Source of the DNA: Streptomyces sp. DH-12
Lineage (GTDB): Bacteria > Actinomycetota > Actinomycetes > Streptomycetales > Streptomycetaceae
DNA length: 64,000 bases
Assembly (NCBI RefSeq): GCF_002899455.1
Contig: NZ_PPFB01000001.1
Coordinates: 2,386,501-2,450,500 of the forward strand
Direction: 5' to 3'
Part shown: positions 1-64,000 of the stretch, in pieces
Layout of the letters: the number at the start of each line of letters is the position of its first letter
Position numbering within the stretch: position 1 is the first letter of the stretch
The notes under the pieces: model-generated
Database searches by the model: none
Seen by the model: the letters and a program-made list of their open reading frames with translations, nothing else
What the model was told of the DNA's origin: nothing
Translations under genes and position numbers: made by a program

Positions 1-1193
1 ATGACCCACACGACCACACCCCACGACAGGGCGAAGAAGAGGACGAAGACGTGGGCCGCGATCAGGGCCACCCAGCCCTGCGTGGCGGGCAGCTGCCCGT
101 CGACGAGGTCCGAGGAGAAGGCCCAGGCCTCCAGCGCGAGACCGATCACCATGCCGACCGAGCCGATGATGGCCAGCGGCCGGCGGCCGATGCGGTCGAC
201 GAAGATCATCGCGATGACGGTGCCGACGATGTTGATGATCGACGTGGTGAACGAGTAGAAGAACGAGTCCGACGGGTCGACGCCGACCGACTGCCACAGC
301 GTGGCCGAGTAGTAGAACGCGACGTTGATGCCGACGAACTGCTGGAACACCGACAGACCGATACCGATCCAGACGATCGGCTTGAAGAAGAAGCTGCCGC
401 CGAGCAGGTCCTTGAAGCTGGACCTCTCCTCGCGCCGCATGCCGGTCTCGATCTCGGTGACGCGCGCGTCGAGGTCGGTCTCGCCGCCCTCGACCTCGGC
501 GAGGATCTGCCGGGCGCGCTCGTGCTTGCCGACGGAGATCAGGTAGCGGGGCGACTCGGGGATGGCGAAGGAGAGCAGGCCGTAGAGGACGGCCGGGACG
601 ACCATGACGCCGAGCATGAGCTGCCAGGCCTCCAGGCCCAGCAGTTCACCGCGCTGGTCCCCGTCCGCGGCGTTCAGGATGCCCCAGTTGACCAGCTGGG
701 AGACGGCGATGCCGATGACGATCGCGGCCTGCTGGAAGGAGCCGAGACGGCCGCGGTAGGCGGGCGGGGCGACCTCGGCGATGTAGGCGGGGCCGATGAC
801 GGAGGCCATGCCGATGGCGAAGCCGCCGACCACGCGCCAGAAGGCGAGGTCGTACAGGGAGAACGGGAGCGCGGAGCCGACGGCGCTGACCGTGAAGAGG
901 ACCGCGGCGATCTGCATGCACCGGATGCGTCCGATGCGGTCGGCTATCCGGCCGGCGGTGGCGGCGCCGATCGCGCAGCCGATCAGCGCGATGGCGATGA
1001 CCTGGGCGAGCGCGGCGGAGCCGATGTCGTAGCGGTCGCGGATGGCCTCGACGGCGCCGTTGATCACGGAGCTGTCGTAGCCGAAGAGGAAGCCGCCCAT
1101 GGCTGCGGCAGCGGCGATGAAGATGACATGCCCGAGATGTTCGGGATGAGCCGTCCGGGCTCCTGACGCTTGTGCCTGCGCGGTGCTGGTCAC
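1..1193 (-). CDS. glcP: Sugar/H+ symporter of the MFS sugar-porter family, GlcP-like (3' end cut by window edge)
   Basis: A membrane permease that imports a sugar, most likely glucose, with protons. About 397 residues are visible; family members have about 470, so the last transmembrane segments lie outside the window. The GTG start at 1193 follows a GAGGAG ribosome site. The N-terminus reaches the first membrane helix with the sugar-porter motif GGFLFGYD at residues 33-40, and a PESPRYL motif, typical of the end of helix 6 in this family, lies further on. Hydrophobic helices alternate through the visible part. Its position next to smc matches the glucose permease of S. coelicolor as I remember it. 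An inverted repeat in the upstream gap (1297-1311) could be an operator. The glucose specificity is inferred from family and context. Confidence 0.85.
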   Translation of the reverse strand, partial: MTSTAQAQASGARTAHPEHLGHVIFIAAAAAMGGFLFGYDSSVINGAVEAIRDRYDIGSAALAQVIAIALIGCAIGAATAGRIADRIGRIRCMQIAAVLFTVSAVGSALPFSLYDLAFWRVVGGFAIGMASVIGPAYIAEVAPPAYRGRLGSFQQAAIVIGIAVSQLVNWGILNAADGDQRGELLGLEAWQLMLGVMVVPAVLYGLLSFAIPESPRYLISVGKHERARQILAEVEGGETDLDARVTEIETGMRREERSSFKDLLGGSFFFKPIVWIGIGLSVFQQFVGINVAFYYSATLWQSVGVDPSDSFFYSFTTSIINIVGTVIAMIFVDRIGRRPLAIIGSVGMVIGLALEAWAFSSDLVDGQLPATQGWVALIAAHVFVLFFALSWGVVVWV

Positions 1194-1296
1194 GTGTACT
1201 CCTCGGGCCACCGGCAACGTCGCCGGATGGGGGTCAGCCCTTCATGATTTCCGCCGTAGGCACATGAAGGTAAAAACAACATTGCAGAGACTATGC

Positions 1297-1311
1297 CTTC
1301 AATTCTTGAAG
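1297..1311. promoter_or_regulatory. Inverted repeat upstream of the sugar permease
   Basis: A perfect 6-bp inverted repeat, CTTCAA-TTC-TTGAAG, sits about 105 bases before the permease start in an AT-richer stretch. It could be an operator for a sugar-responsive repressor. No promoter hexamers could be placed with confidence. Confidence 0.35.
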
Positions 1312-1390
1312 TCAATAGGTCCTTGGATGTGAGTTTCGAGACGCAGAAGCCCGGACGCCGCCTGGCAAGTGTTCACATCTTGAAGATCTT

Positions 1391-1405
1391 GCGCTGCTTC
1401 AGCGC
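1391..1405 (-). terminator. Weak hairpin at the end of smc
   Basis: GCGCTG-CTT-CAGCGC forms a 6-bp stem that overlaps the smc stop codon. It has no T tract and could only be a weak terminator or a 3'-end stabiliser. Confidence 0.25.
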
Positions 1406-4400
1406 AGACGCTGACTGATGACCTTGGACACGCCGTCGCCCTGCATGGAGACGCCGTACAGCACGTCGGCGACCTCCATGGTGCGCTTCTGGTGTGTGAT
1501 CACGATCAGCTGCGAGGCCTCCTGCAGCTCCTGCATGATCCGGATCAGCCGCTGGAGGTTGGTGTCGTCGAGCGCGGCCTCGACCTCGTCCATCACGTAG
1601 AACGGGCTGGGCCGCGCCTTGAAGATCGACACGAGCAGCGCCACGGCGGTCAGCGACCGCTCGCCGCCCGAGAGCAGCGACAGCCGCTTGACCTTCTTGC
1701 CCGGCGGACGCGCCTCGACGTCCACGCCCGTGGTGAGCATGTTGTCGGGGTCGGTCAGCACCAGGCGTCCCTCCCCGCCCGGGAAGAGCCGGGAGAAGAC
1801 GCCCTCGAACTCGCGGGCGGTGTCCCGGTAGGCCTCGGTGAAGACCTGCTCGACGCGTTCGTCGACCTCCTTGACGACCTGGAGCAGGTCCGCGCGGGTC
1901 TTCTTCAGATCCTCCAGCTGCTCGCTGAGGAACTGGTGGCGTTCCTCCAGCGCCGCGAACTCCTCCAGGGCGAGCGGGTTCACCTTGCCGAGCTGCTGGT
2001 AGGCACGCTCGGCCGTCCTCAGGCGCTTCTCCTGCTCGGCCCGCACGAAGGGGCGGGGCCGGTTACGCGGGTGCTCCGGGTCCTCCGGCAGCTCTTCGCC
2101 CTCGGCGGGGGGCGAGGGCGGCACGAGCTGGTGCGGGCCGTACTCCGCGACCAGCCCGGCCGGTTCGACACCCAGTTCCTCCAGCGCCTTCGCCTCCAGC
2201 TGCTCCATCCGCAGCCGTTTCTCAGCGCCGAGTACCTCGCCGCGGTGGACCGAATCCGTCAACTTGTCGAGTTCCGCCTTGAGATCGCGTCCCTCGGTGC
2301 GGGCGCGGGCGAGTTCCTCCTCGCGCCGGGCCTTGGCGGCCTCGGCCGCGGTGCGCTCCTCGGCGGCACGGGCCAGGGACACCTCGACGTGCGCGAGGAG
2401 CTGGCGGGCGCCCGCGGCGACGGCGGCGGCGACTCCCGCCTCGTGACGCAGCCGGGCGCGACGCTGTTCGGCACGCGCGCGTGCCTCGCGTTCCGCGCGG
2501 GCGGCCCGGTCCAGGGAGTCGGCCCGGCCGGCCAGCCCCTTGACCCGTTCCTCGTGCGTACGGACCTGGAGGCGGGCCTCCATCTCGGTCTGGCGGGCGT
2601 TGGCCCCGTCGGCGGCGAGCCGGTCGCGCACGGAGGTGTCGGGCTCCTCCTCGAACGGCATCTCCTCGGCCGCCTCGAGCCGCTCGGCGAGTTCCTCCAC
2701 GTCGGCGAGCGCCTTGTCGAACGCCTCCTGGGCCCGTTCGGCGGCGGCCCCGGCACGTTCGGCCTCGCCGGCGGCGCCGCGTGCCTGCCCGGCGAGCCGG
2801 CCGAGCTGCTGGGCGACGGCGGACTTCTCCCGGTCGGCGGCCCGGCGCCGCTCCCCCAGTTCCTCGACGAGGGCCGCGCACTCCCGGCGCCGGGCGGCCG
2901 CCGCCTCCTGCGCCTCGGCCAGCTCCTCACAGCGCACCGCGAGTTCCTCCAGCTCGGCGGCGGCCTCGTCGACGGACGCCTGCACCTCCAGCAGGCTGGG
3001 GGCGCCGGCCGAACCGCCGTGCGCGAAGTGACCGCCCAGCAGGTCGCCCTCGGTGGTGACGGCGGTGAGGCCGGGCCGGGCGTGGACGAGTTCCTCGGCG
3101 TCCTCGAGGGTGTTGACGACGACGACGCCGTGCAGCAGGCGCCGCACGGCGGGCAGGAGGTCGGCGGGCCCGTCGACCAGGCCGGCGGCGTGCCGGCCCA
3201 CGGGGAGCGGGTCCAGCTCGTCGGGCGCGGGTTCCGGGGCGCCGGCCAGGAGGAGTGCGGCGCGGCCCGCGTCCTGCTTGCGCAGCAGCCGGATGGCGTC
3301 GGCCGCCGCGGACGGCGAGGCGACCGCCAGGGCATCGGCGGCCGCGCCGAACGCGGCGGCCAGGGCGGCCTCGTGGCCGGGGGTGACGGTCAGCAGTTCC
3401 GCGGCCGGTCCGAGCAGTCCGTCCAGGCGGTCCTTCGCCTCCAGCAGTGCCCCGGTGCCGTCCTTGCGGCGCAGGCCGAGCGCCAGCGCCTCGTGGCGTG
3501 CCTGGGTCGCGGCGCGTTTCCGCTCCGCGGCGGTGACCGCCTCGCGGGCGGCGGTGAGGGCGGCCTCGGCCTCGGCGAGCCGGCGCTTGGCGTCCTCGTG
3601 CCGCTCGGCGAGTTCCGCGTCGCCCGCGTCGAGGCCGTCGACCTCCGCCTGGAGGGTCTCGTACTCCTCCTGGGCGGCCACGGCGCGCTGCTGTGCCTCG
3701 TCACGGGCGGCGGCGAGCCGTTCGATCTCGGCCTGGGCCGCGGCGGCGCGGGAACGGGCGGCGCCCACCTGGCCCTTGAGCCGGGCGAGTCCTTCGCGCC
3801 GGTCGGCGATGGCCCGCGCGACGTCCTTCAGACGGCGTTCCTCCTGGGCCAGTTCGCGCTCCAGTTCGGCGCGGTGGGCGACGGTGTCCTCCAGCGCGCG
3901 TTCGGCCGCCTCCAGGGCGGCCTCCAGTTCGGCCTCCTGCTCACGGATGCGGGCGGCCTCGCGCTCCATGTCCTCGGGGTCCCGGCCGCGCCGCTCCTCG
4001 GGAGGTGCGGAGGTGGCGCTCTGCACGCGCGCGTCGGCGAGGGAGACGGTGCCGCGCACCCGTTCGGCGAGCTGGGAGAGTTCGTACCAGGTCTGCTGGG
4101 CGTTCCGCAGCCGCGGGATGAGGCGGCGCACCTCGTCCTCCAGGAGCGCCTCGCGCCGGAGGGCCTTCCTCAGCTCGGCCTCGGCCGCCTCCTTGCGCTG
4201 CTTGAGGGCGGCCTCGTCGGCGATCTCGGCCTGGAGCGCCTCACGCAGCTTCACGAGGTCGTCGGCGAGGAGGCGCAGGCGGGCGTCGCGCAGGTCGGCC
4301 TGGATGACGGCGGCCCTGCGGGCGACGGCGGCCTGGCGGCCGAGGGGCTTGAGCTGGCGGCGGAGTTCGTCGGTGAGGTCCTGCACGCGCGCGAGGTTGG

Positions 4401-4956
4401 CCTGCATCGCGTCCAGCTTGCGCAGCGCCTTCTCCTTGCGCTTGCGGTGCTTGAGGACGCCGGCCGCCTCCTCGATGAAGGCGCGGCGGCCCGTCGGGTC
4501 GGCGTGCAGGACGGAGTCGAGCTGGCCCTGACCGACGATGACGTGCATCTCGCGGCCGATGCCGGAGTCGGAGAGCAGGTCCTGGACGTCCAGGAGGCGG
4601 CAGGTGTCGCCGTTGATCTGGTACTCGCTGCCGCCGTTGCGGAACATGGTCCGCGTGATGGTGACCTCGGAGTACTCGATGGGGAGGGCGCCGTCGGAGT
4701 TGTCGATGGTCAGGGACACCTCGGCGCGGCCCAGCGGGGGGCGCCCGGTGGTGCCGGCGAAGATGACGTCCTCCATCTTGCCGCCGCGCAGCGATTTGGC
4801 GCCCTGCTCGCCCATGACCCAGCTGAGCGCGTCCACCACGTTGGACTTGCCCGAACCGTTCGGACCGACGACGCAGGTGATCCCCGGTTCGAACCGGAGG
4901 GTGGTCGCGGAGGCGAACGATTTGAAGCCGCGGAGGGTCAGGGCCTTGAGGTGCAC
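1399..4956 (-). CDS. smc: Chromosome segregation protein SMC
   Basis: The condensin ATPase that compacts and individualises chromosomes, which matters during sporulation septation. With the GTG start at 4956 the protein has 1185 residues, normal for the family. The Walker A motif GPNGSGKS is at residues 31-38, the ABC signature LSGGE starts near 1095 and Walker B (FYVMDE) lies near 1119-1124. Between the two head halves run two long coiled coils rich in E, A, R and K, split by a hinge at about residues 500-660. An upstream in-frame GTG at 4989 would add 11 residues, but relatives begin MHLKALTLRGFKSF, so the shorter form is preferred although its ribosome site is weak. No ScpA/ScpB genes lie in the window. 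Identification is firm; only the start is uncertain. Confidence 0.97.
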   Translation of the reverse strand: MHLKALTLRGFKSFASATTLRFEPGITCVVGPNGSGKSNVVDALSWVMGEQGAKSLRGGKMEDVIFAGTTGRPPLGRAEVSLTIDNSDGALPIEYSEVTITRTMFRNGGSEYQINGDTCRLLDVQDLLSDSGIGREMHVIVGQGQLDSVLHADPTGRRAFIEEAAGVLKHRKRKEKALRKLDAMQANLARVQDLTDELRRQLKPLGRQAAVARRAAVIQADLRDARLRLLADDLVKLREALQAEIADEAALKQRKEAAEAELRKALRREALLEDEVRRLIPRLRNAQQTWYELSQLAERVRGTVSLADARVQSATSAPPEERRGRDPEDMEREAARIREQEAELEAALEAAERALEDTVAHRAELERELAQEERRLKDVARAIADRREGLARLKGQVGAARSRAAAAQAEIERLAAARDEAQQRAVAAQEEYETLQAEVDGLDAGDAELAERHEDAKRRLAEAEAALTAAREAVTAAERKRAATQARHEALALGLRRKDGTGALLEAKDRLDGLLGPAAELLTVTPGHEAALAAAFGAAADALAVASPSAAADAIRLLRKQDAGRAALLLAGAPEPAPDELDPLPVGRHAAGLVDGPADLLPAVRRLLHGVVVVNTLEDAEELVHARPGLTAVTTEGDLLGGHFAHGGSAGAPSLLEVQASVDEAAAELEELAVRCEELAEAQEAAAARRRECAALVEELGERRRAADREKSAVAQQLGRLAGQARGAAGEAERAGAAAERAQEAFDKALADVEELAERLEAAEEMPFEEEPDTSVRDRLAADGANARQTEMEARLQVRTHEERVKGLAGRADSLDRAARAEREARARAEQRRARLRHEAGVAAAVAAGARQLLAHVEVSLARAAEERTAAEAAKARREEELARARTEGRDLKAELDKLTDSVHRGEVLGAEKRLRMEQLEAKALEELGVEPAGLVAEYGPHQLVPPSPPAEGEELPEDPEHPRNRPRPFVRAEQEKRLRTAERAYQQLGKVNPLALEEFAALEERHQFLSEQLEDLKKTRADLLQVVKEVDERVEQVFTEAYRDTAREFEGVFSRLFPGGEGRLVLTDPDNMLTTGVDVEARPPGKKVKRLSLLSGGERSLTAVALLVSIFKARPSPFYVMDEVEAALDDTNLQRLIRIMQELQEASQLIVITHQKRTMEVADVLYGVSMQGDGVSKVISQRLR

Positions 4957-5146
4957 GCCGCCGGACTCTACCCGCCGGGCATGTCTCACTCCATGAGCGC
5001 GCGGTTTCGCGGGTGAACGGGCAGGGCATGCCAGACGTTGAGAAGGTGAAAGGGTGCGCGGGACAGAGAGTGCACGGCGCGGGGGTCGCGGGGTTCACCG
5101 CGTGGAGGCAGGCTCAGGGGTTCGGGACGCGGAGGGGCGAAGAAAG

Positions 5147-5168
5147 AAGGGACGCCGGAGCGTCCCTT
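5147..5168 (-). terminator. Terminator after the 67-residue coiled-coil gene
   Basis: A perfect 9-bp stem AAGGGACGC with a CGGA loop lies about 70 bases past the stop of the small minus-strand gene at 5241-5444. On the minus strand it is followed by a T-rich run (TTCTTTCTTC). It separates that gene from smc. Confidence 0.6.
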
Positions 5169-5240
5169 GCAGTTCCGACTGCCTGGCGGTGGTGATGGGC
5201 AAGCCCGACCACTGCGTGCTGTGCGTGGAGCGTGCAGTGA

Positions 5241-5444
5241 TCAGGTGAGCGCAGGCTCCGCCTGGTGTGCGTCAACGCTCTCCATGATCCTGTCGTGAGA
5301 AGCGGCAGCCTTCAGGGCGTCCTTCTCGGCCTGGATCCGCACGAGCTCGGATTCCAGGTCCTGGACGCGCTGCTGGAGCCGTCGCATCTCGGCGAGGAGT
5401 CGAGGGTCGGAGCCGCCGACGTAACCGAGAAGCGCCTTTGCCAT
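5241..5444 (-). CDS. Small conserved coiled-coil protein, function unknown
   Basis: A 67-residue protein starting MAKALLGYVGG at the ATG at 5444, with GGAGGA nine bases upstream. Residues about 13-45 form a heptad-like coiled coil (LLAEMRRLQQRVQDLESEL), then a short acidic tail. Codon use is typical of the host. I recall very similar short proteins in other streptomycetes but know no function. It is monocistronic: a hairpin follows at 5147-5168 and about 380 bases without genes lie upstream. It might oligomerise or bind another coiled-coil protein. Confidence 0.8.
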   Translation of the reverse strand: MAKALLGYVGGSDPRLLAEMRRLQQRVQDLESELVRIQAEKDALKAAASHDRIMESVDAHQAEPALT

Positions 5445-5821
5445 GATGGATGGTCCTCCACAATGAGTGACCGACCGATGCGGTGTGGGTCGTGAGGGAT
5501 GAGCACCCGCGATGCTTGGCAGGCCTGGAGTTGTACTGCCGTTCAGCCATGCCAAACAGCTAAGGTGCGCGGGGCTTTCAGCGTCTCACCAAAAAGTTTG
5601 AGGGTCAACACGATCACGCCCCGTATCGGGGGACAACGGGGCGCATACGGCCGGACGGCGGCGGCGTCGCGATCTTCGCGGGTCCTCGGGGCGTGACGGT
5701 CATCTTGGCGGGCGCGGTGGCCGTCGGCAAGCCGTTCGCCCCGATCACCAGGACTTTTTACTCGCGGACGGCTCACGGCGAGGGGCGCGTGGCCGCTGAC
5801 GCGGCGGGCGGGCGGGCTCCG
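5445..5821. other. Gene-free interval between the small coiled-coil gene and acyP
   Basis: This 377-base stretch has no credible gene. It presumably carries the promoter of the small gene at 5241-5444. A hairpin with 8-bp arms (CGCCCCGT at 5617-5624, ACGGGGCG at 5636-5643) may end transcription coming from acyP. A TTGACC hexamer on the minus strand just past the hairpin could be a -35 element, but no clear -10 partner was found. Confidence 0.4.
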
Positions 5822-6103
5822 TCAGCGGATCGCGAAGCCGTCGTAGCCGCCGCGGGGTGTGTCCCAGATCTCGGTCACTCCGTCCACGCGCCCGGGCGTG
5901 TCGCCGGTCTGGAGCCACTCCAGCAGCCGCTCGCAGCGGTCGCGGGCCCCCTCGGCGACCACCTGCACCCTGCCGTCGCCGAGATTCAGGGCGAAGCCCC
6001 GCAGCCCGCCGACCTCCAGGGCCTTGGCCCGGGTGAACCAGCGGAAGCCCACGCCCTGGACGTGTCCGCGGACCCAGGCGACCAGTCGCACATCCTCACT
6101 CAT
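5822..6103 (-). CDS. acyP: Acylphosphatase
   Basis: Hydrolyses acyl phosphates such as acetyl or carbamoyl phosphate in the cytosol. The 93-residue length fits the family. The catalytic loop [13 protein letters not shown] holds the phosphate-binding arginine, and the conserved asparagine is in the following strand ([11 protein letters not shown]). The ATG at 6103 is preceded by GCCTGC and then TAGGTT (on the minus strand), a -10 element exactly six bases away, so the mRNA is probably leaderless. The gene stands alone between smc and the CAP-domain gene, as in other streptomycetes as I recall. Confidence 0.95.
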
Positions 6104-6109
6104 GCCTGC

Positions 6110-6115
6110 AACCTA
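6110..6115 (-). promoter_or_regulatory. -10 element of a probable leaderless acyP promoter
   Basis: TAGGTT on the minus strand ends six bases before the acyP ATG, the spacing expected when transcription starts at the first base of the start codon. No Shine-Dalgarno sequence is present. Confidence 0.5.
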
Positions 6116-6188
6116 ACCGGACAAAGTCACACCAGGCACTCCGCCCCCTTGCGCCATGCGGTAGCGTCCCCACCCATGAATCTCATAT

Positions 6189-6229
6189 GAAACTCACTCG
6201 TTCGTGTGAGTTTCGTGATCGTCGAGTTT
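6189..6229. promoter_or_regulatory. Hairpin plus repeated half-site before the CAP-domain gene
   Basis: GAAACTCAC (6189-6197) and GTGAGTTTC (6206-6214) are perfect inverted repeats with an 8-base spacer, and a third partial copy, GAGTTTC, follows at 6223-6229. This lies 50-90 bases before the ATG at 6279. It could be an operator with three half-sites or a hairpin in the 5' untranslated region. Confidence 0.45.
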
Positions 6230-6278
6230 CGGGCTGGTCGCGAGACGCGCCGACCGCCAGGACGAGGAAGGCCAGGAC

Positions 6279-7613
6279 ATGGGACGCCACCGACGCTCCG
6301 ACGCCGGCCGCGCCGCCACGAGCCGCGCCGCCGGGGCCACCCGCCGCGACGGCTCCTCCGGTGAAGGTCTGGACCCGCGAGGCGCCGTGCCCGGCGGCCC
6401 GCCCACGATGGGCACGGCGCCGTACCTGAACCCGGAGGCCTACGCGGAGACGTACGCCCGCACCGCGGCGTACCTGTACGCGACGGACGACACCGCGGCG
6501 CCCTCCGGCCGCACCGGCTCGGGCGGTTTCCCTGGCAGCGCGCCCGGCCCCGCTCCGGCCGCGTACGGCTACGCCGCGGACACCCTCGCGGCCCCCACCG
6601 TCCCGGGTCCGCGCACCGCCGCGTACGACTTCACGGATCCCTCCTTCTCCGGTGACCCGGTCCCGGAGTGGGACGTGACGCCCCGGCCGCGCCCCCGCCC
6701 CACCCGTACCGCCGTGACCTCGTCGGTCGGCGCGGACGATCGGCCCGGGAGCGGACGCCGGCGCAAGAAGAGGAAGCCCGCGACGCCGGTCCGCACCGGG
6801 CTGCTCGGGGTCTCCGCCGCCGTGGCCCTCGGCACGGTCGCCGTGGCCACCGGCACGGTGCCGGGCCTGGAGAACTACAAGCTCGGCGGCGACCGCGGCC
6901 CCAGTGACAACGTGCAGGCCGACGGCGGTGTGGCGACCAACCTGCCGACCGAGCAGGGCGGCACGTCCGGCCCCGCCGAGCCGCCGAGCCGCGACGCGTC
7001 CGCCCCCGCGAGCCGTGACGGCGGACGCTCGGTGTCCCCGACGCCGTCCGGGGCGCCGTCCACCTCGACCGCTCCGACGAAGGCGCCCGAGAAGGAGAGG
7101 ACCCCGGAGAGGACCCCGGAGAGGACGGAGTCCGCCGCGGCCCCGGAGAAGACCGAGAGGAAGGCGCCGGCCCGCAAGGCGACGCCGGAGCCGGAGCGGA
7201 CGGCGGGCGACGAGGGCCAGGGCCAGTTCTCGGTCGAGGCGGCGGCCGGCGCCGAGGTGCTGCGGCTGGTCAACGCCGAGCGGGCCAAGGCCGGCTGCAG
7301 CCCGGTCACCGCGGACAGCGCGCTGACCGCACTGGCGACGGCCTTCAGCAACGACATGGCCAAGCGCGGCTTCTTCGACCACACCGACCCCGACGGCGAC
7401 ACCCCGTGGGACCGGGCCCAGGCGGCCGGCATAAGCAACCTCGGCGGCGAGAACATCGCCCGCGGCCAGGGCGACGCCGAGGCCGTCATGGAGGCCTGGA
7501 TGAACAGCCCCGGCCACAAGGCGAACATCCTGAACTGCGACTTCAAGACCCTGGGCGTCGGCGTCCACATGGGCCCGGGCGGGCCTTGGTGGACGCAGAA
7601 CTTCGGTTACTGA
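6279..7613 (+). CDS. Membrane-anchored CAP/SCP-domain protein
   Basis: A 444-residue surface protein of unknown substrate. The ATG at 6279 follows AGGAAGGCCAGGAC. Residues about 1-165 are a Tyr/Ala/Pro-rich, probably disordered and cytoplasmic region. A basic stretch (RRRKKRK) precedes one transmembrane helix at about 168-195. A Ser/Thr/Pro/Glu linker with repeated ERTPERTPER motifs follows, then a C-terminal CAP domain from about residue 325. That domain keeps the family motifs HTDPDG, GENIA and NSPGHKANIL, including the paired histidines and glutamate of the usual CAP pocket. The topology implies that the CAP domain is outside the membrane. Such proteins are common in sporulating actinobacteria; roles in cell wall or spore coat are only suggestions. 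Confidence 0.85.
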   Translation: MGRHRRSDAGRAATSRAAGATRRDGSSGEGLDPRGAVPGGPPTMGTAPYLNPEAYAETYARTAAYLYATDDTAAPSGRTGSGGFPGSAPGPAPAAYGYAADTLAAPTVPGPRTAAYDFTDPSFSGDPVPEWDVTPRPRPRPTRTAVTSSVGADDRPGSGRRRKKRKPATPVRTGLLGVSAAVALGTVAVATGTVPGLENYKLGGDRGPSDNVQADGGVATNLPTEQGGTSGPAEPPSRDASAPASRDGGRSVSPTPSGAPSTSTAPTKAPEKERTPERTPERTESAAAPEKTERKAPARKATPEPERTAGDEGQGQFSVEAAAGAEVLRLVNAERAKAGCSPVTADSALTALATAFSNDMAKRGFFDHTDPDGDTPWDRAQAAGISNLGGENIARGQGDAEAVMEAWMNSPGHKANILNCDFKTLGVGVHMGPGGPWWTQNFGY

Positions 7614-7828
7614 GTACCCGCGGTCCGGCCGGTGACCTACCGGGCGGGGCGCGGGTCCCGCCGGTCGGGCGGGGTCCCGGTCCCCGTCCGTGCGGAGGAG
7701 GCAGCCCGCGCCCGGTGGGACCCGTCGGAGGGCGGGGCCGGCAGGACGACCTCCGCGCGTGCGCCCGTGCCGGGGTGTCGTGGCACCGCCCGTGTCCGCC
7801 GCGACCGGTGTCGCCGCACCGCCCCCCT

Positions 7829-7864
7829 GCTTACCCGGAGTGAGCGCAACCCGTGGGTGAGCGC
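7829..7864 (+). promoter_or_regulatory. Putative HxlR operator and promoter
   Basis: An imperfect inverted repeat, GCTTAC-CCGGA-GTGAGC (7829-7845), resembles the TTAC/GTAA dyads bound by many HxlR regulators. The sequence GTGAGCGC recurs at 7840-7847 and 7857-7864. A candidate -10 (TACGCT, 7875-7880) ends six bases before the ATG at 7887. Together these suggest autoregulation of a leaderless transcript. Confidence 0.45.
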
Positions 7865-7886
7865 TGCCCTGAAGTACGCTGAACTC

Positions 7887-8288
7887 ATGACGACCACGCA
7901 GCCGGCCCCGGAGGACCGGGACCTCCCCTTCAACGTGTTCGCCAGGTCCTGCCCGTCCCGCGTCACGCTGGAACACGTGACCGGGCGCTGGGGGGCGCTG
8001 ACGCTGGGGGCGCTGTACGAGGGGTCGCTGCGGTTCAACGAGCTGCGCCGACGGGTCGACGGCGTCAGCGAGAAGATGCTGTCGCAGACGCTGCACGCGC
8101 TGGAGCGCGACGGGCTCGTGCACCGCGAGGCGCAGCTGACCAACCCGCCTCGGGTGGACTACGAACTGACCCCGCTGGGCCGCGAGGTCGCCGAGCGTCT
8201 GCTGGCCCTCATCCACCTCCTGGAGGACCGCATGGACGCCGTCCTCGAGGCCCGTGAGCGTTACGACGCGGCGCGCGGCGCCCGCTGA
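7887..8288 (+). CDS. HxlR-family winged-helix transcriptional regulator
   Basis: A 133-residue DNA-binding protein. The HxlR hallmarks are present: a cysteine near the N-terminus (ARSCPSR), the [11 protein letters not shown] segment, then the winged helix with [21 protein letters not shown] as recognition region and a [10 protein letters not shown] wing. HxlR proteins often sense electrophiles or oxidants through the N-terminal cysteine; that is family knowledge. The ATG at 7887 is chosen because a -10 element lies six bases upstream. Its 3' end overlaps the convergent mutM gene by 28 bases. No obvious divergent target gene is adjacent, so autoregulation is the simplest proposal. Confidence 0.9.
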
Positions 8289-9145
8289 CAGCGCGGGCAG
8301 AAGTAGCTGGAGCGGTTCATCCACGCCCGCCGGCGCACCGGCGTCCCGCAGCGGCGGCAGGGCAGGCCCTCACGGCCGTACGCGTCCAGGGACCGGTCGA
8401 AGTAGCCGGACTCACCGTTGACGTTGACGTAGAGGCTGTCGAAGCTGGTGCCGCCGGCGGCGAGGGCGGCGTTCATCACGTCCCGGACGTGTCCCAGCAG
8501 TTGCAGGGTGCGGGGACGGGTGAAGCCGGCCGTGGGGCGCTCGTAGTGGATGCGGGAGCGCCACAGCGCCTCGTCCGCGTAGATGTTGCCGACGCCGCTG
8601 ATCAGCGACTGGTCGAGGAGCGCCCGCTTGATGGTGGTCCGCTTGCGGCGCAGGGCCTGGTGGAAGGCCTCCTCGTCGAAGAGCGGGTCGAGCGGGTCGC
8701 GGGCGATGTGCGCGATGACGTCGGGCAGGCCCTCGGGGGTGTTGTCGTGCAGCGACAGTCCGCCGAAGGTGCGCTGGTCGACGAAGCGCAGCTCGGTGTC
8801 CCCCGCCGGTCCGGCGTCCGGGGACTGCGGCTCGGTGAAGCGGACGCGGATCCGCAAGTGCTTCTCGTCCGGCGCGGCGTGCGGCTGCATCAGCAGTTGG
8901 CCGCTCATCCCGAGGTGGGCCAGCACGGACTGGTCCGTGTCCTCCAGCGGCAGCCACAGGTACTTGCCGCGGCGGCGCGGGACGCCGATGCGGTGGCCCT
9001 TCAGCCGGTACGCGAAGTCGTCCGCGCCCGCGAGGTGACGGCGCACCGCGCGCGGGTGCAGGACCTCGGCGTCGGCGACGGTCCGGTGGGCGACCCACCG
9101 CTCGAGTCCGCGCCGTACGACCTCGACCTCGGGCAGCTCGGGCAT
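8261..9145 (-). CDS. mutM: Formamidopyrimidine-DNA glycosylase (Fpg/MutM)
   Basis: Excises 8-oxoguanine and formamidopyrimidines from DNA and nicks the resulting abasic site. The 294-residue protein begins MPELPEVE, where the proline exposed after Met removal is the nucleophile and Glu3 assists. The H2TH region ([17 protein letters not shown]) and a C-terminal zinc finger of two CxxC pairs are intact. It is the last gene of a minus-strand run yceD-rpmF-rnc-mutM. The 82-base gap after rnc contains a strong hairpin, so some transcripts may stop before mutM. The 3' end overlaps the convergent HxlR gene. Confidence 0.97.
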
Positions 9146-9178
9146 GGTGTCCCTCCCAGGACCGGTGGAGCGAGCACC

Positions 9179-9210
9179 GAGCGCCCGCCCCGCTGCGGGG
9201 ACGGGCGCTC
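9179..9210 (-). terminator. Hairpin between rnc and mutM
   Basis: GAGCGCCCG and CGGGCGCTC pair around an inner CCCCG/CGGGG stem. There is no T tract, as is common for Streptomyces hairpin terminators. It probably weakens read-through from rnc into mutM. Confidence 0.5.
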
Positions 9211-9227
9211 GGGTCGTGCTTACTGCG

Positions 9228-10058
9228 TCAGGCGGAGGCCGACGAGGCGTCGGCGCTCATGCCGGAGGCTTCGGCCTCGGCGGCCCGGACGACCTGTTCG
9301 GCCTCCTGAGCCGCCTTGGCCCGCTCGTCCGCCGCGGCCTTGATGGACCGCCAGGCGGACTCGGCGGCCTGCTGCTCCGCCTCCTTCTTGCTGCGGCCGG
9401 TGCCGGTGCCGTACGAGACGCCTCCGACGCGGGCGGCAGCAGTGAAGGTCTTCTCGTGGTCGGGGCCGGTCTCCGTGACCAGGTACTCGGGAACGCCGAG
9501 CCCCTCGGTCGCGGTGAGCTCCTGGAGACTGGTCTTCCAGTCCAGGCCGGCTCCCAGGTTCGAGGACTTCTCGATCAGCGGGTCGAACAGGCGGTGCACC
9601 AGCTCCGCCGCCGATTCCAGGCCCTGGTCGAGATAGACCGCGCCGATCACCGCTTCGAGGGTGTCGGCGAGGATGGACGCCTTGTCCCGGCCGCCCGTTC
9701 CCTCTTCACCCCGGCCGAGCCGGATGAAGGAGCCGAGGTCGAGCCCACGGCCCACCTCCGCCAGCGCACGCGAGTTGACCACCGCGGCCCGCAGCTTGGC
9801 CAGCTGGCCCTCGGGCAGGTCGGGGTGGGCGCGGTACAGCGTGTCGGTGACGACGAGGCCGAGCACGGAGTCCCCGAGGAACTCCAGCCGCTCGTTCGTC
9901 GGCAGACCGCCGTTCTCGTAGGCGTAGGAACGATGGGTCAGCGCACGCACCAGAAGGGCGGACTCGACCTGGTAGCCGAGCCGCCCTTCCAGAAGCGTCG
10001 GGGACGAGGCCTGGTTGTCCGCAGAGTTTTTCTTCGGCGTGGACACAGTGCCTCTCAC
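9228..10058 (-). CDS. rnc: Ribonuclease III (AbsB-type)
   Basis: Cleaves double-stranded RNA in rRNA processing. In S. coelicolor the orthologue (absB) globally affects antibiotic production. The 276 residues contain the RNase III signature [13 protein letters not shown] at 55-67, the second acidic cluster [16 protein letters not shown], and a C-terminal double-stranded RNA binding domain (KTSLQELT... to EQQAAESAW). An Ala/Glu-rich tail ends the protein. The GTG at 10058 gives the length I remember for AbsB. A GTG at 10046, with AGAGG four bases before it, is a good alternative that drops four residues. It lies just downstream of rpmF. Confidence 0.96.
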
Positions 10059-10065
10059 CAGCCGC

Positions 10066-10239
10066 TCAGACCTCGAGGACCTGGCGCTTGTTGTAGGTGC
10101 CGCAAGACGGGCACGCGATGTGCTGCTGCCTGGGCTCGTGGCAGCGCTCGCACGCAACCAGGGTGGGGACCGCAGCCTTCCACTGCGACCGGCGGTGGCG
10201 CGTGTTGCTGCGCGACATCTTCCGCTTCGGAACAGCCAC
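10066..10239 (-). CDS. rpmF: 50S ribosomal protein L32
   Basis: A 57-residue ribosomal protein starting [19 protein letters not shown] after the GTG at 10239. Two CxxC pairs (CERC and CPSC) form the zinc ribbon of the zinc-binding L32 type. It is sandwiched between yceD (2 bases upstream) and rnc (7 bases downstream), the usual bacterial arrangement, so the three are cotranscribed. Confidence 0.98.
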
Positions 10240-10241
10240 GG

Positions 10242-10886
10242 CTACTTCTCCTGCTTCTCGTCGACGCCGGCTTCGGCGCCGCTCATCTCGTCCTTCTCGC
10301 CGTCCTTCATGGTGCCGGCGAGTCCCTGCAATGCCGCCCAACGGATGTCGACGGCGTCGTGATGGTGGTCCGGGTCGTCCGCCAGCCGCGCTCCGCACTC
10401 GGAGCACAGACCCGGGCAGTCTTCCTGGCACACCGGCTGCATCGGCAGTGCGAGCACCACCGCGTCGCGCAGCACCGGCTCGAGGTCGAACAGGCCGTCC
10501 TCGAGGAAGAGCCTGTCCTCGTCGTCCTCGGCGTCGTCGCCCGGTTCCGCCGTCACGCGGCCCCGGTCGTCGGCGTCAGGGTACGAGAACATCTCCTGGA
10601 AGTCCGCTTCGAGCTCCAGCTCGAGCGGCTCCAGACACCTTACGCACTCCCCCTCGGCCTTGGCACGGGCGGTGCCTGTGACGAGCACACCTTCCATGAC
10701 CGACTCGAGCCGGAGTTCGAGCTCCACCGGGGCGCCTTCCGGCACTCCGACGACTCCCTTGATACCGAGGTCCTTGGGGGCGTCGACCGTACGGGTCAGG
10801 CGCTGCAGCGCACCAGGCCGCCGCCCCAGCTCGTGCGTGTCGAACACGAGGGGGTTGCGGTGGTCGAGGCGGGCGTTCAGAGCCAT
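10242..10886 (-). CDS. yceD: YceD/DUF177 protein
   Basis: A 214-residue protein of the DUF177 family, whose plant and bacterial members are linked to 23S rRNA accumulation and ribosome assembly. The conserved CxRCL pair (CVRCLEP) lies mid-protein and a second cysteine cluster ([13 protein letters not shown]) toward the C-terminus; these probably bind a metal. An acidic stretch ([10 protein letters not shown]) separates them. The ATG is at 10886. The tight join to rpmF is conserved in many bacteria and supports a ribosome-related role. Confidence 0.92.
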
Positions 10887-11017
10887 TCCTGCTTTCGATC
10901 TTCGAGCTCAGAGGGTGTCACTGCCGTACGGTGCGTTCCCGGGCAGCGTGGATCGCGGTCATACACGCGACCGAAGAGCCAGGATACTGGACCTTTCGCT
11001 CACGGCCCAATCCGCCC

Positions 11018-12127
11018 CTAGAGGCCCCGCTCGCGCTGGTACGCCTCGAGCTGTTCGGGCGTGATCATGCTGGTGTCGAACAGGCTCGTCTCGTCCAGCG
11101 CGTACCCCTGCTGGGCCTGCTGCGGCACCTGCTGGGCGGCCTGGCCCGGGTCGTACGCCTGCTGGGCGCCGTCGTAGCCCTGGTAGGCCGCGTACGGGTC
11201 GGCCTGACCGTAGCCGCCGGTGGTCTGGGCGTACGGGTCCTGGACGCCGCCGTACTGCTGCTGGTAGCCGGCGTACGGGTCGGCCTGCTGCCCGACGGGG
11301 GCGCCTCCCGCCGGGGCGTAGCCGGAGGCGGGGGGAAAGGCGGGCTCCGGCGGGGCGTACGGCTGCGGCGGCTGCTGCTGCTCGGTCCTGCGGCCCTGGG
11401 CGTCCTGCTCGGCGAGGGAGGCCAGGTCGGCGAGGTAGTCGGCGTCGCTGGAGTGCTGGACGGTGCTGGTGTCGTCGGCCAGTGCGCCCAGGTCGTCGCT
11501 GGCGATGCGGCCGTGCAGCTTCTGCCGGCCGCGGCCGACCGCCTCCAGCGTCTTGGCGAGCACCGCCTCGAAGGCGCCGAGCTTGACGTCGACGTAGGCG
11601 TCGGCGTTGCGGCGCAGGGTCTCCGGGTCGTGGCTGCGCTCGGGGGCGTCCTCGTCCTCGTAACCCTGCTCGTCGAGGCCGGGGCCGGTGCCGAGCAGCT
11701 TCTCGCGGCCGCGGCCGACGGAGCCGAGGGTCTTGGTGAGGACGACCTCGAAGTTGGCGAGCTTGGAGTCGACGTAGTCGTCGGCCTCCGCGCGGATCTC
11801 CTCGGCCTCCTTGCGGGCCTCGGCGAGGATCCGGTCGGCCTCGGCCTGGGAGCGGCGGGCGATCTCGGTCTCGGCGACCAGCGAGCCGCGCTGGGCGTGC
11901 GCCTCGGAGATGATCCGCTCGGCCTCCTGGCGGGCCTGTTCGACCATCTGCTCCCGGCCGCCGATCAGTTCCTCCGCCTGGGCGAGGGAGTCGGGCAGCG
12001 CCGCGCGCACCTCGTCGAGCATGGCGAGCAGTTCGGCGCGGTTGACCACGCACGACGCCGACATGGGCATCGACCGGGCACTGGAGACCGCGGCGACGAT
12101 CTCGTCCAGCTTCTTCTGCACGTCCAC
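11018..12127 (-). CDS. DivIVA-like coiled-coil cell-division/growth protein
   Basis: A 369-residue cytoplasmic protein. Residues about 5-130 form a long coiled coil like those of DivIVA or ATP synthase b subunits. Two copies of a YVDxKLxxFExVLxKTLxxVGRGRxKL unit follow, at about 115-145 and 170-205. The last 140 residues are a disordered Gln/Pro/Tyr-rich tail with repeated DPYA motifs. The GTG start at 12127 has only a weak ribosome site. The repeated unit is a useful family mark, and I recall this protein in other streptomycetes as a putative cell division initiation protein. Polar localisation is inference. Confidence 0.75.
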   Translation of the reverse strand: MDVQKKLDEIVAAVSSARSMPMSASCVVNRAELLAMLDEVRAALPDSLAQAEELIGGREQMVEQARQEAERIISEAHAQRGSLVAETEIARRSQAEADRILAEARKEAEEIRAEADDYVDSKLANFEVVLTKTLGSVGRGREKLLGTGPGLDEQGYEDEDAPERSHDPETLRRNADAYVDVKLGAFEAVLAKTLEAVGRGRQKLHGRIASDDLGALADDTSTVQHSSDADYLADLASLAEQDAQGRRTEQQQPPQPYAPPEPAFPPASGYAPAGGAPVGQQADPYAGYQQQYGGVQDPYAQTTGGYGQADPYAAYQGYDGAQQAYDPGQAAQQVPQQAQQGYALDETSLFDTSMITPEQLEAYQRERGL

Positions 12128-12186
12128 CGTGTGCTCGCCACTCTCTACAGCTGTGTTGGAGACGGACGGGACGACTGTACGGCCCT

Positions 12187-12214
12187 GGGGCGTCCGGTGG
12201 ACACCGGACGCCCC
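12187..12214 (-). terminator. Terminator after coaD
   Basis: A perfect 13-bp stem GGGGCGTCCGGTG closed by a GA loop lies 17 bases past the coaD stop. There is no U run. It ends the rsmD-coaD transcript. Confidence 0.65.
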
Positions 12215-12230
12215 CTCCGCCGGGGCCGGT

Positions 12231-12740
12231 TCAGTCCTTGCGCAGGCGTTCGGTGAGCGCCGTCAGGACCTCGGCGGGCACCAGGTGGGAGACGTCCCCG
12301 CCCCAGGCCGCGACCTCCTTGACGAGCGAGGAGGACAGGAAGCTGTAGGTGGGGTTGGTGGGGACGAAGAGGGTCTCCACGCCCGAGAGGCCGTTGTTCA
12401 TCTGGGCCATCTGGAGCTCGTAGTCGAAGTCGCTGACCGCGCGCAGGCCCTTGACGATGGCGGGGATGTCGCGCTGCTTGCAGAAGTCGACGAGGAGGCC
12501 GTGGAAGGCCTCGACCCGGACGTTGCCGTACTCGGCGGTGACGCGGCGGATCAGGTCGATCCGCTCCTCGATCTCGAACAGGCCCTTCTTGGACTGGTTG
12601 ATCATCACCGCGACGTAGACCTCGTCGTACAGCCGGGAGGCCCGGGCGATGATGTCGAGGTGTCCGTTGGTGATCGGGTCGAACGACCCGGGACATACGG
12701 CGCGGCGCACTGGTGATCCCTCGCTCTCCGGTCCGGTCAT
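12231..12740 (-). CDS. coaD: Pantetheine-phosphate adenylyltransferase
   Basis: Makes dephospho-CoA from 4'-phosphopantetheine and ATP, the fourth step of coenzyme A synthesis. The 169-residue protein has the nucleotidyltransferase motif PGSFDPITNGHLD, with the HxGH-type motif as NGH, and the C-terminal SFLSSSLVKE motif that replaces ISSTxVR. The ATG at 12740 overlaps the rsmD stop by four bases (ATGA), so the genes are translationally coupled. The pairing of rsmD and coaD is widely conserved. Confidence 0.97.
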   Translation of the reverse strand: MTGPESEGSPVRRAVCPGSFDPITNGHLDIIARASRLYDEVYVAVMINQSKKGLFEIEERIDLIRRVTAEYGNVRVEAFHGLLVDFCKQRDIPAIVKGLRAVSDFDYELQMAQMNNGLSGVETLFVPTNPTYSFLSSSLVKEVAAWGGDVSHLVPAEVLTALTERLRKD

Positions 12741-13324
12741 CGTGCGTCTTCGCACGTAGAGGCGGCGCGACCGTACCAAAACGTTCCCTCGCCGTAACGA
12801 CGGGCCCGGATCGCCTCGAAACCCGACGGAAAGACGAATTCTCCGCCTCTGGTGCTGCGCTCCACGGTGACGACGGCCTCGCCGGCGAGCCACCCCTGGG
12901 AACGGAGTGTGAGCAGGATCTCCCGGAGATCGTCGTCGGAGACGGCATAGGGCGGGTCGAGGAAGACCACGTCGTACGGCTGCTCCGGGGGCCCGGTGCG
13001 GACGATCTGTTCCGCTCTGCCGGACCTCACCTCGGCGCCGGGGAGTCCGAGCGACTTCACGTTCTCCCGGACGGTGCGCGCGGCACGGGCGTCGGCCTCG
13101 ACCAGCAGGACGTGTCCGGCGCCGCGGGACAGCGCCTCCAGGCCGACGGCGCCGGAGCCGGCGTACAGGTCGAGGACGCGTTCGCCGTCGAGAGGGCCGC
13201 CGAGCAGCGACTGCCAGGTGGAGAAGAGGCCTTCGCGCGCCCGGTCGGAGGTGGGTCGGGTGCCCTGCCCCGGCGGGACGGCCAGGCGGCGTCCGCCGGC
13301 CGCGCCGGCGATCACGCGGGTCAT
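12737..13324 (-). CDS. rsmD: 16S rRNA (guanine966-N2)-methyltransferase RsmD
   Basis: Methylates G966 of 16S rRNA using S-adenosylmethionine. The 195-residue protein begins MTRVIAGAAGGRRL, the RsmD N-terminus. The SAM motif I is LDLYAGSGAVGLEAL (about 51-65) and the catalytic DPPY motif follows VVFL at about 119-126. The ATG is at 13324. It overlaps coaD downstream and lies 77 bases below recG. Confidence 0.96.
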   Translation of the reverse strand: MTRVIAGAAGGRRLAVPPGQGTRPTSDRAREGLFSTWQSLLGGPLDGERVLDLYAGSGAVGLEALSRGAGHVLLVEADARAARTVRENVKSLGLPGAEVRSGRAEQIVRTGPPEQPYDVVFLDPPYAVSDDDLREILLTLRSQGWLAGEAVVTVERSTRGGEFVFPSGFEAIRARRYGEGTFWYGRAASTCEDAR

Positions 13325-13401
13325 GTCCTCGGTCCTTGTCGGTGGGTGCGGGTCGGTTCGTGCGGGCCGGTCCGTGGGGGCCGGGGGCCGGTCCCAGTCT
13401 G

Positions 13402-15603
13402 TCAGCCCTTCTCCAGGTACTGCTCCCGCTCCTCGTCCAGCAGGGCGTCCAGCGCCGTGCGCAGGGCGGGCAGGCGCTCCAGGTCCGGGTCGGCGGCGAC
13501 GACCCGGGTGGCCTCCTCGCGGGCCTCGGCGATGACCTCCTCGTCGTCGATGACGGCGAGCACGCGCAGGCTGGACCGGGTGCCGGACTGGGCCTGGCCG
13601 AGTACGTCGCCCTCGCGGCGCTGTTCGAGGTCGATGCGGGAGAGCTCGAAGCCGTCCAGGGTGGACGCGACGGCGTTCAGCCGCTGGCGGGCGGCGCTCG
13701 CCTCGGGCATCTCGGTGACCAGCAGGCACAGGCCGGAGGCCGAGCCGCGGCCCACACGGCCGCGGAGCTGGTGCAGCTGGGAGACGCCGAAGCGGTCGGC
13801 GTCCATGATCACCATCACGGTGGCGTTCGGCACGTTGACGCCGACCTCGATGACGGTGGTGGCCACCAGGACGTCGGCCTCGCCGGCGGCGAACCGGCGC
13901 ATCACGGCGTCCTTGTCGTCGGGCTGCATCCTGCCGTGCAGGACCTCCACGCGCAGTCCGCCGAGCGGGCCCCGCGCGAGCTGCTCCGCGGTGTCCAGGA
14001 CGGCGAGCGGGGGCCGCTTCTCCGCCTCGTCCTCGGCGGACTTCTTCTTCGCCTTCGCGCCGTCCTCCTCGTCGCCGATGCGCGGGCAGACCACGTACGC
14101 CTGGTGGCCCTTCTCGACCTCCTCGCGCACCCGCTCCCAGGCGCGGGCGAGGAAGTGCGGCTTGTCGGCGGCCGGGACGACATGGCTGGCGATGGGCGAG
14201 CGCCCGGCCGGGAGCTGGTCCAGGACGGAGGTCTCCAGGTCGCCGAAGACGGTCATGGCCACCGTGCGCGGGATGGGGGTGGCGGTCATGACGAGCAGGT
14301 GCGGCGGCTGCTTGCCCTTGCCGCGCAGGGCGTCGCGCTGCTCGACACCGAAGCGGTGCTGCTCGTCGACGACCACCAGGCCGAGGTCGTGGAACTGGAC
14401 CTTGTCCTCGATCAGCGCGTGCGTGCCGATGACGATGCCGGCCTCGCCGGTGGCCAGGTCGAGCAGGGCCTGACGGCGCGCGGCGGCGCCCATGGAGCCG
14501 GTGAGCAGCACCACCTTGGTGGCGTCGTCCGCGCCGCCGAGCATGCCTCCCTCGGCCAGTTCCCCCATCATCTCGGTGACCGAGCGGTGGTGCTGCTGGG
14601 CGAGGACCTCGGTGGGCGCGAGCATCGCCGCCTGGCCGCCCGCGTCGACGACGGCGAGCATGGCCCGCAGGGCGACCATGGTCTTGCCGGAACCGACCTC
14701 GCCCTGGAGCAGGCGGTGCATGGGGTGGTCGGTGGCGAGGTCGGCGAAGATCTCCTCCGAGACCTTGCGCTGGCCCTCGGTGAGGGTGAAGGGGAGACGC
14801 TCGTCGAAGGCGGCGAGGATGCCGTCGGGCCTCGGGCGGCGGGGCACGGCCGGGAGCTGCGCGTCGGCGTACCGGCGGCGGGCGAGGGCGACCTGGAGGA
14901 CGAACGCCTCGTCCCACTTGAGGCGGGCGCGGGCGTCCTCGATGTCGGCCTTGGTGTGCGGACGGTGGATCTTGAGCAGCGCCTCGGGGAGCGGGACCAG
15001 ACCGCGGCCCTCGCGCAGCGGCTCGGGGAGCGGGTCGGCGGCCTCCTGGGCGCTGGGCAGCACGGTCTGCAGCGCCTTGGCGACCTTCCAGGACTCCAGC
15101 TTGGCGGTGGCCGGGTAGATGGGGATGAGCGCGCCCGCCCAGCTCTCCACCGTCTCCTCGGCGTCCCCGCGCAGCAGCTCGTAGGCCGGGTGGGCCAGTT
15201 GGAGGCGGCGGTTGAAGACGGAGACCTTGCCGGCGAACATCGCGCGGGTGCCCGGCAGGAGTTCCTTGTGCGGTTTGTGGACACCGGCGCCGAAGAAGAC
15301 CAGTTGCAGCCGGCCGCTGCCGTCGGTGATCGTCACCTCGAGCCGCTGGCCCTTGCCGCGCGGGGCGCGGCTGGAGGCGAAGGTGTGCAGCCGGGCGTCG
15401 GCGACCTGCGCGACCACGGTGACGTGCTCGTCCATCGGCAGGTCGGCGAGGTGGGTGAGCTGGCCGCGCTCCTCGTACCGGCGCGGGTAGTGGTGCAGCA
15501 GGTCGCCGACGGTGCGCAGGCCGAGGTGCTCGGCCATCACCTTCGCGGTGGCGGGGCCGAGCACTTTCTTCAGTGGTTCGTCCAGTGCGGGCACGGGATC
15601 CAT
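13402..15603 (-). CDS. recG: ATP-dependent DNA helicase RecG
   Basis: Remodels stalled forks and Holliday junctions. The 733-residue protein starts at the ATG at 15603, with GGAG nine bases upstream; a GTG at 15618 is less likely. An N-terminal wedge domain with an OB fold covers about 50-150. The helicase core has Walker A GEVGSGKT at 301-308, a DEQH box, TATPIPRT, and the C-terminal QLRGRVGRG motif. A 32-residue acidic-basic insertion (DEEDGAKAKKKSAEDE) sits in the second helicase domain, a common actinobacterial feature. It is followed by rsmD-coaD. Confidence 0.97.
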   Translation of the reverse strand: MDPVPALDEPLKKVLGPATAKVMAEHLGLRTVGDLLHHYPRRYEERGQLTHLADLPMDEHVTVVAQVADARLHTFASSRAPRGKGQRLEVTITDGSGRLQLVFFGAGVHKPHKELLPGTRAMFAGKVSVFNRRLQLAHPAYELLRGDAEETVESWAGALIPIYPATAKLESWKVAKALQTVLPSAQEAADPLPEPLREGRGLVPLPEALLKIHRPHTKADIEDARARLKWDEAFVLQVALARRRYADAQLPAVPRRPRPDGILAAFDERLPFTLTEGQRKVSEEIFADLATDHPMHRLLQGEVGSGKTMVALRAMLAVVDAGGQAAMLAPTEVLAQQHHRSVTEMMGELAEGGMLGGADDATKVVLLTGSMGAAARRQALLDLATGEAGIVIGTHALIEDKVQFHDLGLVVVDEQHRFGVEQRDALRGKGKQPPHLLVMTATPIPRTVAMTVFGDLETSVLDQLPAGRSPIASHVVPAADKPHFLARAWERVREEVEKGHQAYVVCPRIGDEEDGAKAKKKSAEDEAEKRPPLAVLDTAEQLARGPLGGLRVEVLHGRMQPDDKDAVMRRFAAGEADVLVATTVIEVGVNVPNATVMVIMDADRFGVSQLHQLRGRVGRGSASGLCLLVTEMPEASAARQRLNAVASTLDGFELSRIDLEQRREGDVLGQAQSGTRSSLRVLAVIDDEEVIAEAREEATRVVAADPDLERLPALRTALDALLDEEREQYLEKG

Positions 15604-15676
15604 TGGACACCACTCCACTGACAGAGCGGGTACGGCGGGCCGCCCGGCCGGTCCGCGCCGGACCGGGTCGTTCGCG

Positions 15677-17386
15677 TCACTCGACGCCGATGAGCAGGAC
15701 GGAGCCCTGCCGGCCGCCGTGGTAGACGACCGTGTCGACGGCCAGGTAGCCCTCGCGCACCCGGGCCTCGAGGCGTTCCGCGACGGACTCCGGGGCGCCG
15801 TCGCCGAGGACCAGGGTGACCAGTTCCCCGCCGGCCGCGAGCATGCGGTCCAGGACGGCCAGGGCGGTGTCGGTGAGGTCCTGGCCGATGACCGCCACGT
15901 CCCCGTCGACCAGGCCGAGGACGTCGCCGGCCTGGCAGATGCCGGCCATGGTCCAGGACTGCCGCTCGGCGACGGCGACCTCGGCGTAGCGGGTCGCGCC
16001 GGCCGCGGAGGTCATCGCCACCACGTCCTCGTCGAAGCGGCGCTCCGGCTCGTGCACCGCCAGCGCCGCGATGCCCTGCACCGCGGACCGGGTGGGGATG
16101 AGCGCCACCCGGACGCCCTCCGCCCGTACCTGCTCGGCGGCCGCGGCGGCGGTGTGGCGCAGCTCGGCGTCGTTGGGCAGCAGCACCACCTCGCGCGCGT
16201 GCGCGCGCCGTACCGCCTGGACGAGCTCGCCGCTGGCGGGCGGTTCGCCGGGCCGGGCGAGGACGGCCGTGGCCCCGGCCTCCGTGTAAAGGCCCGCCAG
16301 GCCCTCGCCGGGCACCACCGCCACCACGGCCCGCTGGACGCGCTCGGCGGGCGTCCGTTCGGCCCGCGGGGCGTGCGCGTCCCCGGCGCCGAAATGGGTG
16401 ATCCGGATGCGGTACGGCCGTCCGGCCTCGACGCCCGCCTCCACGGCGGCGCCGGCGTCGTCGACGTGCACATGGACGTTCCACAGGCCGTCGCCGCCGA
16501 CCACGACGAGGGAGTCGCCGAGGGCGTCGAGCCGCTTCCGCAGCCGCGCGACGGCCGCGTCCTCGGCCTCCAGCAGGTAGATCACCTCGAAGGCGGGGCC
16601 CCCGGGCTCCGGTACGGCCGCGGCGTCCGCGCAGGGGGCGGGGTTCCGGTGCGCCTCCTCGGCGGGCTCCACGCGCGCGTGCAGTCCGGGACCGCGTCCC
16701 GCGGCGCCGCGGGGCGTCTCCCCCGTGAGCGTCTCCACGAGCGCCCCCAGCACGGTCACCAGGCCGCGTCCGCCCGCGTCGACCACGCCCGCCCGCCGCA
16801 GGACGTCCAGCCGCTCCGGGGTCTCGGCGAGCGCCGCGCGGGCGCCCTCGTAGGCGGCGCGGGCCACCGCGGCGCAGTCGCCGCCGGCACCGCCGGCCGC
16901 CCCGCCCGCCGCGTCGGCGGCGGCCGAGGCGACGGTGAGGACCGTGCCCTCGACCGGGTGCGCCACCGCCTGCCGGGCGGAGTCGGCCGCGTGGCGCAGG
17001 GCGAGACCGAGGCCCCGCCCGTCGGCGTGCGCCGGGGCGTCGTCACCGGCCAGCACCTGGGCCATGCCGCGCAGCAGCTGGGCGAGGATCGTCCCGGAGT
17101 TCCCGCGCGCGCCGATCAGCGCGCCGTGCGCCATCGCCCGTACCGCGTCGGCCAGGGCGGGGGTGGGAGCGCCTCCGCCGCCGGCCTCGTGCCCGGCGAA
17201 CACCGCCTCCACGGCCGTGGCCGCCGACTCCAGCGTCAGATAGAGATTGGTGCCGGTGTCGCCGTCCGCCACGGGATAGACGTTGATCGCGTCGATCTCC
17301 TCCCGGGCCCGTCCGAGCGCGTCGAGCGCCAGACCGCACCAGGCACGCACCGCGAGAGCATCGAACGTCTGCGGCACCTGCGGCAC
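15677..17386 (-). CDS. DAK2/DegV-type kinase domain protein, FakA-like
   Basis: A 569-residue cytosolic protein of the YloV/FakA family. Relatives phosphorylate fatty acids bound to a separate FakB (DegV) protein. The N-terminal DhaL-like domain (about 10-205) has NVYPVADGDTGTNLYLT, whose aspartates bind the Mg-ATP, and the ARGNSGTILAQLLRG motif. A middle region and a C-terminal domain of the Dak1_2 type (from about 240) complete the fold. The GTG at 17386 is preceded by GAGGAGG. No FakB gene is in the window. Position between rpmB and recG is conserved in actinobacteria and Firmicutes. Fatty-acid kinase activity here is inferred from the family. Confidence 0.85.
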   Translation of the reverse strand: MPQVPQTFDALAVRAWCGLALDALGRAREEIDAINVYPVADGDTGTNLYLTLESAATAVEAVFAGHEAGGGGAPTPALADAVRAMAHGALIGARGNSGTILAQLLRGMAQVLAGDDAPAHADGRGLGLALRHAADSARQAVAHPVEGTVLTVASAAADAAGGAAGGAGGDCAAVARAAYEGARAALAETPERLDVLRRAGVVDAGGRGLVTVLGALVETLTGETPRGAAGRGPGLHARVEPAEEAHRNPAPCADAAAVPEPGGPAFEVIYLLEAEDAAVARLRKRLDALGDSLVVVGGDGLWNVHVHVDDAGAAVEAGVEAGRPYRIRITHFGAGDAHAPRAERTPAERVQRAVVAVVPGEGLAGLYTEAGATAVLARPGEPPASGELVQAVRRAHAREVVLLPNDAELRHTAAAAAEQVRAEGVRVALIPTRSAVQGIAALAVHEPERRFDEDVVAMTSAAGATRYAEVAVAERQSWTMAGICQAGDVLGLVDGDVAVIGQDLTDTALAVLDRMLAAGGELVTLVLGDGAPESVAERLEARVREGYLAVDTVVYHGGRQGSVLLIGVE

Positions 17387-17510
17387 CTGTGCCTCCTCGA
17401 GCTGCTGGACGTGGCACGCAGCGTAGACGGTGGGCCCCCGCCTGCCGGAAGAGGGCGCGGGCCGGCCCGTGAGCGGGCATGCTAGTTTCGTCCTACGGGT
17501 GCAGCCGTTG

Positions 17511-17615
17511 TATGCTGCTCCGGTTGCCCGATCCGATCGGGCGTCTCCCCTGGCAACGCCACTCGGATCCGCGGGCTCTTCGAGCTCTGGATCTGGATCC
17601 CGGCCTGCCGGGATC
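17511..17615 (+). promoter_or_regulatory. rpmB promoter and structured leader
   Basis: A plausible -10 (TATGCT, 17511-17516) precedes a leader of about 130 bases with two strong palindromes: GCCCGAT-CCG-ATCGGGC (17526-17542) and GATCCCGGC-CT-GCCGGGATC (17596-17615). Stacked hairpins in a ribosomal-protein leader could be an autoregulatory site, but this is inference. Confidence 0.4.
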
Positions 17616-17650
17616 AACCGTAAGTGCATCTGAAGTCTTTGGAGTGACCC

Positions 17651-17836
17651 GTGGCTGCCAACTGCGACGTCTGCGGCAAGGGGCCGGGCTTCGGCAACAA
17701 CATCTCGCACTCGCACCGCCGTACGTCCCGTCGCTGGAACCCGAACATCCAGCGTGTGCGTACCGTGGTCGGCGGGACGCCGAAGCGCGTGAACGCCTGC
17801 ACCTCGTGCATCAAGGCCGGCAAGGTCTCGCGCTGA
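17651..17836 (+). CDS. rpmB: 50S ribosomal protein L28 (zinc-binding type)
   Basis: A 61-residue ribosomal protein. The GTG at 17651 follows GGAGTGACCC. Two CxxC pairs (CDVC near the N-terminus and CTSC near the end) mark the zinc-containing form, which bacteria replace with cysteine-free paralogues under zinc starvation. It lies divergent from the FakA-like gene, and a strong terminator follows at 17881. Confidence 0.98.
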
Positions 17837-17880
17837 CGCAATCGCTGAGCGCGCGGCCACAGCCGGTATCGCCGCAACGA

Positions 17881-17911
17881 GCCGGTCCACCTCGGGGTGG
17901 ACCGGCTTTTT
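17881..17911 (+). terminator. Rho-independent terminator of rpmB
   Basis: Perfect 11-bp stem GCCGGTCCACC with a TCGG tetraloop, followed by TTTTT. It is one of the few canonical terminators in the window. Confidence 0.92.
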
Positions 17912-17962
17912 GCTGCGCGCGGCGGGGTGACGGCCCGGGCGTCCTGCGCCCGCCGCCCCGCA

Positions 17963-18096
17963 CCGGCGACCGGACCGCCGCCTCACCGAGCACCCCGCAC
18001 GTCCGCCTCCGGCGACCGAGCCGCCGTCTCACCCGGCGCTCCGCGCATCCCTCTCCGGCGACCGGAGCGCCGCCTCACCCGGCGCCCGCCCCGCGC
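17963..18096. repeat. 46-bp degenerate tandem repeat reaching into the end of thiD
   Basis: Units begin with CCGGCGAC at 17963, 18009 and 18055, exactly 46 bases apart. They share CCGGCGACCG-N2-CGCCG-CTCACC. Nearly three copies are present. The third copy contains the stop codon of thiD (18075), so the thiD C-terminus is written in repeat sequence. Confidence 0.75.
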
Positions 18097-18911
18097 GCCC
18101 CGTTCTCCCCGCCCCGCAGCTCCCACCCATGGTCCACGGGCCCGATGCCCCCGCCCAGGGCGAAGCCCGAAGCCAGTGCTCCGGTGACGTAGGTCTTCGC
18201 CGCCGTCACCGCCTCCGGGACCGTACGGCCCTTGGCGAGTTCCGAGGCGATGGCGGAGGCCAGGGTGCAGCCCGTGCCGTGGGTGTGGCGGTTGTCGTAC
18301 CTGGGGGCGCGCAGCCAGTGCTCCTCCGTGCCGTCCGTCAGGAGGTCGACGGCCTCCGGCGATGCGGCGGCGGAGAGGTGGCCGCCCTTGATCACCACCC
18401 AGCGCGGGCCGAACTCCAGCACCGCCGCGGCGGCCCGCCGCATGTCCCGCTCGGAGGCCACCCGCACGCCGGTGAGCTGCGCGACCTCGTCCAGGTTCGG
18501 GGTGGCCACGGTCGCCACCGGCAGCAGCTTCGTGCGGACGGAGTCCAGCGCCGACGCCGCCAGCAGCGCGTCGCCGTGCTTGGAGACGCCCACCGGGTCG
18601 ACGACCGTCGGCGCGTCCGTGCCGGCGAGCAAGCCGGCGACGGTCTCCACGAGTTCGGCCGAGGACAGCATGCCGGTCTTGACCGCCTGCACGCCGATGT
18701 CGTCGACCACGCTGCGGTACTGGGCCCGTACCGCCTCCACCGGCAGTTCCCAGGCGCCCTGCACGCCCAGGGAGTTCTGCGCGGTCACCGCGGTGAGCAC
18801 GCTCATCCCGTGCACGCCGAGCGCCAGCATCGTCTTCAGGTCGGCCTGGACGCCCGCTCCCCCGCCGGAGTCGGAGCCGGCCACCGTGAGCACCCGGGGC
18901 GGCGCGCTCAT
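18075..18911 (-). CDS. thiD: Hydroxymethylpyrimidine/phosphomethylpyrimidine kinase
   Basis: Phosphorylates HMP and HMP-phosphate for thiamine synthesis. The 278-residue protein has the ribokinase-like [15 protein letters not shown] start and the anion-hole motif [12 protein letters not shown] near residue 211. The ATG at 18911 overlaps the thiL stop by four bases, so the pair forms an operon. The last 20 or so residues are Gly/Ala/Arg-rich and encoded by the tandem repeat at 17963-18096, probably dispensable. No TPP riboswitch was seen upstream of the pair. Confidence 0.96.
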
Positions 18912-19873
18912 GACTCGATGTCCCCGAAGTGGTCCCAGCCGCCCTGGCTGGTCCAGGGCGCCCCGTCCACGGTCACCTGCGGCAGCGCGGACGGGTTGAG
19001 CACCTCGCCGATGACCTTCCAGCGGGCGGGCAGCTTCACGTCCGGCGGGAAGGTCGCCACGATCGCGTGGTCCTCGCCCCCGGTCAGCACCCACTGCATG
19101 GGGTCGACGCCGACGGCCTGGCCGATGTCGTGCATCTGCGAGGGGATGTCGATCGTGCCGGAGCGGATGTCGATGCGGACCTTGCTGGCCTCGGCGATGT
19201 GCCCGAGGTCGGCGATCAGGCCGTCGCTGACGTCGCACATGGCGGTCGCGCCGAGACCGGCGGCGGCCGGGCCCGCGTGGTACGGCGGCTCGGGGCGCCG
19301 GTGCGCCTCGACGAAGGCGCGCGGGGAGCGGAAACCGCGGGAGAGCACCGCGTGCCCGGCCGCGGACCAGCCGAGCCAGCCGGTCACCGCGACGATGTCG
19401 CCGGGCTGCGCCCCGCCCCGGGTGACGGGCTCCTGGTTGCGCAGGTCGCCGAGCGCGGTGATGGACACCGTGATGGTGTCGCCGCGGACGACGTCCCCGC
19501 CGACGACCGCCGCGCCGGCCACCTGGCACTCGTCGCGCAGCCCGTCCATGAGCTCGCTGGGCCAGGTCACCGGCAGTTCGGCGGGCACGACCAGGCCGAG
19601 CAGCAGCGCGGTCGGCACGGCGCCCATGGCGGCGATGTCGGCGAGGTTCTGGGCGGCGGCCTTGCGGCCGACGTCGTAGGCCGTGGACCAGTCGCGGCGG
19701 AAGTGGCGGCCCTCCACCAGGACATCGGTGCTGGCCACGACCCGCCGGTCGGGCGCGGAGACCACGGCGGCGTCGTCGCCGGGGCCGACCCGGACCGCCG
19801 GGGTGGTGGTGAGACGGGAGGTGAGCTCCCTGATGAGCCCGAACTCCCCGAGCTCACCAACAGTGCCCTTCAT
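18908..19873 (-). CDS. thiL: Thiamine-monophosphate kinase
   Basis: Makes thiamine diphosphate from thiamine monophosphate and ATP. The 321-residue protein has the ThiL marks GPGDDAAVV near residue 31, [11 protein letters not shown], and [15 protein letters not shown]. The ATG at 19873 is preceded by AAAGGG. Its 3' end overlaps thiD (ATGA). The upstream 206 bases, shared with the divergent Lrp-domain gene, should contain both promoters; no convincing hexamer pair was found. Confidence 0.96.
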
Positions 19874-20079
19874 TTCCCTTTCGCCCCTTCTATCCCTGTC
19901 CGTGCCCGGTCGCGGGTCGTCCGAGTCCTCGCTACGGTCGAACTGACCGTCCATGTCCGCCGTGCCTGTACCCCGGCGCGCACGGCCCGGTTCCCGCAGG
20001 TCTCCCCGCGACGAGCGGCGACGCGGTACCGTGGCGTTCCTTTTCCCCACATGATCCTCGTGGCCGCCCTGGAGGTTCC

Positions 20080-20313
20080 GTGGTACAGGCGTACATCCTG
20101 ATTCAGACGGAGGTCGGCAAGGCGTCGACCGTCGCCGATCTGATCGGCAAGATCCCTGGAGTCGTCCAGGCCGAGGACGTGACGGGTCCGTACGACGTCA
20201 TCGTGCGCGCCCAGGCCGACACCGTCGACGACCTGGGACGCATGGTGGTCGCCAAGGTCCAGCAGGTGGACGGCATCACCCGCACCCTGACCTGTCCGGT
20301 GGTGCATCTGTAG
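20080..20313 (+). CDS. Stand-alone Lrp/AsnC ligand-binding (RAM) domain protein
   Basis: A 77-residue protein that is only the C-terminal effector domain of Lrp/AsnC regulators, without the helix-turn-helix. The GTG at 20080 follows GGAGG. The sequence (VQAYILIQTEVGKASTVAD... PYDVIVRAQADTVDDL) has the beta-alpha-beta-beta-alpha-beta RAM pattern. Such proteins form pentamer-of-dimers rings and bind amino acids. It may modulate a full-length Lrp protein elsewhere, but this is unproven. It is divergent from thiL and followed by a lipoprotein gene 20 bases on. Confidence 0.88.
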   Translation: MVQAYILIQTEVGKASTVADLIGKIPGVVQAEDVTGPYDVIVRAQADTVDDLGRMVVAKVQQVDGITRTLTCPVVHL

Positions 20314-20333
20314 CCCCCGTCTACCCTGTGCCG

Positions 20334-20834
20334 GTGAACTCCTTCCGCCACCGGCACGCCGTTTGCTCCGCTCTCGCGGTGCTGATCACCGTCGCGGGCT
20401 GCTCCTCGGCAGACGACAACGTGTCCGCGGCGGTTCCCAGCCCGGACGCGAAGGTCACCGGGCTGTGTCAGGACCTGGACCAGGTCCTGCCGGCGACGGT
20501 GGACGGTGAGAGCCGCGACGACCCCGAACCCGCGTCCGAACTGACCGCGGGCTGGGGCGGCGTGGCGATCATACTGCGGTGCGGTGTGGAGCGGCCGCCG
20601 AAGATGACCGATCCCAAGGTGGCCAACGGCCAGGACGCCGACGCGGTACCCGGGGGTGTGAACGGCGTCGACTGGCTGATGGAGAGGCAGGAGGACGGCG
20701 TCCAGCGCTTCACCACCGCCAACCGCGAGGCGTACGTCGAGGTCAGGGTGGTCGACGGGCGGGACAGCACGGGCGTGCTGATCGATCTGGCCCCGGCCGT
20801 GAAGAAGGCGATCCCCGAGGGGATCGCCTCCTGA
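20334..20834 (+). CDS. DUF3515 lipoprotein
   Basis: A 166-residue secreted lipoprotein of unknown role. A basic start, a hydrophobic core (ALAVLITVAGC) and the lipobox VAGC give a type II signal peptide; Cys at about residue 23 would be lipidated. The mature part has the DUF3515 pattern with a conserved cysteine pair (LCQDLDQVLP and LRCGVE) that could form a disulphide. The GTG at 20334 is chosen because TACCCT, a -10-like hexamer, ends six bases before it; GTG at 20328 is possible. Adjacency to ddl is conserved in streptomycetes as I recall. Confidence 0.82.
   Translation: MNSFRHRHAVCSALAVLITVAGCSSADDNVSAAVPSPDAKVTGLCQDLDQVLPATVDGESRDDPEPASELTAGWGGVAIILRCGVERPPKMTDPKVANGQDADAVPGGVNGVDWLMERQEDGVQRFTTANREAYVEVRVVDGRDSTGVLIDLAPAVKKAIPEGIAS
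20807..20828. terminator. Hairpin at the end of the DUF3515 gene
   Basis: GGCGATCCCC-GA-GGGGATCGCC is a perfect 10-bp stem lying inside the last codons of the DUF3515 gene, just before the convergent ddl gene. It could end both transcripts. There is no U tract. Confidence 0.45.
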
Positions 20835-20886
20835 CCCGCGTGCGGAACCGGGCTGAGCCGACCCGTGTGCGGAACCGGGCTCAGCG
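20833..20886. repeat. 27-bp direct repeat at a convergent gene junction
   Basis: Two near-identical 27-base copies (20833-20859 and 20860-20886) carry the shared core GTGCGGAACCGGGCT. The first starts at the DUF3515 stop codon and the second contains the ddl stop codon. Confidence 0.6.
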
Positions 20887-22038
20887 CAGCCCGGTGGACC
20901 GGCGCAGCGCCGCCTGGATCAGCAGGTCGACGAGTTCCCGGTAGCTCACGCCGGTCGCCTGCCACATCTGCGGGTACATCGAGATGGGCGTGAAGCCGGG
21001 CATGGTGTTGATCTCGTTGATCACGAACTCGCCGTCCTCGGTGAGGAAGAAGTCCGCGCGGACCAGCCCCTCGCAGGAGGCCGCGTCGAACGCCTCGACC
21101 GCGAGCCGGCGCACCTCGGCCGTCTCCTCGTCGGTCAGCGGCGCGGGCACGATGCCGGGCGTGGAGTCGATGTACTTCGCCTCGAAGTCGTAGTACGCGT
21201 GCGCGTCCGGCGGCGGGATCTCGGCGGGCAGCGAGGCGCGCGGCCCGTCCGTGAACTCCAGCACGCCGCACTCGATCTCACGGCCGCGCAGCGCCGCCTC
21301 GACGAGGATCTTCGGGTCGTGGCGCCGGGCCTCGGCAATGGCCTCGTCCAGGCCGGAGAGGTCGTCGACCTTGGTGATGCCGATGGACGAGCCGGCGCGG
21401 GCGGGCTTCACGAACAGCGGCCAGCCGTGGTCGCCGGCGAAGTCCACGATCCGCCTGCGGGCCGCCGCCTCGTCCTGCGCCCACTCGCGCGGCCGGATCA
21501 CCAGGTACGGGCCGACCGTGAGCCCGAAGGAGGTGAACACCCGCTTCATGTACTCCTTGTCCTGGCCGACGGCCGAGGACAGCACACCGGAGCCCACGTA
21601 GGGGATGCCGGAAAGTTCGAGCAGGCCCTGGAGCGTGCCGTCCTCCCCGTAGGGGCCGTGCAGCACCGGGAAGACCACGTCGACCTCACCGAGCGCCTTG
21701 GGCACCGATCCCGGCTCGCTGTACACGACTTCGCGGTCGGCGGGGTCGACGGGGAGCACCACCGCGCCCTCCGTGGACTCGGCCAGCTGGTCGACGCTGG
21801 GCGTGCGGCGCTCGGCGATCGCCATGCGTTCCGGTTCGTCGGCGGTGAGCGCCCACCGGCCGTCCTGGGTGATGCCGATCGGCAGGACGTCGTACCTGGT
21901 CCGGTCGATGGCCTTGAGGACGGCGCCGGCGGTGACCACGGAGATCCCGTGCTCGGAGCTGCGCCCGCCGAACACGACGGCCACACGCGGCTTGCGCGAC
22001 GGCGAGTCGGGGCTCTGGGGGAGGTTCTCGGTGCTCAT
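20881..22038 (-). CDS. ddl: D-alanine--D-alanine ligase
   Basis: Joins two D-alanines for peptidoglycan. The 385-residue ATP-grasp protein has the N-terminal VAVVFGGRSSEHGISVVTA motif, the omega-loop and serine region (PYVGSGVLSSAVGQDKEYMK) and the metal-binding NEINTMPGFTPISMYP motif at the C-terminus. In the S-A-x-x-x-D-K-x-x-x-K pattern, a Tyr precedes the last M-K as in the D-Ala-D-Ala rather than the D-Ala-D-Lac type. The ATG is at 22038. It is followed upstream by gpsA-plsC on the same strand (82-base gap). Confidence 0.95.
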   Translation of the reverse strand: MSTENLPQSPDSPSRKPRVAVVFGGRSSEHGISVVTAGAVLKAIDRTRYDVLPIGITQDGRWALTADEPERMAIAERRTPSVDQLAESTEGAVVLPVDPADREVVYSEPGSVPKALGEVDVVFPVLHGPYGEDGTLQGLLELSGIPYVGSGVLSSAVGQDKEYMKRVFTSFGLTVGPYLVIRPREWAQDEAAARRRIVDFAGDHGWPLFVKPARAGSSIGITKVDDLSGLDEAIAEARRHDPKILVEAALRGREIECGVLEFTDGPRASLPAEIPPPDAHAYYDFEAKYIDSTPGIVPAPLTDEETAEVRRLAVEAFDAASCEGLVRADFFLTEDGEFVINEINTMPGFTPISMYPQMWQATGVSYRELVDLLIQAALRRSTGLR

Positions 22039-22120
22039 ATCGCGACGAGCGTACCCGTTGCCGGAGCCGGGACACAGCGCCCGCAACGCCGTGCGTGGGC
22101 CGAACGGAGGGGGCCGTCGC

Positions 22121-23131
22121 TCAGCGTCGTTCGGGCTTCGCGCTGCGCGACATCAGGTCCTTGAGAGCCACCTGCGGGGGCTTGCCCTCGTGCACGATCT
22201 CCACGACCGTCTCGGTGAGCGGCATGTCGACGCCGTGCCGGCGGGCCAGGTCCAGCACCGACTCGCAGGACTTGACGCCCTCGGCGGTCTGCTTGGTGAC
22301 CGCGATGGTCTCCTGCAGGGTCAGCCCCTTGCCGAGGTTGGTGCCGAAGGTGTGGTTGCGGGACAGCGGCGAGGAGCAGGTGGCCACCAGGTCGCCCAGG
22401 CCCGCGAGTCCGGAGAAGGTCAGCGGGTCCGCGCCGAGCGCGACGCCGAGCCGGGTGGTCTCGGCGAGGCCGCGGGTGATGAGCGAGCCCTTGGTGTTGT
22501 CGCCGAGGCCCATGCCGTCCGCGATGCCGACGGCCAGGCCGATGACGTTCTTCACCGCGCCGCCCAGCTCGCAGCCGATGACGTCGGTGTTGGTGTACGG
22601 CCGGAAGTACGGGGTGTGGCAGGCGGTCTGGAGCCGCCGGGCGACCTCTTCGTCGGTGCAGGCGACCACGGCGGCGGCCGGCATCCGGGCGGCGATCTCC
22701 CGGGCCAGGTTGGGGCCGGTCACCACGGCGATCCGCTCGCGGCCGACCTTGGCGACGTCGTCGATGACCTCGCTCATCCGCATCGCGGAGCCGAGTTCGA
22801 CGCCCTTCATCAGGGAGACCAGCACCGTGCGGGGCGCGAGCAGGTCGGTCCACTGGGCGAGGTTGCCGCGGAGCGTCTGCGAGGGCACCGCGAGGACGGT
22901 GAAGTCCGCGCCGCGCGCGGCCTCGGCGGCGTCCGAGGTGGCCCGCACGTTCTCGGGGAGTTCCACCCCGGGCAGGTAGTCGGGGTTGGTGCGGGTGGAG
23001 TTGACCGCCTCGGCGAGTTCGGGGCGCCGTCCCCACAGCACGACGTCGCAGCCCGCGTCGGCGAGGACCATGCCGAAGGCCGTCCCCCACGATCCGGTGC
23101 CGAAGACGGCCGCCTTGACCGGCTTGCTCAC
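22121..23131 (-). CDS. gpsA: Glycerol-3-phosphate dehydrogenase [NAD(P)+]
   Basis: Reduces dihydroxyacetone phosphate to sn-glycerol 3-phosphate for phospholipids. The 336-residue protein has the Rossmann motif FGTGSWGTAFG at about residues 10-20, the conserved TGPNLAREIA motif and the catalytic lysine in ELGGAVKNVIGLAVG. The GTG at 23131 overlaps the plsC stop by four bases. The two genes make the acceptor and perform an acylation of phosphatidate synthesis, so the operon is coherent. Confidence 0.97.
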   Translation of the reverse strand: MSKPVKAAVFGTGSWGTAFGMVLADAGCDVVLWGRRPELAEAVNSTRTNPDYLPGVELPENVRATSDAAEAARGADFTVLAVPSQTLRGNLAQWTDLLAPRTVLVSLMKGVELGSAMRMSEVIDDVAKVGRERIAVVTGPNLAREIAARMPAAAVVACTDEEVARRLQTACHTPYFRPYTNTDVIGCELGGAVKNVIGLAVGIADGMGLGDNTKGSLITRGLAETTRLGVALGADPLTFSGLAGLGDLVATCSSPLSRNHTFGTNLGKGLTLQETIAVTKQTAEGVKSCESVLDLARRHGVDMPLTETVVEIVHEGKPPQVALKDLMSRSAKPERR

Positions 23132-23952
23132 GTGCCCAGCCCCTCTTCGCGTACTTCCCGCACGGCGGTCCGCTCGCCCCGTGCGCCGTCCTGCCGGGCG
23201 TCCCGGTCCCGCCGCCGCTGCGCGTGCGTCCTGCGGCGCTGTTCCATCCGCTCCTCGCGCGGGTCGTAGGGCGTCTCGGGGGCCTTCTCGCCGCGCAACA
23301 CCTCGAGCTGGCGGGTGACGGCCGCCATGATCGTCTCGGTCGCCTCCTTGAGCAGCTCCGGGGTCATCTCCCGGTCGTAGAAGCGCGAGAGGTCGACCGG
23401 GGGGCCGGCCAGCACCCTGCTGGTCTTGCGCGGGAACAGCCGCGGCTTCCTGGCGTACGGCGGCAGCAGTTCGTTGGCGCCCCACTGGGCGACCGGGATC
23501 ACCGGGCACTTGGTCTGCAGGGCGACGCGCGCGGCGCCGGTCTTGCCGGTCATCGGCCAGCCGTCCGGGTCCCGGGTGAGGGTGCCCTCGGGATAGAAGG
23601 CGACGCACTCGCCGCGCTCGACGGCGTCGATCGCGGCGCGGAAGGCGCTCAGCGCGTCCGTGCTCTCGCGGTACACGGGGATCTGCCCGGTGCCGCGCAT
23701 CGCGGCGCCGACGAATCCCTTGCTGAAAAGCCCGCTCTTCGCGAGGAATCGCGGAACACGGCCGGTGTTGTACTGGAAGTGCGCGTAGGCCAGAGGATCG
23801 ATGTGCGAATTGTGGTTCACCGCGGTGATGAATCCGCCCTCGGCCGGAATGTTCTCCATTCCGCGCCAGTCCCGCTTGAGCAGTACCACCAGCGGCGGTT
23901 TGCAGAGCACCGCGGCGAAGCGGTACCAGAAGCCGATTCTGCGGCGCGGCAC
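23128..23952 (-). CDS. plsC: 1-acyl-glycerol-3-phosphate acyltransferase (PlsC family)
   Basis: Adds an acyl chain to lysophosphatidic acid at the membrane. In the 274-residue protein the catalytic motif I is NHNSHIDP (HX4D), motif III is FYPEGTLTRD, and PVIPVAQWG corresponds to motif IV. The N-terminal segment (about 10-30) is hydrophobic. The last 45 residues are very basic and Arg-rich, an unusual extension. The GTG start at 23952 and the GTGA overlap with gpsA support the model. Confidence 0.93.
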   Translation of the reverse strand: MPRRRIGFWYRFAAVLCKPPLVVLLKRDWRGMENIPAEGGFITAVNHNSHIDPLAYAHFQYNTGRVPRFLAKSGLFSKGFVGAAMRGTGQIPVYRESTDALSAFRAAIDAVERGECVAFYPEGTLTRDPDGWPMTGKTGAARVALQTKCPVIPVAQWGANELLPPYARKPRLFPRKTSRVLAGPPVDLSRFYDREMTPELLKEATETIMAAVTRQLEVLRGEKAPETPYDPREERMEQRRRTHAQRRRDRDARQDGARGERTAVREVREEGLGT

Positions 23953-24126
23953 AAGTACACCTTCCTCTTACGGACGACAGGCCCAGGTCCCGGCCCCCTC
24001 AGGCCGGGCGGGCCGCACAAGTGTCGCCCCGGGCCGCCGGTCTGTCGAGAACACCGTACGCCCGCTCCCCCGGCCGTCGGCCGCCCCGGGTGACAATGAC
24101 CGTGACAAGAGAGGGACGCAACACTC

Positions 24127-24765
24127 GTGCAGTGGACCTTGGTGGTACCCCTGAAGCCCCTGCCGCAGGCCAAGAGCAGGCTCGCGGACACCGCGGACGA
24201 CGGTCTGCGGCCGGGTCTGGCGCTCGCGTTCGCCCAGGACACGGTGGCGGCCGCGCTCGACTGCCCGGCGGTGCGGGATGTGGTGGTCGTCACCGACGAC
24301 ACGCTGGCCGCCCGGGAGCTGGCCGCGCTGGGCGCCGGGACCGTGCCCGACCTGCCGCGGGCCGGGCTCAACGCCGCGCTCACCCACGCCGCGGCGGTGG
24401 TGGGCGCCGCCCGCCGCGCGGCCTCGGTGGCGGCCCTGAACGCGGATCTGCCGGCGCTGCGCCCGGCGGAACTGGCCCGGGTCCTGGACGCGGCGGCGGA
24501 ATTCCCCCGGTCCTTTCTCGCGGATTCCGCGGGGCTCGGCACGACGCTGCTCGCCGCGAGCCGGGGCCGGGAACTGCGTCCGCACTTCGGCGCCGGTTCC
24601 CGCGCCCTGCACCGGGCGTCCGGCGCGGTGGAGCTGACGCTCGACGCGGTGGACTCCGTACGGCAGGACGTGGACACGGGCGGCGATCTGCGGGCGGCGC
24701 TGGCGCTGGGCGTCGGTCCCCGCACGGCCGCGGCCGCCGCGCGGCTGCCCGCCGGGCGGCAGTAG
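24127..24765 (+). CDS. cofC: Phospho(enol)pyruvate/2-phospholactate guanylyltransferase (F420 biosynthesis)
   Basis: Activates phosphoenolpyruvate or 2-phospho-L-lactate with GTP for the side chain of cofactor F420 (CofC/FbiD). The 212-residue protein has the nucleotidyltransferase-like start VVPLKPLPQAKSRLA, the DVVVVTDD strand, and LNADLPALRP with the metal-binding Asp. The GTG is at 24127. The other F420 genes are not in the window. It is divergent from plsC and followed 10 bases on by a small gene. Confidence 0.93.
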   Translation: MQWTLVVPLKPLPQAKSRLADTADDGLRPGLALAFAQDTVAAALDCPAVRDVVVVTDDTLAARELAALGAGTVPDLPRAGLNAALTHAAAVVGAARRAASVAALNADLPALRPAELARVLDAAAEFPRSFLADSAGLGTTLLAASRGRELRPHFGAGSRALHRASGAVELTLDAVDSVRQDVDTGGDLRAALALGVGPRTAAAAARLPAGRQ

Positions 24766-24775
24766 GCTGCCGCAC

Positions 24776-24979
24776 ATGCAGGCCACCGCGTACACCTACG
24801 ACCCCGACAGCCGCAGCGGTCAGGTGCTGCTGGACGACGGCACCCCGGTCCCCTTCGACGCCGCGGCGTTCGACGCGGGCGGCCTGCGGCTGCTGCGTCC
24901 CGGGCAGCGGGTGCGGCTGGAGACGGAGGGCGAGGGCGCGTCCCTGCGGATCACGCTGGTGACGCTGCAGACCTTCTGA
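24776..24979 (+). CDS. Small conserved protein with OB/cold-shock-like pattern
   Basis: A 67-residue protein. The ATG at 24776 lies 10 bases after cofC, so the pair is cotranscribed. The sequence (QATAYTYDPDSRSGQVLLDDGTPVPF... GGLRLLRPGQRVRLETEG) alternates short strands with Gly-rich turns much as in cold-shock OB folds, including an aromatic pair near the start. It lacks a clear RNP1 motif. No function is assigned. I recall homologues next to cofC in other streptomycetes. Confidence 0.75.
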   Translation: MQATAYTYDPDSRSGQVLLDDGTPVPFDAAAFDAGGLRLLRPGQRVRLETEGEGASLRITLVTLQTF

Positions 24980-25010
24980 CCGCGTCCGTGAGCGGCCTCG
25001 GACACACCGC

Positions 25011-25038
25011 GGGCCGGACTCCCGGGGGAGTCCGGCCC
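25011..25038. terminator. Bidirectional hairpin between the cofC operon and hupS
   Basis: A perfect 13-bp inverted repeat GGGCCGGACTCCC with a GG centre lies between two convergent genes. No U tract. It probably ends both. Confidence 0.65.
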
Positions 25039-25081
25039 GACGCGTGAGTACCGCTTGCCCGAAGGGGGGACCAGGCGTCCG

Positions 25082-25720
25082 CTACTTCTTGCGGGTGGTG
25101 GTCTTCTTGGCGGTGGTCTTGCGCGCGGTCGACTTCTTGGCGGGGGCCTTCTTGGCCGTCGCCTTCTTCGCCGGGGCCTTCTTCGCCGTGGTCTTCTTCG
25201 CGGCGGTGCTCTTGGCCGCGGCCGTCGACGTGGCGGGGGCCTTCTTCGCCGTGGTCTTGGTCGCCGTCGTCTTGGCGGGAGCCTTCTTGGCGGCGGTGGT
25301 CTTCTTCGCGGCGGTCTTCTTGGCGGTGGCCTTCTTGGCGGTGGTCTTCTTCGCCGCGGCCTTCTTCACCGTCGCCGAAGCGCCGCCGCTGAGGCTGCCC
25401 TTGGGAGCCTTCTTCACAGCGACCTCACCGCCGCGCGGCAGCTTCTTCGAGCCGCTGACCAGGTCCTTGAAGCCCTGACCTGCGCGGAAGCGCGGGACGG
25501 AGGTCTTCTTGACCCGAACCCGCTCACCCGTCTGAGGGTTGCGGGCGTAGCGGGCCGGGCGGTCGACCTTCTCGAACGAACCGAAGCCGGTGACCGAGAC
25601 CCGCTCCCCCGCGACGACCGCGCGGACGATGGCGTCCAGTACGTGGTCGACGGCGTCGGCGGCCTGCTGGCGGCCGCCCACCTTGTCGGCAATCGCTTCT
25701 ACGAGCTGCGCCTTGTTCAC
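25082..25720 (-). CDS. hupS: Nucleoid-associated HU protein with histone H1-like tail
   Basis: A 212-residue DNA-compacting protein. Residues 1-93 are a full HU domain ([15 protein letters not shown]..., with the DNA-binding arm [21 protein letters not shown]). Residues about 100-212 are Lys/Ala/Thr repeats of the AAKKTTAKK type, as in eukaryotic H1 and mycobacterial HupB. HupS of streptomycetes acts mainly in spores. The GTG at 25720 follows GAAGGGGAAG. A promoter with TTGATT-17-TAACGT is visible upstream. Confidence 0.95.
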
Positions 25721-25770
25721 GTCTTCCCCTTCGGAGACATCGCCAGAACGAATGTGTTCAAGCTTTTCGC

Positions 25771-25799
25771 ACGTTAGGCAGATATATACCGCAAATCAA
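25771..25799 (-). promoter_or_regulatory. hupS promoter
   Basis: On the minus strand TTGATT (25794-25799) is followed after 17 bases by TAACGT (25771-25776), near-consensus for the principal sigma factor. An AT-rich spacer (GGTATATATC) is unusual for this genome. The start codon lies about 45 bases downstream. Confidence 0.6.
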
Positions 25800-25855
25800 A
25801 CACGAAACGGGCTAATCACCCTTGTGCCGCAACGGACTCGGTTGTCTCGACTGGC

Positions 25856-26086
25856 TCAGCGTTCCTCTTCGGGGATTCGCCCCGCGTCGAGGTCCGCGAT
25901 GAACCGCTCCAGACGCCTTGCCGCACCGGCGAGATCGTGCTTGGCCGCGGCCGTAATGACCAGCAGCTTCCGGGTCAGCGCCATCCGTACGCCCTCCGGG
26001 ACTTGCAGTGCGCGCACCCTCGAGTGCGCTTCCTTGAGCCGGACCGCGACCGCCGTATAGAGCTGGAGTTGGCCGTCGTGTTCCAT
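25856..26086 (-). CDS. Small conserved helical protein, function unknown
   Basis: A 76-residue mainly helical, basic protein (start MEHDGQLQLYTAVAVRLKEAH at the ATG at 26086). The ATG follows CACAAT by six bases and has no Shine-Dalgarno, so it is probably leaderless. Codon use is normal. It lies between hupS and leuD on the same strand. I recall a similar protein at this place in S. coelicolor but no function. Confidence 0.72.
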   Translation of the reverse strand: MEHDGQLQLYTAVAVRLKEAHSRVRALQVPEGVRMALTRKLLVITAAAKHDLAGAARRLERFIADLDAGRIPEEER

Positions 26087-26268
26087 GCACAGATTGTGCC
26101 ATCTGGGGCGAGTTGTCGCCTGCGCAGGGGGCAACTGCCGCGCCGGACGGCCGTCCGCACACACCCGGAGCTCACGGGCACGTGACACGTGTACCCCGGC
26201 AACCACCTTCTTAACGTGGCAAGTTGGCGGCTCTCAAGAGGGCACGCGGAGCCGAACGGGTACGAAGA

Positions 26269-26307
26269 CGCCCGTACCCCCGATCGGACCGATCGGGGGT
26301 ACGGGCG
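26269..26307 (-). terminator. Strong hairpin terminator after leuCD
   Basis: A 17-bp perfect stem CGCCCGTACCCCCGATC with a GGACC loop, 58 bases past the leuD stop. It is one of the longest perfect stems in the window. Confidence 0.8.
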
Positions 26308-26364
26308 GGGTGTCGCGGTGGCCGAAAGTCGACCTCTGCCGAGGACTTCGACCGCGCGAGGGGG

Positions 26365-26958
26365 TCAGGCCGTGAGCGTCCGCGGCTTGAACGACGGGCG
26401 CTTCGCCTCGTACGCGGCGATGTCCGCCTCGTTCCGCAGCGTGATGGAGATGTCGTCGAGGCCGTTCAGCAACCGCCAGCGGGAGTTCTCGTCCAGCTCG
26501 AAGGAGGCGGTGACGCCCTCGGCGCGCACCTCGCGGGCCTCGAGGTCGACGGTGATCTCGGCGGTGGGGTCGGCCTCGGTGAGCTCCCACAGCCGGTCGA
26601 CGGTCTTCTGGTCGAGGACGACCGTCAGCAGGCCGTTCTTCAGCGAGTTGCCGCGGAAGATGTCGGCGAAGCGGGCGGAGATCACGGCCTTGAAGCCGTA
26701 GTTCTGCAGCGCCCAGACGGCGTGCTCGCGGGAGGAGCCGGTGCCGAAGTCGGGGCCGGCCACCAGAACCGTCGCGCCCTGCCGCTCGGGGCGGTTGAGC
26801 ACGAACTCGGGGTCCTTGCGCCAGGCCTCGAACAGCCCGTCCTCGAACCCGTCCCGCGTGACCTTCTTGAGCCAGTGGGCGGGGATGATCTGGTCGGTGT
26901 CGACGTTGCTGCGGCGCAGCGGGACGGCCCGGCCGGTGTGGGTGGTGAATGCTTCCAT
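26365..26958 (-). CDS. leuD: 3-isopropylmalate dehydratase small subunit
   Basis: With LeuC it isomerises 2- to 3-isopropylmalate in leucine synthesis. The 197-residue swivel domain has [14 protein letters not shown] and the substrate loop [14 protein letters not shown]. The ATG at 26958 lies six bases after leuC. Confidence 0.98.
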
Positions 26959-26964
26959 GACTGA

Positions 26965-28395
26965 TCAGACTCCAGCGGGCGTGCGGTCGTCGGCGGCGGC
27001 GAGGTCGGCCGGGGAGGCCAGGTGGCCGAGGACCGCGGTGGCCGCGGCGACCTGCGGGGACACCAGGTGCGTCCGGCCGCCCTTGCCCTGCCGGCCCTCG
27101 AAGTTGCGGTTGGAGGTGGAGGCGGAGCGCTCACCGGGGGCGAGCTGGTCGGGGTTCATGCCCAGGCACATCGAGCAGCCCGCGTGCCGCCACTCGGCGC
27201 CGGCCTCCTTGAAGATCACGTCAAGGCCCTCGGAGACGGCCTGCAGACCCACCCGCGCGGAGCCGGGGACGACCAGCATCCGTACGCCGTCGGCGACTTT
27301 GCGGCCCTGGAGGATGTCCGCGGCGGCGCGCAGGTCCTCGATGCGGCCGTTGGTGCAGGAACCTACGAAGACGGTGTCCACCTCGATGGAGCGCAGCGGC
27401 TGTCCGGCCTCCAGTCCCATGTACTCCAGGGCCTTTTCGGCGGCGAGCCGCTCCGAGGCGTCCTCGTACGAAGCCGGGTCGGGGACCGACGCCGAAAGCG
27501 GGACGCCCTGGCCCGGGTTGGTGCCCCAGGTGACGAAGGGCGACAGCTCGGAGGCCTCGATGACGACCTCGGCGTCGAACTCGGCGTCGTCGTCGGACTT
27601 CAGCGTCTTCCAGTAGGCGACGGCCGCGTCCCAGTCCTCGCCCTTCGGGGCGTGCGGACGGCCCTCGAGGTACGCGAAGGTCGTCTCGTCGGGGGCGATC
27701 ATGCCCGCGCGGGCGCCGGCCTCGATCGACATGTTGCAGATGGTCATCCGGGCCTCCATCGAGAGCTTCTCGATGGCCTCGCCGCGGTACTCCAGGACGT
27801 AGCCCTGGCCGCCGCCCGTGCCGATCCTCGCGATGATCGCCAGGATCAGGTCCTTGGCCGTGACGCCCTCGGGCAGCTCGCCGTTGACCGTGATGGCCAT
27901 GGTCTTGGGGCGGGTCATCGGCAGCGTCTGGGTCGCCAGGACGTGCTCCACCTGGGAGGTGCCGATGCCGAAGGCCAGTCCGCCGAAGGCGCCGTGGGTG
28001 GAGGTGTGCGAGTCGCCGCACACCACCGTCATGCCGGGCTGGGTCAGGCCCAGCTGCGGGCCGACGACGTGCACCACGCCCTGCTCGACGTCGCCCAGCG
28101 GGTGCAGCCGGACGCCGAACTCCGCGCAGTTCTTGCGCAGCGTCTCCAGCTGGACCCGGGAGACCGGGTCGGCGATGGGCTTGTCGATGTCGAGGGTGGG
28201 GGTGTTGTGGTCCTCGGTCGCGATGGTGAGGTCGAGACGGCGCACCCGGCGGCCGTTCTTGCGGAGGCCGTCGAAGGCCTGGGGGCTGGTCACCTCGTGC
28301 AGCAGGTGCAGATCGATGAAGAGGAGGTCGGGCTCGCCCTCGGCGCGCCGGACGACGTGGTCGTCCCAGACCTTCTCCGCGAGTGTCCTACCCAT
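26965..28395 (-). CDS. leuC: 3-isopropylmalate dehydratase large subunit
   Basis: The iron-sulphur subunit of isopropylmalate isomerase, 476 residues. The three cluster cysteines are in GSCTNG and CSMCLG, with [13 protein letters not shown] and [10 protein letters not shown] also conserved. The ATG at 28395 follows GGAGGGAAAGCG. It is divergent from ndgR, whose product is known in streptomycetes to control leuCD. Confidence 0.98.
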
Positions 28396-28555
28396 CGCTT
28401 TCCCTCCGGCCGGCACGTTGCCCTCCGGCCCAACTAGAGATCTGTGAGACGGCGCCCGCGCCCCTGACACCGGGCGTCCGCCGTCAGGCCCGGTGGTCCA
28501 CGGGCCGCGTTGCTTCGTGCTTCAAGAGTGGCGGGTTCCACGGAAAATTGAACTT

Positions 28556-28576
28556 GCGTTTCACAGAGTGAGACGC
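28556..28576. promoter_or_regulatory. Palindromic operator between leuC and ndgR
   Basis: GCGTTTCAC and GTGAGACGC form a 9-bp inverted repeat with one mismatch around AGA, 12 bases before the ndgR ATG. IclR-type regulators such as NdgR/AreB bind this intergenic region in streptomycetes, so it is a good candidate for the site. A TTGAAC hexamer overlaps just upstream (28548-28553). Confidence 0.65.
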
Positions 28577-28588
28577 GAGTATCGTTGC

Positions 28589-29302
28589 ATGGACAACAGT
28601 AGCGGCGTCGGCGTTCTGGACAAGGCAGCACTCGTCCTGAGCGCTCTGGAGTCCGGCCCGGCCACCCTCGCGGGACTGGTCGGTGCCACCGGACTGGCAC
28701 GACCCACGGCCCACCGCCTGGCCGTGGCGCTGGAGCACCACCGCATGGTGGCGCGTGACATGCAGGGGCGGTTCATCCTCGGCCCGCGCCTGGCCGAACT
28801 GGCCGCGGCCGCGGGCGAGGACCGGCTGCTCGCCACCGCGGGCCCGGTGCTGACCCACCTGCGCGACGTGACGGGCGAGAGCGCCCAGCTCTACCGCCGC
28901 CAGGGCGACATGCGCATCTGCGTCGCCGCGGCGGAGCGTCTGTCCGGACTGCGGGACACGGTACCGGTGGGCTCCACGCTCACCATGAAAGCAGGCTCGT
29001 CGGCGCAGATCCTCATGGCCTGGGAGGAGCCCGAGCGGCTGCACCGCGGCTTGCAGGGCGCCCGGTTCACGGCGACGGCCCTCTCCGGCGTACGGCGCCG
29101 CGGCTGGGCGCAGTCGATCGGCGAGCGCGAGCCCGGTGTGGCGTCCGTCTCGGCCCCGGTGCGCGGCCCGTCGAACCGTGTGGTGGCCGCCGTCTCGGTC
29201 TCCGGCCCCATCGAGCGCCTGACCCGGCACCCGGGCCGGATGCACGCCCAGGCCGTCATCGACGCCGCCGCCCGCCTCTCCGAGGCGCTCCGCCGCTCCT
29301 GA
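28589..29302 (+). CDS. ndgR: IclR-family regulator NdgR
   Basis: A global regulator of amino acid metabolism, known in S. coelicolor to control leucine synthesis genes and nitrogen-dependent growth. The 237-residue protein has an N-terminal winged helix (LAGLVGATGLARPTAHRLAVAL as helix-turn-helix) and a C-terminal IclR effector domain. The ATG at 28589 is used because upstream in-frame codons run through the operator. Divergence from leuC and the palindrome between them fit its role. Confidence 0.94.
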   Translation: MDNSSGVGVLDKAALVLSALESGPATLAGLVGATGLARPTAHRLAVALEHHRMVARDMQGRFILGPRLAELAAAAGEDRLLATAGPVLTHLRDVTGESAQLYRRQGDMRICVAAAERLSGLRDTVPVGSTLTMKAGSSAQILMAWEEPERLHRGLQGARFTATALSGVRRRGWAQSIGEREPGVASVSAPVRGPSNRVVAAVSVSGPIERLTRHPGRMHAQAVIDAAARLSEALRRS

Positions 29303-29328
29303 GCGTCCCCCCGCCCACGACAACGTCC

Positions 29329-29373
29329 ACGGGGGACGGGTCCGCCCCAACGCCGCGGCGGACCCTCCCCCGT
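29329..29373. terminator. Bidirectional hairpin between ndgR and the DUF4188 gene
   Basis: ACGGGGGA-GGGTCCGCC pairs with GGCGGACCC-TCCCCCGT with a single bulged base. The loop is about 10 bases. It serves two convergent genes. Confidence 0.65.
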
Positions 29374-29374
29374 C

Positions 29375-29935
29375 TCACGCGCCGTCGGCCACCGCCGACG
29401 GCGCGGTCCTCTCCGTCACGTCCGCCGTCGCCGGCTTCTCCGGCCGGTACGCGAACCGGTCCTCGGCACGCCGGCCGCGCTTCTCCAGCGGTGTCCGTCC
29501 GTGCGCGGCCGCGAGTCCGAACGCCGGCATGTCGACGTAGACCGCCTCGTAGTTGCCCTGCGGCACCACGTACGTCTCGTGCCAGATCCCGACGTGGCCG
29601 CGCGCCTTGCCCTCCCGCTCCTTGCGGTTGAGAGACGTCCACGCGCTGTGGTGGACCGTGCCCGGGGCGTGCGCGTAGGCGTAGAGCTTCTCCTTGGACT
29701 CCCAGTACTGGACGACGTAGTACGTCCGCGGCGAGGCCGTGAGGAGGAGGTGCTTGAGCAGTCCGCTCCCGGGGCGCCTGCCGAGTTCGCGCAGCATGCG
29801 CCGCATGGAGACCAGGACGGGCAGCCAGTGGTGCACCGCCCGGAAGCGGTTGATCCGCATGCCGATCAGCAGGACGACGACGTCGCCCTCCGCCGCCGCG
29901 GTGGTGCGCTCGGCGACCGTGAACCTGCGCCGCAT
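29375..29935 (-). CDS. DUF4188 family protein
   Basis: A 186-residue protein resembling small heme-free monooxygenase-like proteins of the DUF4188 family (motifs VVVLLIGMRINRF, YYVVQYWESKEKLYAYAH, HVGIWHETYVVP). Members occur near MerR or TetR regulators in soil bacteria, and the function is not established. The ATG at 29935 follows GGGAGTGAGAC. It is divergent from a MerR regulator across 87 bases holding two dyads, so it is likely the regulator's target. Confidence 0.8.
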   Translation of the reverse strand: MRRRFTVAERTTAAAEGDVVVLLIGMRINRFRAVHHWLPVLVSMRRMLRELGRRPGSGLLKHLLLTASPRTYYVVQYWESKEKLYAYAHAPGTVHHSAWTSLNRKEREGKARGHVGIWHETYVVPQGNYEAVYVDMPAFGLAAAHGRTPLEKRGRRAEDRFAYRPEKPATADVTERTAPSAVADGA

Positions 29936-29968
29936 GTCTCACTCCCGGATCCATAGGGTGGGCTGGAC

Positions 29969-30005
29969 GAGTTCCCCGGGGAACTCTTGGATAGTCTTGC
30001 TATCC
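29969..30005. promoter_or_regulatory. Two dyads in the DUF4188/MerR divergent promoter
   Basis: A perfect 18-bp palindrome GAGTTCCCCGGGGAACTC (29969-29986) is followed by GGATAG-TCTTG-CTATCC (29989-30005). MerR regulators bind dyads inside promoters; the second dyad, close to the MerR start, may be its operator. Confidence 0.6.
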
Positions 30006-30022
30006 CATGAAAGGCGCAAGAG

Positions 30023-30667
30023 GTGCGGCTGGCTGAACTGAGCGAACGCAGCGGTGTGTCCACCGCGACGATCAAGTACTACCTGCGGGAAGGCCTGCTG
30101 CCGCCCGGCCGCCGCGTCAACGCGACCACGGCGGAGTACGGCGAGGAGCACCTGCGGCGGCTGCGACTGGTGCGCGCGCTGATCCAGGTGGGAGGCGTCC
30201 CGGTGGCCAAGGCCCGTGAGGTGCTGAGCCACATCGACGACGAGTCCCTCGGCCGCACGATCCGCCTCGGCGCGGCCCTGTGGGCGCTGCCGCAGGATCC
30301 GGAGCCGGACGAGGAGGACCCGGACGTGGTGGCGGCCCGCGCGGAGGTGGACCGGCTGCTGGAGTCGCTGGGCTGGGAGACCTCGCGGGAGATGGCCTCC
30401 CTCTCCCCCGTGCACCGCTCGCTGGTGGTGGCGGTGGCCACACTGCGGCGGCTCGGTTATCCATGGGACGCCGAGTTGATGGCGCCGTACGCCCGGCTGA
30501 TGCACCAGGTGGCGTCCCGGCAGCTCGACTACATGGAGACGTACGACACGCTCAAGGAACAGGTGGAGGTGGCCGTGGCGTCGGCGGTGCTGTTCGAGCC
30601 GGTGCTGCGCGCCCTGCACCGGCTGGCGCAGGAGGAGGAGTCGGCGCGGCGGTACGGCATCGAGTGA
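30023..30667 (+). CDS. MerR-family transcriptional regulator
   Basis: A 214-residue regulator. The MerR helix-turn-helix occupies residues 1-70 (MRLAELSERSGVSTATIKYY, then LPPGRR), followed by a long helical effector domain with no metal-binding cysteines. That argues against a metal sensor and for an organic ligand. The GTG at 30023 follows AAGGCGCAAGAG. It is divergent from the DUF4188 gene, which it probably controls. Confidence 0.88.
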   Translation: MRLAELSERSGVSTATIKYYLREGLLPPGRRVNATTAEYGEEHLRRLRLVRALIQVGGVPVAKAREVLSHIDDESLGRTIRLGAALWALPQDPEPDEEDPDVVAARAEVDRLLESLGWETSREMASLSPVHRSLVVAVATLRRLGYPWDAELMAPYARLMHQVASRQLDYMETYDTLKEQVEVAVASAVLFEPVLRALHRLAQEEESARRYGIE

Positions 30668-30676
30668 CCGACAGCA

Positions 30677-30708
30677 CGAAAGCCCCCCACCGAGGTGGGG
30701 GGCTTTCG
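30677..30708. terminator. Bidirectional terminator between MerR gene and tRNAs
   Basis: CGAAAGCCCCCCACC and its complement form a 15-bp stem with a GA loop. It ends both the plus-strand regulator and the minus-strand tRNA transcript. Confidence 0.8.
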
Positions 30709-30714
30709 CCGGTG

Positions 30715-30787
30715 TACCCCCGACCGGATTCGAACCGGCGCTACCGCCTTGAGAGGGCGGCGTGCTAGGCCGCTACACAACGGGGGC
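30715..30787 (-). tRNA. tRNA-Glu (CTC)
   Basis: A 73-base cloverleaf starting GCCCCCG, with D arm, anticodon stem CCGCC/GGCGG, loop CTCTCAA giving anticodon CTC, and T loop TTCGAAT. The acceptor closes with CGGGGGT; the first pair is G-T. CCA is not encoded. Confidence 0.96.
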
Positions 30788-30814
30788 GTGGATCATGCGT
30801 TTCCACAGATCCTG

Positions 30815-30886
30815 CTGGTCTACCTGGACTCGAACCAAGACTAACTGAACCAGAATCAGTCGTGCTGCCAATTACACCATAGGCCA
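30815..30886 (-). tRNA. tRNA-Gln (CTG)
   Basis: A 72-base cloverleaf with anticodon stem ACTGA/TCAGT and loop TTCTGGT, giving CTG. The acceptor arms are TGGCCTA and TAGACCA, so position 4-69 is a C-A mismatch. CCA is not encoded. It precedes tRNA-Glu in the same direction by 27 bases. Confidence 0.95.
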
Positions 30887-30977
30887 CTGGAACGCAAGCC
30901 CCGGAGGGGTTCTCGTTCTAGTTCTGCGCTTCGGGGCTCCGGCCTTCCGGCCCGCTCCCCGCGGCGCAGGAAGAACA

Positions 30978-31709
30978 TTACCCGAAGGAGGTCGGGGCTC
31001 CAAAACGAGTATCGCCGCGCAGCAGCGAGGGCAGTTCGGCGAGGGACGCGATCCGCCGCGGACCCTCGGGCGGTTCCAGGGTCGCGCGGGCGTCGGCGCG
31101 GTCGATCCACACCGAGAGCAGCCCGGCCTCGGCGGCGCCCCGGCCGTCGATCTCCGGGTGGTCCCCGACGTACGCGACCTGGTCCGGAGGCAGCGCGAGG
31201 GCCTGGCAGGCGGCCAGGAAGGCGCCGGGATGCGGCTTGGACACGCCCAGCTCGGCGGCGCACAGGACGGCCTCGAAGCGGTCGTGCACGCCCAGCACGC
31301 GCAGCTTGCGGTCCTGCACGTGCAGGCTGGAGTTGGAGAGCACGGCGTGCCGGTGGCTGCCGGCGAGGGCGTCCAGCACGGGCAGCACGTCCGGGAACAG
31401 GCTCCAGGCGGACTCGTAGTGGACCAGGTAGCGGTCGAACCAGGCGTCCGCCTCCGCGTCGGTCAGCTCGCGGCCCAGGAAGACCCGGGTGCGGTCGCGG
31501 CGCTGGGTCTCGAAGTCCACCTCGCCGGCGGCGAACCGCGCCCACTGCAGGTCGGTGATCTCCCGCCAGCGCGCCAGCGCCTCCTCCACGGAGCCGTACC
31601 CGGCGAGCAGCCCCTCGACGGCCAGGTGGGCGCGCATGCCCTCCCGGTCGGCGGTGGTGTAGTCGAACAGCGTGTCGTCGACGTCCCAGACCACGGCGCG
31701 GATGTCCAT
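30978..31709 (-). CDS. HAD-family hydrolase
   Basis: A 243-residue phosphatase-like protein. Motif I is DVDDTLFD at about residues 9-16, motif II LSNSS, motif III lysine in GVSKPHPG, and motif IV GDHPEIDGRGA. A helical cap lies between motifs I and II, so it is a subfamily I HAD enzyme acting on a small substrate. The substrate is unknown. The ATG is at 31709. It lies downstream of gltX, separated by a strong terminator. Confidence 0.88.
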   Translation of the reverse strand: MDIRAVVWDVDDTLFDYTTADREGMRAHLAVEGLLAGYGSVEEALARWREITDLQWARFAAGEVDFETQRRDRTRVFLGRELTDAEADAWFDRYLVHYESAWSLFPDVLPVLDALAGSHRHAVLSNSSLHVQDRKLRVLGVHDRFEAVLCAAELGVSKPHPGAFLAACQALALPPDQVAYVGDHPEIDGRGAAEAGLLSVWIDRADARATLEPPEGPRRIASLAELPSLLRGDTRFGAPTSFG

Positions 31710-31755
31710 GGCACCGACGGTACCGGGACCCGCGCGGGGGCGCCGGGGAACGCCG

Positions 31756-31791
31756 AGGGGCGGCTCCCGGACGTGTCCGGGAGCCGCCCCT
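31756..31791 (-). terminator. Terminator after gltX
   Basis: A perfect 17-bp stem AGGGGCGGCTCCCGGAC with a GT centre lies 16 bases past the gltX stop. Confidence 0.75.
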
Positions 31792-31806
31792 GCACGGCGG
31801 GTGAGG

Positions 31807-33282
31807 TCAGCCGGCGAGCCTCGCCAGGGCCGCGTCGATGCGGGCCAGGGACTTCTCCTTGCCCAGGACCTCCAGCGACTCGAAGAGCGGCAGGCCGACG
31901 GTGCGGCCGGTGACCGCGACGCGGACCGGGGCCTGGGCCTTGCCGAGCTTGAGGCCGTGGGCCTCGCCGGCGGCCAGGACGGCCTCCTTCAGCGCCTCGG
32001 CGGAGGTCCAGTCGGCGGCCTCCAGGTTCTCCCGGGCGGTGCGCAGCAGGGCGTCGGAGCCCTCCTTCATCGCCTTGTTCCAGGACGCCTCGTCGAAGAC
32101 CGGCTCCGGCAGGAACAGGAAGTCGACGTTGTCGGTGATCTCGGAGAGGACCTTGAGGCGGGTCTGCGCGTGCGGGGCGACGGCCTGCCACTTGGCCTCG
32201 TCGAAGGCCTCCGGCGCCCAGGGGGCGTGCGGGGCGCGCAGCCAGGGGCGGCAGCGCTCCGCGAAGTCCTCCGCGTCGAGCATGCGGATGTGGTCGGCGT
32301 TGATCGCCTCGCACTTCTTGAGGTCGAAGCGCGCCGGGTTGGGGTTGACGTCGGAGACGTCGAAGGCGGCGACCATCTCGTCGATCGTGAAGACGTCCTG
32401 GTCGGCGGAGAGCGACCAGCCGAGCAGCGACAGGTAGTTGAGCAGGCCCTCGGGCAGGAAGCCGCGCTCGCGGTAGAGGTTGAGCGAGGACTGCGGGTCG
32501 CGCTTGGAGAGCTTCTTGTTGCCCTCGCCCATCACGTACGGCAGGTGGCCGAAGGCGGGGATCTCCTTGGCGACGCCCAGCTCGATCAGCGCCTTGTACA
32601 GCGCGATCTGGCGCGGGGTGGAGGACAGCAGGTCCTCGCCGCGCAGGACGTGGGTGATCTCCATCAGGGCGTCGTCGACCGGGTTGACCAGCGTGTAGAG
32701 CGGGGCGCCGTTGGCGCGCACGATGCCGTAGTCCGGCACGTTCTCCGGCAGGTAGGTGATCTCGCCCCGGACCAGGTCGGTGAAGGTGATCGGCTCGTCG
32801 GGCATCCGGAAGCGGACGATCGGCTCGCGGCCCTGGGCCTGGTACTGCTCGACCTGCGCGGGCGTGAGCTCGCGGCAGTGGCCGTCGTAGCCGGACGGCT
32901 TGCCGGCGGCGCGGGCGGCCTCGCGGCGGGCGTCCAGCTCCTCCTGGGAGCAGTAGCAGTGGTAGGCGTGGCCGCCGTCGAGCAGCTTGCGCGCGACGTC
33001 CCGGTAGATGTCCATGCGCTGCGACTGGCGGTACGGCGCGTGCGGGCCGCCGATCTCGGGGCCCTCGTCCCAGTCGAAGCCCAGCCAGCGCATGGAGTCC
33101 AGCAGCTGGTCGTAGGACTCCTCGGAGTCGCGGGCCGCGTCGGTGTCCTCGATGCGGAAGACCAGGGTGCCGCCGTGGCGCTTGGCGAACGCCCAGTTGA
33201 ACAGGGCGGTGCGGACCAGGCCCACGTGCGGGTTACCGGTGGGCGAGGGGCAGAAACGGACGCGTACAGGTGCGCTAGCCAC
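31807..33282 (-). CDS. gltX: Glutamyl-tRNA synthetase
   Basis: Charges tRNA-Glu; in actinobacteria the non-discriminating enzyme also charges tRNA-Gln for later amidation. The 491-residue protein has the HIGH-type motif [10 protein letters not shown] near residue 14 and the KMSKS-type motif KKLSKRD. The GTG at 33282 is chosen with AAGG upstream; a TTG at 33291 would add three residues. The 5' end overlaps the stop of the fumarylacetoacetase-family gene by eight bases. tRNA-Glu and tRNA-Gln genes lie 1 kb downstream. Confidence 0.97.
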
Positions 33283-34060
33283 GCTTGACAACCTTGTTGG
33301 TGAGAGTGCCGATGCCTTCGATGGTGACGGCGACCTCGTCGCCGACGTGCAGGGGGCCGACCCCGGCCGGGGTGCCCGTGAGGATGACGTCGCCCGGGAG
33401 CAGGGTCATGGCCTCGGAGATGTTGACGATCAGGTCCTCGATGGAGTGGATCATCTCGCTGGTGCGGCCGAGCTGGCGCTGGTCCCCGTTGACCGTGAGC
33501 TGGATCGTCAGGTCGTGCGCGGCGGCGATGTCGAGGTCCGTCTCCACCCAGGGGCCGAGCGGGCAGGAGGTGTCGAAGCCCTTGGCCCGCGCCCACTGCT
33601 TCTCGCGCTTCTGGACGTCGCGCGCGGTGACGTCGTTGGCGCAGGTGTAGCCGAAGATCACGTCCTTGACGCGCTCGCGCGGGACCTCGCGGCAGAGCCG
33701 GCCGATGACCACGGCGAGCTCGGCCTCGTGGTGCACCTCCTGGGAGAAGGAGGGGTACTGGATCTCGTCGCCGGGGCCGACGACCGAGGTGGCGGGCTTG
33801 AAGAAGGCGAAGGGGGCGTCGGGCACCTCGTTGCCCATCTCCTTCGCGTGGTCCGCGTAGTTGCGCCCGAAGGCCACCACCTTGTTGGGGAGCACCGGGG
33901 GCAGCAGCCTGACCTTGCTCACCGGGACCTTGGTGCCGGAGAGCTCGAAGTCCGAGAACGGGATGCCCTTGATGATGTCCAGGACGAGCTCGTCCTGCTT
34001 CTCGCCCTCGACCGCGCCGAAGGCGACGTTCCCGTCGATGGAGAATCTGGCGATGCGCAC
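33275..34060 (-). CDS. Fumarylacetoacetate hydrolase family protein
   Basis: A 261-residue FAH-fold enzyme. The C-terminal catalytic fold has the metal-binding acidic residues in [11 protein letters not shown] and [14 protein letters not shown], and [13 protein letters not shown]. The N-terminal part includes [18 protein letters not shown]. Relatives hydrolyse or decarboxylate beta-diketo acids, for instance 2-hydroxyhepta-2,4-diene-1,7-dioate or oxaloacetate. The actual substrate cannot be told. The GTG at 34060 is used. It is translationally overlapped with gltX. Confidence 0.88.
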
Positions 34061-34140
34061 GGGATGCTGGTCCCCTTGACTGAAGCGGCTGGAGTCTGAC
34101 GCCCCAGGCTAACGCGCAGGGGTCCGGCCCCGGCGCACCG

Positions 34141-34173
34141 ACGAGGGGCGCCCCGCGGTGGGGCGCCCCTCGT
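34141..34173 (-). terminator. Hairpin upstream of the FAH-family gene
   Basis: ACGAGGGGCGCCCC-GCGGT-GGGGCGCCCCTCGT, a perfect 14-bp stem. It ends the transcript of the small gene at 34227-34415 before gltX's operon begins. Confidence 0.72.
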
Positions 34174-34226
34174 GGGTGCTCGGCGCGCTTTGAACGTTCT
34201 TCGGACGCCGCGCGTACGAACCGGTG

Positions 34227-34415
34227 TCAGTCCGCGGCGCCGGCCGCGACCGGGATCTCCATGAGGACGGTGCGCCTGGGGTTGGCCGTCTGGGCCGGAA
34301 GTTCGACGGGGTGCTCCTGCTGCACCGGCTTCTGCAGGTCGCCGGCACCGTCGAGGTGCGCGAGCGTCGTGCGCCGCGGGTTGGCGATCTTGTGGAACAT
34401 CGTCGTCGTCTTCAC
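34227..34415 (-). CDS. Small protein with duplicated ANPRRT motif
   Basis: A 62-residue protein, GTG at 34415 (an ATG at 34400 would drop five residues). Its most visible trait is an internal repeat: ANPRRT at residues 11-16 and 44-49, each followed by T/V-L. The linker is acidic and Pro/Gln/Glu-rich. Third codon positions are nearly all G/C, supporting real coding. AGGACAGGG lies upstream as a possible ribosome site. A terminator follows at 34141-34173. It faces away from cvnA1 across about 600 bases. The function is unknown. It might be a small adaptor with two binding motifs. Confidence 0.7.
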   Translation of the reverse strand: MKTTTMFHKIANPRRTTLAHLDGAGDLQKPVQQEHPVELPAQTANPRRTVLMEIPVAAGAAD

Positions 34416-35020
34416 TGTTTACTTGACCCTGTCCTGTGCACGGGCGCCCGGAGGCTCGGGAAGATCCTCACGCGGGCGCGGGTTGTCGGTTCTGCCGTCC
34501 CTGTAAAGCGTCAGGCTAAACAGTCGATTCCCGACGGCCCGGGGCGGGGAGTCGTGATCAGGGTGTGAGTTTGCTCACGAAGTGCATGGCAATCCGGACA
34601 TTCCGTACGCGCGCACCGGCGACCGGAATCGGACATTGAGCCCCTGAAGCCACCATTCCGCTCCTGATCATGCCGACTGGGACACCCGCCCGGCCCTGCC
34701 GGTCCGGGCCGGTATGCCCGAAATCGTCAAGATCCCGTTCTACGACTGGTGACCCGCCGGACACGGGGTGTCATGTATGTCACGGGTAGGCCTACGGGCC
34801 TTGTTGGAGATCCTGCACTGTGCTGGAATCTCACGGACCGCCGCAGGGATCGAGCCGGCGCACAGGGGGCGCGACCACGCGCCGAGCGGCGGCGAGATGG
34901 GGGAACCGGCGCCGGACCATCACGACCACCACGGGGGCGTATTCAGGGCGCCCCTATGACGCCGACACCGTGCCTCCCCGTTCACGCGGAGGGGCGCCTG
35001 GTTCAGAGGTTGCGACGCTA
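34416..35020. other. 605-base gene-free region before the first conservon
   Basis: No coding stretch was found here. It holds the inverted repeat GTGAG-TTTG-CTCAC (34565-34578), promoter regions for the small divergent gene and for cvnA1, and a TGCTGGAAT motif (34821-34829) that recurs before the second conservon (40447-40455). The long leader may be translated or regulatory; this is inference. Confidence 0.5.
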
Positions 35021-38000
35021 GTGCAGGGACGTTTCAAGAGGGATGGCAGCGCTTCGGCGGAGCCGGAGCCGCAGGGCGGGACTGGCCCCAAGGCCGTCAG
35101 CTCCTCGCCCCAGCACGCCCAGAGCCAGGGGCCGACCCCGCCCGGTGACCACGGCGGCGAGCGCCCCGGTGCGGGCGCGCCGTCCACACCCCCGACCACG
35201 CCGCCGGTCGCCCCCGCCGGTCCGGTCGGCCCGGGCCCGCGCATAGCCCTGCGCAACTGGCGGATCTCGACCCGTCTGGTGTCGCTGCTCGCGCTGCCGG
35301 TGGTCGCGGCCACCTCGCTCGGCGCGCTGCGCATCCAGCAGTCGATGGACGACATCCAGCAGCTCGACAACATGAAGCTGCTGACGGACATGACCAAGCA
35401 GGCCACCGAGCTGGCCCACGCGCTCCAGGAGGAGCGCGACCAGTCGGCCGGTCCGCTGGCGCACGGCGGCAAGGGCACGGACTTCTCGGTCAAGGGCTAC
35501 CGCGAGAAGACCGACCGCGCGATGTCGAACTTCCTCGACAGCTCCGAGGAGATCGACGCGGCGAGCAAGGACGGCAACCTCAAGGGCGTCCGCGACAACC
35601 TGGTCCAGCTCGCCGGCGACCTGAGCGAGCTCGCCAAGATCCGCAACACGGCGTTCCAGCAGGAGAACAACTCCACGCAGACCGTCGAGGGCTACCACCG
35701 CCTGATCGAGAACCTGATCGACCTCTCGCAGGACATGGCGGAGGCGACCAGCAACCCCGACATGATCCAGCGCACGCGTGCCCTGGCGTCCTTCTCCTCC
35801 GCCAAGGAGTACGCGTCGGTCCAGCGCGCCGTCCTGGCCGCGGCGCTGCCCTCCAGCAACACCACCAAGGGCAAGCTCACCGAGAACGACCGGCTCTACG
35901 CCCAGTCGGCCCTGGAGAGCCAGAAGTCCGAGCTCCGCGTCTTCAAGAGCATCTACGGCGAGAATCCCTCCGCCGACCTGCTGCTGCCCATCGAAGAGGG
36001 CAACACCACGATCAGGGCGACCGACGAGTACGCCGGCCGCGCGCTGGCCTCCGAGTTCGGTCTGCAGTCGGTGGGCGCGCGCTCCTACCGTGACTGGCTG
36101 GACGACAGCTCCACCAAGATCCAGCAGATGAAGAACATCGAGCACTCGCTGCTCGAGGAGATGGAACAGAAGGCCCGTGAGCTGCGCAGCGCCACCGAGC
36201 GCGACGCGATCATCTCCGGTGCGCTGATCCTCATCGTGCTCGGTGTGTCCCTGGTCGGCGCCTTCGTCGTGGCCCGGTCCATGATCCGGTCGCTGCGCCG
36301 CCTGGAGGACACCGCGACCAGGGTCGCCCAGGAGCGCCTGCCCGACCTGGTCAAGCAGCTCTCCGAGTCGGACCCGCAGGACGTCGACACCACCGTCGAG
36401 TCGGTCGGTGTGCACTCCCGGGACGAGATCGGCCGTGTGGCCGCGGCCTTCGACGACGTGCACCGCGAGGCGGTCCGCCTCGCCGCAGAGCAGGCCCTGC
36501 TGCGGGGCAACGTCAACGCGATGTTCACCAACCTCTCGCGCCGCTCCCAGGGTCTGATCCAGCGCCAGCTCTCGCTGATCTCCGAGCTGGAGTCCCGCGA
36601 GGCCGACCCGGACCAGCTGTCCTCGCTGTTCAAGCTGGACCACCTCGCCACGCGTATGCGCCGTAACGGTGAGAACCTCCTCGTCCTCGCGGGTGAGGAG
36701 CCCGGCCGCCGGTGGACCCGCCCGGTCCCCCTGGTCGACGTGCTCCGCGCCGCCGCGTCCGAGGTGGAGCAGTACGAGCGCATCGAGCTGGCCTCGGTGC
36801 CGACCACCGAAGTGGCCGGCCGGGTCGTCAACGACCTCGTGCACCTGCTCGCCGAGCTGCTGGAGAACGCGACCTCCTTCTCCTCCCCGCAGACCAAGGT
36901 CAAGGTCACCGGTCACGCCCTGCCCGACGGCCGGGTGCTGATCGAGATCCACGACACCGGTATCGGTCTGTCCCCCGAGGACCTCGCGGCGATCAACGAG
37001 CGGCTCGCCTCGCCGCCCACCGTGGACGTCTCCGTCTCCCGCCGCATGGGTCTGTTCGTGGTCGGCCGTCTGTCGCAGCGCCACGGCATCCGGATCCAGC
37101 TCCGCCCGTCCGACTCCGGCGGTACGACCGCGCTGGTCATGCTGCCCGTCGACGTCGCCCAGGGCGGCAAGAAGCCGCAGGGCAAGCCCGGTCAGCCGGG
37201 CGTGGGCGCCGGTGGTCCGGCCGCCGCGCAGGCCGCCGCGGGCGCCGCCGCCGCACGGCGCTCCGCCGGGGCCGGCCAGTCCGGCGGGGGTGTGCCCGGC
37301 GGGCGCCTCGGGGCCGGCCAGGGACCGCGGACCGCGCTGCCCGGCCGGGGACCGCAGGGCCCCTCGGGCAACCAGCCGCCTTCGCTGTTCGACCAGGGCG
37401 CTCCCTCCGCTCCCCCGCAGGGCCGTCCCGCTCCGGCGGGCGCCGGCGCCGGCTTCGGGCAGCAGCAGGGTCCGAACGCCCCGCGGGCCGCGGGTCCGGG
37501 CGGGAACCAGGGCCAGGACGCCTTCGGCGGCGCCCGCGGTCAGGTGCCGCCGCAGCGGGGCAACGCCCCCGCCGAGCGCGGCCGCCGTCCCCAGCTCCCG
37601 CCGCGTGACGGCGTCCGCCCGGAACTGCCCGGCGGCGACCAGCAGCAGCGCACGCCGAGCTGGAGCGACGACAACGCCCGGCCGCCGGCGCCGCGCACCC
37701 CGATGGACGCCCCGCGCGGCCACGAGGAGCCGGACGTCTCCCGGACCGCCGCGATGCCTCGCTTCGACGACCGGCAGGGTCCCGGAGCCACGGCGGAGTT
37801 CCCGCGGTTCGACGAGCAGCAGCAGAACGCGCCCGGCCCGGACACCGGTCAGTACGCCCGACCCGGTGCGAACGGCGCCCAGTCCACGGGCCAGTTCGTC
37901 CGCGGTGACATCTTCGGGGCCCCGCAGGGCGGCCGGCCCGACGCGCAGAACCCGGCCCCCACGGGCCAGTTCCCCGCCGTGCAGGGCTACGACAACGGCT

Positions 38001-38686
38001 CGGCCGGCCAGTACCCGGCCCCGGGCCAGGACAACGGCGCGACCGGCCACTACGTCCTGCCCGACCGCTCCGGCGACCCGTCCTCCACGAGCCAGTTCGA
38101 GCGCCCGCGGGTGAACGGCACGCACGGCGGCGGTCCCGTCGCCCCGCGTCCGCAGGCCCCGCAGCCGCAGCCGCAGCAGGAGCAGCGCCAGCCGTCCGAC
38201 CAGTGGGCGCTGCCCCCGGCCACCGGTCCGGGCGACGGCCGTACGCCGCTGTACGACACGCTGGAGACCAACTGGTTCCGCGGCGGCAACGGCGGTGCGC
38301 AGGAGCAGCAGGGCGACGGCCCCGCCCCGGCGCAGCAGCAGCCCCAGCAGTCCCCGCAACCGCAGAGCCCGACCGGCTCGCAGCGGTCCGACACCGCCTG
38401 GCGCAGCTCGCCCAACGACGAGCTCGTCAAGCAGGCCGAACGCGTCCGCAAGCCGGCCGCGGGCGGCGTCACCACCTCCGGCCTGCCGCGCCGGGTGCCC
38501 AAGGCGAACCTCGTCCCGGGCACGGCTCAGCAGCAGTCCCACCAGAGCGGTCCTCAGGTCTCGCGCGCCCCCGATGACGTGCGCGGCCGGCTGACCAATC
38601 TCCGTCGGGGTATCGCACAGGGTCGTCAGGCCGGGTCCGCACAGACCGGCAGCTTCCCGCGGCCCACTCACCAGCAGGAGCGTTAG
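35021..38686 (+). CDS. cvnA1: Conservon sensor CvnA (first copy), NIT-domain histidine-kinase-like
   Basis: A 1221-residue membrane signalling protein. Order: Pro/Gly-rich N-terminus (1-80), helix TM1 (about 87-105, LVSLLALPVVAATSLGAL), an external nitrate/nitrite-sensing-type (NIT) helical domain (about 110-390), TM2 (about 396-418), HAMP (to 475), a dimerisation segment with FKLDHLATRMRRNGENLL near 540, and a HATPase_c domain with N box ELLENATSF (about 610) and DTGIGL (about 645). Residues about 710-1221 are Gln/Pro/Gly-rich and disordered, ending in a conserved tail (GLPRRVPKANLV). Canonical histidine phosphorylation is doubtful in this family. The GTG at 35021 is used. It starts a cvnA-B-C-D conservon. 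Confidence 0.93.
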   Translation: MQGRFKRDGSASAEPEPQGGTGPKAVSSSPQHAQSQGPTPPGDHGGERPGAGAPSTPPTTPPVAPAGPVGPGPRIALRNWRISTRLVSLLALPVVAATSLGALRIQQSMDDIQQLDNMKLLTDMTKQATELAHALQEERDQSAGPLAHGGKGTDFSVKGYREKTDRAMSNFLDSSEEIDAASKDGNLKGVRDNLVQLAGDLSELAKIRNTAFQQENNSTQTVEGYHRLIENLIDLSQDMAEATSNPDMIQRTRALASFSSAKEYASVQRAVLAAALPSSNTTKGKLTENDRLYAQSALESQKSELRVFKSIYGENPSADLLLPIEEGNTTIRATDEYAGRALASEFGLQSVGARSYRDWLDDSSTKIQQMKNIEHSLLEEMEQKARELRSATERDAIISGALILIVLGVSLVGAFVVARSMIRSLRRLEDTATRVAQERLPDLVKQLSESDPQDVDTTVESVGVHSRDEIGRVAAAFDDVHREAVRLAAEQALLRGNVNAMFTNLSRRSQGLIQRQLSLISELESREADPDQLSSLFKLDHLATRMRRNGENLLVLAGEEPGRRWTRPVPLVDVLRAAASEVEQYERIELASVPTTEVAGRVVNDLVHLLAELLENATSFSSPQTKVKVTGHALPDGRVLIEIHDTGIGLSPEDLAAINERLASPPTVDVSVSRRMGLFVVGRLSQRHGIRIQLRPSDSGGTTALVMLPVDVAQGGKKPQGKPGQPGVGAGGPAAAQAAAGAAAARRSAGAGQSGGGVPGGRLGAGQGPRTALPGRGPQGPSGNQPPSLFDQGAPSAPPQGRPAPAGAGAGFGQQQGPNAPRAAGPGGNQGQDAFGGARGQVPPQRGNAPAERGRRPQLPPRDGVRPELPGGDQQQRTPSWSDDNARPPAPRTPMDAPRGHEEPDVSRTAAMPRFDDRQGPGATAEFPRFDEQQQNAPGPDTGQYARPGANGAQSTGQFVRGDIFGAPQGGRPDAQNPAPTGQFPAVQGYDNGSAGQYPAPGQDNGATGHYVLPDRSGDPSSTSQFERPRVNGTHGGGPVAPRPQAPQPQPQQEQRQPSDQWALPPATGPGDGRTPLYDTLETNWFRGGNGGAQEQQGDGPAPAQQQPQQSPQPQSPTGSQRSDTAWRSSPNDELVKQAERVRKPAAGGVTTSGLPRRVPKANLVPGTAQQQSHQSGPQVSRAPDDVRGRLTNLRRGIAQGRQAGSAQTGSFPRPTHQQER

Positions 38687-39109
38687 TTGAGCCCGATGAG
38701 CCAGGCGGCACAGAACCTCAACTGGTTGATCACCAACTTCGTGGACAACACCCCCGGGGTGTCCCACACCGTCGTCGTGTCCGCCGACGGTCTCCTCCTG
38801 GCGCTCTCCGAGGGCTTTCCGCGCGACCGCGCGGACCAGCTCGCGGCCGTCGCCTCGGGGCTGACCTCCCTGACGGCCGGCGCCTCACGGATCTTCGAGG
38901 GCGGCAACGTCGCTCAGACGGTCGTCGAGATGGAGCGGGGATTCCTCTTCCTCATGTCCGTCTCCGACGGCTCGTCCCTCGCCGTGCTCGCACACCCTGA
39001 GTGCGACATCGGCCTCGTCGGCTACGAGATGGCGCTCCTGGTCGACCGCGCGGGGGCGGTCCTCACTCCGGACCTGCGCGCCGAACTGCAGGGAAGTCTG
39101 CTTCACTGA
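38687..39109 (+). CDS. cvnB1: Conservon CvnB (first copy), Roadblock/LC7 protein
   Basis: A 140-residue Roadblock domain protein, expected to bridge CvnA and the GTPase CvnD. The sequence (NLNWLITNFVDNTPGVSHTVV..., ERGFLFLMSV) follows the family. The TTG at 38687 is preferred: AGGAG lies six bases upstream, and the second conservon has GTG at the same codon. The ATG three codons on is the alternative. It starts right after the cvnA1 stop. Confidence 0.95.
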   Translation: MSPMSQAAQNLNWLITNFVDNTPGVSHTVVVSADGLLLALSEGFPRDRADQLAAVASGLTSLTAGASRIFEGGNVAQTVVEMERGFLFLMSVSDGSSLAVLAHPECDIGLVGYEMALLVDRAGAVLTPDLRAELQGSLLH

Positions 39110-39220
39110 CCGGCCCCGGCACCACCCGTCTCACCAAAAAACCGTCCGGCCGCCACAATTCCCCCCACCGGCCCCTTCCGACGGCTCGACTGACCGCTTG
39201 CTGTCCCGCCCGGAGGATTC

Positions 39221-39616
39221 ATGACCCCGCCCACCGCCTCTCATGATCCGTACGCGGAGCCGTACGAGGACGAGGGCGACCAGCCACTGGTCCGTCCCTA
39301 TGCGATGACCGGTGGCCGGACCAGGCCGCGCTACCAGCTGGCCATCGAGGCACTGATCAGTACGACGGCCGACCCGGCAGCGCTCATGGGGCTCCTCCCC
39401 GAGCACCAGCGCATCTGCCACCTGTGCCGAGAGGTGAAGTCGGTCGCCGAGGTCTCGGCGCTGCTCAACATGCCGCTGGGCGTCGCCCGGATCCTGGTGG
39501 CGGACCTGGCGGAGGCGGGACTCGTCGCCGTGCACCAGCCGGGCGGCGACGAGGCGACAGGCGCCCCGGACGTGACACTGCTCGAAAGGGTGCTCAGTGG
39601 ACTTCGCAAGCTCTAG
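39221..39616 (+). CDS. cvnC1: Conservon CvnC (first copy), DUF742 protein
   Basis: A 131-residue DUF742 protein. Motifs: LVRPYAMTGGRTRPRYQLAIEAL, then a winged-helix-like region (LCREVKSVAEVSALLNMPLGVARILVADLAEAGLV). The ATG at 39221 follows GGAGGATTC. It overlaps cvnD1 by 20 bases. A role as adaptor in the Cvn complex is family knowledge; DNA binding is possible but unproven. Confidence 0.95.
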   Translation: MTPPTASHDPYAEPYEDEGDQPLVRPYAMTGGRTRPRYQLAIEALISTTADPAALMGLLPEHQRICHLCREVKSVAEVSALLNMPLGVARILVADLAEAGLVAVHQPGGDEATGAPDVTLLERVLSGLRKL

Positions 39617-40187
39617 CGGCGGGACGGTCTCCGAGAGCCGTTCGACCACCTCGGCGAAGATCGTGGTGGCGGGTGGCTTCGGCGTGGGCAAGACCACGTT
39701 CGTCGGGGCCGTTTCGGAGATCAACCCGCTGCGCACGGAGGCCGTCATGACGTCTGCTTCGGCAGGCATCGACGACCTCACCCACACCGGGGACAAGACC
39801 ACCACCACGGTGGCCATGGACTTCGGCCGTATCACCCTGGACCAGGACCTGATCCTGTACCTCTTCGGTACGCCCGGCCAGGACCGCTTCTGGTTCATGT
39901 GGGACGACCTGGTGCGCGGCGCCATCGGCGCGGTCGTCCTCGTCGACACGCGGCGCCTCGCCGACTGCTTCCCCGCGGTCGACTACTTCGAGAACAGCGG
40001 ACTGCCCTTCGTCATCGCCCTCAACGGCTTCGACGGACATCAGCCGTACACGCCGGAGGAGGTGCGGGAGGCCCTGCAGATCGGGCCCGACGCCCCGATC
40101 ATCACCACGGACGCCCGCCACCGCGCGGACGCCAAGAGTGCGCTGATCACCCTGGTCGAGCATGCCCTCATGGCACGACTCAGGTAG
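39597..40187 (+). CDS. cvnD1: Conservon CvnD (first copy), small GTPase
   Basis: A 196-residue Ras-like GTPase. P loop GGFGVGKTT at residues 26-34, switch threonine region (THTGDKTTTTVAMDFG), G3 GTPGQDRFWFMW, and a G4 variant NGFDG instead of NKxD. GTG at 39597 inside cvnC1. Positions 39645-40036 are identical to 44943-45334 in cvnD2. Confidence 0.96.
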   Translation: MDFASSSGGTVSESRSTTSAKIVVAGGFGVGKTTFVGAVSEINPLRTEAVMTSASAGIDDLTHTGDKTTTTVAMDFGRITLDQDLILYLFGTPGQDRFWFMWDDLVRGAIGAVVLVDTRRLADCFPAVDYFENSGLPFVIALNGFDGHQPYTPEEVREALQIGPDAPIITTDARHRADAKSALITLVEHALMARLR

Positions 40188-40563
40188 AGCCAAGTCGAAG
40201 GCGGCATACTGCAGTTGTCGTAGGTCCACTGGTGCCGGCTGTGTCCTTGGACACGGCCGGCACCGGTGTTCATAACGTTTCGGCAGAGGAATCGGGTGAG
40301 GCCGACACGCGACGCGGTCGCGCGATATCGCTGCGCGCATGAAGGCCTCGCCTTTTGACGGCGCTCGCTCTTTATGACCGTTTTATCTGGGACTTACATC
40401 ACTCGGGATCCTCGCCTTTCCATGTTTGGATGAGCGCTGGTCGGCATGCTGGAATGCCTGAACCGCCCATGGGTCAAAGACGTACTCAGTAGTCGATGGC
40501 ATGCCGGGCTCTGAGACACTGCGGCACGACGAAGGTGCCGACCGCCGAGAGGTTGTTGGTCGA
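40188..40563. other. Gene-free region between the two conservons
   Basis: Holds the terminator of conservon 1 (40231-40264) and the leader of conservon 2. The motif TGCTGGAAT (40447-40455), part of an inverted repeat GGCAT-N6-ATGCC, recurs upstream of conservon 1. No gene was seen. Confidence 0.5.
40231..40264 (+). terminator. Terminator of the first conservon
   Basis: GGTGCCGGCTGTGTCC-TT-GGACACGGCCGGCACC forms a 16-bp stem with a single T-G wobble pair. No T tract. Confidence 0.7.
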
Positions 40564-43500
40564 GTGAGGCGAAGCAAGAACAGTCCCGAGCCGTCGGCCC
40601 GGGGCAACTTCACGCCGCCGCCGCGCACAGCGGCGCCCGCCCCCGTGCCCGGCCCCGAGTCGAAGGCCGCGCCCGCTCAGGGCGGGGGACGCATGTCCCC
40701 GCGGAACTGGCGCGTGACCACCAAACTCAACGCGATCCTGCTCATACCCGTGCTGGTCGGCCTCGTCATGGGCGGCTTCCAGGTGAAGAGCTCGATCGAC
40801 ACGTGGACCGAGGCGCAGGACGCCGAGAACACCGCCCGCCTGGTGCGGGCCTCCCTCACGTACGCCAACGCCCTCTACAACGAGCGCGACGTCAGCGCCG
40901 TGCCGCTGCTGACCGGCAAGGGCCAGGGCGACCCGGACGTCACCAAGGCGCGCGAGGCGACCGACGAGGCCGCCGACGCCTTCGACGAGGCCGCGCGGAA
41001 CGTGCCGGCCAAGCCCGGTCTGGAGCGCCGGCTGAAGCTCGTCCGCGAGGCCGAGCCCAAGCTGTCCGCGCTGCGCGCCGCCGCCTACACCTCCAAGCTC
41101 AAGGGCGTGGAGACGGAGGAGGGCTACGTCGCCGTCGCCCACCCCCTGATGGAGATCGCCAACGAGCTCAACCTCGGCGCCGGCAACATCACCAGCTACG
41201 GCCGCACGGTCTACGCGATCTCGCTGACCAAGTCCGCCCTGTCGCTGGAGCGCGCCATCGGCATGCACCTGCTGACGAAGCCGGGCCCGACCGACAGCCA
41301 GCTCGCCAGCCAGCGCGTGGCCTTCCTGTCGTACGCCTACCTCGAGGGCATCGCCCTCGAGGAGTACAAGGGCGGCGGCACCGAGGCGGACAACGCCAAG
41401 CTGCAGGAGATCACCGCGCGCATCCAGGCCGAGGGCGCCGCCATGGCCAAGGCGGCCGCGCAGGCCGACCCGGACTACGTCCCGCCGCCCGCCAAGTCGG
41501 AGACGATGATCTCCGAGCTGGGCCGGCTGTCCACCACGGACGAGTCCGCCCGTGAGGACCTCGCCGCCCAGGGCATCACGCCCGAGAACTGGTGGGCGAT
41601 GAACACCCTCAAGTTCGACGGCTACCGCCAGATCGAGTCCGACCTCGCGAACACCGCGGTGGACGAGGCCGTGCAGATCGCCTCCGACGCCCAGCGGGAC
41701 GCCTTCATCACCGGCGCCGCCGTCGTCCTCGCGCTGCTCGCCGCGTTCGTCCTGGCCGGCATGGTGGCCCGCCAGATGAGCCGGTCCATGCGCCAGCTGC
41801 GCAACGCCGCCTTCGGCATCGCCGAGCAGCGCCTGCCGATGCTGGTCGACCAGCTCTCCCGGACCGACCCCGGCCGGGTGGACACCAACGTCACGCCCAT
41901 CCCGATCAACTCCACGGACGAGATCGGGGAGGTCGCACGCGCCTTCGACCAGGTCCACCGCGAGGCCGTCCGGCTCGCCGCCGAGCAGGCCCTGCTGCGG
42001 GGCAACATCAACGCGATCTTCACCAACCTGTCGCGCCGCAACCAGTCGCTGATCGAGGGCCAGCTGACCCTGATCACCGACCTGGAGAACAACGAGGCCG
42101 ACCCGGACCAGCTGGAGAACCTCTTCAAGCTGGACCACCTCGCGACCCGTATGCGCCGCAACGGCGAGAACCTCCTGGTCCTCGCCGGCGAGGAGCCGGG
42201 CCGCCGCTGGGACCAGCCGGTCCCGCTGGTCGACGTGCTGCGCGCCGCCTCCTCCGAGGTGGAGCAGTACGAGCGCATCGAGCTGTCCGGCGTGCCGGAG
42301 GCCGAGATCCACGGCCGCGCGGTCACCGACCTCGTGCACCTGCTCGCCGAGCTGCTGGAGAACGCCACCACGTTCTCCTCGCCGCAGACGAAGGTGCGCG
42401 TCACCGCGACCCGTCTGCCCGACGGCCGCGTCATGATCGAGATCCACGACAAGGGCATCGGCCTCACCGCCGAGGACTTCGCGGACATCAACCACAAGCT
42501 GGCCAACCCGCCGACCGTGGACGCCGCGATCTCGCAGCGCATGGGTCTGTTCGTGGTCGGCCGGCTGTCCGACCGGCACGGCATCCGCGTCCAGCTCCGC
42601 CCCTCGGGCGAGCAGGCCGGCACCACCTCGCTGGTCATGCTGCCGGACGCCATCACCCACGGCGGTGGCGGCGAGGGGGCGCCGGCCCAGGACGAGTTCA
42701 CGGTCTCGCAGATCATCCCGGAGCAGAACGTCCAGGGTGAGAGCTTCGGCCAGCCGATGCGCACCGCCGCGGAGCTGGGCTTCGACGACAGCCGCTACGC
42801 GGACGTCCCCGACGACATCCGCGAGCTGGACCCGGTCGGCCGGTCCCTGATGCGCGAGGGTCGCCGTGCGGCCCTGGAGTCGCAGCCGCAGCCGGGCGAG
42901 CCGGCCGCCGGGGACGCCCAGGAGGGCGCCGAGGGCGGCTACCAGGACGAGTTCGCCGCGCGGCAGCAGGGCTACGACAACGGTCAGGGCTACGACGGCT
43001 ACCAGGACCAGCAGGGCGGCGGCTACCAGGACCAGCAGGGCGGCGGGTACGACCAGCAGGCGTACGACGACGGCCGGCAGGGCGGTTACGGCGACCAGCA
43101 GCAGACGTACGGCGACGGCTACTACGCGCCGAACGGCGACCTGCCGCAGGGCGACGGCTTCCCGCAGACCGGCGGTTTCCCGCAGAACGGCGGCTACCAG
43201 AACGGCTCCTACGCCGAGCCGGGCCGCGGCGGCCAGGCGCCCGCGGGCGCCACGGGCTCCTTCCCGGCCTTCGGCGAGCGGCGTCAGGACGACGACTGGC
43301 CGCAGCAGGACGGCTACCACAACGGCTACCAGGACCAGTACCCTGCACAGACGCCGGAGGGGGAATCCTCGCAGGCCGCTGACGCGCGTGAGCCGGACAG
43401 CGTAGGCTTCGACCGTCCGGGACCGGCTTCCTCCGAGGCCCACGAGCTCACCGACGCCGGGCTTCCGCGCCGCGGGGCCACCGCGAACGGCGCGGACCGC

Positions 43501-43839
43501 GGGAACCAGGAGCCGCCGGCCACCGCTCCGGAGAGCAACGGCGACAGCGACTGGCGCTCGGCCAACGACGAGCGCTGGCAGCAGGCCTCGCAGCTCCGGA
43601 AGCCCAAGGCGGGCGGAGTGACCTCCTCCGGCCTGCCACGGAGGGTCCCGAAGGCCAACCTGGTCCAGGGAGCCGCCGAAACGACCCCCCAGGGAGGCCC
43701 ACAGGTCTCCCGTGCCCCGGAGGACGTCCGGGGCAGGCTGAGCAACCTGCGGCGCGGTGTCCAAAGAGGCCGCACCGCAGGCAGTGAAACGAACGGCCAG
43801 GGCTTCGGTCCTGACAGCACCTACGACCAGGAGCGTTAG
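40564..43839 (+). CDS. cvnA2: Conservon sensor CvnA (second copy), NIT-domain histidine-kinase-like
   Basis: A 1091-residue paralogue of the first CvnA. TM1 lies at about 55-75, the NIT-type sensor at 80-370, TM2 at about 379-402, then HAMP, FKLDHLATRMRRNGENLL, and HATPase_c (ELLENATTF near 595, DKGIGL near 628). The cytoplasmic core is very similar to the first copy; the sensor domain is not. The Gln/Gly/Tyr-rich tail has GGYQDQQ repeats and ends in the same GLPRRVPKANLV block. The GTG at 40564 (GAGAGG 11 bases upstream) is preferred over the ATG at 40501, which lacks a ribosome site. The pair looks like an old duplication. Confidence 0.92.
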   Translation: MRRSKNSPEPSARGNFTPPPRTAAPAPVPGPESKAAPAQGGGRMSPRNWRVTTKLNAILLIPVLVGLVMGGFQVKSSIDTWTEAQDAENTARLVRASLTYANALYNERDVSAVPLLTGKGQGDPDVTKAREATDEAADAFDEAARNVPAKPGLERRLKLVREAEPKLSALRAAAYTSKLKGVETEEGYVAVAHPLMEIANELNLGAGNITSYGRTVYAISLTKSALSLERAIGMHLLTKPGPTDSQLASQRVAFLSYAYLEGIALEEYKGGGTEADNAKLQEITARIQAEGAAMAKAAAQADPDYVPPPAKSETMISELGRLSTTDESAREDLAAQGITPENWWAMNTLKFDGYRQIESDLANTAVDEAVQIASDAQRDAFITGAAVVLALLAAFVLAGMVARQMSRSMRQLRNAAFGIAEQRLPMLVDQLSRTDPGRVDTNVTPIPINSTDEIGEVARAFDQVHREAVRLAAEQALLRGNINAIFTNLSRRNQSLIEGQLTLITDLENNEADPDQLENLFKLDHLATRMRRNGENLLVLAGEEPGRRWDQPVPLVDVLRAASSEVEQYERIELSGVPEAEIHGRAVTDLVHLLAELLENATTFSSPQTKVRVTATRLPDGRVMIEIHDKGIGLTAEDFADINHKLANPPTVDAAISQRMGLFVVGRLSDRHGIRVQLRPSGEQAGTTSLVMLPDAITHGGGGEGAPAQDEFTVSQIIPEQNVQGESFGQPMRTAAELGFDDSRYADVPDDIRELDPVGRSLMREGRRAALESQPQPGEPAAGDAQEGAEGGYQDEFAARQQGYDNGQGYDGYQDQQGGGYQDQQGGGYDQQAYDDGRQGGYGDQQQTYGDGYYAPNGDLPQGDGFPQTGGFPQNGGYQNGSYAEPGRGGQAPAGATGSFPAFGERRQDDDWPQQDGYHNGYQDQYPAQTPEGESSQAADAREPDSVGFDRPGPASSEAHELTDAGLPRRGATANGADRGNQEPPATAPESNGDSDWRSANDERWQQASQLRKPKAGGVTSSGLPRRVPKANLVQGAAETTPQGGPQVSRAPEDVRGRLSNLRRGVQRGRTAGSETNGQGFGPDSTYDQER

Positions 43840-43840
43840 T

Positions 43841-44263
43841 GTGAGCCCGATGAGCCAGGCGGCACAGAACCTGAACTGGTTGATCACCAACTTCGTGGAC
43901 AACACCCCGGGGGTGTCCCACACGGTGGTGGTCTCCGCCGACGGACTCCTTCTGGCGATGTCCGAAGGCTTCCCCCGCGACCGCGCCGACCAGCTCGCGG
44001 CCGTCGCCTCCGGCCTGACCTCTCTCACGGCCGGCGCCTCTCGGATCTTCGAGGGCGGCAGCGTGAATCAGACGGTTGTGGAGATGGAGCGGGGATTCCT
44101 CTTCATCATGTCCATTTCCGACGGTTCGTCGCTCGCGGTTCTCGCACACCCCGAGGCGGACATCGGTCTCGTCGGTTACGAGATGGCCCTTCTGGTCGAC
44201 CGAGCGGGTACGGTCCTCACGCCGGACCTTCGGGCGGAGCTCCAGGGGAGCCTTCTCAACTGA
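43841..44263 (+). CDS. cvnB2: Conservon CvnB (second copy), Roadblock/LC7 protein
   Basis: A 140-residue Roadblock protein very close to the first copy, differing at few positions (for example NVAQ versus SVNQ after EGG, and the last residue N versus H). GTG at 43841 with AGGAG upstream. It starts one base after the cvnA2 stop. Confidence 0.95.
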   Translation: MSPMSQAAQNLNWLITNFVDNTPGVSHTVVVSADGLLLAMSEGFPRDRADQLAAVASGLTSLTAGASRIFEGGSVNQTVVEMERGFLFIMSISDGSSLAVLAHPEADIGLVGYEMALLVDRAGTVLTPDLRAELQGSLLN

Positions 44264-44356
44264 CAGACGGACGGTGCGCTATGGCGTCCCGGAGCCTTAA
44301 GGTTTCGGGACGCGGCTCCACATGATGGGTGCCAGGCACAGTCGGAGGAGGAGAAA

Positions 44357-44923
44357 GTGGCAACACCCCCAGACGGTTCATCGGCGGGCAACTGGTCGTA
44401 CGGCCCTGCCCAGGGTCAGAACGACGGTTCCCAGAACCTCTACGGTTACCCCTCCACGCCTCAGCAGCCGTACGCGCCCCAGGGCCCCGGCCCCTCGCCG
44501 TACGACCAGCCGCAGAGCCCGCGCATCCAGCCCGTGCAGCCGCAGCGCCGGGCACCCGAGCCGACGCCCTCCGGGGCAGCGAACAATCCCCTGGTGCGCC
44601 CGTACGCGATGACGGGCGGACGTACCAGGCCGCGGTACCAGCTCGCCATCGAGGCGCTGGTGCACACCACCGCGCAGCCGCACCAGATGCAGGGCCAGTT
44701 GCCCGAGCATCAGCGGATCTGCAACCTCTGCCGGGAAATCAAGTCGGTGGCCGAGATCTCGGCCCTGCTGACCATCCCTCTCGGCGTGGCCAGGATCCTC
44801 GTCGCCGACTTGGCGGAGGCGGGACTGGTCGCCATCCATCAGCCCGGCGGCGACGAGAACGCCGGCGGCCAGCCAGACGTGACACTGCTCGAAAGGGTGC
44901 TCAGTGGACTTCGCAAGCTCTAG
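44357..44923 (+). CDS. cvnC2: Conservon CvnC (second copy), DUF742 protein
   Basis: A 188-residue DUF742 protein. It has the same C-terminal core as the first copy but a 57-residue Pro/Gln/Tyr-rich N-terminal extension (repeats such as PQQPYAPQGPG). GTG at 44357 with GGAGGAGAAA. Overlaps cvnD2 by 20 bases. Confidence 0.94.
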   Translation: MATPPDGSSAGNWSYGPAQGQNDGSQNLYGYPSTPQQPYAPQGPGPSPYDQPQSPRIQPVQPQRRAPEPTPSGAANNPLVRPYAMTGGRTRPRYQLAIEALVHTTAQPHQMQGQLPEHQRICNLCREIKSVAEISALLTIPLGVARILVADLAEAGLVAIHQPGGDENAGGQPDVTLLERVLSGLRKL

Positions 44924-45485
44924 CGGCGGTCCTTCCCGCTCCACCACCTCGGCGAAGATCGTGGTGGCGGGTGGCTTCGGCGTGGGCAAGACCACGTTCG
45001 TCGGGGCCGTTTCGGAGATCAACCCGCTGCGCACGGAGGCCGTCATGACGTCTGCTTCGGCAGGCATCGACGACCTCACCCACACCGGGGACAAGACCAC
45101 CACCACGGTGGCCATGGACTTCGGCCGTATCACCCTGGACCAGGACCTGATCCTGTACCTCTTCGGTACGCCCGGCCAGGACCGCTTCTGGTTCATGTGG
45201 GACGACCTGGTGCGCGGCGCCATCGGCGCGGTCGTCCTCGTCGACACGCGGCGCCTCGCCGACTGCTTCCCCGCGGTCGACTACTTCGAGAACAGCGGAC
45301 TGCCCTTCGTCATCGCCCTCAACGGCTTCGACGGGCAGCAGCCGTACTCGCCGGACGAGGTCCGGGAGGCTCTCCAGATCGGGCCCGACACGCCGATCAT
45401 CACGACGGACGCGCGGCATCGGGCGGACGCCAAGTCGACGCTCATCACGCTCGTGGAGCACGCGTTGATGGCACGCCTGCGCTGA
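44904..45485 (+). CDS. cvnD2: Conservon CvnD (second copy), small GTPase
   Basis: A 193-residue GTPase almost identical to the first copy; it lacks three residues in the N-terminal linker. P loop GGFGVGKTT, G3 GTPGQDRF and G4 variant NGFDG are all present. Positions 44943-45334 match 39645-40036 without a difference, while the two C-terminal ends differ. A terminator follows at 45504. Confidence 0.96.
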   Translation: MDFASSSGGPSRSTTSAKIVVAGGFGVGKTTFVGAVSEINPLRTEAVMTSASAGIDDLTHTGDKTTTTVAMDFGRITLDQDLILYLFGTPGQDRFWFMWDDLVRGAIGAVVLVDTRRLADCFPAVDYFENSGLPFVIALNGFDGQQPYSPDEVREALQIGPDTPIITTDARHRADAKSTLITLVEHALMARLR

Positions 45486-45503
45486 GGACGCCCCTCACGC
45501 GAG

Positions 45504-45541
45504 AACAGCCCCCGCAGCTTTTCGGTGCGGGGGCTGTTTCC
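45504..45541 (+). terminator. Terminator of the second conservon
   Basis: AACAGCCCCCGCA pairs with TGCGGGGGCTGTT around a 9-base loop. A short T run (TTT) follows. Confidence 0.85.
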
Positions 45542-45641
45542 GTGGGTACGGCCACCGGGGTGCGCGGTTCTGTGCGACGCCGGACGCGGATCGTGGATGG
45601 TCGCTCGCGCGGTTCCCCACCCCCTGAGGGAGATCGCAGAA

Positions 45642-45668
45642 GGGCCCCTCCTCGGAAAGGAGGGGCCC
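45642..45668 (-). terminator. Terminator after accE
   Basis: GGGCCCCTCCT-CGGAA-AGGAGGGGCCC is an 11-bp stem eight bases past the accE stop, on the minus strand. Confidence 0.65.
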
Positions 45669-45675
45669 CTCGGGG

Positions 45676-45864
45676 TCAGCGCCAGCTGTGGGGCGCCCGG
45701 AAGCCGTTCTCGCGTTCCAGGCGGCGCCAGCCGGCCCGGGCGCGGCCCCGGTGGGCCGGAGCGGTCTGCGGCGTCGCCGCGCGGGCCATGAGGATCGCCG
45801 TGATCGCGGCGACCTCCTCGGGCTCGGCGTGACCCTTCTCGACGCGGATGTCAGGTGTCGTCAT
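45676..45864 (-). CDS. accE: Acyl-CoA carboxylase epsilon subunit
   Basis: A 62-residue small subunit found only in actinobacterial acyl-CoA carboxylases. The pattern (IRVEKGHAEPEEVAAITAIL... W-RLERE) matches the epsilon family, including the RxVxG-like start and a Trp near the end. The ATG at 45864 lies 15 bases after accB. It stimulates the biotin carboxylase complex. Confidence 0.93.
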   Translation of the reverse strand: MTTPDIRVEKGHAEPEEVAAITAILMARAATPQTAPAHRGRARAGWRRLERENGFRAPHSWR

Positions 45865-45879
45865 CGTCTGTTCTCCCAG

Positions 45880-47463
45880 TTACTGGGGCGGGTTGCCGTG
45901 CTTGCGGGACGGCAGGTCGGCGTGCTTGGTCTGCAGCATCGCCAGCGAACGGATCAGCACCTCGCGGGTCTCGGCCGGGTCGATCACGTCGTCGACCAGC
46001 CCGCGCTCGGCGGCGTAATAGGGGTGCATCAGCTCGGACCTGTACTCCTTGACCATGCGGGCCCGCATGGCCTCGGGGTCCTCGGCCTCGGCGATCTGAC
46101 GGCGGAAGATGACGTTCGCCGCGCCCTCCGCGCCCATCACCGCGATCTCGTTCGTCGGCCAGGCGTAGGTGAGGTCGGCGCCGATGGACTGGCTGTCCAT
46201 GACGATGTACGCGCCGCCGTACGCCTTGCGCAGGATCAGCGAGATCCGCGGCACGGTGGCGTTGCAGTACGCGTACAGCAGCTTCGCGCCGTGGCGGATG
46301 ATGCCGCCGTGCTCCTGGTCCACGCCCGGCAGGAAGCCGGGCACGTCCAGGAAGGTCAGGATCGGGATGTTGAACGCGTCGCACATCTGCACGAAGCGGG
46401 CGGCCTTCTCCGAGGCCTCGATGTCCAGGACGCCGGCCAGGGCCTGCGGCTGGTTGGCGACGATGCCGACGACCTGGCCGTCCATCCGCGCGAGCGCGCA
46501 GATGATGTTCCGCGCCCACCGCTCGTGGACCTCGAGGTACTCGCCGTCGTCGACGACCTCCTCGATCACCTTCGCCATGTCGTACGGGCGGTTCCCCTCC
46601 ACGGGGACGAGATCGAGGAGCGTGTCGCCGCGACGGTCCACCGGGTCGCCGCAGGGCACGCGGGGCGGGTTCTCCCGGTTGTTCCGCGGGAGCAGGGAGA
46701 GGAGGTAGCGGACCTCGGCGAGGCAGGTCTCCTCGTCGTCGTAGGCGAAGTGGCACACGCCGGACGTCTCGGCGTGCACGTCCGCGCCGCCCAGGCCGTT
46801 CTGCGTGATCTCCTCACCGGTCACCGCCTTGACCACGTCGGGTCCGGTGATGAACATCTGCGAGGTCTCACGGACCATGAACACGAAGTCCGTCAGGGCG
46901 GGGCTGTAGGCCGCACCGCCCGCGCACGGGCCCAGCATCACACTGATCTGCGGGATGACACCCGAGGCCTTGGTGTTGCGCTGGAAGATCCCGCCGTACC
47001 CCGCGAGCGCGGACACGCCCTCCTGGATCCGGGCGCCCGCACCGTCGTTGAGCGACACCAGCGGCGCACCGGCCGCGATGGCCATGTCCATGATCTTGTG
47101 GATCTTCGTGGCGTGCGCCTCGCCCAGCGCACCGCCGAAGATCCGGAAGTCATGGGCGTAGACGAAGACCGTCCGCCCCTCCACCGTCCCCCAGCCGGTG
47201 ACCACACCGTCGGTGTACGGCTTCTTCTCCTCCAGACCGAAGCCGGTCGCCCGGTGCCGGCGCAACTGCTCCACCTCACGGAACGACCCCGCGTCCAGCA
47301 GCAGTTCGATGCGCTCCCGCGCGGTCAGCTTCCCCTTGGCGTGCTGCGCCCGGGTCGCCTTCTCGCTCGGGCCGGCCAGTGCCTGGGCACGGATCTCGTG
47401 CAGTTCGGCCACGCGTCCGCGCGCGTCGGTCGGCTCGCCCGGCGCCTCATCCAAAACGGTCAT
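45880..47463 (-). CDS. accB: Acyl-CoA carboxylase beta (carboxyltransferase) subunit
   Basis: The carboxyltransferase of acetyl/propionyl-CoA carboxylase, 527 residues, giving malonyl-CoA and methylmalonyl-CoA for fatty acids and polyketides. Motifs: SLNDGAGARIQEGVSALAGYGG, LGPCAGGAAYSPALTDF (oxyanion and CoA site) and FLDVPGFLPGVDQEHGGIIRHG. The ATG at 47463 follows AAGGTCACTAC. accE follows, while the biotin-carrier alpha subunit lies elsewhere. Specificity between acetyl and propionyl cannot be judged confidently from sequence. Confidence 0.95.
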   Translation of the reverse strand: MTVLDEAPGEPTDARGRVAELHEIRAQALAGPSEKATRAQHAKGKLTARERIELLLDAGSFREVEQLRRHRATGFGLEEKKPYTDGVVTGWGTVEGRTVFVYAHDFRIFGGALGEAHATKIHKIMDMAIAAGAPLVSLNDGAGARIQEGVSALAGYGGIFQRNTKASGVIPQISVMLGPCAGGAAYSPALTDFVFMVRETSQMFITGPDVVKAVTGEEITQNGLGGADVHAETSGVCHFAYDDEETCLAEVRYLLSLLPRNNRENPPRVPCGDPVDRRGDTLLDLVPVEGNRPYDMAKVIEEVVDDGEYLEVHERWARNIICALARMDGQVVGIVANQPQALAGVLDIEASEKAARFVQMCDAFNIPILTFLDVPGFLPGVDQEHGGIIRHGAKLLYAYCNATVPRISLILRKAYGGAYIVMDSQSIGADLTYAWPTNEIAVMGAEGAANVIFRRQIAEAEDPEAMRARMVKEYRSELMHPYYAAERGLVDDVIDPAETREVLIRSLAMLQTKHADLPSRKHGNPPQ

Positions 47464-47578
47464 GTAGTGACCTTACGAAGCCCGCCGCTGATTGCGAGCC
47501 GTCGACTCCTCACAGTGTCCGGGGTGTTTTCCTGGTAGCAGTGAACAGAACCAGGGGCCGTGCAGGCGTTCCGACTGC

Positions 47579-49864
47579 TCAGAGGCCCTCGTGCTTGTCG
47601 GGGTCGCACAAACGGCTTCGGCTGAGAGTCGCCTCACACATATGGGTCGCGCATGCCTCCCCCGGAGTGACGCGCAGCCGCAGCCGGGGTCCGGTGGCCA
47701 GAATCTCCACGGTGTCCGGGGCGTCGACCACCTCCCGTACGGGGTGATCCCATTCGATCTCCACCGGTTCGCCCGTTCGGGTCGGGTCGCTCACGCAGAG
47801 CCTAGCGGTACGCCCCCGGCGGCGGAGCAGCACGGCGGCCGGGCGGGAGACGGTGAGCCCTCCCGCGCTTCCTGGACGCCAGAAGGCGGCGGCGGTGAGA
47901 CCCGGCGCGGGGACGTCGACGGCCTGCCGTGAGGCGTCGTTGGCCAGGACGCGCAGCCATCCCCGGCCGGAGGCGCGGCGGGCCACTTCGCCGCGGGCGG
48001 CGCCCGGCAGGAGCACGTAGGCGTAGCGGGTGCCGGCCGGGTCGGTGCCGTGGTCCAGCCAGAGGGTCTGCCAGCGGCGGGTACGGCGTTCGGGCAGGCC
48101 GTCGGCGTTGATGTCGGACCAGGCTCCGGTGCGGTCCTCGCGCAGGGTGTGCAGTTCGCCGTCGAGGACGATCCAGCCGCCGTGTCCCTCCAGGTGCGCC
48201 CAGCCGGGGCCGCGGGTGAGGACGGCCGTGCCGGCTTCCCCCAGATTGCGGTTGTCGACGACCGTCTCGACGGGCACGCCGTCGGCGCCGGTGATGCCGG
48301 CGCCCAGGCAGACGACGACGTCCGCGAGGAAGAACCACGCCTTGCGGGCCTCCAGGGTGGAGCCGAGGCCCTTGAGGTGCTGGCCCACGACCGCGTACGT
48401 GCCGTCGGTGGCGCCGCCGACCCAGCGGACGTCCGGCACGGGTTCGCCCCACTCGCCGCCCGCGCCGTCCGGCAGCCGCTTGGTGGAGACCGTGGTGCCG
48501 GGGAGGCGGTACGGGTCGACGGTGGGCCAGAACCAGTCCGTGTACTGGTCGCCGTGGCCGGCCGCCCACCAGGACACCATTCCGGCGCCGGTGTGCCAGC
48601 CGCGCGGGTTCTCGCCGTTGCCGCACTCGTAGTGGGCGATGCGGTCGCTCGCCATGGCGACGCACGCGGTGAAGCGGGGACGGCGGTGGACGGCGCGGTC
48701 CATGGCGGCGAAGAGGCGGTGCCCGACGGGTGCGGGCGCGGGGGCCGTGGGTCCTTCGGCGATCGCCCGCAGCCGGGCCAGGTCGGCCACGTCGAACTGG
48801 GGGGCGGTCAGCAGGTCGCAGACGGTGTCGCGCGCGATCCAGCCCTTCACCAGCGCGTGCCACCGCTCGCGCCGCGCGCGGTCCGCCCCCTCGGCGAGCA
48901 GAGCGACCGACGCGGTCAGCAGGCCGCCGTGGTAGTGGTCGGAGCGCATGACGTGCTCGTCGTCGCCGGTGAGGCGGCCCCGGCTGACGGCGCGGCCGTT
49001 GACGGCGTCCATGACGAGTCCGTCGTGGATCAGTGGAGCGAAGGCGTGTTCGACGCTGTCGAGGACGTGCCGCCGGGCCGGGTCGGTGATCTCCCAGGGC
49101 GACCCGGCGAGCAGCGCGAACAGCCGCCCCAGCCCGTCGAGCAGCACCTGCCCGTACGTCCCCGAGTAGGCGACCCGGGCGTGCTGCACGAACGAGCCGT
49201 CGGCGTACAGGCCGTCCCCCTCGGTGACGTGCCGGAAGACCGGGGAGAGCGCGTCCCGGGCGAGGGCGATCCGCTCCGGGTCGCGGCCGAGGACGCCGCG
49301 CAGGGCGACGACGCGGCACAGGTCGACGCGGTTGGCGCCGGTGGAGCCGCCGGTGTACGCGGTGAGGGCGGAGCCGGGGACGAAGTGGTCGACGGCCGCG
49401 CAGACGGCGGCGGTCCGCCCGGGGCCCGCCCGCTCGTGGAGGACGGCGAGGAGGTCGGTGAGCAGCCGGGGCGTGCCGATCCGCCACTCCCACCAGTTGC
49501 CGTAGGGGGTGACGCCGGGGCGCCAGACGGTGGCGGTGAGGTGGTCGAGGCCGCGCAGGACGTCCTCGGCCAGTCCGGGGTCGCCGGTCAGGCCGGTGCC
49601 GGGCTGTGCCCAGGCCCGGGTCATGGTCCACAGGCGTGCGCAGGTCGCGGTGACACCGGACGGCGGGTCGAAGGGCAGGTCGGGCCAGAGCCGGCCGGGA
49701 GCGGGGTCCGTCGCGGCCCGGAAGGCGCGGGCGCGCTCGCCCGTCTCCGCGAGCCGGGAGGCGTACGGCTCGGCGGCCGGGTCGTAGCCGGCGCCGAGCG
49801 CGAGGCCGGCCCAGCGCCGGCGCAGGGTGTCGTACGGGTCCCCCGTCGGCGGTCGCCGTGTCAC
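47579..49864 (-). CDS. Polysaccharide lyase family 8 protein without a signal peptide
   Basis: A 761-residue enzyme of the hyaluronate/chondroitin/xanthan lyase family, which cleaves uronic-acid polysaccharides by beta-elimination. The aromatic patch YGNWWEWRIGTPR is at about 121-133. The catalytic residues appear as Asn178 (TGAN), His228 (FVQHARV) and Tyr237 (YSGTYG). NGENPRGWHTGAGM further on is the substrate-binding stretch. C-terminal beta domains complete the fold. The GTG at 49864 follows GGGCAGGGAC. The start is MTRRPPTGDPYDTL: no signal peptide or twin-arginine export signal with a hydrophobic core is present, and none appears with an upstream start. The intracellular form is unexpected for this family. 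It sits 65 bases downstream of an SDR gene. Confidence 0.85.
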   Translation of the reverse strand: MTRRPPTGDPYDTLRRRWAGLALGAGYDPAAEPYASRLAETGERARAFRAATDPAPGRLWPDLPFDPPSGVTATCARLWTMTRAWAQPGTGLTGDPGLAEDVLRGLDHLTATVWRPGVTPYGNWWEWRIGTPRLLTDLLAVLHERAGPGRTAAVCAAVDHFVPGSALTAYTGGSTGANRVDLCRVVALRGVLGRDPERIALARDALSPVFRHVTEGDGLYADGSFVQHARVAYSGTYGQVLLDGLGRLFALLAGSPWEITDPARRHVLDSVEHAFAPLIHDGLVMDAVNGRAVSRGRLTGDDEHVMRSDHYHGGLLTASVALLAEGADRARRERWHALVKGWIARDTVCDLLTAPQFDVADLARLRAIAEGPTAPAPAPVGHRLFAAMDRAVHRRPRFTACVAMASDRIAHYECGNGENPRGWHTGAGMVSWWAAGHGDQYTDWFWPTVDPYRLPGTTVSTKRLPDGAGGEWGEPVPDVRWVGGATDGTYAVVGQHLKGLGSTLEARKAWFFLADVVVCLGAGITGADGVPVETVVDNRNLGEAGTAVLTRGPGWAHLEGHGGWIVLDGELHTLREDRTGAWSDINADGLPERRTRRWQTLWLDHGTDPAGTRYAYVLLPGAARGEVARRASGRGWLRVLANDASRQAVDVPAPGLTAAAFWRPGSAGGLTVSRPAAVLLRRRGRTARLCVSDPTRTGEPVEIEWDHPVREVVDAPDTVEILATGPRLRLRVTPGEACATHMCEATLSRSRLCDPDKHEGL

Positions 49865-49929
49865 GTCCCTGCCCTCCCCGCGCCGGGAACACGGGGTGCC
49901 TACCCGCGCGGGCGGGGACGCACACGGCC

Positions 49930-50769
49930 TCAGCCGAAGCGGTCGAGGAGCCGGCGGTAGAGGCCGGGGGTGAGGGCGCGGACGCGCGGCGGGAGGGTCA
50001 GCCAGGACGGGATGTAGGTGTCGTCGCGGGCCTCGCCGACCGCGTCCCACACGGCGGCCGCGACCCGGCCGGGCGAGGTGGGGCGCGGGTGGGAGCGGTG
50101 GTAGGGGCGGCCTCGGCGGGCGAAGAAGCCGGTCTCGACGGGGCCGGGCACCACCAGGGTGACGCCGACGCCGGTGCCGCGCAGCTCCTGCCGGAGCGCC
50201 TCGGCGAACGCGGCCAGTCCGGCCTTGGCGGCGGAGTACACCGCCTCCTCGCGGACGCCCACCGCGCCGGCCACCGACCCGACGAGCACCACCCGGCCGC
50301 TCCCGGCCGCCACCATCGCGGGCAGCACCTCGCGGACCAGGTGCAGGGTGGCGTTGAGGTCGAGGAAGAGCACCCGGTCGATGTCGGTGTGCGGCATGGT
50401 CAGGAAGGGGCCCGCCCAGCCGATGCCCGCCCCGGCGATCAGCAGGTCGATCCGTCCGGCCTCCCGCAGCGCGGCCTCGGCCAGCATCTTCGCCCCGTCC
50501 GGTGCGGCGAGGTCGGCGGGCAGCAGGACCGCGGACGTGCCGGACGCGGTCTCCTCGAGCCGGCGCCGGTCGCGTCCGCTGAGCAGCAGGTGCCATCCGC
50601 CGGCGGCGAAGCGGCGGGCGGTGGCCGCGCCGATGCCCGAGGACGCGCCGGTGACGAGGGCGACGCGCCGGTCGGTGCGGGGCGGGGTCCGGCCGAGTGC
50701 CGCGGCCGCGGCGGAGGCGGCGGGGTCCGCCGGGGGGTCGTAGGTGGAATCGGAGCCGGTGGTGGTCAC
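49930..50769 (-). CDS. Short-chain dehydrogenase/reductase
   Basis: A 279-residue SDR. Cofactor motif TGASSGIG near residue 40, then an NAG-type turn (IAGAGIGWAG), catalytic Ser in VLVGSVAGAVG and the YSAAK active site. The GTG at 50769 has GGGAGA seven bases upstream; an ATG at 50784 has none. Cotranscribed with the PL8 gene. The substrate is unknown. NADP(H) preference is unclear. Confidence 0.88.
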   Translation of the reverse strand: MTTTGSDSTYDPPADPAASAAAAALGRTPPRTDRRVALVTGASSGIGAATARRFAAGGWHLLLSGRDRRRLEETASGTSAVLLPADLAAPDGAKMLAEAALREAGRIDLLIAGAGIGWAGPFLTMPHTDIDRVLFLDLNATLHLVREVLPAMVAAGSGRVVLVGSVAGAVGVREEAVYSAAKAGLAAFAEALRQELRGTGVGVTLVVPGPVETGFFARRGRPYHRSHPRPTSPGRVAAAVWDAVGEARDDTYIPSWLTLPPRVRALTPGLYRRLLDRFG

Positions 50770-51058
50770 GAGTCGGTCTCCCATGCGCTGTCGCTGCGGG
50801 CCTCGCCATCCAGGACACCCCCGGCCCGGGGGGCCGCGCCAGCGCAGCGGCCCGTTCGCGGCGGCCCCGGCGGGGCCCGCCCGCGGGTTCCGCCGCCCGT
50901 GACCCGTGCGGTCGCGGGGCCGCTCCCGCCGCGCGGCGGGGCCACTCCTGCGTGCCGCCGGATGGGCCATGCGGGCGTATGGACCGTACGCGCCCGGACG
51001 CGCCGGGTTACGAAAGGGACGTTCCGCCCCTTCCCCGGCACAGTGACGAGGTCCCCTG

Positions 51059-52558
51059 ATGCGCCTGCTGCTCGTCCACCCCAGCGCCCTGATGTACTCC
51101 GAGATCTTCCTCCGGCTCGAACCCCTGGGCCTGGAGCGGGTGGCCGGCGCCGCCCGCGAGGCGGGTCACGAGGTCCGGGTGGTCGATCTCCAGGTGCTGA
51201 GCGTGCGGCGGCTGCGCGACGAGGTGCGGTCGTTCCGCCCGGAGGCGCTCGGCATCTCCCTGAACTACCTGGCGAACGTTCCCGAGGCGATCCGGCTGGC
51301 CGAGCGGGTGAAGGAGGAGCTGCCGGAGTGCTTCGTGTTCCTCGGCGGCCACAGCGTCTCGTTCGTCGCCCAGGAGGTCATCGAGCAGGCGAAGGGCGCC
51401 GTGGACGCCGTGGTGCGGGGCGAGGGCGAGCCCGCCGTCGGACCGCTGCTCGAGGCGGTGCGGGACGGCGGGGTGGACGGGGTGCCGGGTGTCGTCACGG
51501 CGTCGGGGCGCGGCCCCGCCCCGCTGATGCTGCACGGCATCGACGAGCCGCTGCCGGCCCGGGACCTGACGCGCGGCCGGCGCCGCTACTTCATCGGCGA
51601 ACTGGACCCGTGCGCGTCGGTCGAGTTCACCCGGGGCTGCCCCTGGGACTGCTCGTTCTGCTCCGCCTGGACGTTCTACGGCCGCAGCTACCGCAAGGCG
51701 TCCCCGGAGGCGGCGGCGGACGACCTCGCGGCGATCCGCGAGCCGAACGTGTTCATCGTCGACGACGTGGCGTTCATCCGGCCCGAGCACGGCGACGCCA
51801 TCGCGGCGGAGGTCGAGCGGCGCCGGATCCGCAAGCGGTACTACCTGGAGACCCGCTCGGACGTGCTGCTGCGCCACCCGGAGGTGTTCGAGCGCTGGGC
51901 GCGGCTGGGGCTGCGGTACATGTTCCTCGGCATGGAGGCGATCGACGCCGAGGGGCTCGACCTGTACCGCAAGCGGGTCAGCCCGGACGAGAACCTGAAG
52001 GCGCTGGAGACGGCCCGGCGGATGGGCATCAAGGTCGCCGTCAACCTGATCGTGGACCCGGCCTGGGACGAGGAACGCTTCCGGGTGGTGCGGGAGTTCG
52101 CGATGGCCGTGCCGGAGATCGTGCACTTCACGGTGATGACGCCGTACCCGGGCACGGAGATCTGGCACACCGAGTCGCGCCGGCTCACCACCCGCGACTA
52201 CCGGCTGTTCGACATCCAGCACGCGGTGGTGCCCACCACGCTGCCGCTGGACCGCTTCTACGAGGAGCTGGTGCGCACCCAGGCGGTCATCAACCGCAAG
52301 CACCTGGGGCTGCGCACGGCGTTCGGGGCGGCGCGGGTGCTGGCCCGGAACCTGGCGCACGGGCAGACGAACTTCGCCCGCATGCTGTGGAAGTTCAACC
52401 AGGTGTACGACCCGCGCCGGCAGCTCGCCGACCACGCGCGTCCGGTGCGTCACGAGCTGCCGCTCCCCCAGCGGCTCGACGTGGGCGACCGGCGCGCGCT
52501 GTACGTCCACACCCGCGGCGCGACCCAGGGCGCACCGGCCCGTCGGCTGCCCGGCTAG
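51059..52558 (+). CDS. hpnR: Cobalamin-binding radical SAM protein, HpnR-like (hopanoid C-3 methylase)
   Basis: A 499-residue class B radical SAM methylase. The N-terminal B12-binding Rossmann domain spans about 1-160 (LLVHPSALMYSEIFLRLEPLGLE..., GHSVSFVAQEV). The radical SAM core follows, with cluster motif CPWDCSFC near residue 196 in the family context FTRGCPWDCSFCSAWTFYGRSY. A C-terminal extension contains FDIQHAVVPTTLPL and GQTNFARMLWKFN. I recognise the overall pattern as hopanoid C-3 methylase; the exact substrate is inference. The ATG at 51059 is divergent from the SDR gene. Confidence 0.85.
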   Translation: MRLLLVHPSALMYSEIFLRLEPLGLERVAGAAREAGHEVRVVDLQVLSVRRLRDEVRSFRPEALGISLNYLANVPEAIRLAERVKEELPECFVFLGGHSVSFVAQEVIEQAKGAVDAVVRGEGEPAVGPLLEAVRDGGVDGVPGVVTASGRGPAPLMLHGIDEPLPARDLTRGRRRYFIGELDPCASVEFTRGCPWDCSFCSAWTFYGRSYRKASPEAAADDLAAIREPNVFIVDDVAFIRPEHGDAIAAEVERRRIRKRYYLETRSDVLLRHPEVFERWARLGLRYMFLGMEAIDAEGLDLYRKRVSPDENLKALETARRMGIKVAVNLIVDPAWDEERFRVVREFAMAVPEIVHFTVMTPYPGTEIWHTESRRLTTRDYRLFDIQHAVVPTTLPLDRFYEELVRTQAVINRKHLGLRTAFGAARVLARNLAHGQTNFARMLWKFNQVYDPRRQLADHARPVRHELPLPQRLDVGDRRALYVHTRGATQGAPARRLPG

Positions 52559-52629
52559 GTCCGGCCCGGGTCCGGTCGGTCCTCCCTTTTCGTCCGGGCG
52601 AACGGATCGCGACAGCTTCCTGAAAAATG

Positions 52630-52688
52630 TTGAAGATTGAAGGGAATGGGTCTACGGTGGGCCGTGCAAGCTAGTTGAACCTTCAACT
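52630..52688 (+). promoter_or_regulatory. Promoter and palindromic operator of the YceI gene
   Basis: TTGAAG (52630-52635), a 17-base spacer and TACGGT (52653-52658) form a promoter. A perfect 16-base palindrome AGTTGAACCTTCAACT at 52673-52688 covers the likely start site, as expected for a MarR-type repressor. TTGAA also repeats within the promoter. Confidence 0.7.
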
Positions 52689-52717
52689 GAATCTTCCCGT
52701 CCCCCAGGAGGAACACC

Positions 52718-53320
52718 ATGGGTCTCTTCGGCCGCAAGGACGACGACAAGGGCGCCACCGGCTCCGCGGTGAGCCCGGACCTGGCAGCGCTGACCGGCGA
52801 CTACACGCTCGACCCCGCGCACACCACGATCGGCTTCGTCGCGCGCCACGCGATGGTCACCAACGTCAAGGGCCACTTCTCGGAGTTCTCCGGCGAGCTG
52901 CACCTCGACGGCACGGACCCGAGCAGGTCGACGGCCTCGATCGACGTGGTGATGAACAGCATCGACACGGGCAACGCCGACCGCGACGGTCACCTGAGGA
53001 GCGCGGACTTCTTCAGGACCGACGAGTTCCCGGACATGACCTTCCGCTCCACCAAGGCGGAGGCCCTGGGCGGTGACGACTACCGCATCACCGGCGACCT
53101 GACCATCCTCGGCACCACCAGGCCGATCACCATCGACCTGGAGTTCAACGGCGCCGCGAAGGACCCGTTCGGCAACGAGCGCGTCGGCTTCGAGGGCAGG
53201 GCCGAGATCCTCCGCTCCGAGTGGGATCTGACCTGGAACGCGGCCCTGGAGACGGGTGGCGTGCTGGTCTCCGACAAGATCAAGCTGAACTTCGACATCT
53301 CGGCGATCCGCAAGGCCTGA
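52718..53320 (+). CDS. YceI-family lipocalin-like protein
   Basis: A 200-residue protein of the YceI family, whose members bind polyisoprenoids or other amphipathic ligands in a beta-barrel. Typical motifs are present: YTLDPAHTTIGFVARHAMVTNVKG, FFRTDEFPDMTF, and LTWNAALETGGVLVSDKIKL. No signal peptide; the start MGLFGRKDDDKG is cytoplasmic. The ATG at 52718 follows AGGAGG. Regulation by a MarR-type protein is inferred from the palindrome at 52673-52688. Confidence 0.93.
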   Translation: MGLFGRKDDDKGATGSAVSPDLAALTGDYTLDPAHTTIGFVARHAMVTNVKGHFSEFSGELHLDGTDPSRSTASIDVVMNSIDTGNADRDGHLRSADFFRTDEFPDMTFRSTKAEALGGDDYRITGDLTILGTTRPITIDLEFNGAAKDPFGNERVGFEGRAEILRSEWDLTWNAALETGGVLVSDKIKLNFDISAIRKA

Positions 53321-53335
53321 CGCCCCGCCGCATCC

Positions 53336-53374
53336 GAGCGCGCCCGCTCCCCCGGTACCGGAGGGCGGGCGCTC
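53336..53374. terminator. Terminator-like inverted repeat after the YceI gene
   Basis: GAGCG...GCCCGC with GCGGGC-GCTC forms an imperfect hairpin around CCGGTACCGG. No U tract. It could serve both convergent genes. Confidence 0.4.
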
Positions 53375-53490
53375 GTCATGTGCCTGGAAAGCGCGTGGGG
53401 ACGCATGTGCCCGAAAAGCGCACGGACGCGCGCGGCTTCGTGTGCCCCGGGCGGTACGTGTCCCGGCCCCCGGTCGCGCGCCGCCGTCGG

Positions 53491-54846
53491 TCAGAAGCCT
53501 CCGCCGAAGTCGCCGCCGCCGCCGAACCCGCCGCCCCCGCCGAAGTCGCCGCCTCCGCCGAACCCGCCGCCGAAGTCACCGGCGTCGAAGTCCGCGCCGG
53601 AGACGTCGCCGCCCTGGTAGCCGCCGAAGTCGCCGTACCCGGCGCCGTACCCGGCCGCGTAGCCGGGGCCGGCCATCATGCCGCCGAGCATGGTGCCGAC
53701 CAGCAGGCCGGGCAGCAGGCCGCCGCCGAAGTACCCGCCGGCCCAGGGGCCGTACGCCGGGCCGGCCTCCCAGTAGGGACGGCGGCCGTACTCGGTGTCG
53801 ACCTCGCGGACCGCGGGATCGCGCCCGTCGGCCAGGCGGGCCCGGTCGGCCGCGCACACCGGCACCTCACGCTCCGTCCCGCCGGGCGGGGTCCACCGGG
53901 CGTCGGCGACGGAGGGGCCGTGGCGCGGGTCGAAGAAGCACGGCGGGCGGCGCTCCGGCACCGGCCTGCCCTCCCGGCGGGCGGCCAGCGACGCGAGCGC
54001 GAACCGGCCGTCCTCCACGGCCTGGGTCACCGCCCGGACGTCCTCCGGTTTGCGGGCCGCCGCCATGTACGCCTTGGACTTCTCGTAGGCGTCCAGCGCG
54101 CGCTCGTAGTCCGCGCGCATCGCGTCGTCCGCCCCGGGCTCGCCCGGGTGGAAGTCGAGGCGGTCCAGTTCCTCGCCGAACGCGGTGATGTCCTCGTCCA
54201 CCACGACCCGCAGCTTCTCCAGCGCGGCCGTCTGCTCCTCCTCGTGGCGGCGCCTGCGGCGGCGGGACACCGCGTACGCGCCCGCGCCGCCGGCCGCCAC
54301 CAGGGCGCCGACCGTGATCAGCCCGCCGACGGGCACCTCACCGGAACCGTCGCTCCAGGAGTTCGGCCCGCCGCCGCCGATGTTGCGCAGGGCGCTGTCG
54401 ACGAAGTCGTTGAGCTGGGCCTTGGCGTCCCCGGCGCCCTGCACGGACCCGACCAGGTTGGCCACGCCCTGCCGGCTGAGCACACTGCTGTCGGCGCGGG
54501 CGTCGAAGCGGTCGCCGAGCCGGACGCCGTACAGGCCGGTGACGCCCGTCTCGGTGCGCAGGTCGCGGAAGAGGTTCTGGGTGGGGAAGTCGGCCGGGAG
54601 GACGGCGACGAAGACGGGTTTGTCGGCGTCCTCGATCTTGTCGGCGAGGGCCTCGGCGTCGGACTCCGACAGGATGTCCCGGGCCTCGGGATCGACGTAG
54701 ACGGGGCTCTCGCGCAGCTTCTCGGCGACGACGGAGACGTCCGTGGCCGCCTGCGCCCCCGGCGCACCGGCCATCAGGACCGCCAGTGCGGCGGCCACCG
54801 GCACGATCAACAGACGGACAAGGGTGCGCATCAGTGCGACCTTCAT
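53491..54846 (-). CDS. Secreted/membrane TPM-like protein with glycine-rich tail
   Basis: A 451-residue protein. Signal peptide (about 1-36, LVRLLIVPVAAALAVLMAGAPGAQA), a TPM-like domain to about 150, one transmembrane helix (about 172-192, VGGLITVGALVAAGGAGAYAV) with a basic stop-transfer RRRRRR, then a cytoplasmic helical part and a long tail of GGG(D/F)F repeats. The ATG at 54846 has TAGCGT seven bases upstream, so it may be leaderless; an ATG at 54831 (AAGG upstream) is the alternative. Function unknown. Confidence 0.8.
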   Translation of the reverse strand: MKVALMRTLVRLLIVPVAAALAVLMAGAPGAQAATDVSVVAEKLRESPVYVDPEARDILSESDAEALADKIEDADKPVFVAVLPADFPTQNLFRDLRTETGVTGLYGVRLGDRFDARADSSVLSRQGVANLVGSVQGAGDAKAQLNDFVDSALRNIGGGGPNSWSDGSGEVPVGGLITVGALVAAGGAGAYAVSRRRRRRHEEEQTAALEKLRVVVDEDITAFGEELDRLDFHPGEPGADDAMRADYERALDAYEKSKAYMAAARKPEDVRAVTQAVEDGRFALASLAARREGRPVPERRPPCFFDPRHGPSVADARWTPPGGTEREVPVCAADRARLADGRDPAVREVDTEYGRRPYWEAGPAYGPWAGGYFGGGLLPGLLVGTMLGGMMAGPGYAAGYGAGYGDFGGYQGGDVSGADFDAGDFGGGFGGGGDFGGGGGFGGGGDFGGGF

Positions 54847-54958
54847 ATGTTCGACGCTACCCGAATACGTCGCGAAACGGACATCCGGACCGGTGGGCAT
54901 TCCTTCTGCCCTCCGGTCCGGACGTCTCAGGCCGCGGGATCCGCCGCGCCGGGCCGGG

Positions 54959-56560
54959 TCAGGCGGGCTCCACCCCGGCGCGCAGCAGGCCGTAGGCGTA
55001 GGCGTCCTCGAGCGCCTGCCAGGAGGCGGCGATGACGTTGTCCGCGACGCCCACCGTCGACCACTCCCCCGCTCCGTCGGAGGTGGAGATCAGCACGCGG
55101 GTCGTGGACTGGGTGCCGTGCTTGCCCTCCAGGATGCGCACCTTGTAGTCGACCAGCTCCAGCTTGGCGAGCTGCGGGTAGATCGTCTCCAGGGCGACCC
55201 GCAGGGCGCGGTCGAGGGCGTTGACCGGGCCGTTGCCCTCGGCGGTGGCGACGATGCGCTCGCCCTTCGCCCACAGTTTCACGGTGGCTTCGTTGGCGTG
55301 GGTGCCGTCGGGGCGGTCCTCGACGATCGCGCGCCAGGACTCGACCTCGAAGTACGTCAGCGGCCCGCCCTCGGCCTCGGCGCGCAGCAGCAGCTCGAAG
55401 GAGGCGTCGGCGGCCTCGTAGGTGTAGCCCTTGAGCTCGCGCTCCTTGACCCGCTCCACGACCCGGCCGACCAGTTCGCGGTCGTCGCCGAGGTCGATGC
55501 CGAGTTCCTTGCCCTTGAGCTCGATCGAGGCGCGGCCGGCCATGTCGGAGACCAGCATGCGCATGGTGTTGCCGACCTGCTCGGGGTCGATGTGCTGGTA
55601 CAGGTCCGGGTCGACCTTGATCGCGGAGGCGTGCAGTCCGGCCTTGTGCGCGAAGGCGGAGACCCCGACGTAGGGCTGGTGGGTGGAGGGGGTGAGGTTG
55701 ACGACCTCGGCGATGGCGTGGGAGATGCGGGTCATCTCGCGCAGCCGGCCGTCCGGGAGCACCTTCTTGCCGTACTTCAGCTCCAGCGCGGCGACCACCG
55801 GGAACAGGTTGGCGTTGCCGACCCGCTCGCCGTAGCCGTTGGCGGTGCACTGCACGTGGGTGGCGCCCGCGTCGACGGCGGCGAGGGTGTTGGCGACCGC
55901 GCAGCCGGTGTCGTCCTGGGCGTGGATGCCGAGACGGGCGCCGGTGTCGGCGAGCACGGTGGCGACCACGGCCTGGATCTGCGCGGGGAGCATGCCGCCG
56001 TTGGTGTCGCACAGGACGACGACGTCGGCGCCGGCCTCGGCGGCCGCGCGGACCACGGCCTTGGCGTACGCGGGGTCGGCGCGGTAGCCGTCGAAGAAGT
56101 GCTCGCAGTCGACGAAGACGCGGCGGCCCTGGGAGCGGAGGTGGGAGACGGTGTCGCGGACCATCTCCAGGTTCTCGTCGAGGGTGGTGCGCAGGGCGAG
56201 CTCGACGTGCCGGTCGTGGGACTTGGCGACCAGCGTGATCACCTGCGCGCCGGAGTCGAGGAGCGCCTTGACCTGGGGGTCCTGGTCGGCGGTGGTGCCG
56301 GCGCGGCGGGTGGCGCCGAAGGCGACCAGCTGGGCGTGGCGGAACTCGATCTCCTGCCGGGCCCGGGCGAAGAACTCGGTGTCCCGCGGGTTCGCGCCGG
56401 GCCAGCCGCCCTCGATGAAGCCCACGCCGAACTCGTCCAGGTGCCGTGCGATGGCCAGCTTGTCGGCGACCGTGAGGTTGATGCCCTCGCGCTGGGCGCC
56501 GTCGCGCAGGGTGGTGTCGAAGACGTGGAACGAGTCGTCGGGCTCGCTGGTTGCGGTCAT
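54959..56560 (-). CDS. cimA: Citramalate synthase (LeuA/CimA family)
   Basis: A 533-residue condensing enzyme giving (R)-citramalate from pyruvate and acetyl-CoA, the threonine-independent route to isoleucine. The DTTLRDGAQ motif near residue 15 and GIHAQDDTGCAVAN are visible, followed by a LeuA-type C-terminal regulatory domain (from about 400). The residue pattern HxQ, not the usual HxH, occurs at the expected metal site. The ATG at 56560 follows AGGAG. A terminator-like hairpin lies in its leader at 56670. Distinguishing CimA from LeuA is by overall similarity. Confidence 0.88.
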   Translation of the reverse strand: MTATSEPDDSFHVFDTTLRDGAQREGINLTVADKLAIARHLDEFGVGFIEGGWPGANPRDTEFFARARQEIEFRHAQLVAFGATRRAGTTADQDPQVKALLDSGAQVITLVAKSHDRHVELALRTTLDENLEMVRDTVSHLRSQGRRVFVDCEHFFDGYRADPAYAKAVVRAAAEAGADVVVLCDTNGGMLPAQIQAVVATVLADTGARLGIHAQDDTGCAVANTLAAVDAGATHVQCTANGYGERVGNANLFPVVAALELKYGKKVLPDGRLREMTRISHAIAEVVNLTPSTHQPYVGVSAFAHKAGLHASAIKVDPDLYQHIDPEQVGNTMRMLVSDMAGRASIELKGKELGIDLGDDRELVGRVVERVKERELKGYTYEAADASFELLLRAEAEGGPLTYFEVESWRAIVEDRPDGTHANEATVKLWAKGERIVATAEGNGPVNALDRALRVALETIYPQLAKLELVDYKVRILEGKHGTQSTTRVLISTSDGAGEWSTVGVADNVIAASWQALEDAYAYGLLRAGVEPA

Positions 56561-57262
56561 GGTCTGAAGGCTCCTGTACTGGATCTCGGTCTACCGGAAT
56601 GACCGGTTCCACCGTTCCCCCATGGTCCCTCGCGCCCGGTTCCCGGCTGCGGGTGGGCCGAGAAACAGAAAAACCCCTCGCGGGTGCGAGAGGTCTGCGC
56701 GCGGGTCGAGGACGACGGTGTCCGCCCGTACGGTGTCGTACGTGCGGTCACTGCGGACCGGCGCGCCTGCTGCCAATAATCGTGGCGAACGAGAGCACGG
56801 GGGGATTTTGACACACACCGCCCTCCCGCTCACCGCCCGTCTCAGGATGCGGGCGGCCGGCGTGGCGCGATGAGACGCGGCCCGATGCTTTCCGGGCGGG
56901 GCCCGGGCGCCCGCGAGCATCGTCTCGTCGAGCGACTTCCGTGCGTGGGCCGGGGCCCGGGGCCGGCCGGCGCCGCGCGGGCCGATCGCGACGTGGACGG
57001 CCGGACCGTCGAGCAGGGCGCGCAGCCGGACGGCGTGACGGCCGGCGTCCGCGGGTCGGGTCCCGCCCCGGCGGCCCGAAGCGGGGCCGGCGGCGGGATC
57101 CCGGACAGGGCCGGGGCGGGACCCGGCCCCGGCCGTGACCGGGGACAAGGGCGGCGCGGTCCCGGGGCGGGGCCGGAAGGAGGGCAGCCCCGCGGCGGGC
57201 CGGGGCGCGGCCCCGAGGGGGACGGGAGGGGGGCCGGGGCGACGGCCCTGGCCCCCCTTCCG
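56561..57262. other. cimA leader and G-rich stretch below ilvE
   Basis: This 702-base region has no convincing normal gene. Its left part is the cimA leader with the hairpin at 56670-56695. A Thr-rich frame (GTG 56751 to 56557) overlaps the cimA ATG. The right part (about 57100-57262) is very G-rich on the plus strand with many runs of four or more Gs. Confidence 0.5.
56670..56695 (-). terminator. Putative attenuator in the cimA leader
   Basis: On the minus strand CCTCTCGC-ACCC-GCGAGGGG is followed directly by TTTTT. It lies about 110 bases upstream of the cimA ATG and so must be read through, as in transcription attenuation. Confidence 0.6.
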
Positions 57263-58351
57263 TCAGGTCAGCTTGTGCATCCAGCCGTGCTTGTCCTCCA
57301 CCGTGCCGCGCTGGATGTCGAGAAGGGCCCGGCGGAGGCGGAGGGTGACCTCGCCCGGTTCGCCGCCGCTCTGCTGCCACTCGCCGCTCGCCCGCTTCAC
57401 CGTGCCGACGGGCGTGATGACGGCGGCCGTGCCGCAGGCGAAGACCTCGGTGAGGGTGCCGTTCTCCGCGTCGCGCTGCCACTGCTCGACCGAGACGCGC
57501 TCCTCGACCGCCTCGTATCCGAGGTCGCGGGCGACGGCCAGCAGGGAGTCACGGGTGACGCCCTCCAGGATGGACCCGGTGAGGGTCGGCGTGACGATCT
57601 TGTTCCCGTACACGAAGTACAGGTTCATGCCGCCCAGTTCCTCGACCCACGTGTGCTCGACGGCGTCGAGGTAGCAGACCTGGTCGCAGCCCTTGGCGGC
57701 CGCCTCGGCCTGCGCGAGCAGGGAGGCCGCGTAGTTGCCGCCGGTCTTGGCGTCGCCCATGCCGCCGGGGACGGCCCGGACGCGGTCCTCGGAGACCCAG
57801 ATGGAGACCGGCTTCACGCCGCCCGGGAAGTAGGCGCCGGCCGGGGAGGCGATCACCAGGAACAGGTACTCGTTGGCGGGCTTCACGCCCAGCCCGACCT
57901 CGGTCGCGATCATGAAGGGGCGCAGGTAGAGGGACTCCTCGCCGCCGTGCGCCGGCACCCACGCCTGGTCCTGGGCGACCAGGGCGTCGCACGCCTCGAT
58001 GAACGTCTCGACCGGAAGCTCCGGCATGGCGAGACGGCGGGCGGACCGCTGGAACCGCTCGGCGTTCTTCTCGGGGCGGAACGTGGCGACGGACCCGTCG
58101 GGCTGCCGGTAGGCCTTGAGACCCTCGAAGATCTCCTGCGCGTAGTGCAGCACCGTGGTCGCCGGGTCGAGGGGGATCGGCGCGTACGGGACGAGCTGGC
58201 CGTCGTGCCAGCCGCGGCCCTCGGTCCACTTGATCGTCACCATGTGGTCGGTGAAGTGGCGGCCGAAGCCGGGGCCGGCCAGGATCGCTTCGCGTTCCGC
58301 GTCGGAGAGGGGGTGGGCCGAGGGCTTGAGCTCGATCGTGGGCGTCGTCAT
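57263..58351 (-). CDS. ilvE: Branched-chain amino acid aminotransferase
   Basis: Transaminates leucine, isoleucine and valine with 2-oxoglutarate. The 362-residue fold-IV PLP enzyme has the catalytic lysine in [12 protein letters not shown] and [15 protein letters not shown] near residue 70. The start ATG at 58351 follows AAGGAC. It lies below leuB on the same strand; a terminator (58542-58580) separates them. A G-rich region lies after its stop. Confidence 0.97.
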
Positions 58352-58416
58352 GAGTGCTTGTCCTTCACCGGTTGTAGTGACGGGCCGCGCACACGCCCGT
58401 ACGGCCCGTGGCCAGT

Positions 58417-58431
58417 ACTAGGACGTCCGAG
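58417..58431. promoter_or_regulatory. Palindromic site upstream of ilvE
   Basis: CTAGGACGTCCGAG is a near-palindrome in the ilvE promoter. Its core TAGGA-N3-CC recurs in the gap upstream of the small gene near leuB (about 60062-60072). Confidence 0.4.
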
Positions 58432-58541
58432 CATTCCCTCAATCCGCGGCTCCGCGTTCGATTATCGCCCGGCGGAGGCGGCGGAAGAAACAGGGTGAAT
58501 GCGGCCCGGTGGTCGTTGACGGCACCCGGCGGGAGAACGCG

Positions 58542-58580
58542 TCGAAGCCGCCGGGTGCGGATGCGACCCGGCGGCTTCGA
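58542..58580 (-). terminator. Terminator after leuB
   Basis: TCGAAGCCGCCGGGT and ACCCGGCGGCTTCGA form a perfect 15-bp stem with a 9-base loop, 22 bases past the leuB stop. Confidence 0.78.
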
Positions 58581-58602
58581 GTGTGTCGAGGTGGGCGCCG
58601 GG

Positions 58603-59646
58603 TCAGCCGGCTACGCGTGCGGCGAGGGCGTCGCCGATCTGCGAGGTGCTGCGGGCGGGCAGGCCGCCGCGCTCCGCGAGGTCGGCGGAGACGGCGTCCT
58701 CGATGCGGGCGGCCTCGGCGTCGTGGCCGAGGTGGCGCAGCAGGAGGGCGACGGACAGGACCGTGGCGGTGGGGTCCGCCTTGCCCTGGCCGGCGATGTC
58801 CGGGGCCGAGCCGTGCACGGGCTCGAACATGGACGGGTACTCACGGCTCGGGTTGATGTTGCCGGAGGCCGCGACGCCGATGCCGCCGGAGACGGCCGCG
58901 GCGAGGTCGGTGATGATGTCGCCGAAGAGGTTGTCGGTGACGATCACGTCGAAACGGCCGGGGTCGGTGACCAGGTAGATGGTCGCGGCGTCGACGTGGA
59001 CGTAGTCGGTGGTGACGTCCGGGTACTCCTCGGCCACCTTGGTGAAGACGTTCGTCCACAGGTGGCCGGCGAAGGTCAGCACGTTGTTCTTGTGGACCAG
59101 CGTCAGCTTCTTGCGCGGACGGGCCTGCGCGCGGGCGAAGGCGTCGCGGACGACCCGCTCGACACCGAAGGCCGTGTTGACGGAGACCTCGGTGGCGACC
59201 TCGTGCGGGGTGCCCTTGCGGATGGTGCCGCCGTTGCCCGTGTAGGGGCCCTCGGTGCCCTCGCGGACGACCACGAAGTCGATCTCGGGCTGTCCGGCGA
59301 GCGGCGTGGCGACGCCCGGGAGGAGTTTGGACGGGCGCAGGTTGACGTGGTGGTCGAAGGCGAAGCGGAGCTTCAGCAGGAAGCCGCGCTCGAGGACTCC
59401 GGACGGGACGCCCGGGTCGCCGATGGCGCCGAGCAGGATCGCGTCGTGCCGCCGGAGCGCGTCGAGGTCGGCGTCGGTGAGGGTCTCACCGGTGGCGTGG
59501 TAGCGCCGGGCGCCGAAGTCGTACTCCTCGGTCTCCAGCTTCACATCCTGCGGGAGGACGGCGGAGAGGACCTTCAGGCCTTCGGCCACGACCTCCTGGC
59601 CGATGCCGTCACCGGGGATCACTGCGAGATCGATGCTGCGAGACAT
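58603..59646 (-). CDS. leuB: 3-isopropylmalate dehydrogenase
   Basis: Oxidatively decarboxylates 3-isopropylmalate in leucine synthesis. The 347-residue protein has the start [16 protein letters not shown], the substrate motif [15 protein letters not shown], and [18 protein letters not shown] with metal-binding aspartates. The NAD region [16 protein letters not shown] is intact. The ATG is at 59646. Here leuB stands apart from leuCD, typical of streptomycetes. Confidence 0.97.
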
Positions 59647-59735
59647 GCGGGCACCCTACTCCTCGTCCCACGGGATGACATGGGGCGTCCGGCATACGGA
59701 CGCCTCGGGCGTGTCAGCGGCCGGCCGACGACGGC

Positions 59736-59864
59736 TCAGTGGCCGGTCGAGCCGCCGTTGTCCCGGCGGTCGAGGGCGCGCTGCAGCGCGGCGGCGGCGT
59801 TCCTGCGGTCGTTCTCGGCGCTGCGGGCGGAACGGCGGACGCGGCGGGCGGTCGTCTCGGGCAT
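59736..59864 (-). CDS. Small basic protein of 42 residues
   Basis: A short gene with an ATG at 59864 and AAGGAG 11 bases upstream. The product MPETTARRVRRSARSAENDR... is Arg/Ala-rich, probably one helix, ending GGSTGH. Third codon positions are nearly all G/C. I recall similar short proteins near leuB in streptomycetes. No function is known. It lies upstream of leuB on the same strand, so they could be cotranscribed. Confidence 0.68.
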   Translation of the reverse strand: MPETTARRVRRSARSAENDRRNAAAALQRALDRRDNGGSTGH

Positions 59865-60188
59865 GACGGATCGACTCCTTCGAAGAGGCGCGCGGACTCG
59901 GAGACGCGCGGAGGGTGACGAGACGCCGGAAGGGGCGGGGAGTCGCGGCCGCAGGGGTCGCCTGCACGGGACCGGCTCACAACCGCCGTTCGCTGGATCG
60001 AGCGACGCGTTCGGCTCCTACAAAAGTAAGGGCGCGACAGGCGCCTGTCTGCACAATTACTTGGGCTTCCTACTATTTGAGACGGTGGAGTGGGTCACAC
60101 CGCCCTGACCTGCGGTTCTTCCGCGTTCGGACACACGAACGGGCCAGGTCGGGGGGGGTGACCTGGCCCGTTCGCGTCCGGGAGGGCG
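59865..60188. other. Regulatory gap between pruA and the small gene
   Basis: A 324-base stretch without genes, unusually AT-rich in part. It holds the perfect 14-base palindrome GACAGGCGCCTGTC (60036-60049), a second motif, TAGGAAGCCCA on the minus strand (about 60062-60072), and the terminator of pruA (60136-60174). Confidence 0.5.
60136..60174 (-). terminator. Terminator after pruA
   Basis: CGAACGGGCCAGGTC pairs with GACCTGGCCCGTTCG around a G-rich 9-base loop. It ends the putA-pruA operon. Confidence 0.8.
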
Positions 60189-61820
<1,632 letters not shown>

Positions 61821-61854
61821 GGGTTCCGTAACTCCTTATCTGAGCGGTGTGGTG

Positions 61855-62781
61855 TCAGCCCTTGGTGATCATGCTGCGGGCGAAGAACCGGAGGTTGGCC
61901 GGCTTCTCCGCCAGACGCCGCATGAAATAGCCGTACCAGTCGGTGCCGTAGGCCGTGTAGACGCGCATGCGGTGGCCCTCGGCGGCGAGCCGCAGGTGTT
62001 CGTCCCCGCGGATGCCGTAGAGCATCTGGAACTCGTACTCGTCGAGCTTGCGTCCGGCGGTGCGGGCCAGTTCCTGGGCGATGGCGATCAGGCGCGGGTC
62101 GTGGGACCCGATCATCGGGTAGCCCTCGCCCTCCATCAGCGTCCGCAGGATGCGCACGTACGCCTTGTCGATCTCGTGCTTCTGCTGGTAGGCGACCTCG
62201 GCGGGCTCCTTGTAGGCGCCCTTCACCAACCGTACGCGACTGCCCGCGGCGGCGAGCCGGCGCGCGTCCTCCTCGGTCCGGAAGAGGTAGGCCTGGATGA
62301 CGCAGCCGGTCTGCGGGACGTCCTTCCGCAGCTCCTCGTGGATGGCGAACATCGAGTCGAGGGTGGTGTGGTCCTCCGCGTCCAGGGTGACCGTGGTGCC
62401 GATCTCGGCGGCGGCCTCGACGACCGGGCGGACGTTGGCGAGGGCCAGTTCGTGCCCGCCGGGCAGCGCCTGCCCGAACATCGACAGCTTCACCGACATC
62501 TCGGCGCGCGGGCCGAGCTCCAGCGGCTTCAGCCGGTCGATCAGCTCCAGGTAGGCGTCACGGGCGGCCTCGGCCTGCTCGGGAGTGGTGATGTCCTCGC
62601 CGACGACGTCCATGGTGAGTTCCAGGCCGTTGCCGGTGAGCTCCTGGACGATGGGCAGGACCTCGTCCACGGTCTCGCCGGGGATGAAGCGGTCGACGAC
62701 CTGCTTGGTCACCGGGGCCGCCGAGATCAGGCGTCGCATCCGGTCGCTGCGCGACGCGGCGAGAATCACGGGACCCAGCAC
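61855..62781 (-). CDS. putA: Proline dehydrogenase (monofunctional PutA type)
   Basis: FAD enzyme oxidising proline to P5C. The 308-residue barrel has LVKGAYKEPAEV, FQMLYGIRGDEHLRL and RVYTAYGTDWYGYFMRRLAE, the substrate-binding ends. The GTG at 62781 follows GGAGG. With pruA it forms the two-gene route that in some bacteria is one protein. Confidence 0.95.
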   Translation of the reverse strand: MLGPVILAASRSDRMRRLISAAPVTKQVVDRFIPGETVDEVLPIVQELTGNGLELTMDVVGEDITTPEQAEAARDAYLELIDRLKPLELGPRAEMSVKLSMFGQALPGGHELALANVRPVVEAAAEIGTTVTLDAEDHTTLDSMFAIHEELRKDVPQTGCVIQAYLFRTEEDARRLAAAGSRVRLVKGAYKEPAEVAYQQKHEIDKAYVRILRTLMEGEGYPMIGSHDPRLIAIAQELARTAGRKLDEYEFQMLYGIRGDEHLRLAAEGHRMRVYTAYGTDWYGYFMRRLAEKPANLRFFARSMITKG

Positions 62782-62832
62782 GGGGCACCTCCACAAGCTG
62801 CATGAGGCCGCCACCCGACCATTCGGGCACGG

Positions 62833-62849
62833 CACGGAGAACCACCGTG
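62833..62849. promoter_or_regulatory. Inverted repeat between putA and the PucR-like gene
   Basis: CACGG-AGAACCA-CCGTG, a 5-bp perfect arm, sits 52 bases before the putA start in the divergent promoter. It may be a regulator site. Confidence 0.35.
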
Positions 62850-62958
62850 AAACCTAAGGATGACCCCGATCCTGGGCCATCGACAGACGTCACGCATCCC
62901 TGGGCGAGATCTCAGACAGATGTATGAAGGACTCCGGTTTCTGCGGCAGAATGCCCGG

Positions 62959-64000
62959 GTGACGCCGGAACACAGGGACGACTACCAGGAGCTGGTGGAC
63001 GAGATCTCGGAGCTCCTCGGCGCTCCGGCGACCCTGGAGAACCGCGACTTCGAGCTGATCGCCTTCGGCGCGTACGACAGCGAGGGCGATCTGGACCCGT
63101 CCGCGCTGGACCCGGTGCGCGCCCGCTCGATCCTGACCCGGCGCTCCACACCGGCCGTCCGCGCCTGGTTCGAGGGCTTCGGCATCACCCGCGCGACCGG
63201 CCCGGTCCGCATCCCGCGCACCCCGGAGGCGGGCGTGCACCGGGGGCGCGTCTGCCTGCCGGTACGCCATCGGGGGGTGGCGCTCGGCTACGTCTGGCTG
63301 CTGGAGGACGAGCCCGGGCCCACGCCGGAGCAGCTCGACGCGGCCATGCGGGTCACGGCGCGGATCGGCGCGCTGCTCGCCGACGAGGCGCAGCACGGCG
63401 CGGACCTCACCCGTGAGCTGCGGGCGGTGCTGACGGCGGAGCGGGACTGGCAGCGGGACATGGCGGTCGCCGAGCTGCGCACCGCCCTCGGCAGCCGCGC
63501 GGAGGGGCCGCACACGGTGGTGTGCGTCGCCCCCTGGCCGTCGGCCGACCCCGACGACGCTCCCTCGGTCCGCACGGTGCCGGGCGCGACGGCGCTGTGC
63601 ACGCTGCCCTGGGGGGCCGCGTCCGTGTCCCTCGCGCTGCTGCTGCGGCTGCGCTCCGCCGACGTACTGACGCCGGCGACGACCGCGGCCGGCCGGCTGC
63701 TGGAGCGGGCCCGGGACGGCGGTACGGCGGGCCGGACCGGCCGGCCCCCGGTGGCCGCGGGGATCGCCGCGTCCCGCACGGGCCTCGCCGACCTCGGCAC
63801 GGCCTGGGACGAGGCGTCGGCGTCGGCGCGGGCGGCGCTGGCCGAGCCGCGCCTCGGACCGGTGGCCCACTGGGCGTCGATCGGCCCGTACCGCCTGCTG
63901 ACCGCGCTGCCGCCCGGCGCCGCCCGCGACCCCGCCGTCGGTCCGCTGCTCTCCCCCGCGCACACGGAACTGGCCCGCACCGCCGAGGCGTACCTCGACC
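62959..64000 (+). CDS. PucR-like transcriptional regulator, probably of proline catabolism (3' end cut by window edge)
   Basis: About 347 residues are visible. The N-terminal region ([20 protein letters not shown]) and the large sensory part with [36 protein letters not shown] and GYVWLLEDE match PucR-type regulators; the C-terminal helix-turn-helix would lie beyond the window. The GTG at 62959 is preceded by CAGAAT and then GCCCGG, a -10 with six bases, so the transcript is probably leaderless. It is divergent from putA-pruA, and PruR/PutR proteins of this type activate that operon in related actinobacteria. Confidence 0.82.

Follow-up and report, generated by a model that had tools for sequence, protein, structure and literature searches.

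Hopanoid C-3 methylation by HpnR is described for Methylococcus capsulatus (Welander and Summons 2012, as cited in PMC5462960), and PMC12583986 indicates that hpnP and hpnR of Alphaproteobacteria usually lie apart from other hopanoid genes, that the presence of hpnR is no guarantee of 3-methylhopanoid production, and that HpnI-HpnK-HpnJ form a route to glycosylated hopanoids. Like known members of the family (TIGR04367), HpnR of Streptomyces sp. DH-12 has B12-binding and radical SAM domains, is accompanied by SHC in the genome, and is unlinked to the main hopanoid cluster; unlike them, it has an SDR partner both in the window (the whole stretch of 64,000 nucleotides analysed) and in relatives, where a DMT-family protein and a GT4 glycosyltransferase are often further partners. 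Our literature search found no report of SDR, DMT or GT4 partners for HpnR. For the lyase that adjoins the pair, the closest solved structure belongs to what we take to be the PL8 hyaluronan lyase of Streptomyces coelicolor (PDB 2wco, 2wda and 2x03, deposited as 'putative secreted lyase').

The locus and its methylase

The features of the locus are as follows, in window coordinates.

45880..47463, minus strand: carboxyltransferase (PF01039), presumably of accB type; left anchor, outside the module; adjoins PL8 in relatives
47579..49864, minus strand: PL8 polysaccharide lyase ORF (PF08124/PF02278/PF02884; closest PDB entry 2wco, 1234 bits)
49859..49929, minus strand: start region of PL8, with the ribosome-binding site GGAGGG and a GTG-ACA start; a 105-base in-frame deletion lies here (alignment)
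49930..50769, minus strand: SDR of the HpnR-linked clade SDRa, 279 aa from GTG (PF00106, 6.9e-47; TGASSGIG and YSAAK)
50770..51058, no strand: SDR/HpnR divergent intergenic region, 289 bp (alignment; dyad count)
51059..52558, plus strand: hpnR, predicted cobalamin-binding radical SAM hopanoid C-3 methylase, 499 aa (TIGR04367, B12-binding, Radical_SAM, CPWDCSFC)
52718..53320, plus strand: YceI-family protein (PF04264); right anchor, outside the module

The three central genes lie where a preliminary description of this DNA had placed them, and their coordinates and orientations were verified, with hpnR divergent from the SDR gene. The SDR and PL8 genes share a strand and are separated by 65 bp, so that an operon is plausible. 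The methylase, previously termed 'HpnR-like', can be read as HpnR, since it scores 849.9 bits against an equivalog cut-off of 650 (TIGR04367, NCBIfam); PF02310 (B12-binding) and PF04055 (Radical_SAM) both exceed their Pfam cut-offs, and the CxxxCxxC cluster of radical SAM enzymes appears in the translation as CPWDCSFC. From its family, the enzyme would be expected to methylate hopanoids at C-3.

As previously noted, other hopanoid genes are missing here: when the five proteins encoded between 45880 and 53320 were compared with hopanoid families, HpnR alone gave a match above cut-off. HpnC, HpnD, HpnE, SHC (804.9 bits) and HpnH all score above their cut-offs in the same genome at approximately 1.149-1.162 Mb of contig C1, together with an aminotransferase that is above cut-off without a specific name. 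HpnR thus lies outside the hpn cluster and 1.3 Mb from it (SHC at C1:1155008, HpnR at C1:2437559, the window starting at 2.387 Mb), so that the lack of hopanoid genes beside it is ordinary; it says little in any case, because the hpnP and hpnR genes of Alphaproteobacteria usually lie away from such genes.

Across 295 genomes of the genus, HpnR is above cut-off in 30 and SHC in 282, so that most Streptomyces have SHC without HpnR. This narrow distribution, and the fact that GT4 and DMT genes track HpnR (see below), would suit an enzyme that methylates a non-hopanoid lipid within an SDR-DMT-GT4 glycolipid module. We regard such a substrate as improbable given a score so far above the equivalog cut-off; an SHC match is also present in all 30 HpnR genomes, although this is uninformative at the SHC base rate.

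In many relatives the 289-bp intergenic region carries a conserved dyad, which might have coupled the regulation of HpnR to that of the hopanoid cluster. With up to 3 mismatches allowed, the dyad was found neither in the window nor in the cluster-bearing stretch L176. A cobalamin riboswitch upstream of HpnR was also considered; Rfam at the gathering threshold returned two tRNAs only from the whole window.

The SDR and its association with HpnR

Classical SDRs carry the motifs TGxxxGxG and YxxxK. The window SDR, which has an alternative ATG some 15 bases upstream of its GTG start, belongs to this class by its adh_short domain and its TGASSGIG and YSAAK motifs, and among solved structures it is closest to generic FabG-like reductases. 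By tblastn, from which the presence counts at HpnR loci derive (gene calls at named loci came from a simple script based on codon composition, with some genes missed or misnamed), an SDR adjoins HpnR at 33 of 39 HpnR loci at the accB site, three of the other six being cut by contig ends. Among the 41 HpnR loci that have no accB or YceI anchors, an SDR lies within 8 kb in 11; the flanks of the remaining 30, five of which extend less than 6 kb upstream, contain no such SDR. The SDR is also found near HpnR away from the accB site and in different gene orders, whilst HpnR occurs with no SDR beside it at three accB-site loci (L125, L126 and L136) and in genome G419. Species that carry the pair include S. 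griseoincarnatus (L096) and S. glaucescens (L115).

The wider SDR subfamily (E <= 1e-50, with 8 candidates per genome scored) occurs in 79 of the 295 genomes, and in 27/30 HpnR genomes as against 52/265 others (p 1.7e-14). Removal of the 12 genomes in which the pair is adjacent leaves 15/18 against 52/265 (p 5e-8). As a control for shared descent we used an SHC tree of 105 genomes, comprising the first 95 by SHC score and 10 further HpnR genomes, and covering 24 of the 30 HpnR genomes: the observed SDR-HpnR association was reached in 0/2000 simulations, and in 3/2000 when adjacent pairs were excluded. A second run with 10 additional genomes, all having the SDR and lacking HpnR and hence working against the association, gave 5/2000. 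The SDR-HpnR pair is conserved, and the two genes co-occur beyond adjacency.

This result bears on an explanation by pure synteny, whereby HpnR, SDR and PL8 owe their shared locus to common ancestry alone and are not functionally linked. The accB-YceI site may lack any one of the three and still hold the others, many accB-site loci are from close relatives, and in three HpnR genomes of other genera no SDR, DMT or GT4 match was found within the 1.6-9.7 kb of flank available per side. Moreover, the narrow SDRa clade, defined at 69% identity (a threshold that, like those of 58% for DMT and 63% for PL8, was chosen after the lists were seen), shows no association once the 12 adjacent-pair genomes are removed (1/18 vs 6/265, p 0.37); 6 of 19 SDRa genomes lack HpnR above cut-off, one of which, G124, retains HpnR fragments. 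Pure synteny does not readily account for the SDR found with HpnR elsewhere and in rearranged order, nor for co-occurrence of the wider subfamily with HpnR when unlinked, even under the tree-based control. For the three genes taken together we consider it a real but lesser possibility; for PL8 it is accepted.

A tree of 69 SDRs, from which rows with internal stops, matches shorter than 200 aa and identical sequences were excluded, places the HpnR-linked SDRs of two non-accB loci (L140 and G239) in one clade (100/99) with all 46 SDRs labelled as accB-site, a label that also covers L129, on a short contig with no anchor gene, and loci with no intact HpnR. Eight further SDRs that lie near HpnR but away from the accB site (L139, L148, L158, L145, L153, L159, L160 and L165) group with unlinked SDRs, which weakens a claim of strict orthology. 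From its linkage, the SDR may act on a hopanoid or related lipid. A role as general reductase of ribosylhopane is unlikely, because the subfamily is found in so many fewer genomes than SHC (79/295 vs 282/295).

The PL8 lyase at the accB-YceI site

All three Lyase_8 domains of the PL8 protein are above cut-off, and it is homologous to S. coelicolor PL8 (2wco) over residues 12-754. The tyrosine replaced by alanine in 2x03, which we take to be an active-site residue, aligns with a tyrosine in the window protein (SGTYGQ; alignment with 2wco and 2x03). Unlike its S. coelicolor counterpart, however, the window PL8 lacks an N-terminal signal peptide, as seen by comparison with the N-termini of relatives; alignment attributes the loss to the 105-base in-frame deletion.

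The preliminary description had raised the possibility that the three genes form a functional lipid/glycan locus; on such a view PL8, SDR and HpnR would jointly build or remodel a uronate-bearing lipid. The trio does occur together, at 14/39 accB-site loci and in 5/295 genus genomes, and a lyase with no signal peptide could act inside the cell; a signal peptide, taken by a crude rule as a twin-arginine plus hydrophobic stretch, is nevertheless present in 46/48 distinct PL8 relatives. The order accB-PL8-YceI, with neither SDR nor HpnR, was found at 24 of 30 PL8 loci fetched. Full-length PL8 is present at 17/39 accB-site HpnR loci and at 0/41 of those with no accB/YceI anchors, and the six loci most closely related among those named have PL8 fragments (four) or no match (two). 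PL8 is not associated with HpnR (14/30 HpnR genomes vs 103/265 others, p 0.44; association reached in 1024/2000 simulations on the 105-genome SHC tree). PL8 was accordingly rejected as a pathway partner, and the uronate-lipid proposal is very improbable. Comparison with other genomes separates the lyase from the methylase and reductase, and for the lyase the chance proximity also contemplated in the preliminary description fits well.

PL8 is probably a bystander unrelated to the HpnR-SDR pair, and its linkage suggests that it may have occupied the accB-YceI site before them. Its reading frame is still open, with dN/dS below 1 (0.39-0.48 for pairs involving the window gene vs 0.20-0.42 for other pairs, the ranges overlapping); the window copy appears to be decaying.

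Neighbouring genes in relatives and a possible pathway

In relatives the HpnR-SDR pair often has two further neighbours, a DMT-family membrane protein and a GT4 glycosyltransferase, and is probably part of a larger module there; S. marokkonensis (L106) and S. lomondensis (L107) are examples with all four genes. GT4, at a threshold of E 1e-60 fixed in the search itself, was found in 8/295 genomes, 7 of them with HpnR, and DMT at >=58% identity in 10, 9 of them with HpnR; all NCBIfam matches of GT4 are below cut-off. Neither gene is present beside HpnR in the window, and no GT4 was found in the source genome at E <= 1e-60. These neighbours lend indirect support to the earlier glycolipid guess, although not through the window itself, and the lyase that had been taken as its clue was misleading. 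As in the HpnI-HpnK-HpnJ route, a glycosyltransferase adjoins a hopanoid radical SAM enzyme in relatives; the link of GT4 to hopanoids is, by contrast, one of genomic proximity, and does not extend to the window.

On balance, we somewhat favour a lipid-modification pair in which HpnR and SDR act in one pathway on hopanoids from the distant hpn cluster, PL8 being a decaying bystander. Through radical SAM chemistry, HpnR would methylate C-3 of the hopanoid A-ring with methylcobalamin as the methyl donor, and the SDR would use NAD(P)H in reducing or oxidising a carbonyl or hydroxyl of the methylated hopanoid or of a lipid partner. In relatives the pair would lie within a four-gene module with GT4 and the DMT-family protein, a possible transporter, both of which the window lineage lacks at this site. 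PL8, as the older accB-YceI resident, would stand outside the pathway, decaying after loss of its export signal. More speculatively, and at rather long odds, Streptomyces HpnR may belong to an undescribed hopanoid-tailoring module (SDR, HpnR, DMT and GT4) for the synthesis and transport of a 3-methylhopanoid in oxidised or glycosylated form; the window lineage, retaining methylase and reductase only, would then make the unglycosylated form.

3-Methylhopanoids are used as geological biomarkers, and to our knowledge their biological role is still poorly known. One misleading clue is now removed, in that a lyase beside HpnR is no evidence for a uronate glycolipid. The SDR that co-occurs with HpnR, and the transporter-like protein and GT4 of relatives, provide concrete genes for study in tractable Streptomyces, and their association suggests that the relevant HpnR product may be further modified.

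Genes of the window and their genomic setting

The layout proposed in a preliminary description, with minus-strand genes for a short-chain dehydrogenase/reductase (SDR) and a polysaccharide lyase (PL8) and, on the opposite strand, an HpnR-like gene, is borne out by coordinates and strands:

47579-49864, minus strand: PL8, with three of three Lyase_8 domains
49930-50769, minus strand: SDR, of the classical type
51059-52558, plus strand: HpnR (hopanoid C-3 methylase), with B12-binding and radical SAM domains; 849.9 bits, TIGR04367

The cautious "HpnR-like" can be made firmer, the equivalog cut-off of TIGR04367 being 650 bits; this is the single copy over cut-off in the 7.6 Mb genome. For the SDR no NCBIfam family reached its cut-off among the best 25 of 221 matches, and its relatives of solved structure are generic. 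In the PDB, PL8 comes closest to 2wco, entered there as a 'putative secreted lyase'. Elsewhere in the window are two neighbouring minus-strand tRNA genes (30715-30886) and, upstream at 40501-45485, apparent genes for a sensor-like protein, small regulators and a GTPase-like protein, which together resemble a Streptomyces conservon.

The hopanoid cluster of this genome lies about 1.3 Mb from the window, with HpnC, HpnD, HpnE, SHC and HpnH all over cut-off, together with an aminotransferase for which no specific name exceeded its cut-off. HpnR is over cut-off in 30 and SHC in 282 of the 295 sampled genomes of the genus. An HpnR gene without hopanoid genes nearby is ordinary: in the Alphaproteobacteria covered by PMC12583986, hpnP and hpnR mostly lie apart from the rest of the hopanoid genes, and Welander and Summons (2012) are reported in PMC5462960 to have found hpnR in 8 of 43 Streptomyces, with shc in all 8.

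Linkage of the SDR to HpnR

Named HpnR loci comprised the best 80 of 416 candidates, 39 with accB or YceI, the left and right anchor genes of the site, and 41 with neither. The SDR adjoins HpnR in 33 of the 39; of the six exceptions, three have HpnR near a contig end (L104, L110, L122) and three have no SDR beside it (L125, L126, L136). Among the 41 unanchored loci, an SDR at least 59% identical to that of the window or of locus L158 lies within 8 kb of HpnR in 11, and within 1 kb in four of these, in several kinds of arrangement. A tree of 69 SDRs places all 46 rows from the accB site in one clade (100/99) with the HpnR-linked SDRs of two non-accB loci (L140, G239), and groups the other eight SDRs near HpnR with unlinked ones.

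The wider SDR subfamily (E <= 1e-50) occurs in 27/30 genomes with HpnR versus 52/265 others (p = 1.7e-14), and in 15/18 versus 52/265 (p = 5e-8) once the 12 genomes with adjacent pairs are removed; for the narrow HpnR-linked clade (SDRa) such removal abolishes the association (1/18 versus 6/265, p = 0.37), and HpnR over cut-off is missing from 6 of 19 SDRa genomes. Because kinship among genomes inflates co-occurrence tests, the SDR was also simulated independently of HpnR on an SHC tree of 105 genomes, a single gene serving as proxy for the species tree. The observed association was attained in 0 of 2000 simulations; leaving out adjacent pairs, 3 of 2000 attained it, and adding ten genomes that all count against it, 5 of 2000. 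The SDR travels with HpnR. No SDR adjoins HpnR in genome G419, and in three HpnR genomes from other genera of the class SDR, DMT-family membrane protein (DMT) and glycosyltransferase (GT4) are all missing from the 1.6-9.7 kb covered on each side of HpnR; one further genome, G349, has a partial match below cut-off.

In 28 of the 80 loci, the 250 bp upstream of HpnR contain an 18-base dyad-like element, TGCCGCCAGGCGGCGGTA, with at most three mismatches; the count describes rather than tests, because the motif was derived from part of the same data. Elsewhere, 1.34 Mb gave four further matches, and L113, where one of these lies, carries a second, inverted HpnR copy. The element is present in the three loci where the SDR is missing (L125, L126, L136), and was not found in the window at up to three mismatches. 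It is also present beside the HpnR fragments of genome G124 (L183:5608-6042), where HpnR is in three pieces next to SDR and PL8 and the upstream dyad is still perfect. In Streptomyces sp. F001 (L113:7482-13442), HpnR, SDR, DMT and accB look like an inverted duplication, which may be real or an assembly artefact.

Other neighbours of HpnR

In relatives, HpnR also lies beside DMT (NF038012, 133 bits versus a cut-off of 50) and GT4, which exceeds Pfam cut-offs and attains that of no NCBIfam family. Among the 80 loci, DMT is present in 20/39 at the accB site and 7/41 others, and GT4 in 16/39 and 5/41. GT4 at E <= 1e-60 occurs in 8 of 295 genomes, seven with HpnR, which lies on a different contig in two (G281, G266); DMT at 58% identity or more occurs in ten, nine with HpnR. 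In the window's genome neither adjoins HpnR, GT4 is absent at E <= 1e-60, and DMT proteins are distant only (best E 2.3e-35). A second SDR of the subfamily stands beside a DMT-family gene and a putative NodB-type deacetylase gene, so assigned from a similar protein in L145, both in this genome (L186:5312-7881, contig C1 at ~7.055-7.058 Mb) and in genome G251 (L184:3659-5992). Among the matches listed, the open-licence literature, including the available parts of PMC5462960 and PMC12583986, does not describe SDR, DMT or GT4 as a partner of HpnR; since only open-licence papers among those matches were covered, this is weak evidence for novelty.

CtaD, an extra cytochrome oxidase gene, usually with Cox4 and QcrB, lies near HpnR in 13 of the 41 non-accB loci (L142, L143, L146, L149, L150, L151, L154, L156, L161, L163, L165, L170, L174), and such genes also lie near HpnR at L193:2545-4128, in a genome from a different family within the class. 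HpnR is possibly linked to respiration. A Rieske oxygenase distantly similar to SdmA (4beta-methylsterol monooxygenase) adjoins HpnR in 4 of the 80 loci (L152:7752, L161:7770, L167:7830, L172:10575), that of L172 scoring 183 bits, below the SdmA cut-off of 600.

History and state of PL8

Conservation of the three-gene neighbourhood, the check put forward in the preliminary description, holds for the SDR and HpnR and fails for PL8, which is full-length in 17/39 anchored and 0/41 unanchored loci of the best 80. Fragments only were found in 6/39, and all three genes together in 14/39. Among 30 PL8 loci, the best-scoring of 228 genomes with a match, six contain the SDR (L036, which is the window, L037, L046, L052, L053, L062); in each of the remaining 24 the order is accB-PL8-YceI, and the 1.5-kb flanks match neither SDR nor HpnR. 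In relatives of the window, PL8 and YceI flank SDR and HpnR. PL8 at 63% identity or more occurs in 14/30 HpnR genomes versus 103/265 others (p = 0.44, 295-genome set), and tree-based simulation showed no excess, 1024 of 2000 simulations attaining the observed value. From this pattern of loci and co-occurrence, PL8 looks like the older neighbour at the site, predating SDR and HpnR.

By a crude rule (twin arginine, then a hydrophobic stretch), a signal peptide is present in 46 of 48 distinct PL8 relatives; the window protein has none, nor have those of L060 and L118. Aligned against four relatives, the window gene retains its ribosome-binding site and GTG start; compared with L112 and L124 it then lacks 105 bases, in frame, across the signal peptide. 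In the six named loci nearest by HpnR identity (L096-L101; 96-97%, a level at which named relatives are Streptomyces), PL8 is fragmentary in four and without a match in two. Values of dN/dS are 0.39-0.48 for pairs including the window PL8 and 0.20-0.42 for other PL8 pairs, overlapping ranges, beside 0.09-0.16 for HpnR and 0.14-0.32 for SDR pairs. The window PL8 appears to be decaying, and could conceivably be a cytoplasmic lyase under weak selection instead. The window holds a hopanoid methylase with a conserved, putative reductase partner, beside a lyase that is most probably a decaying bystander.
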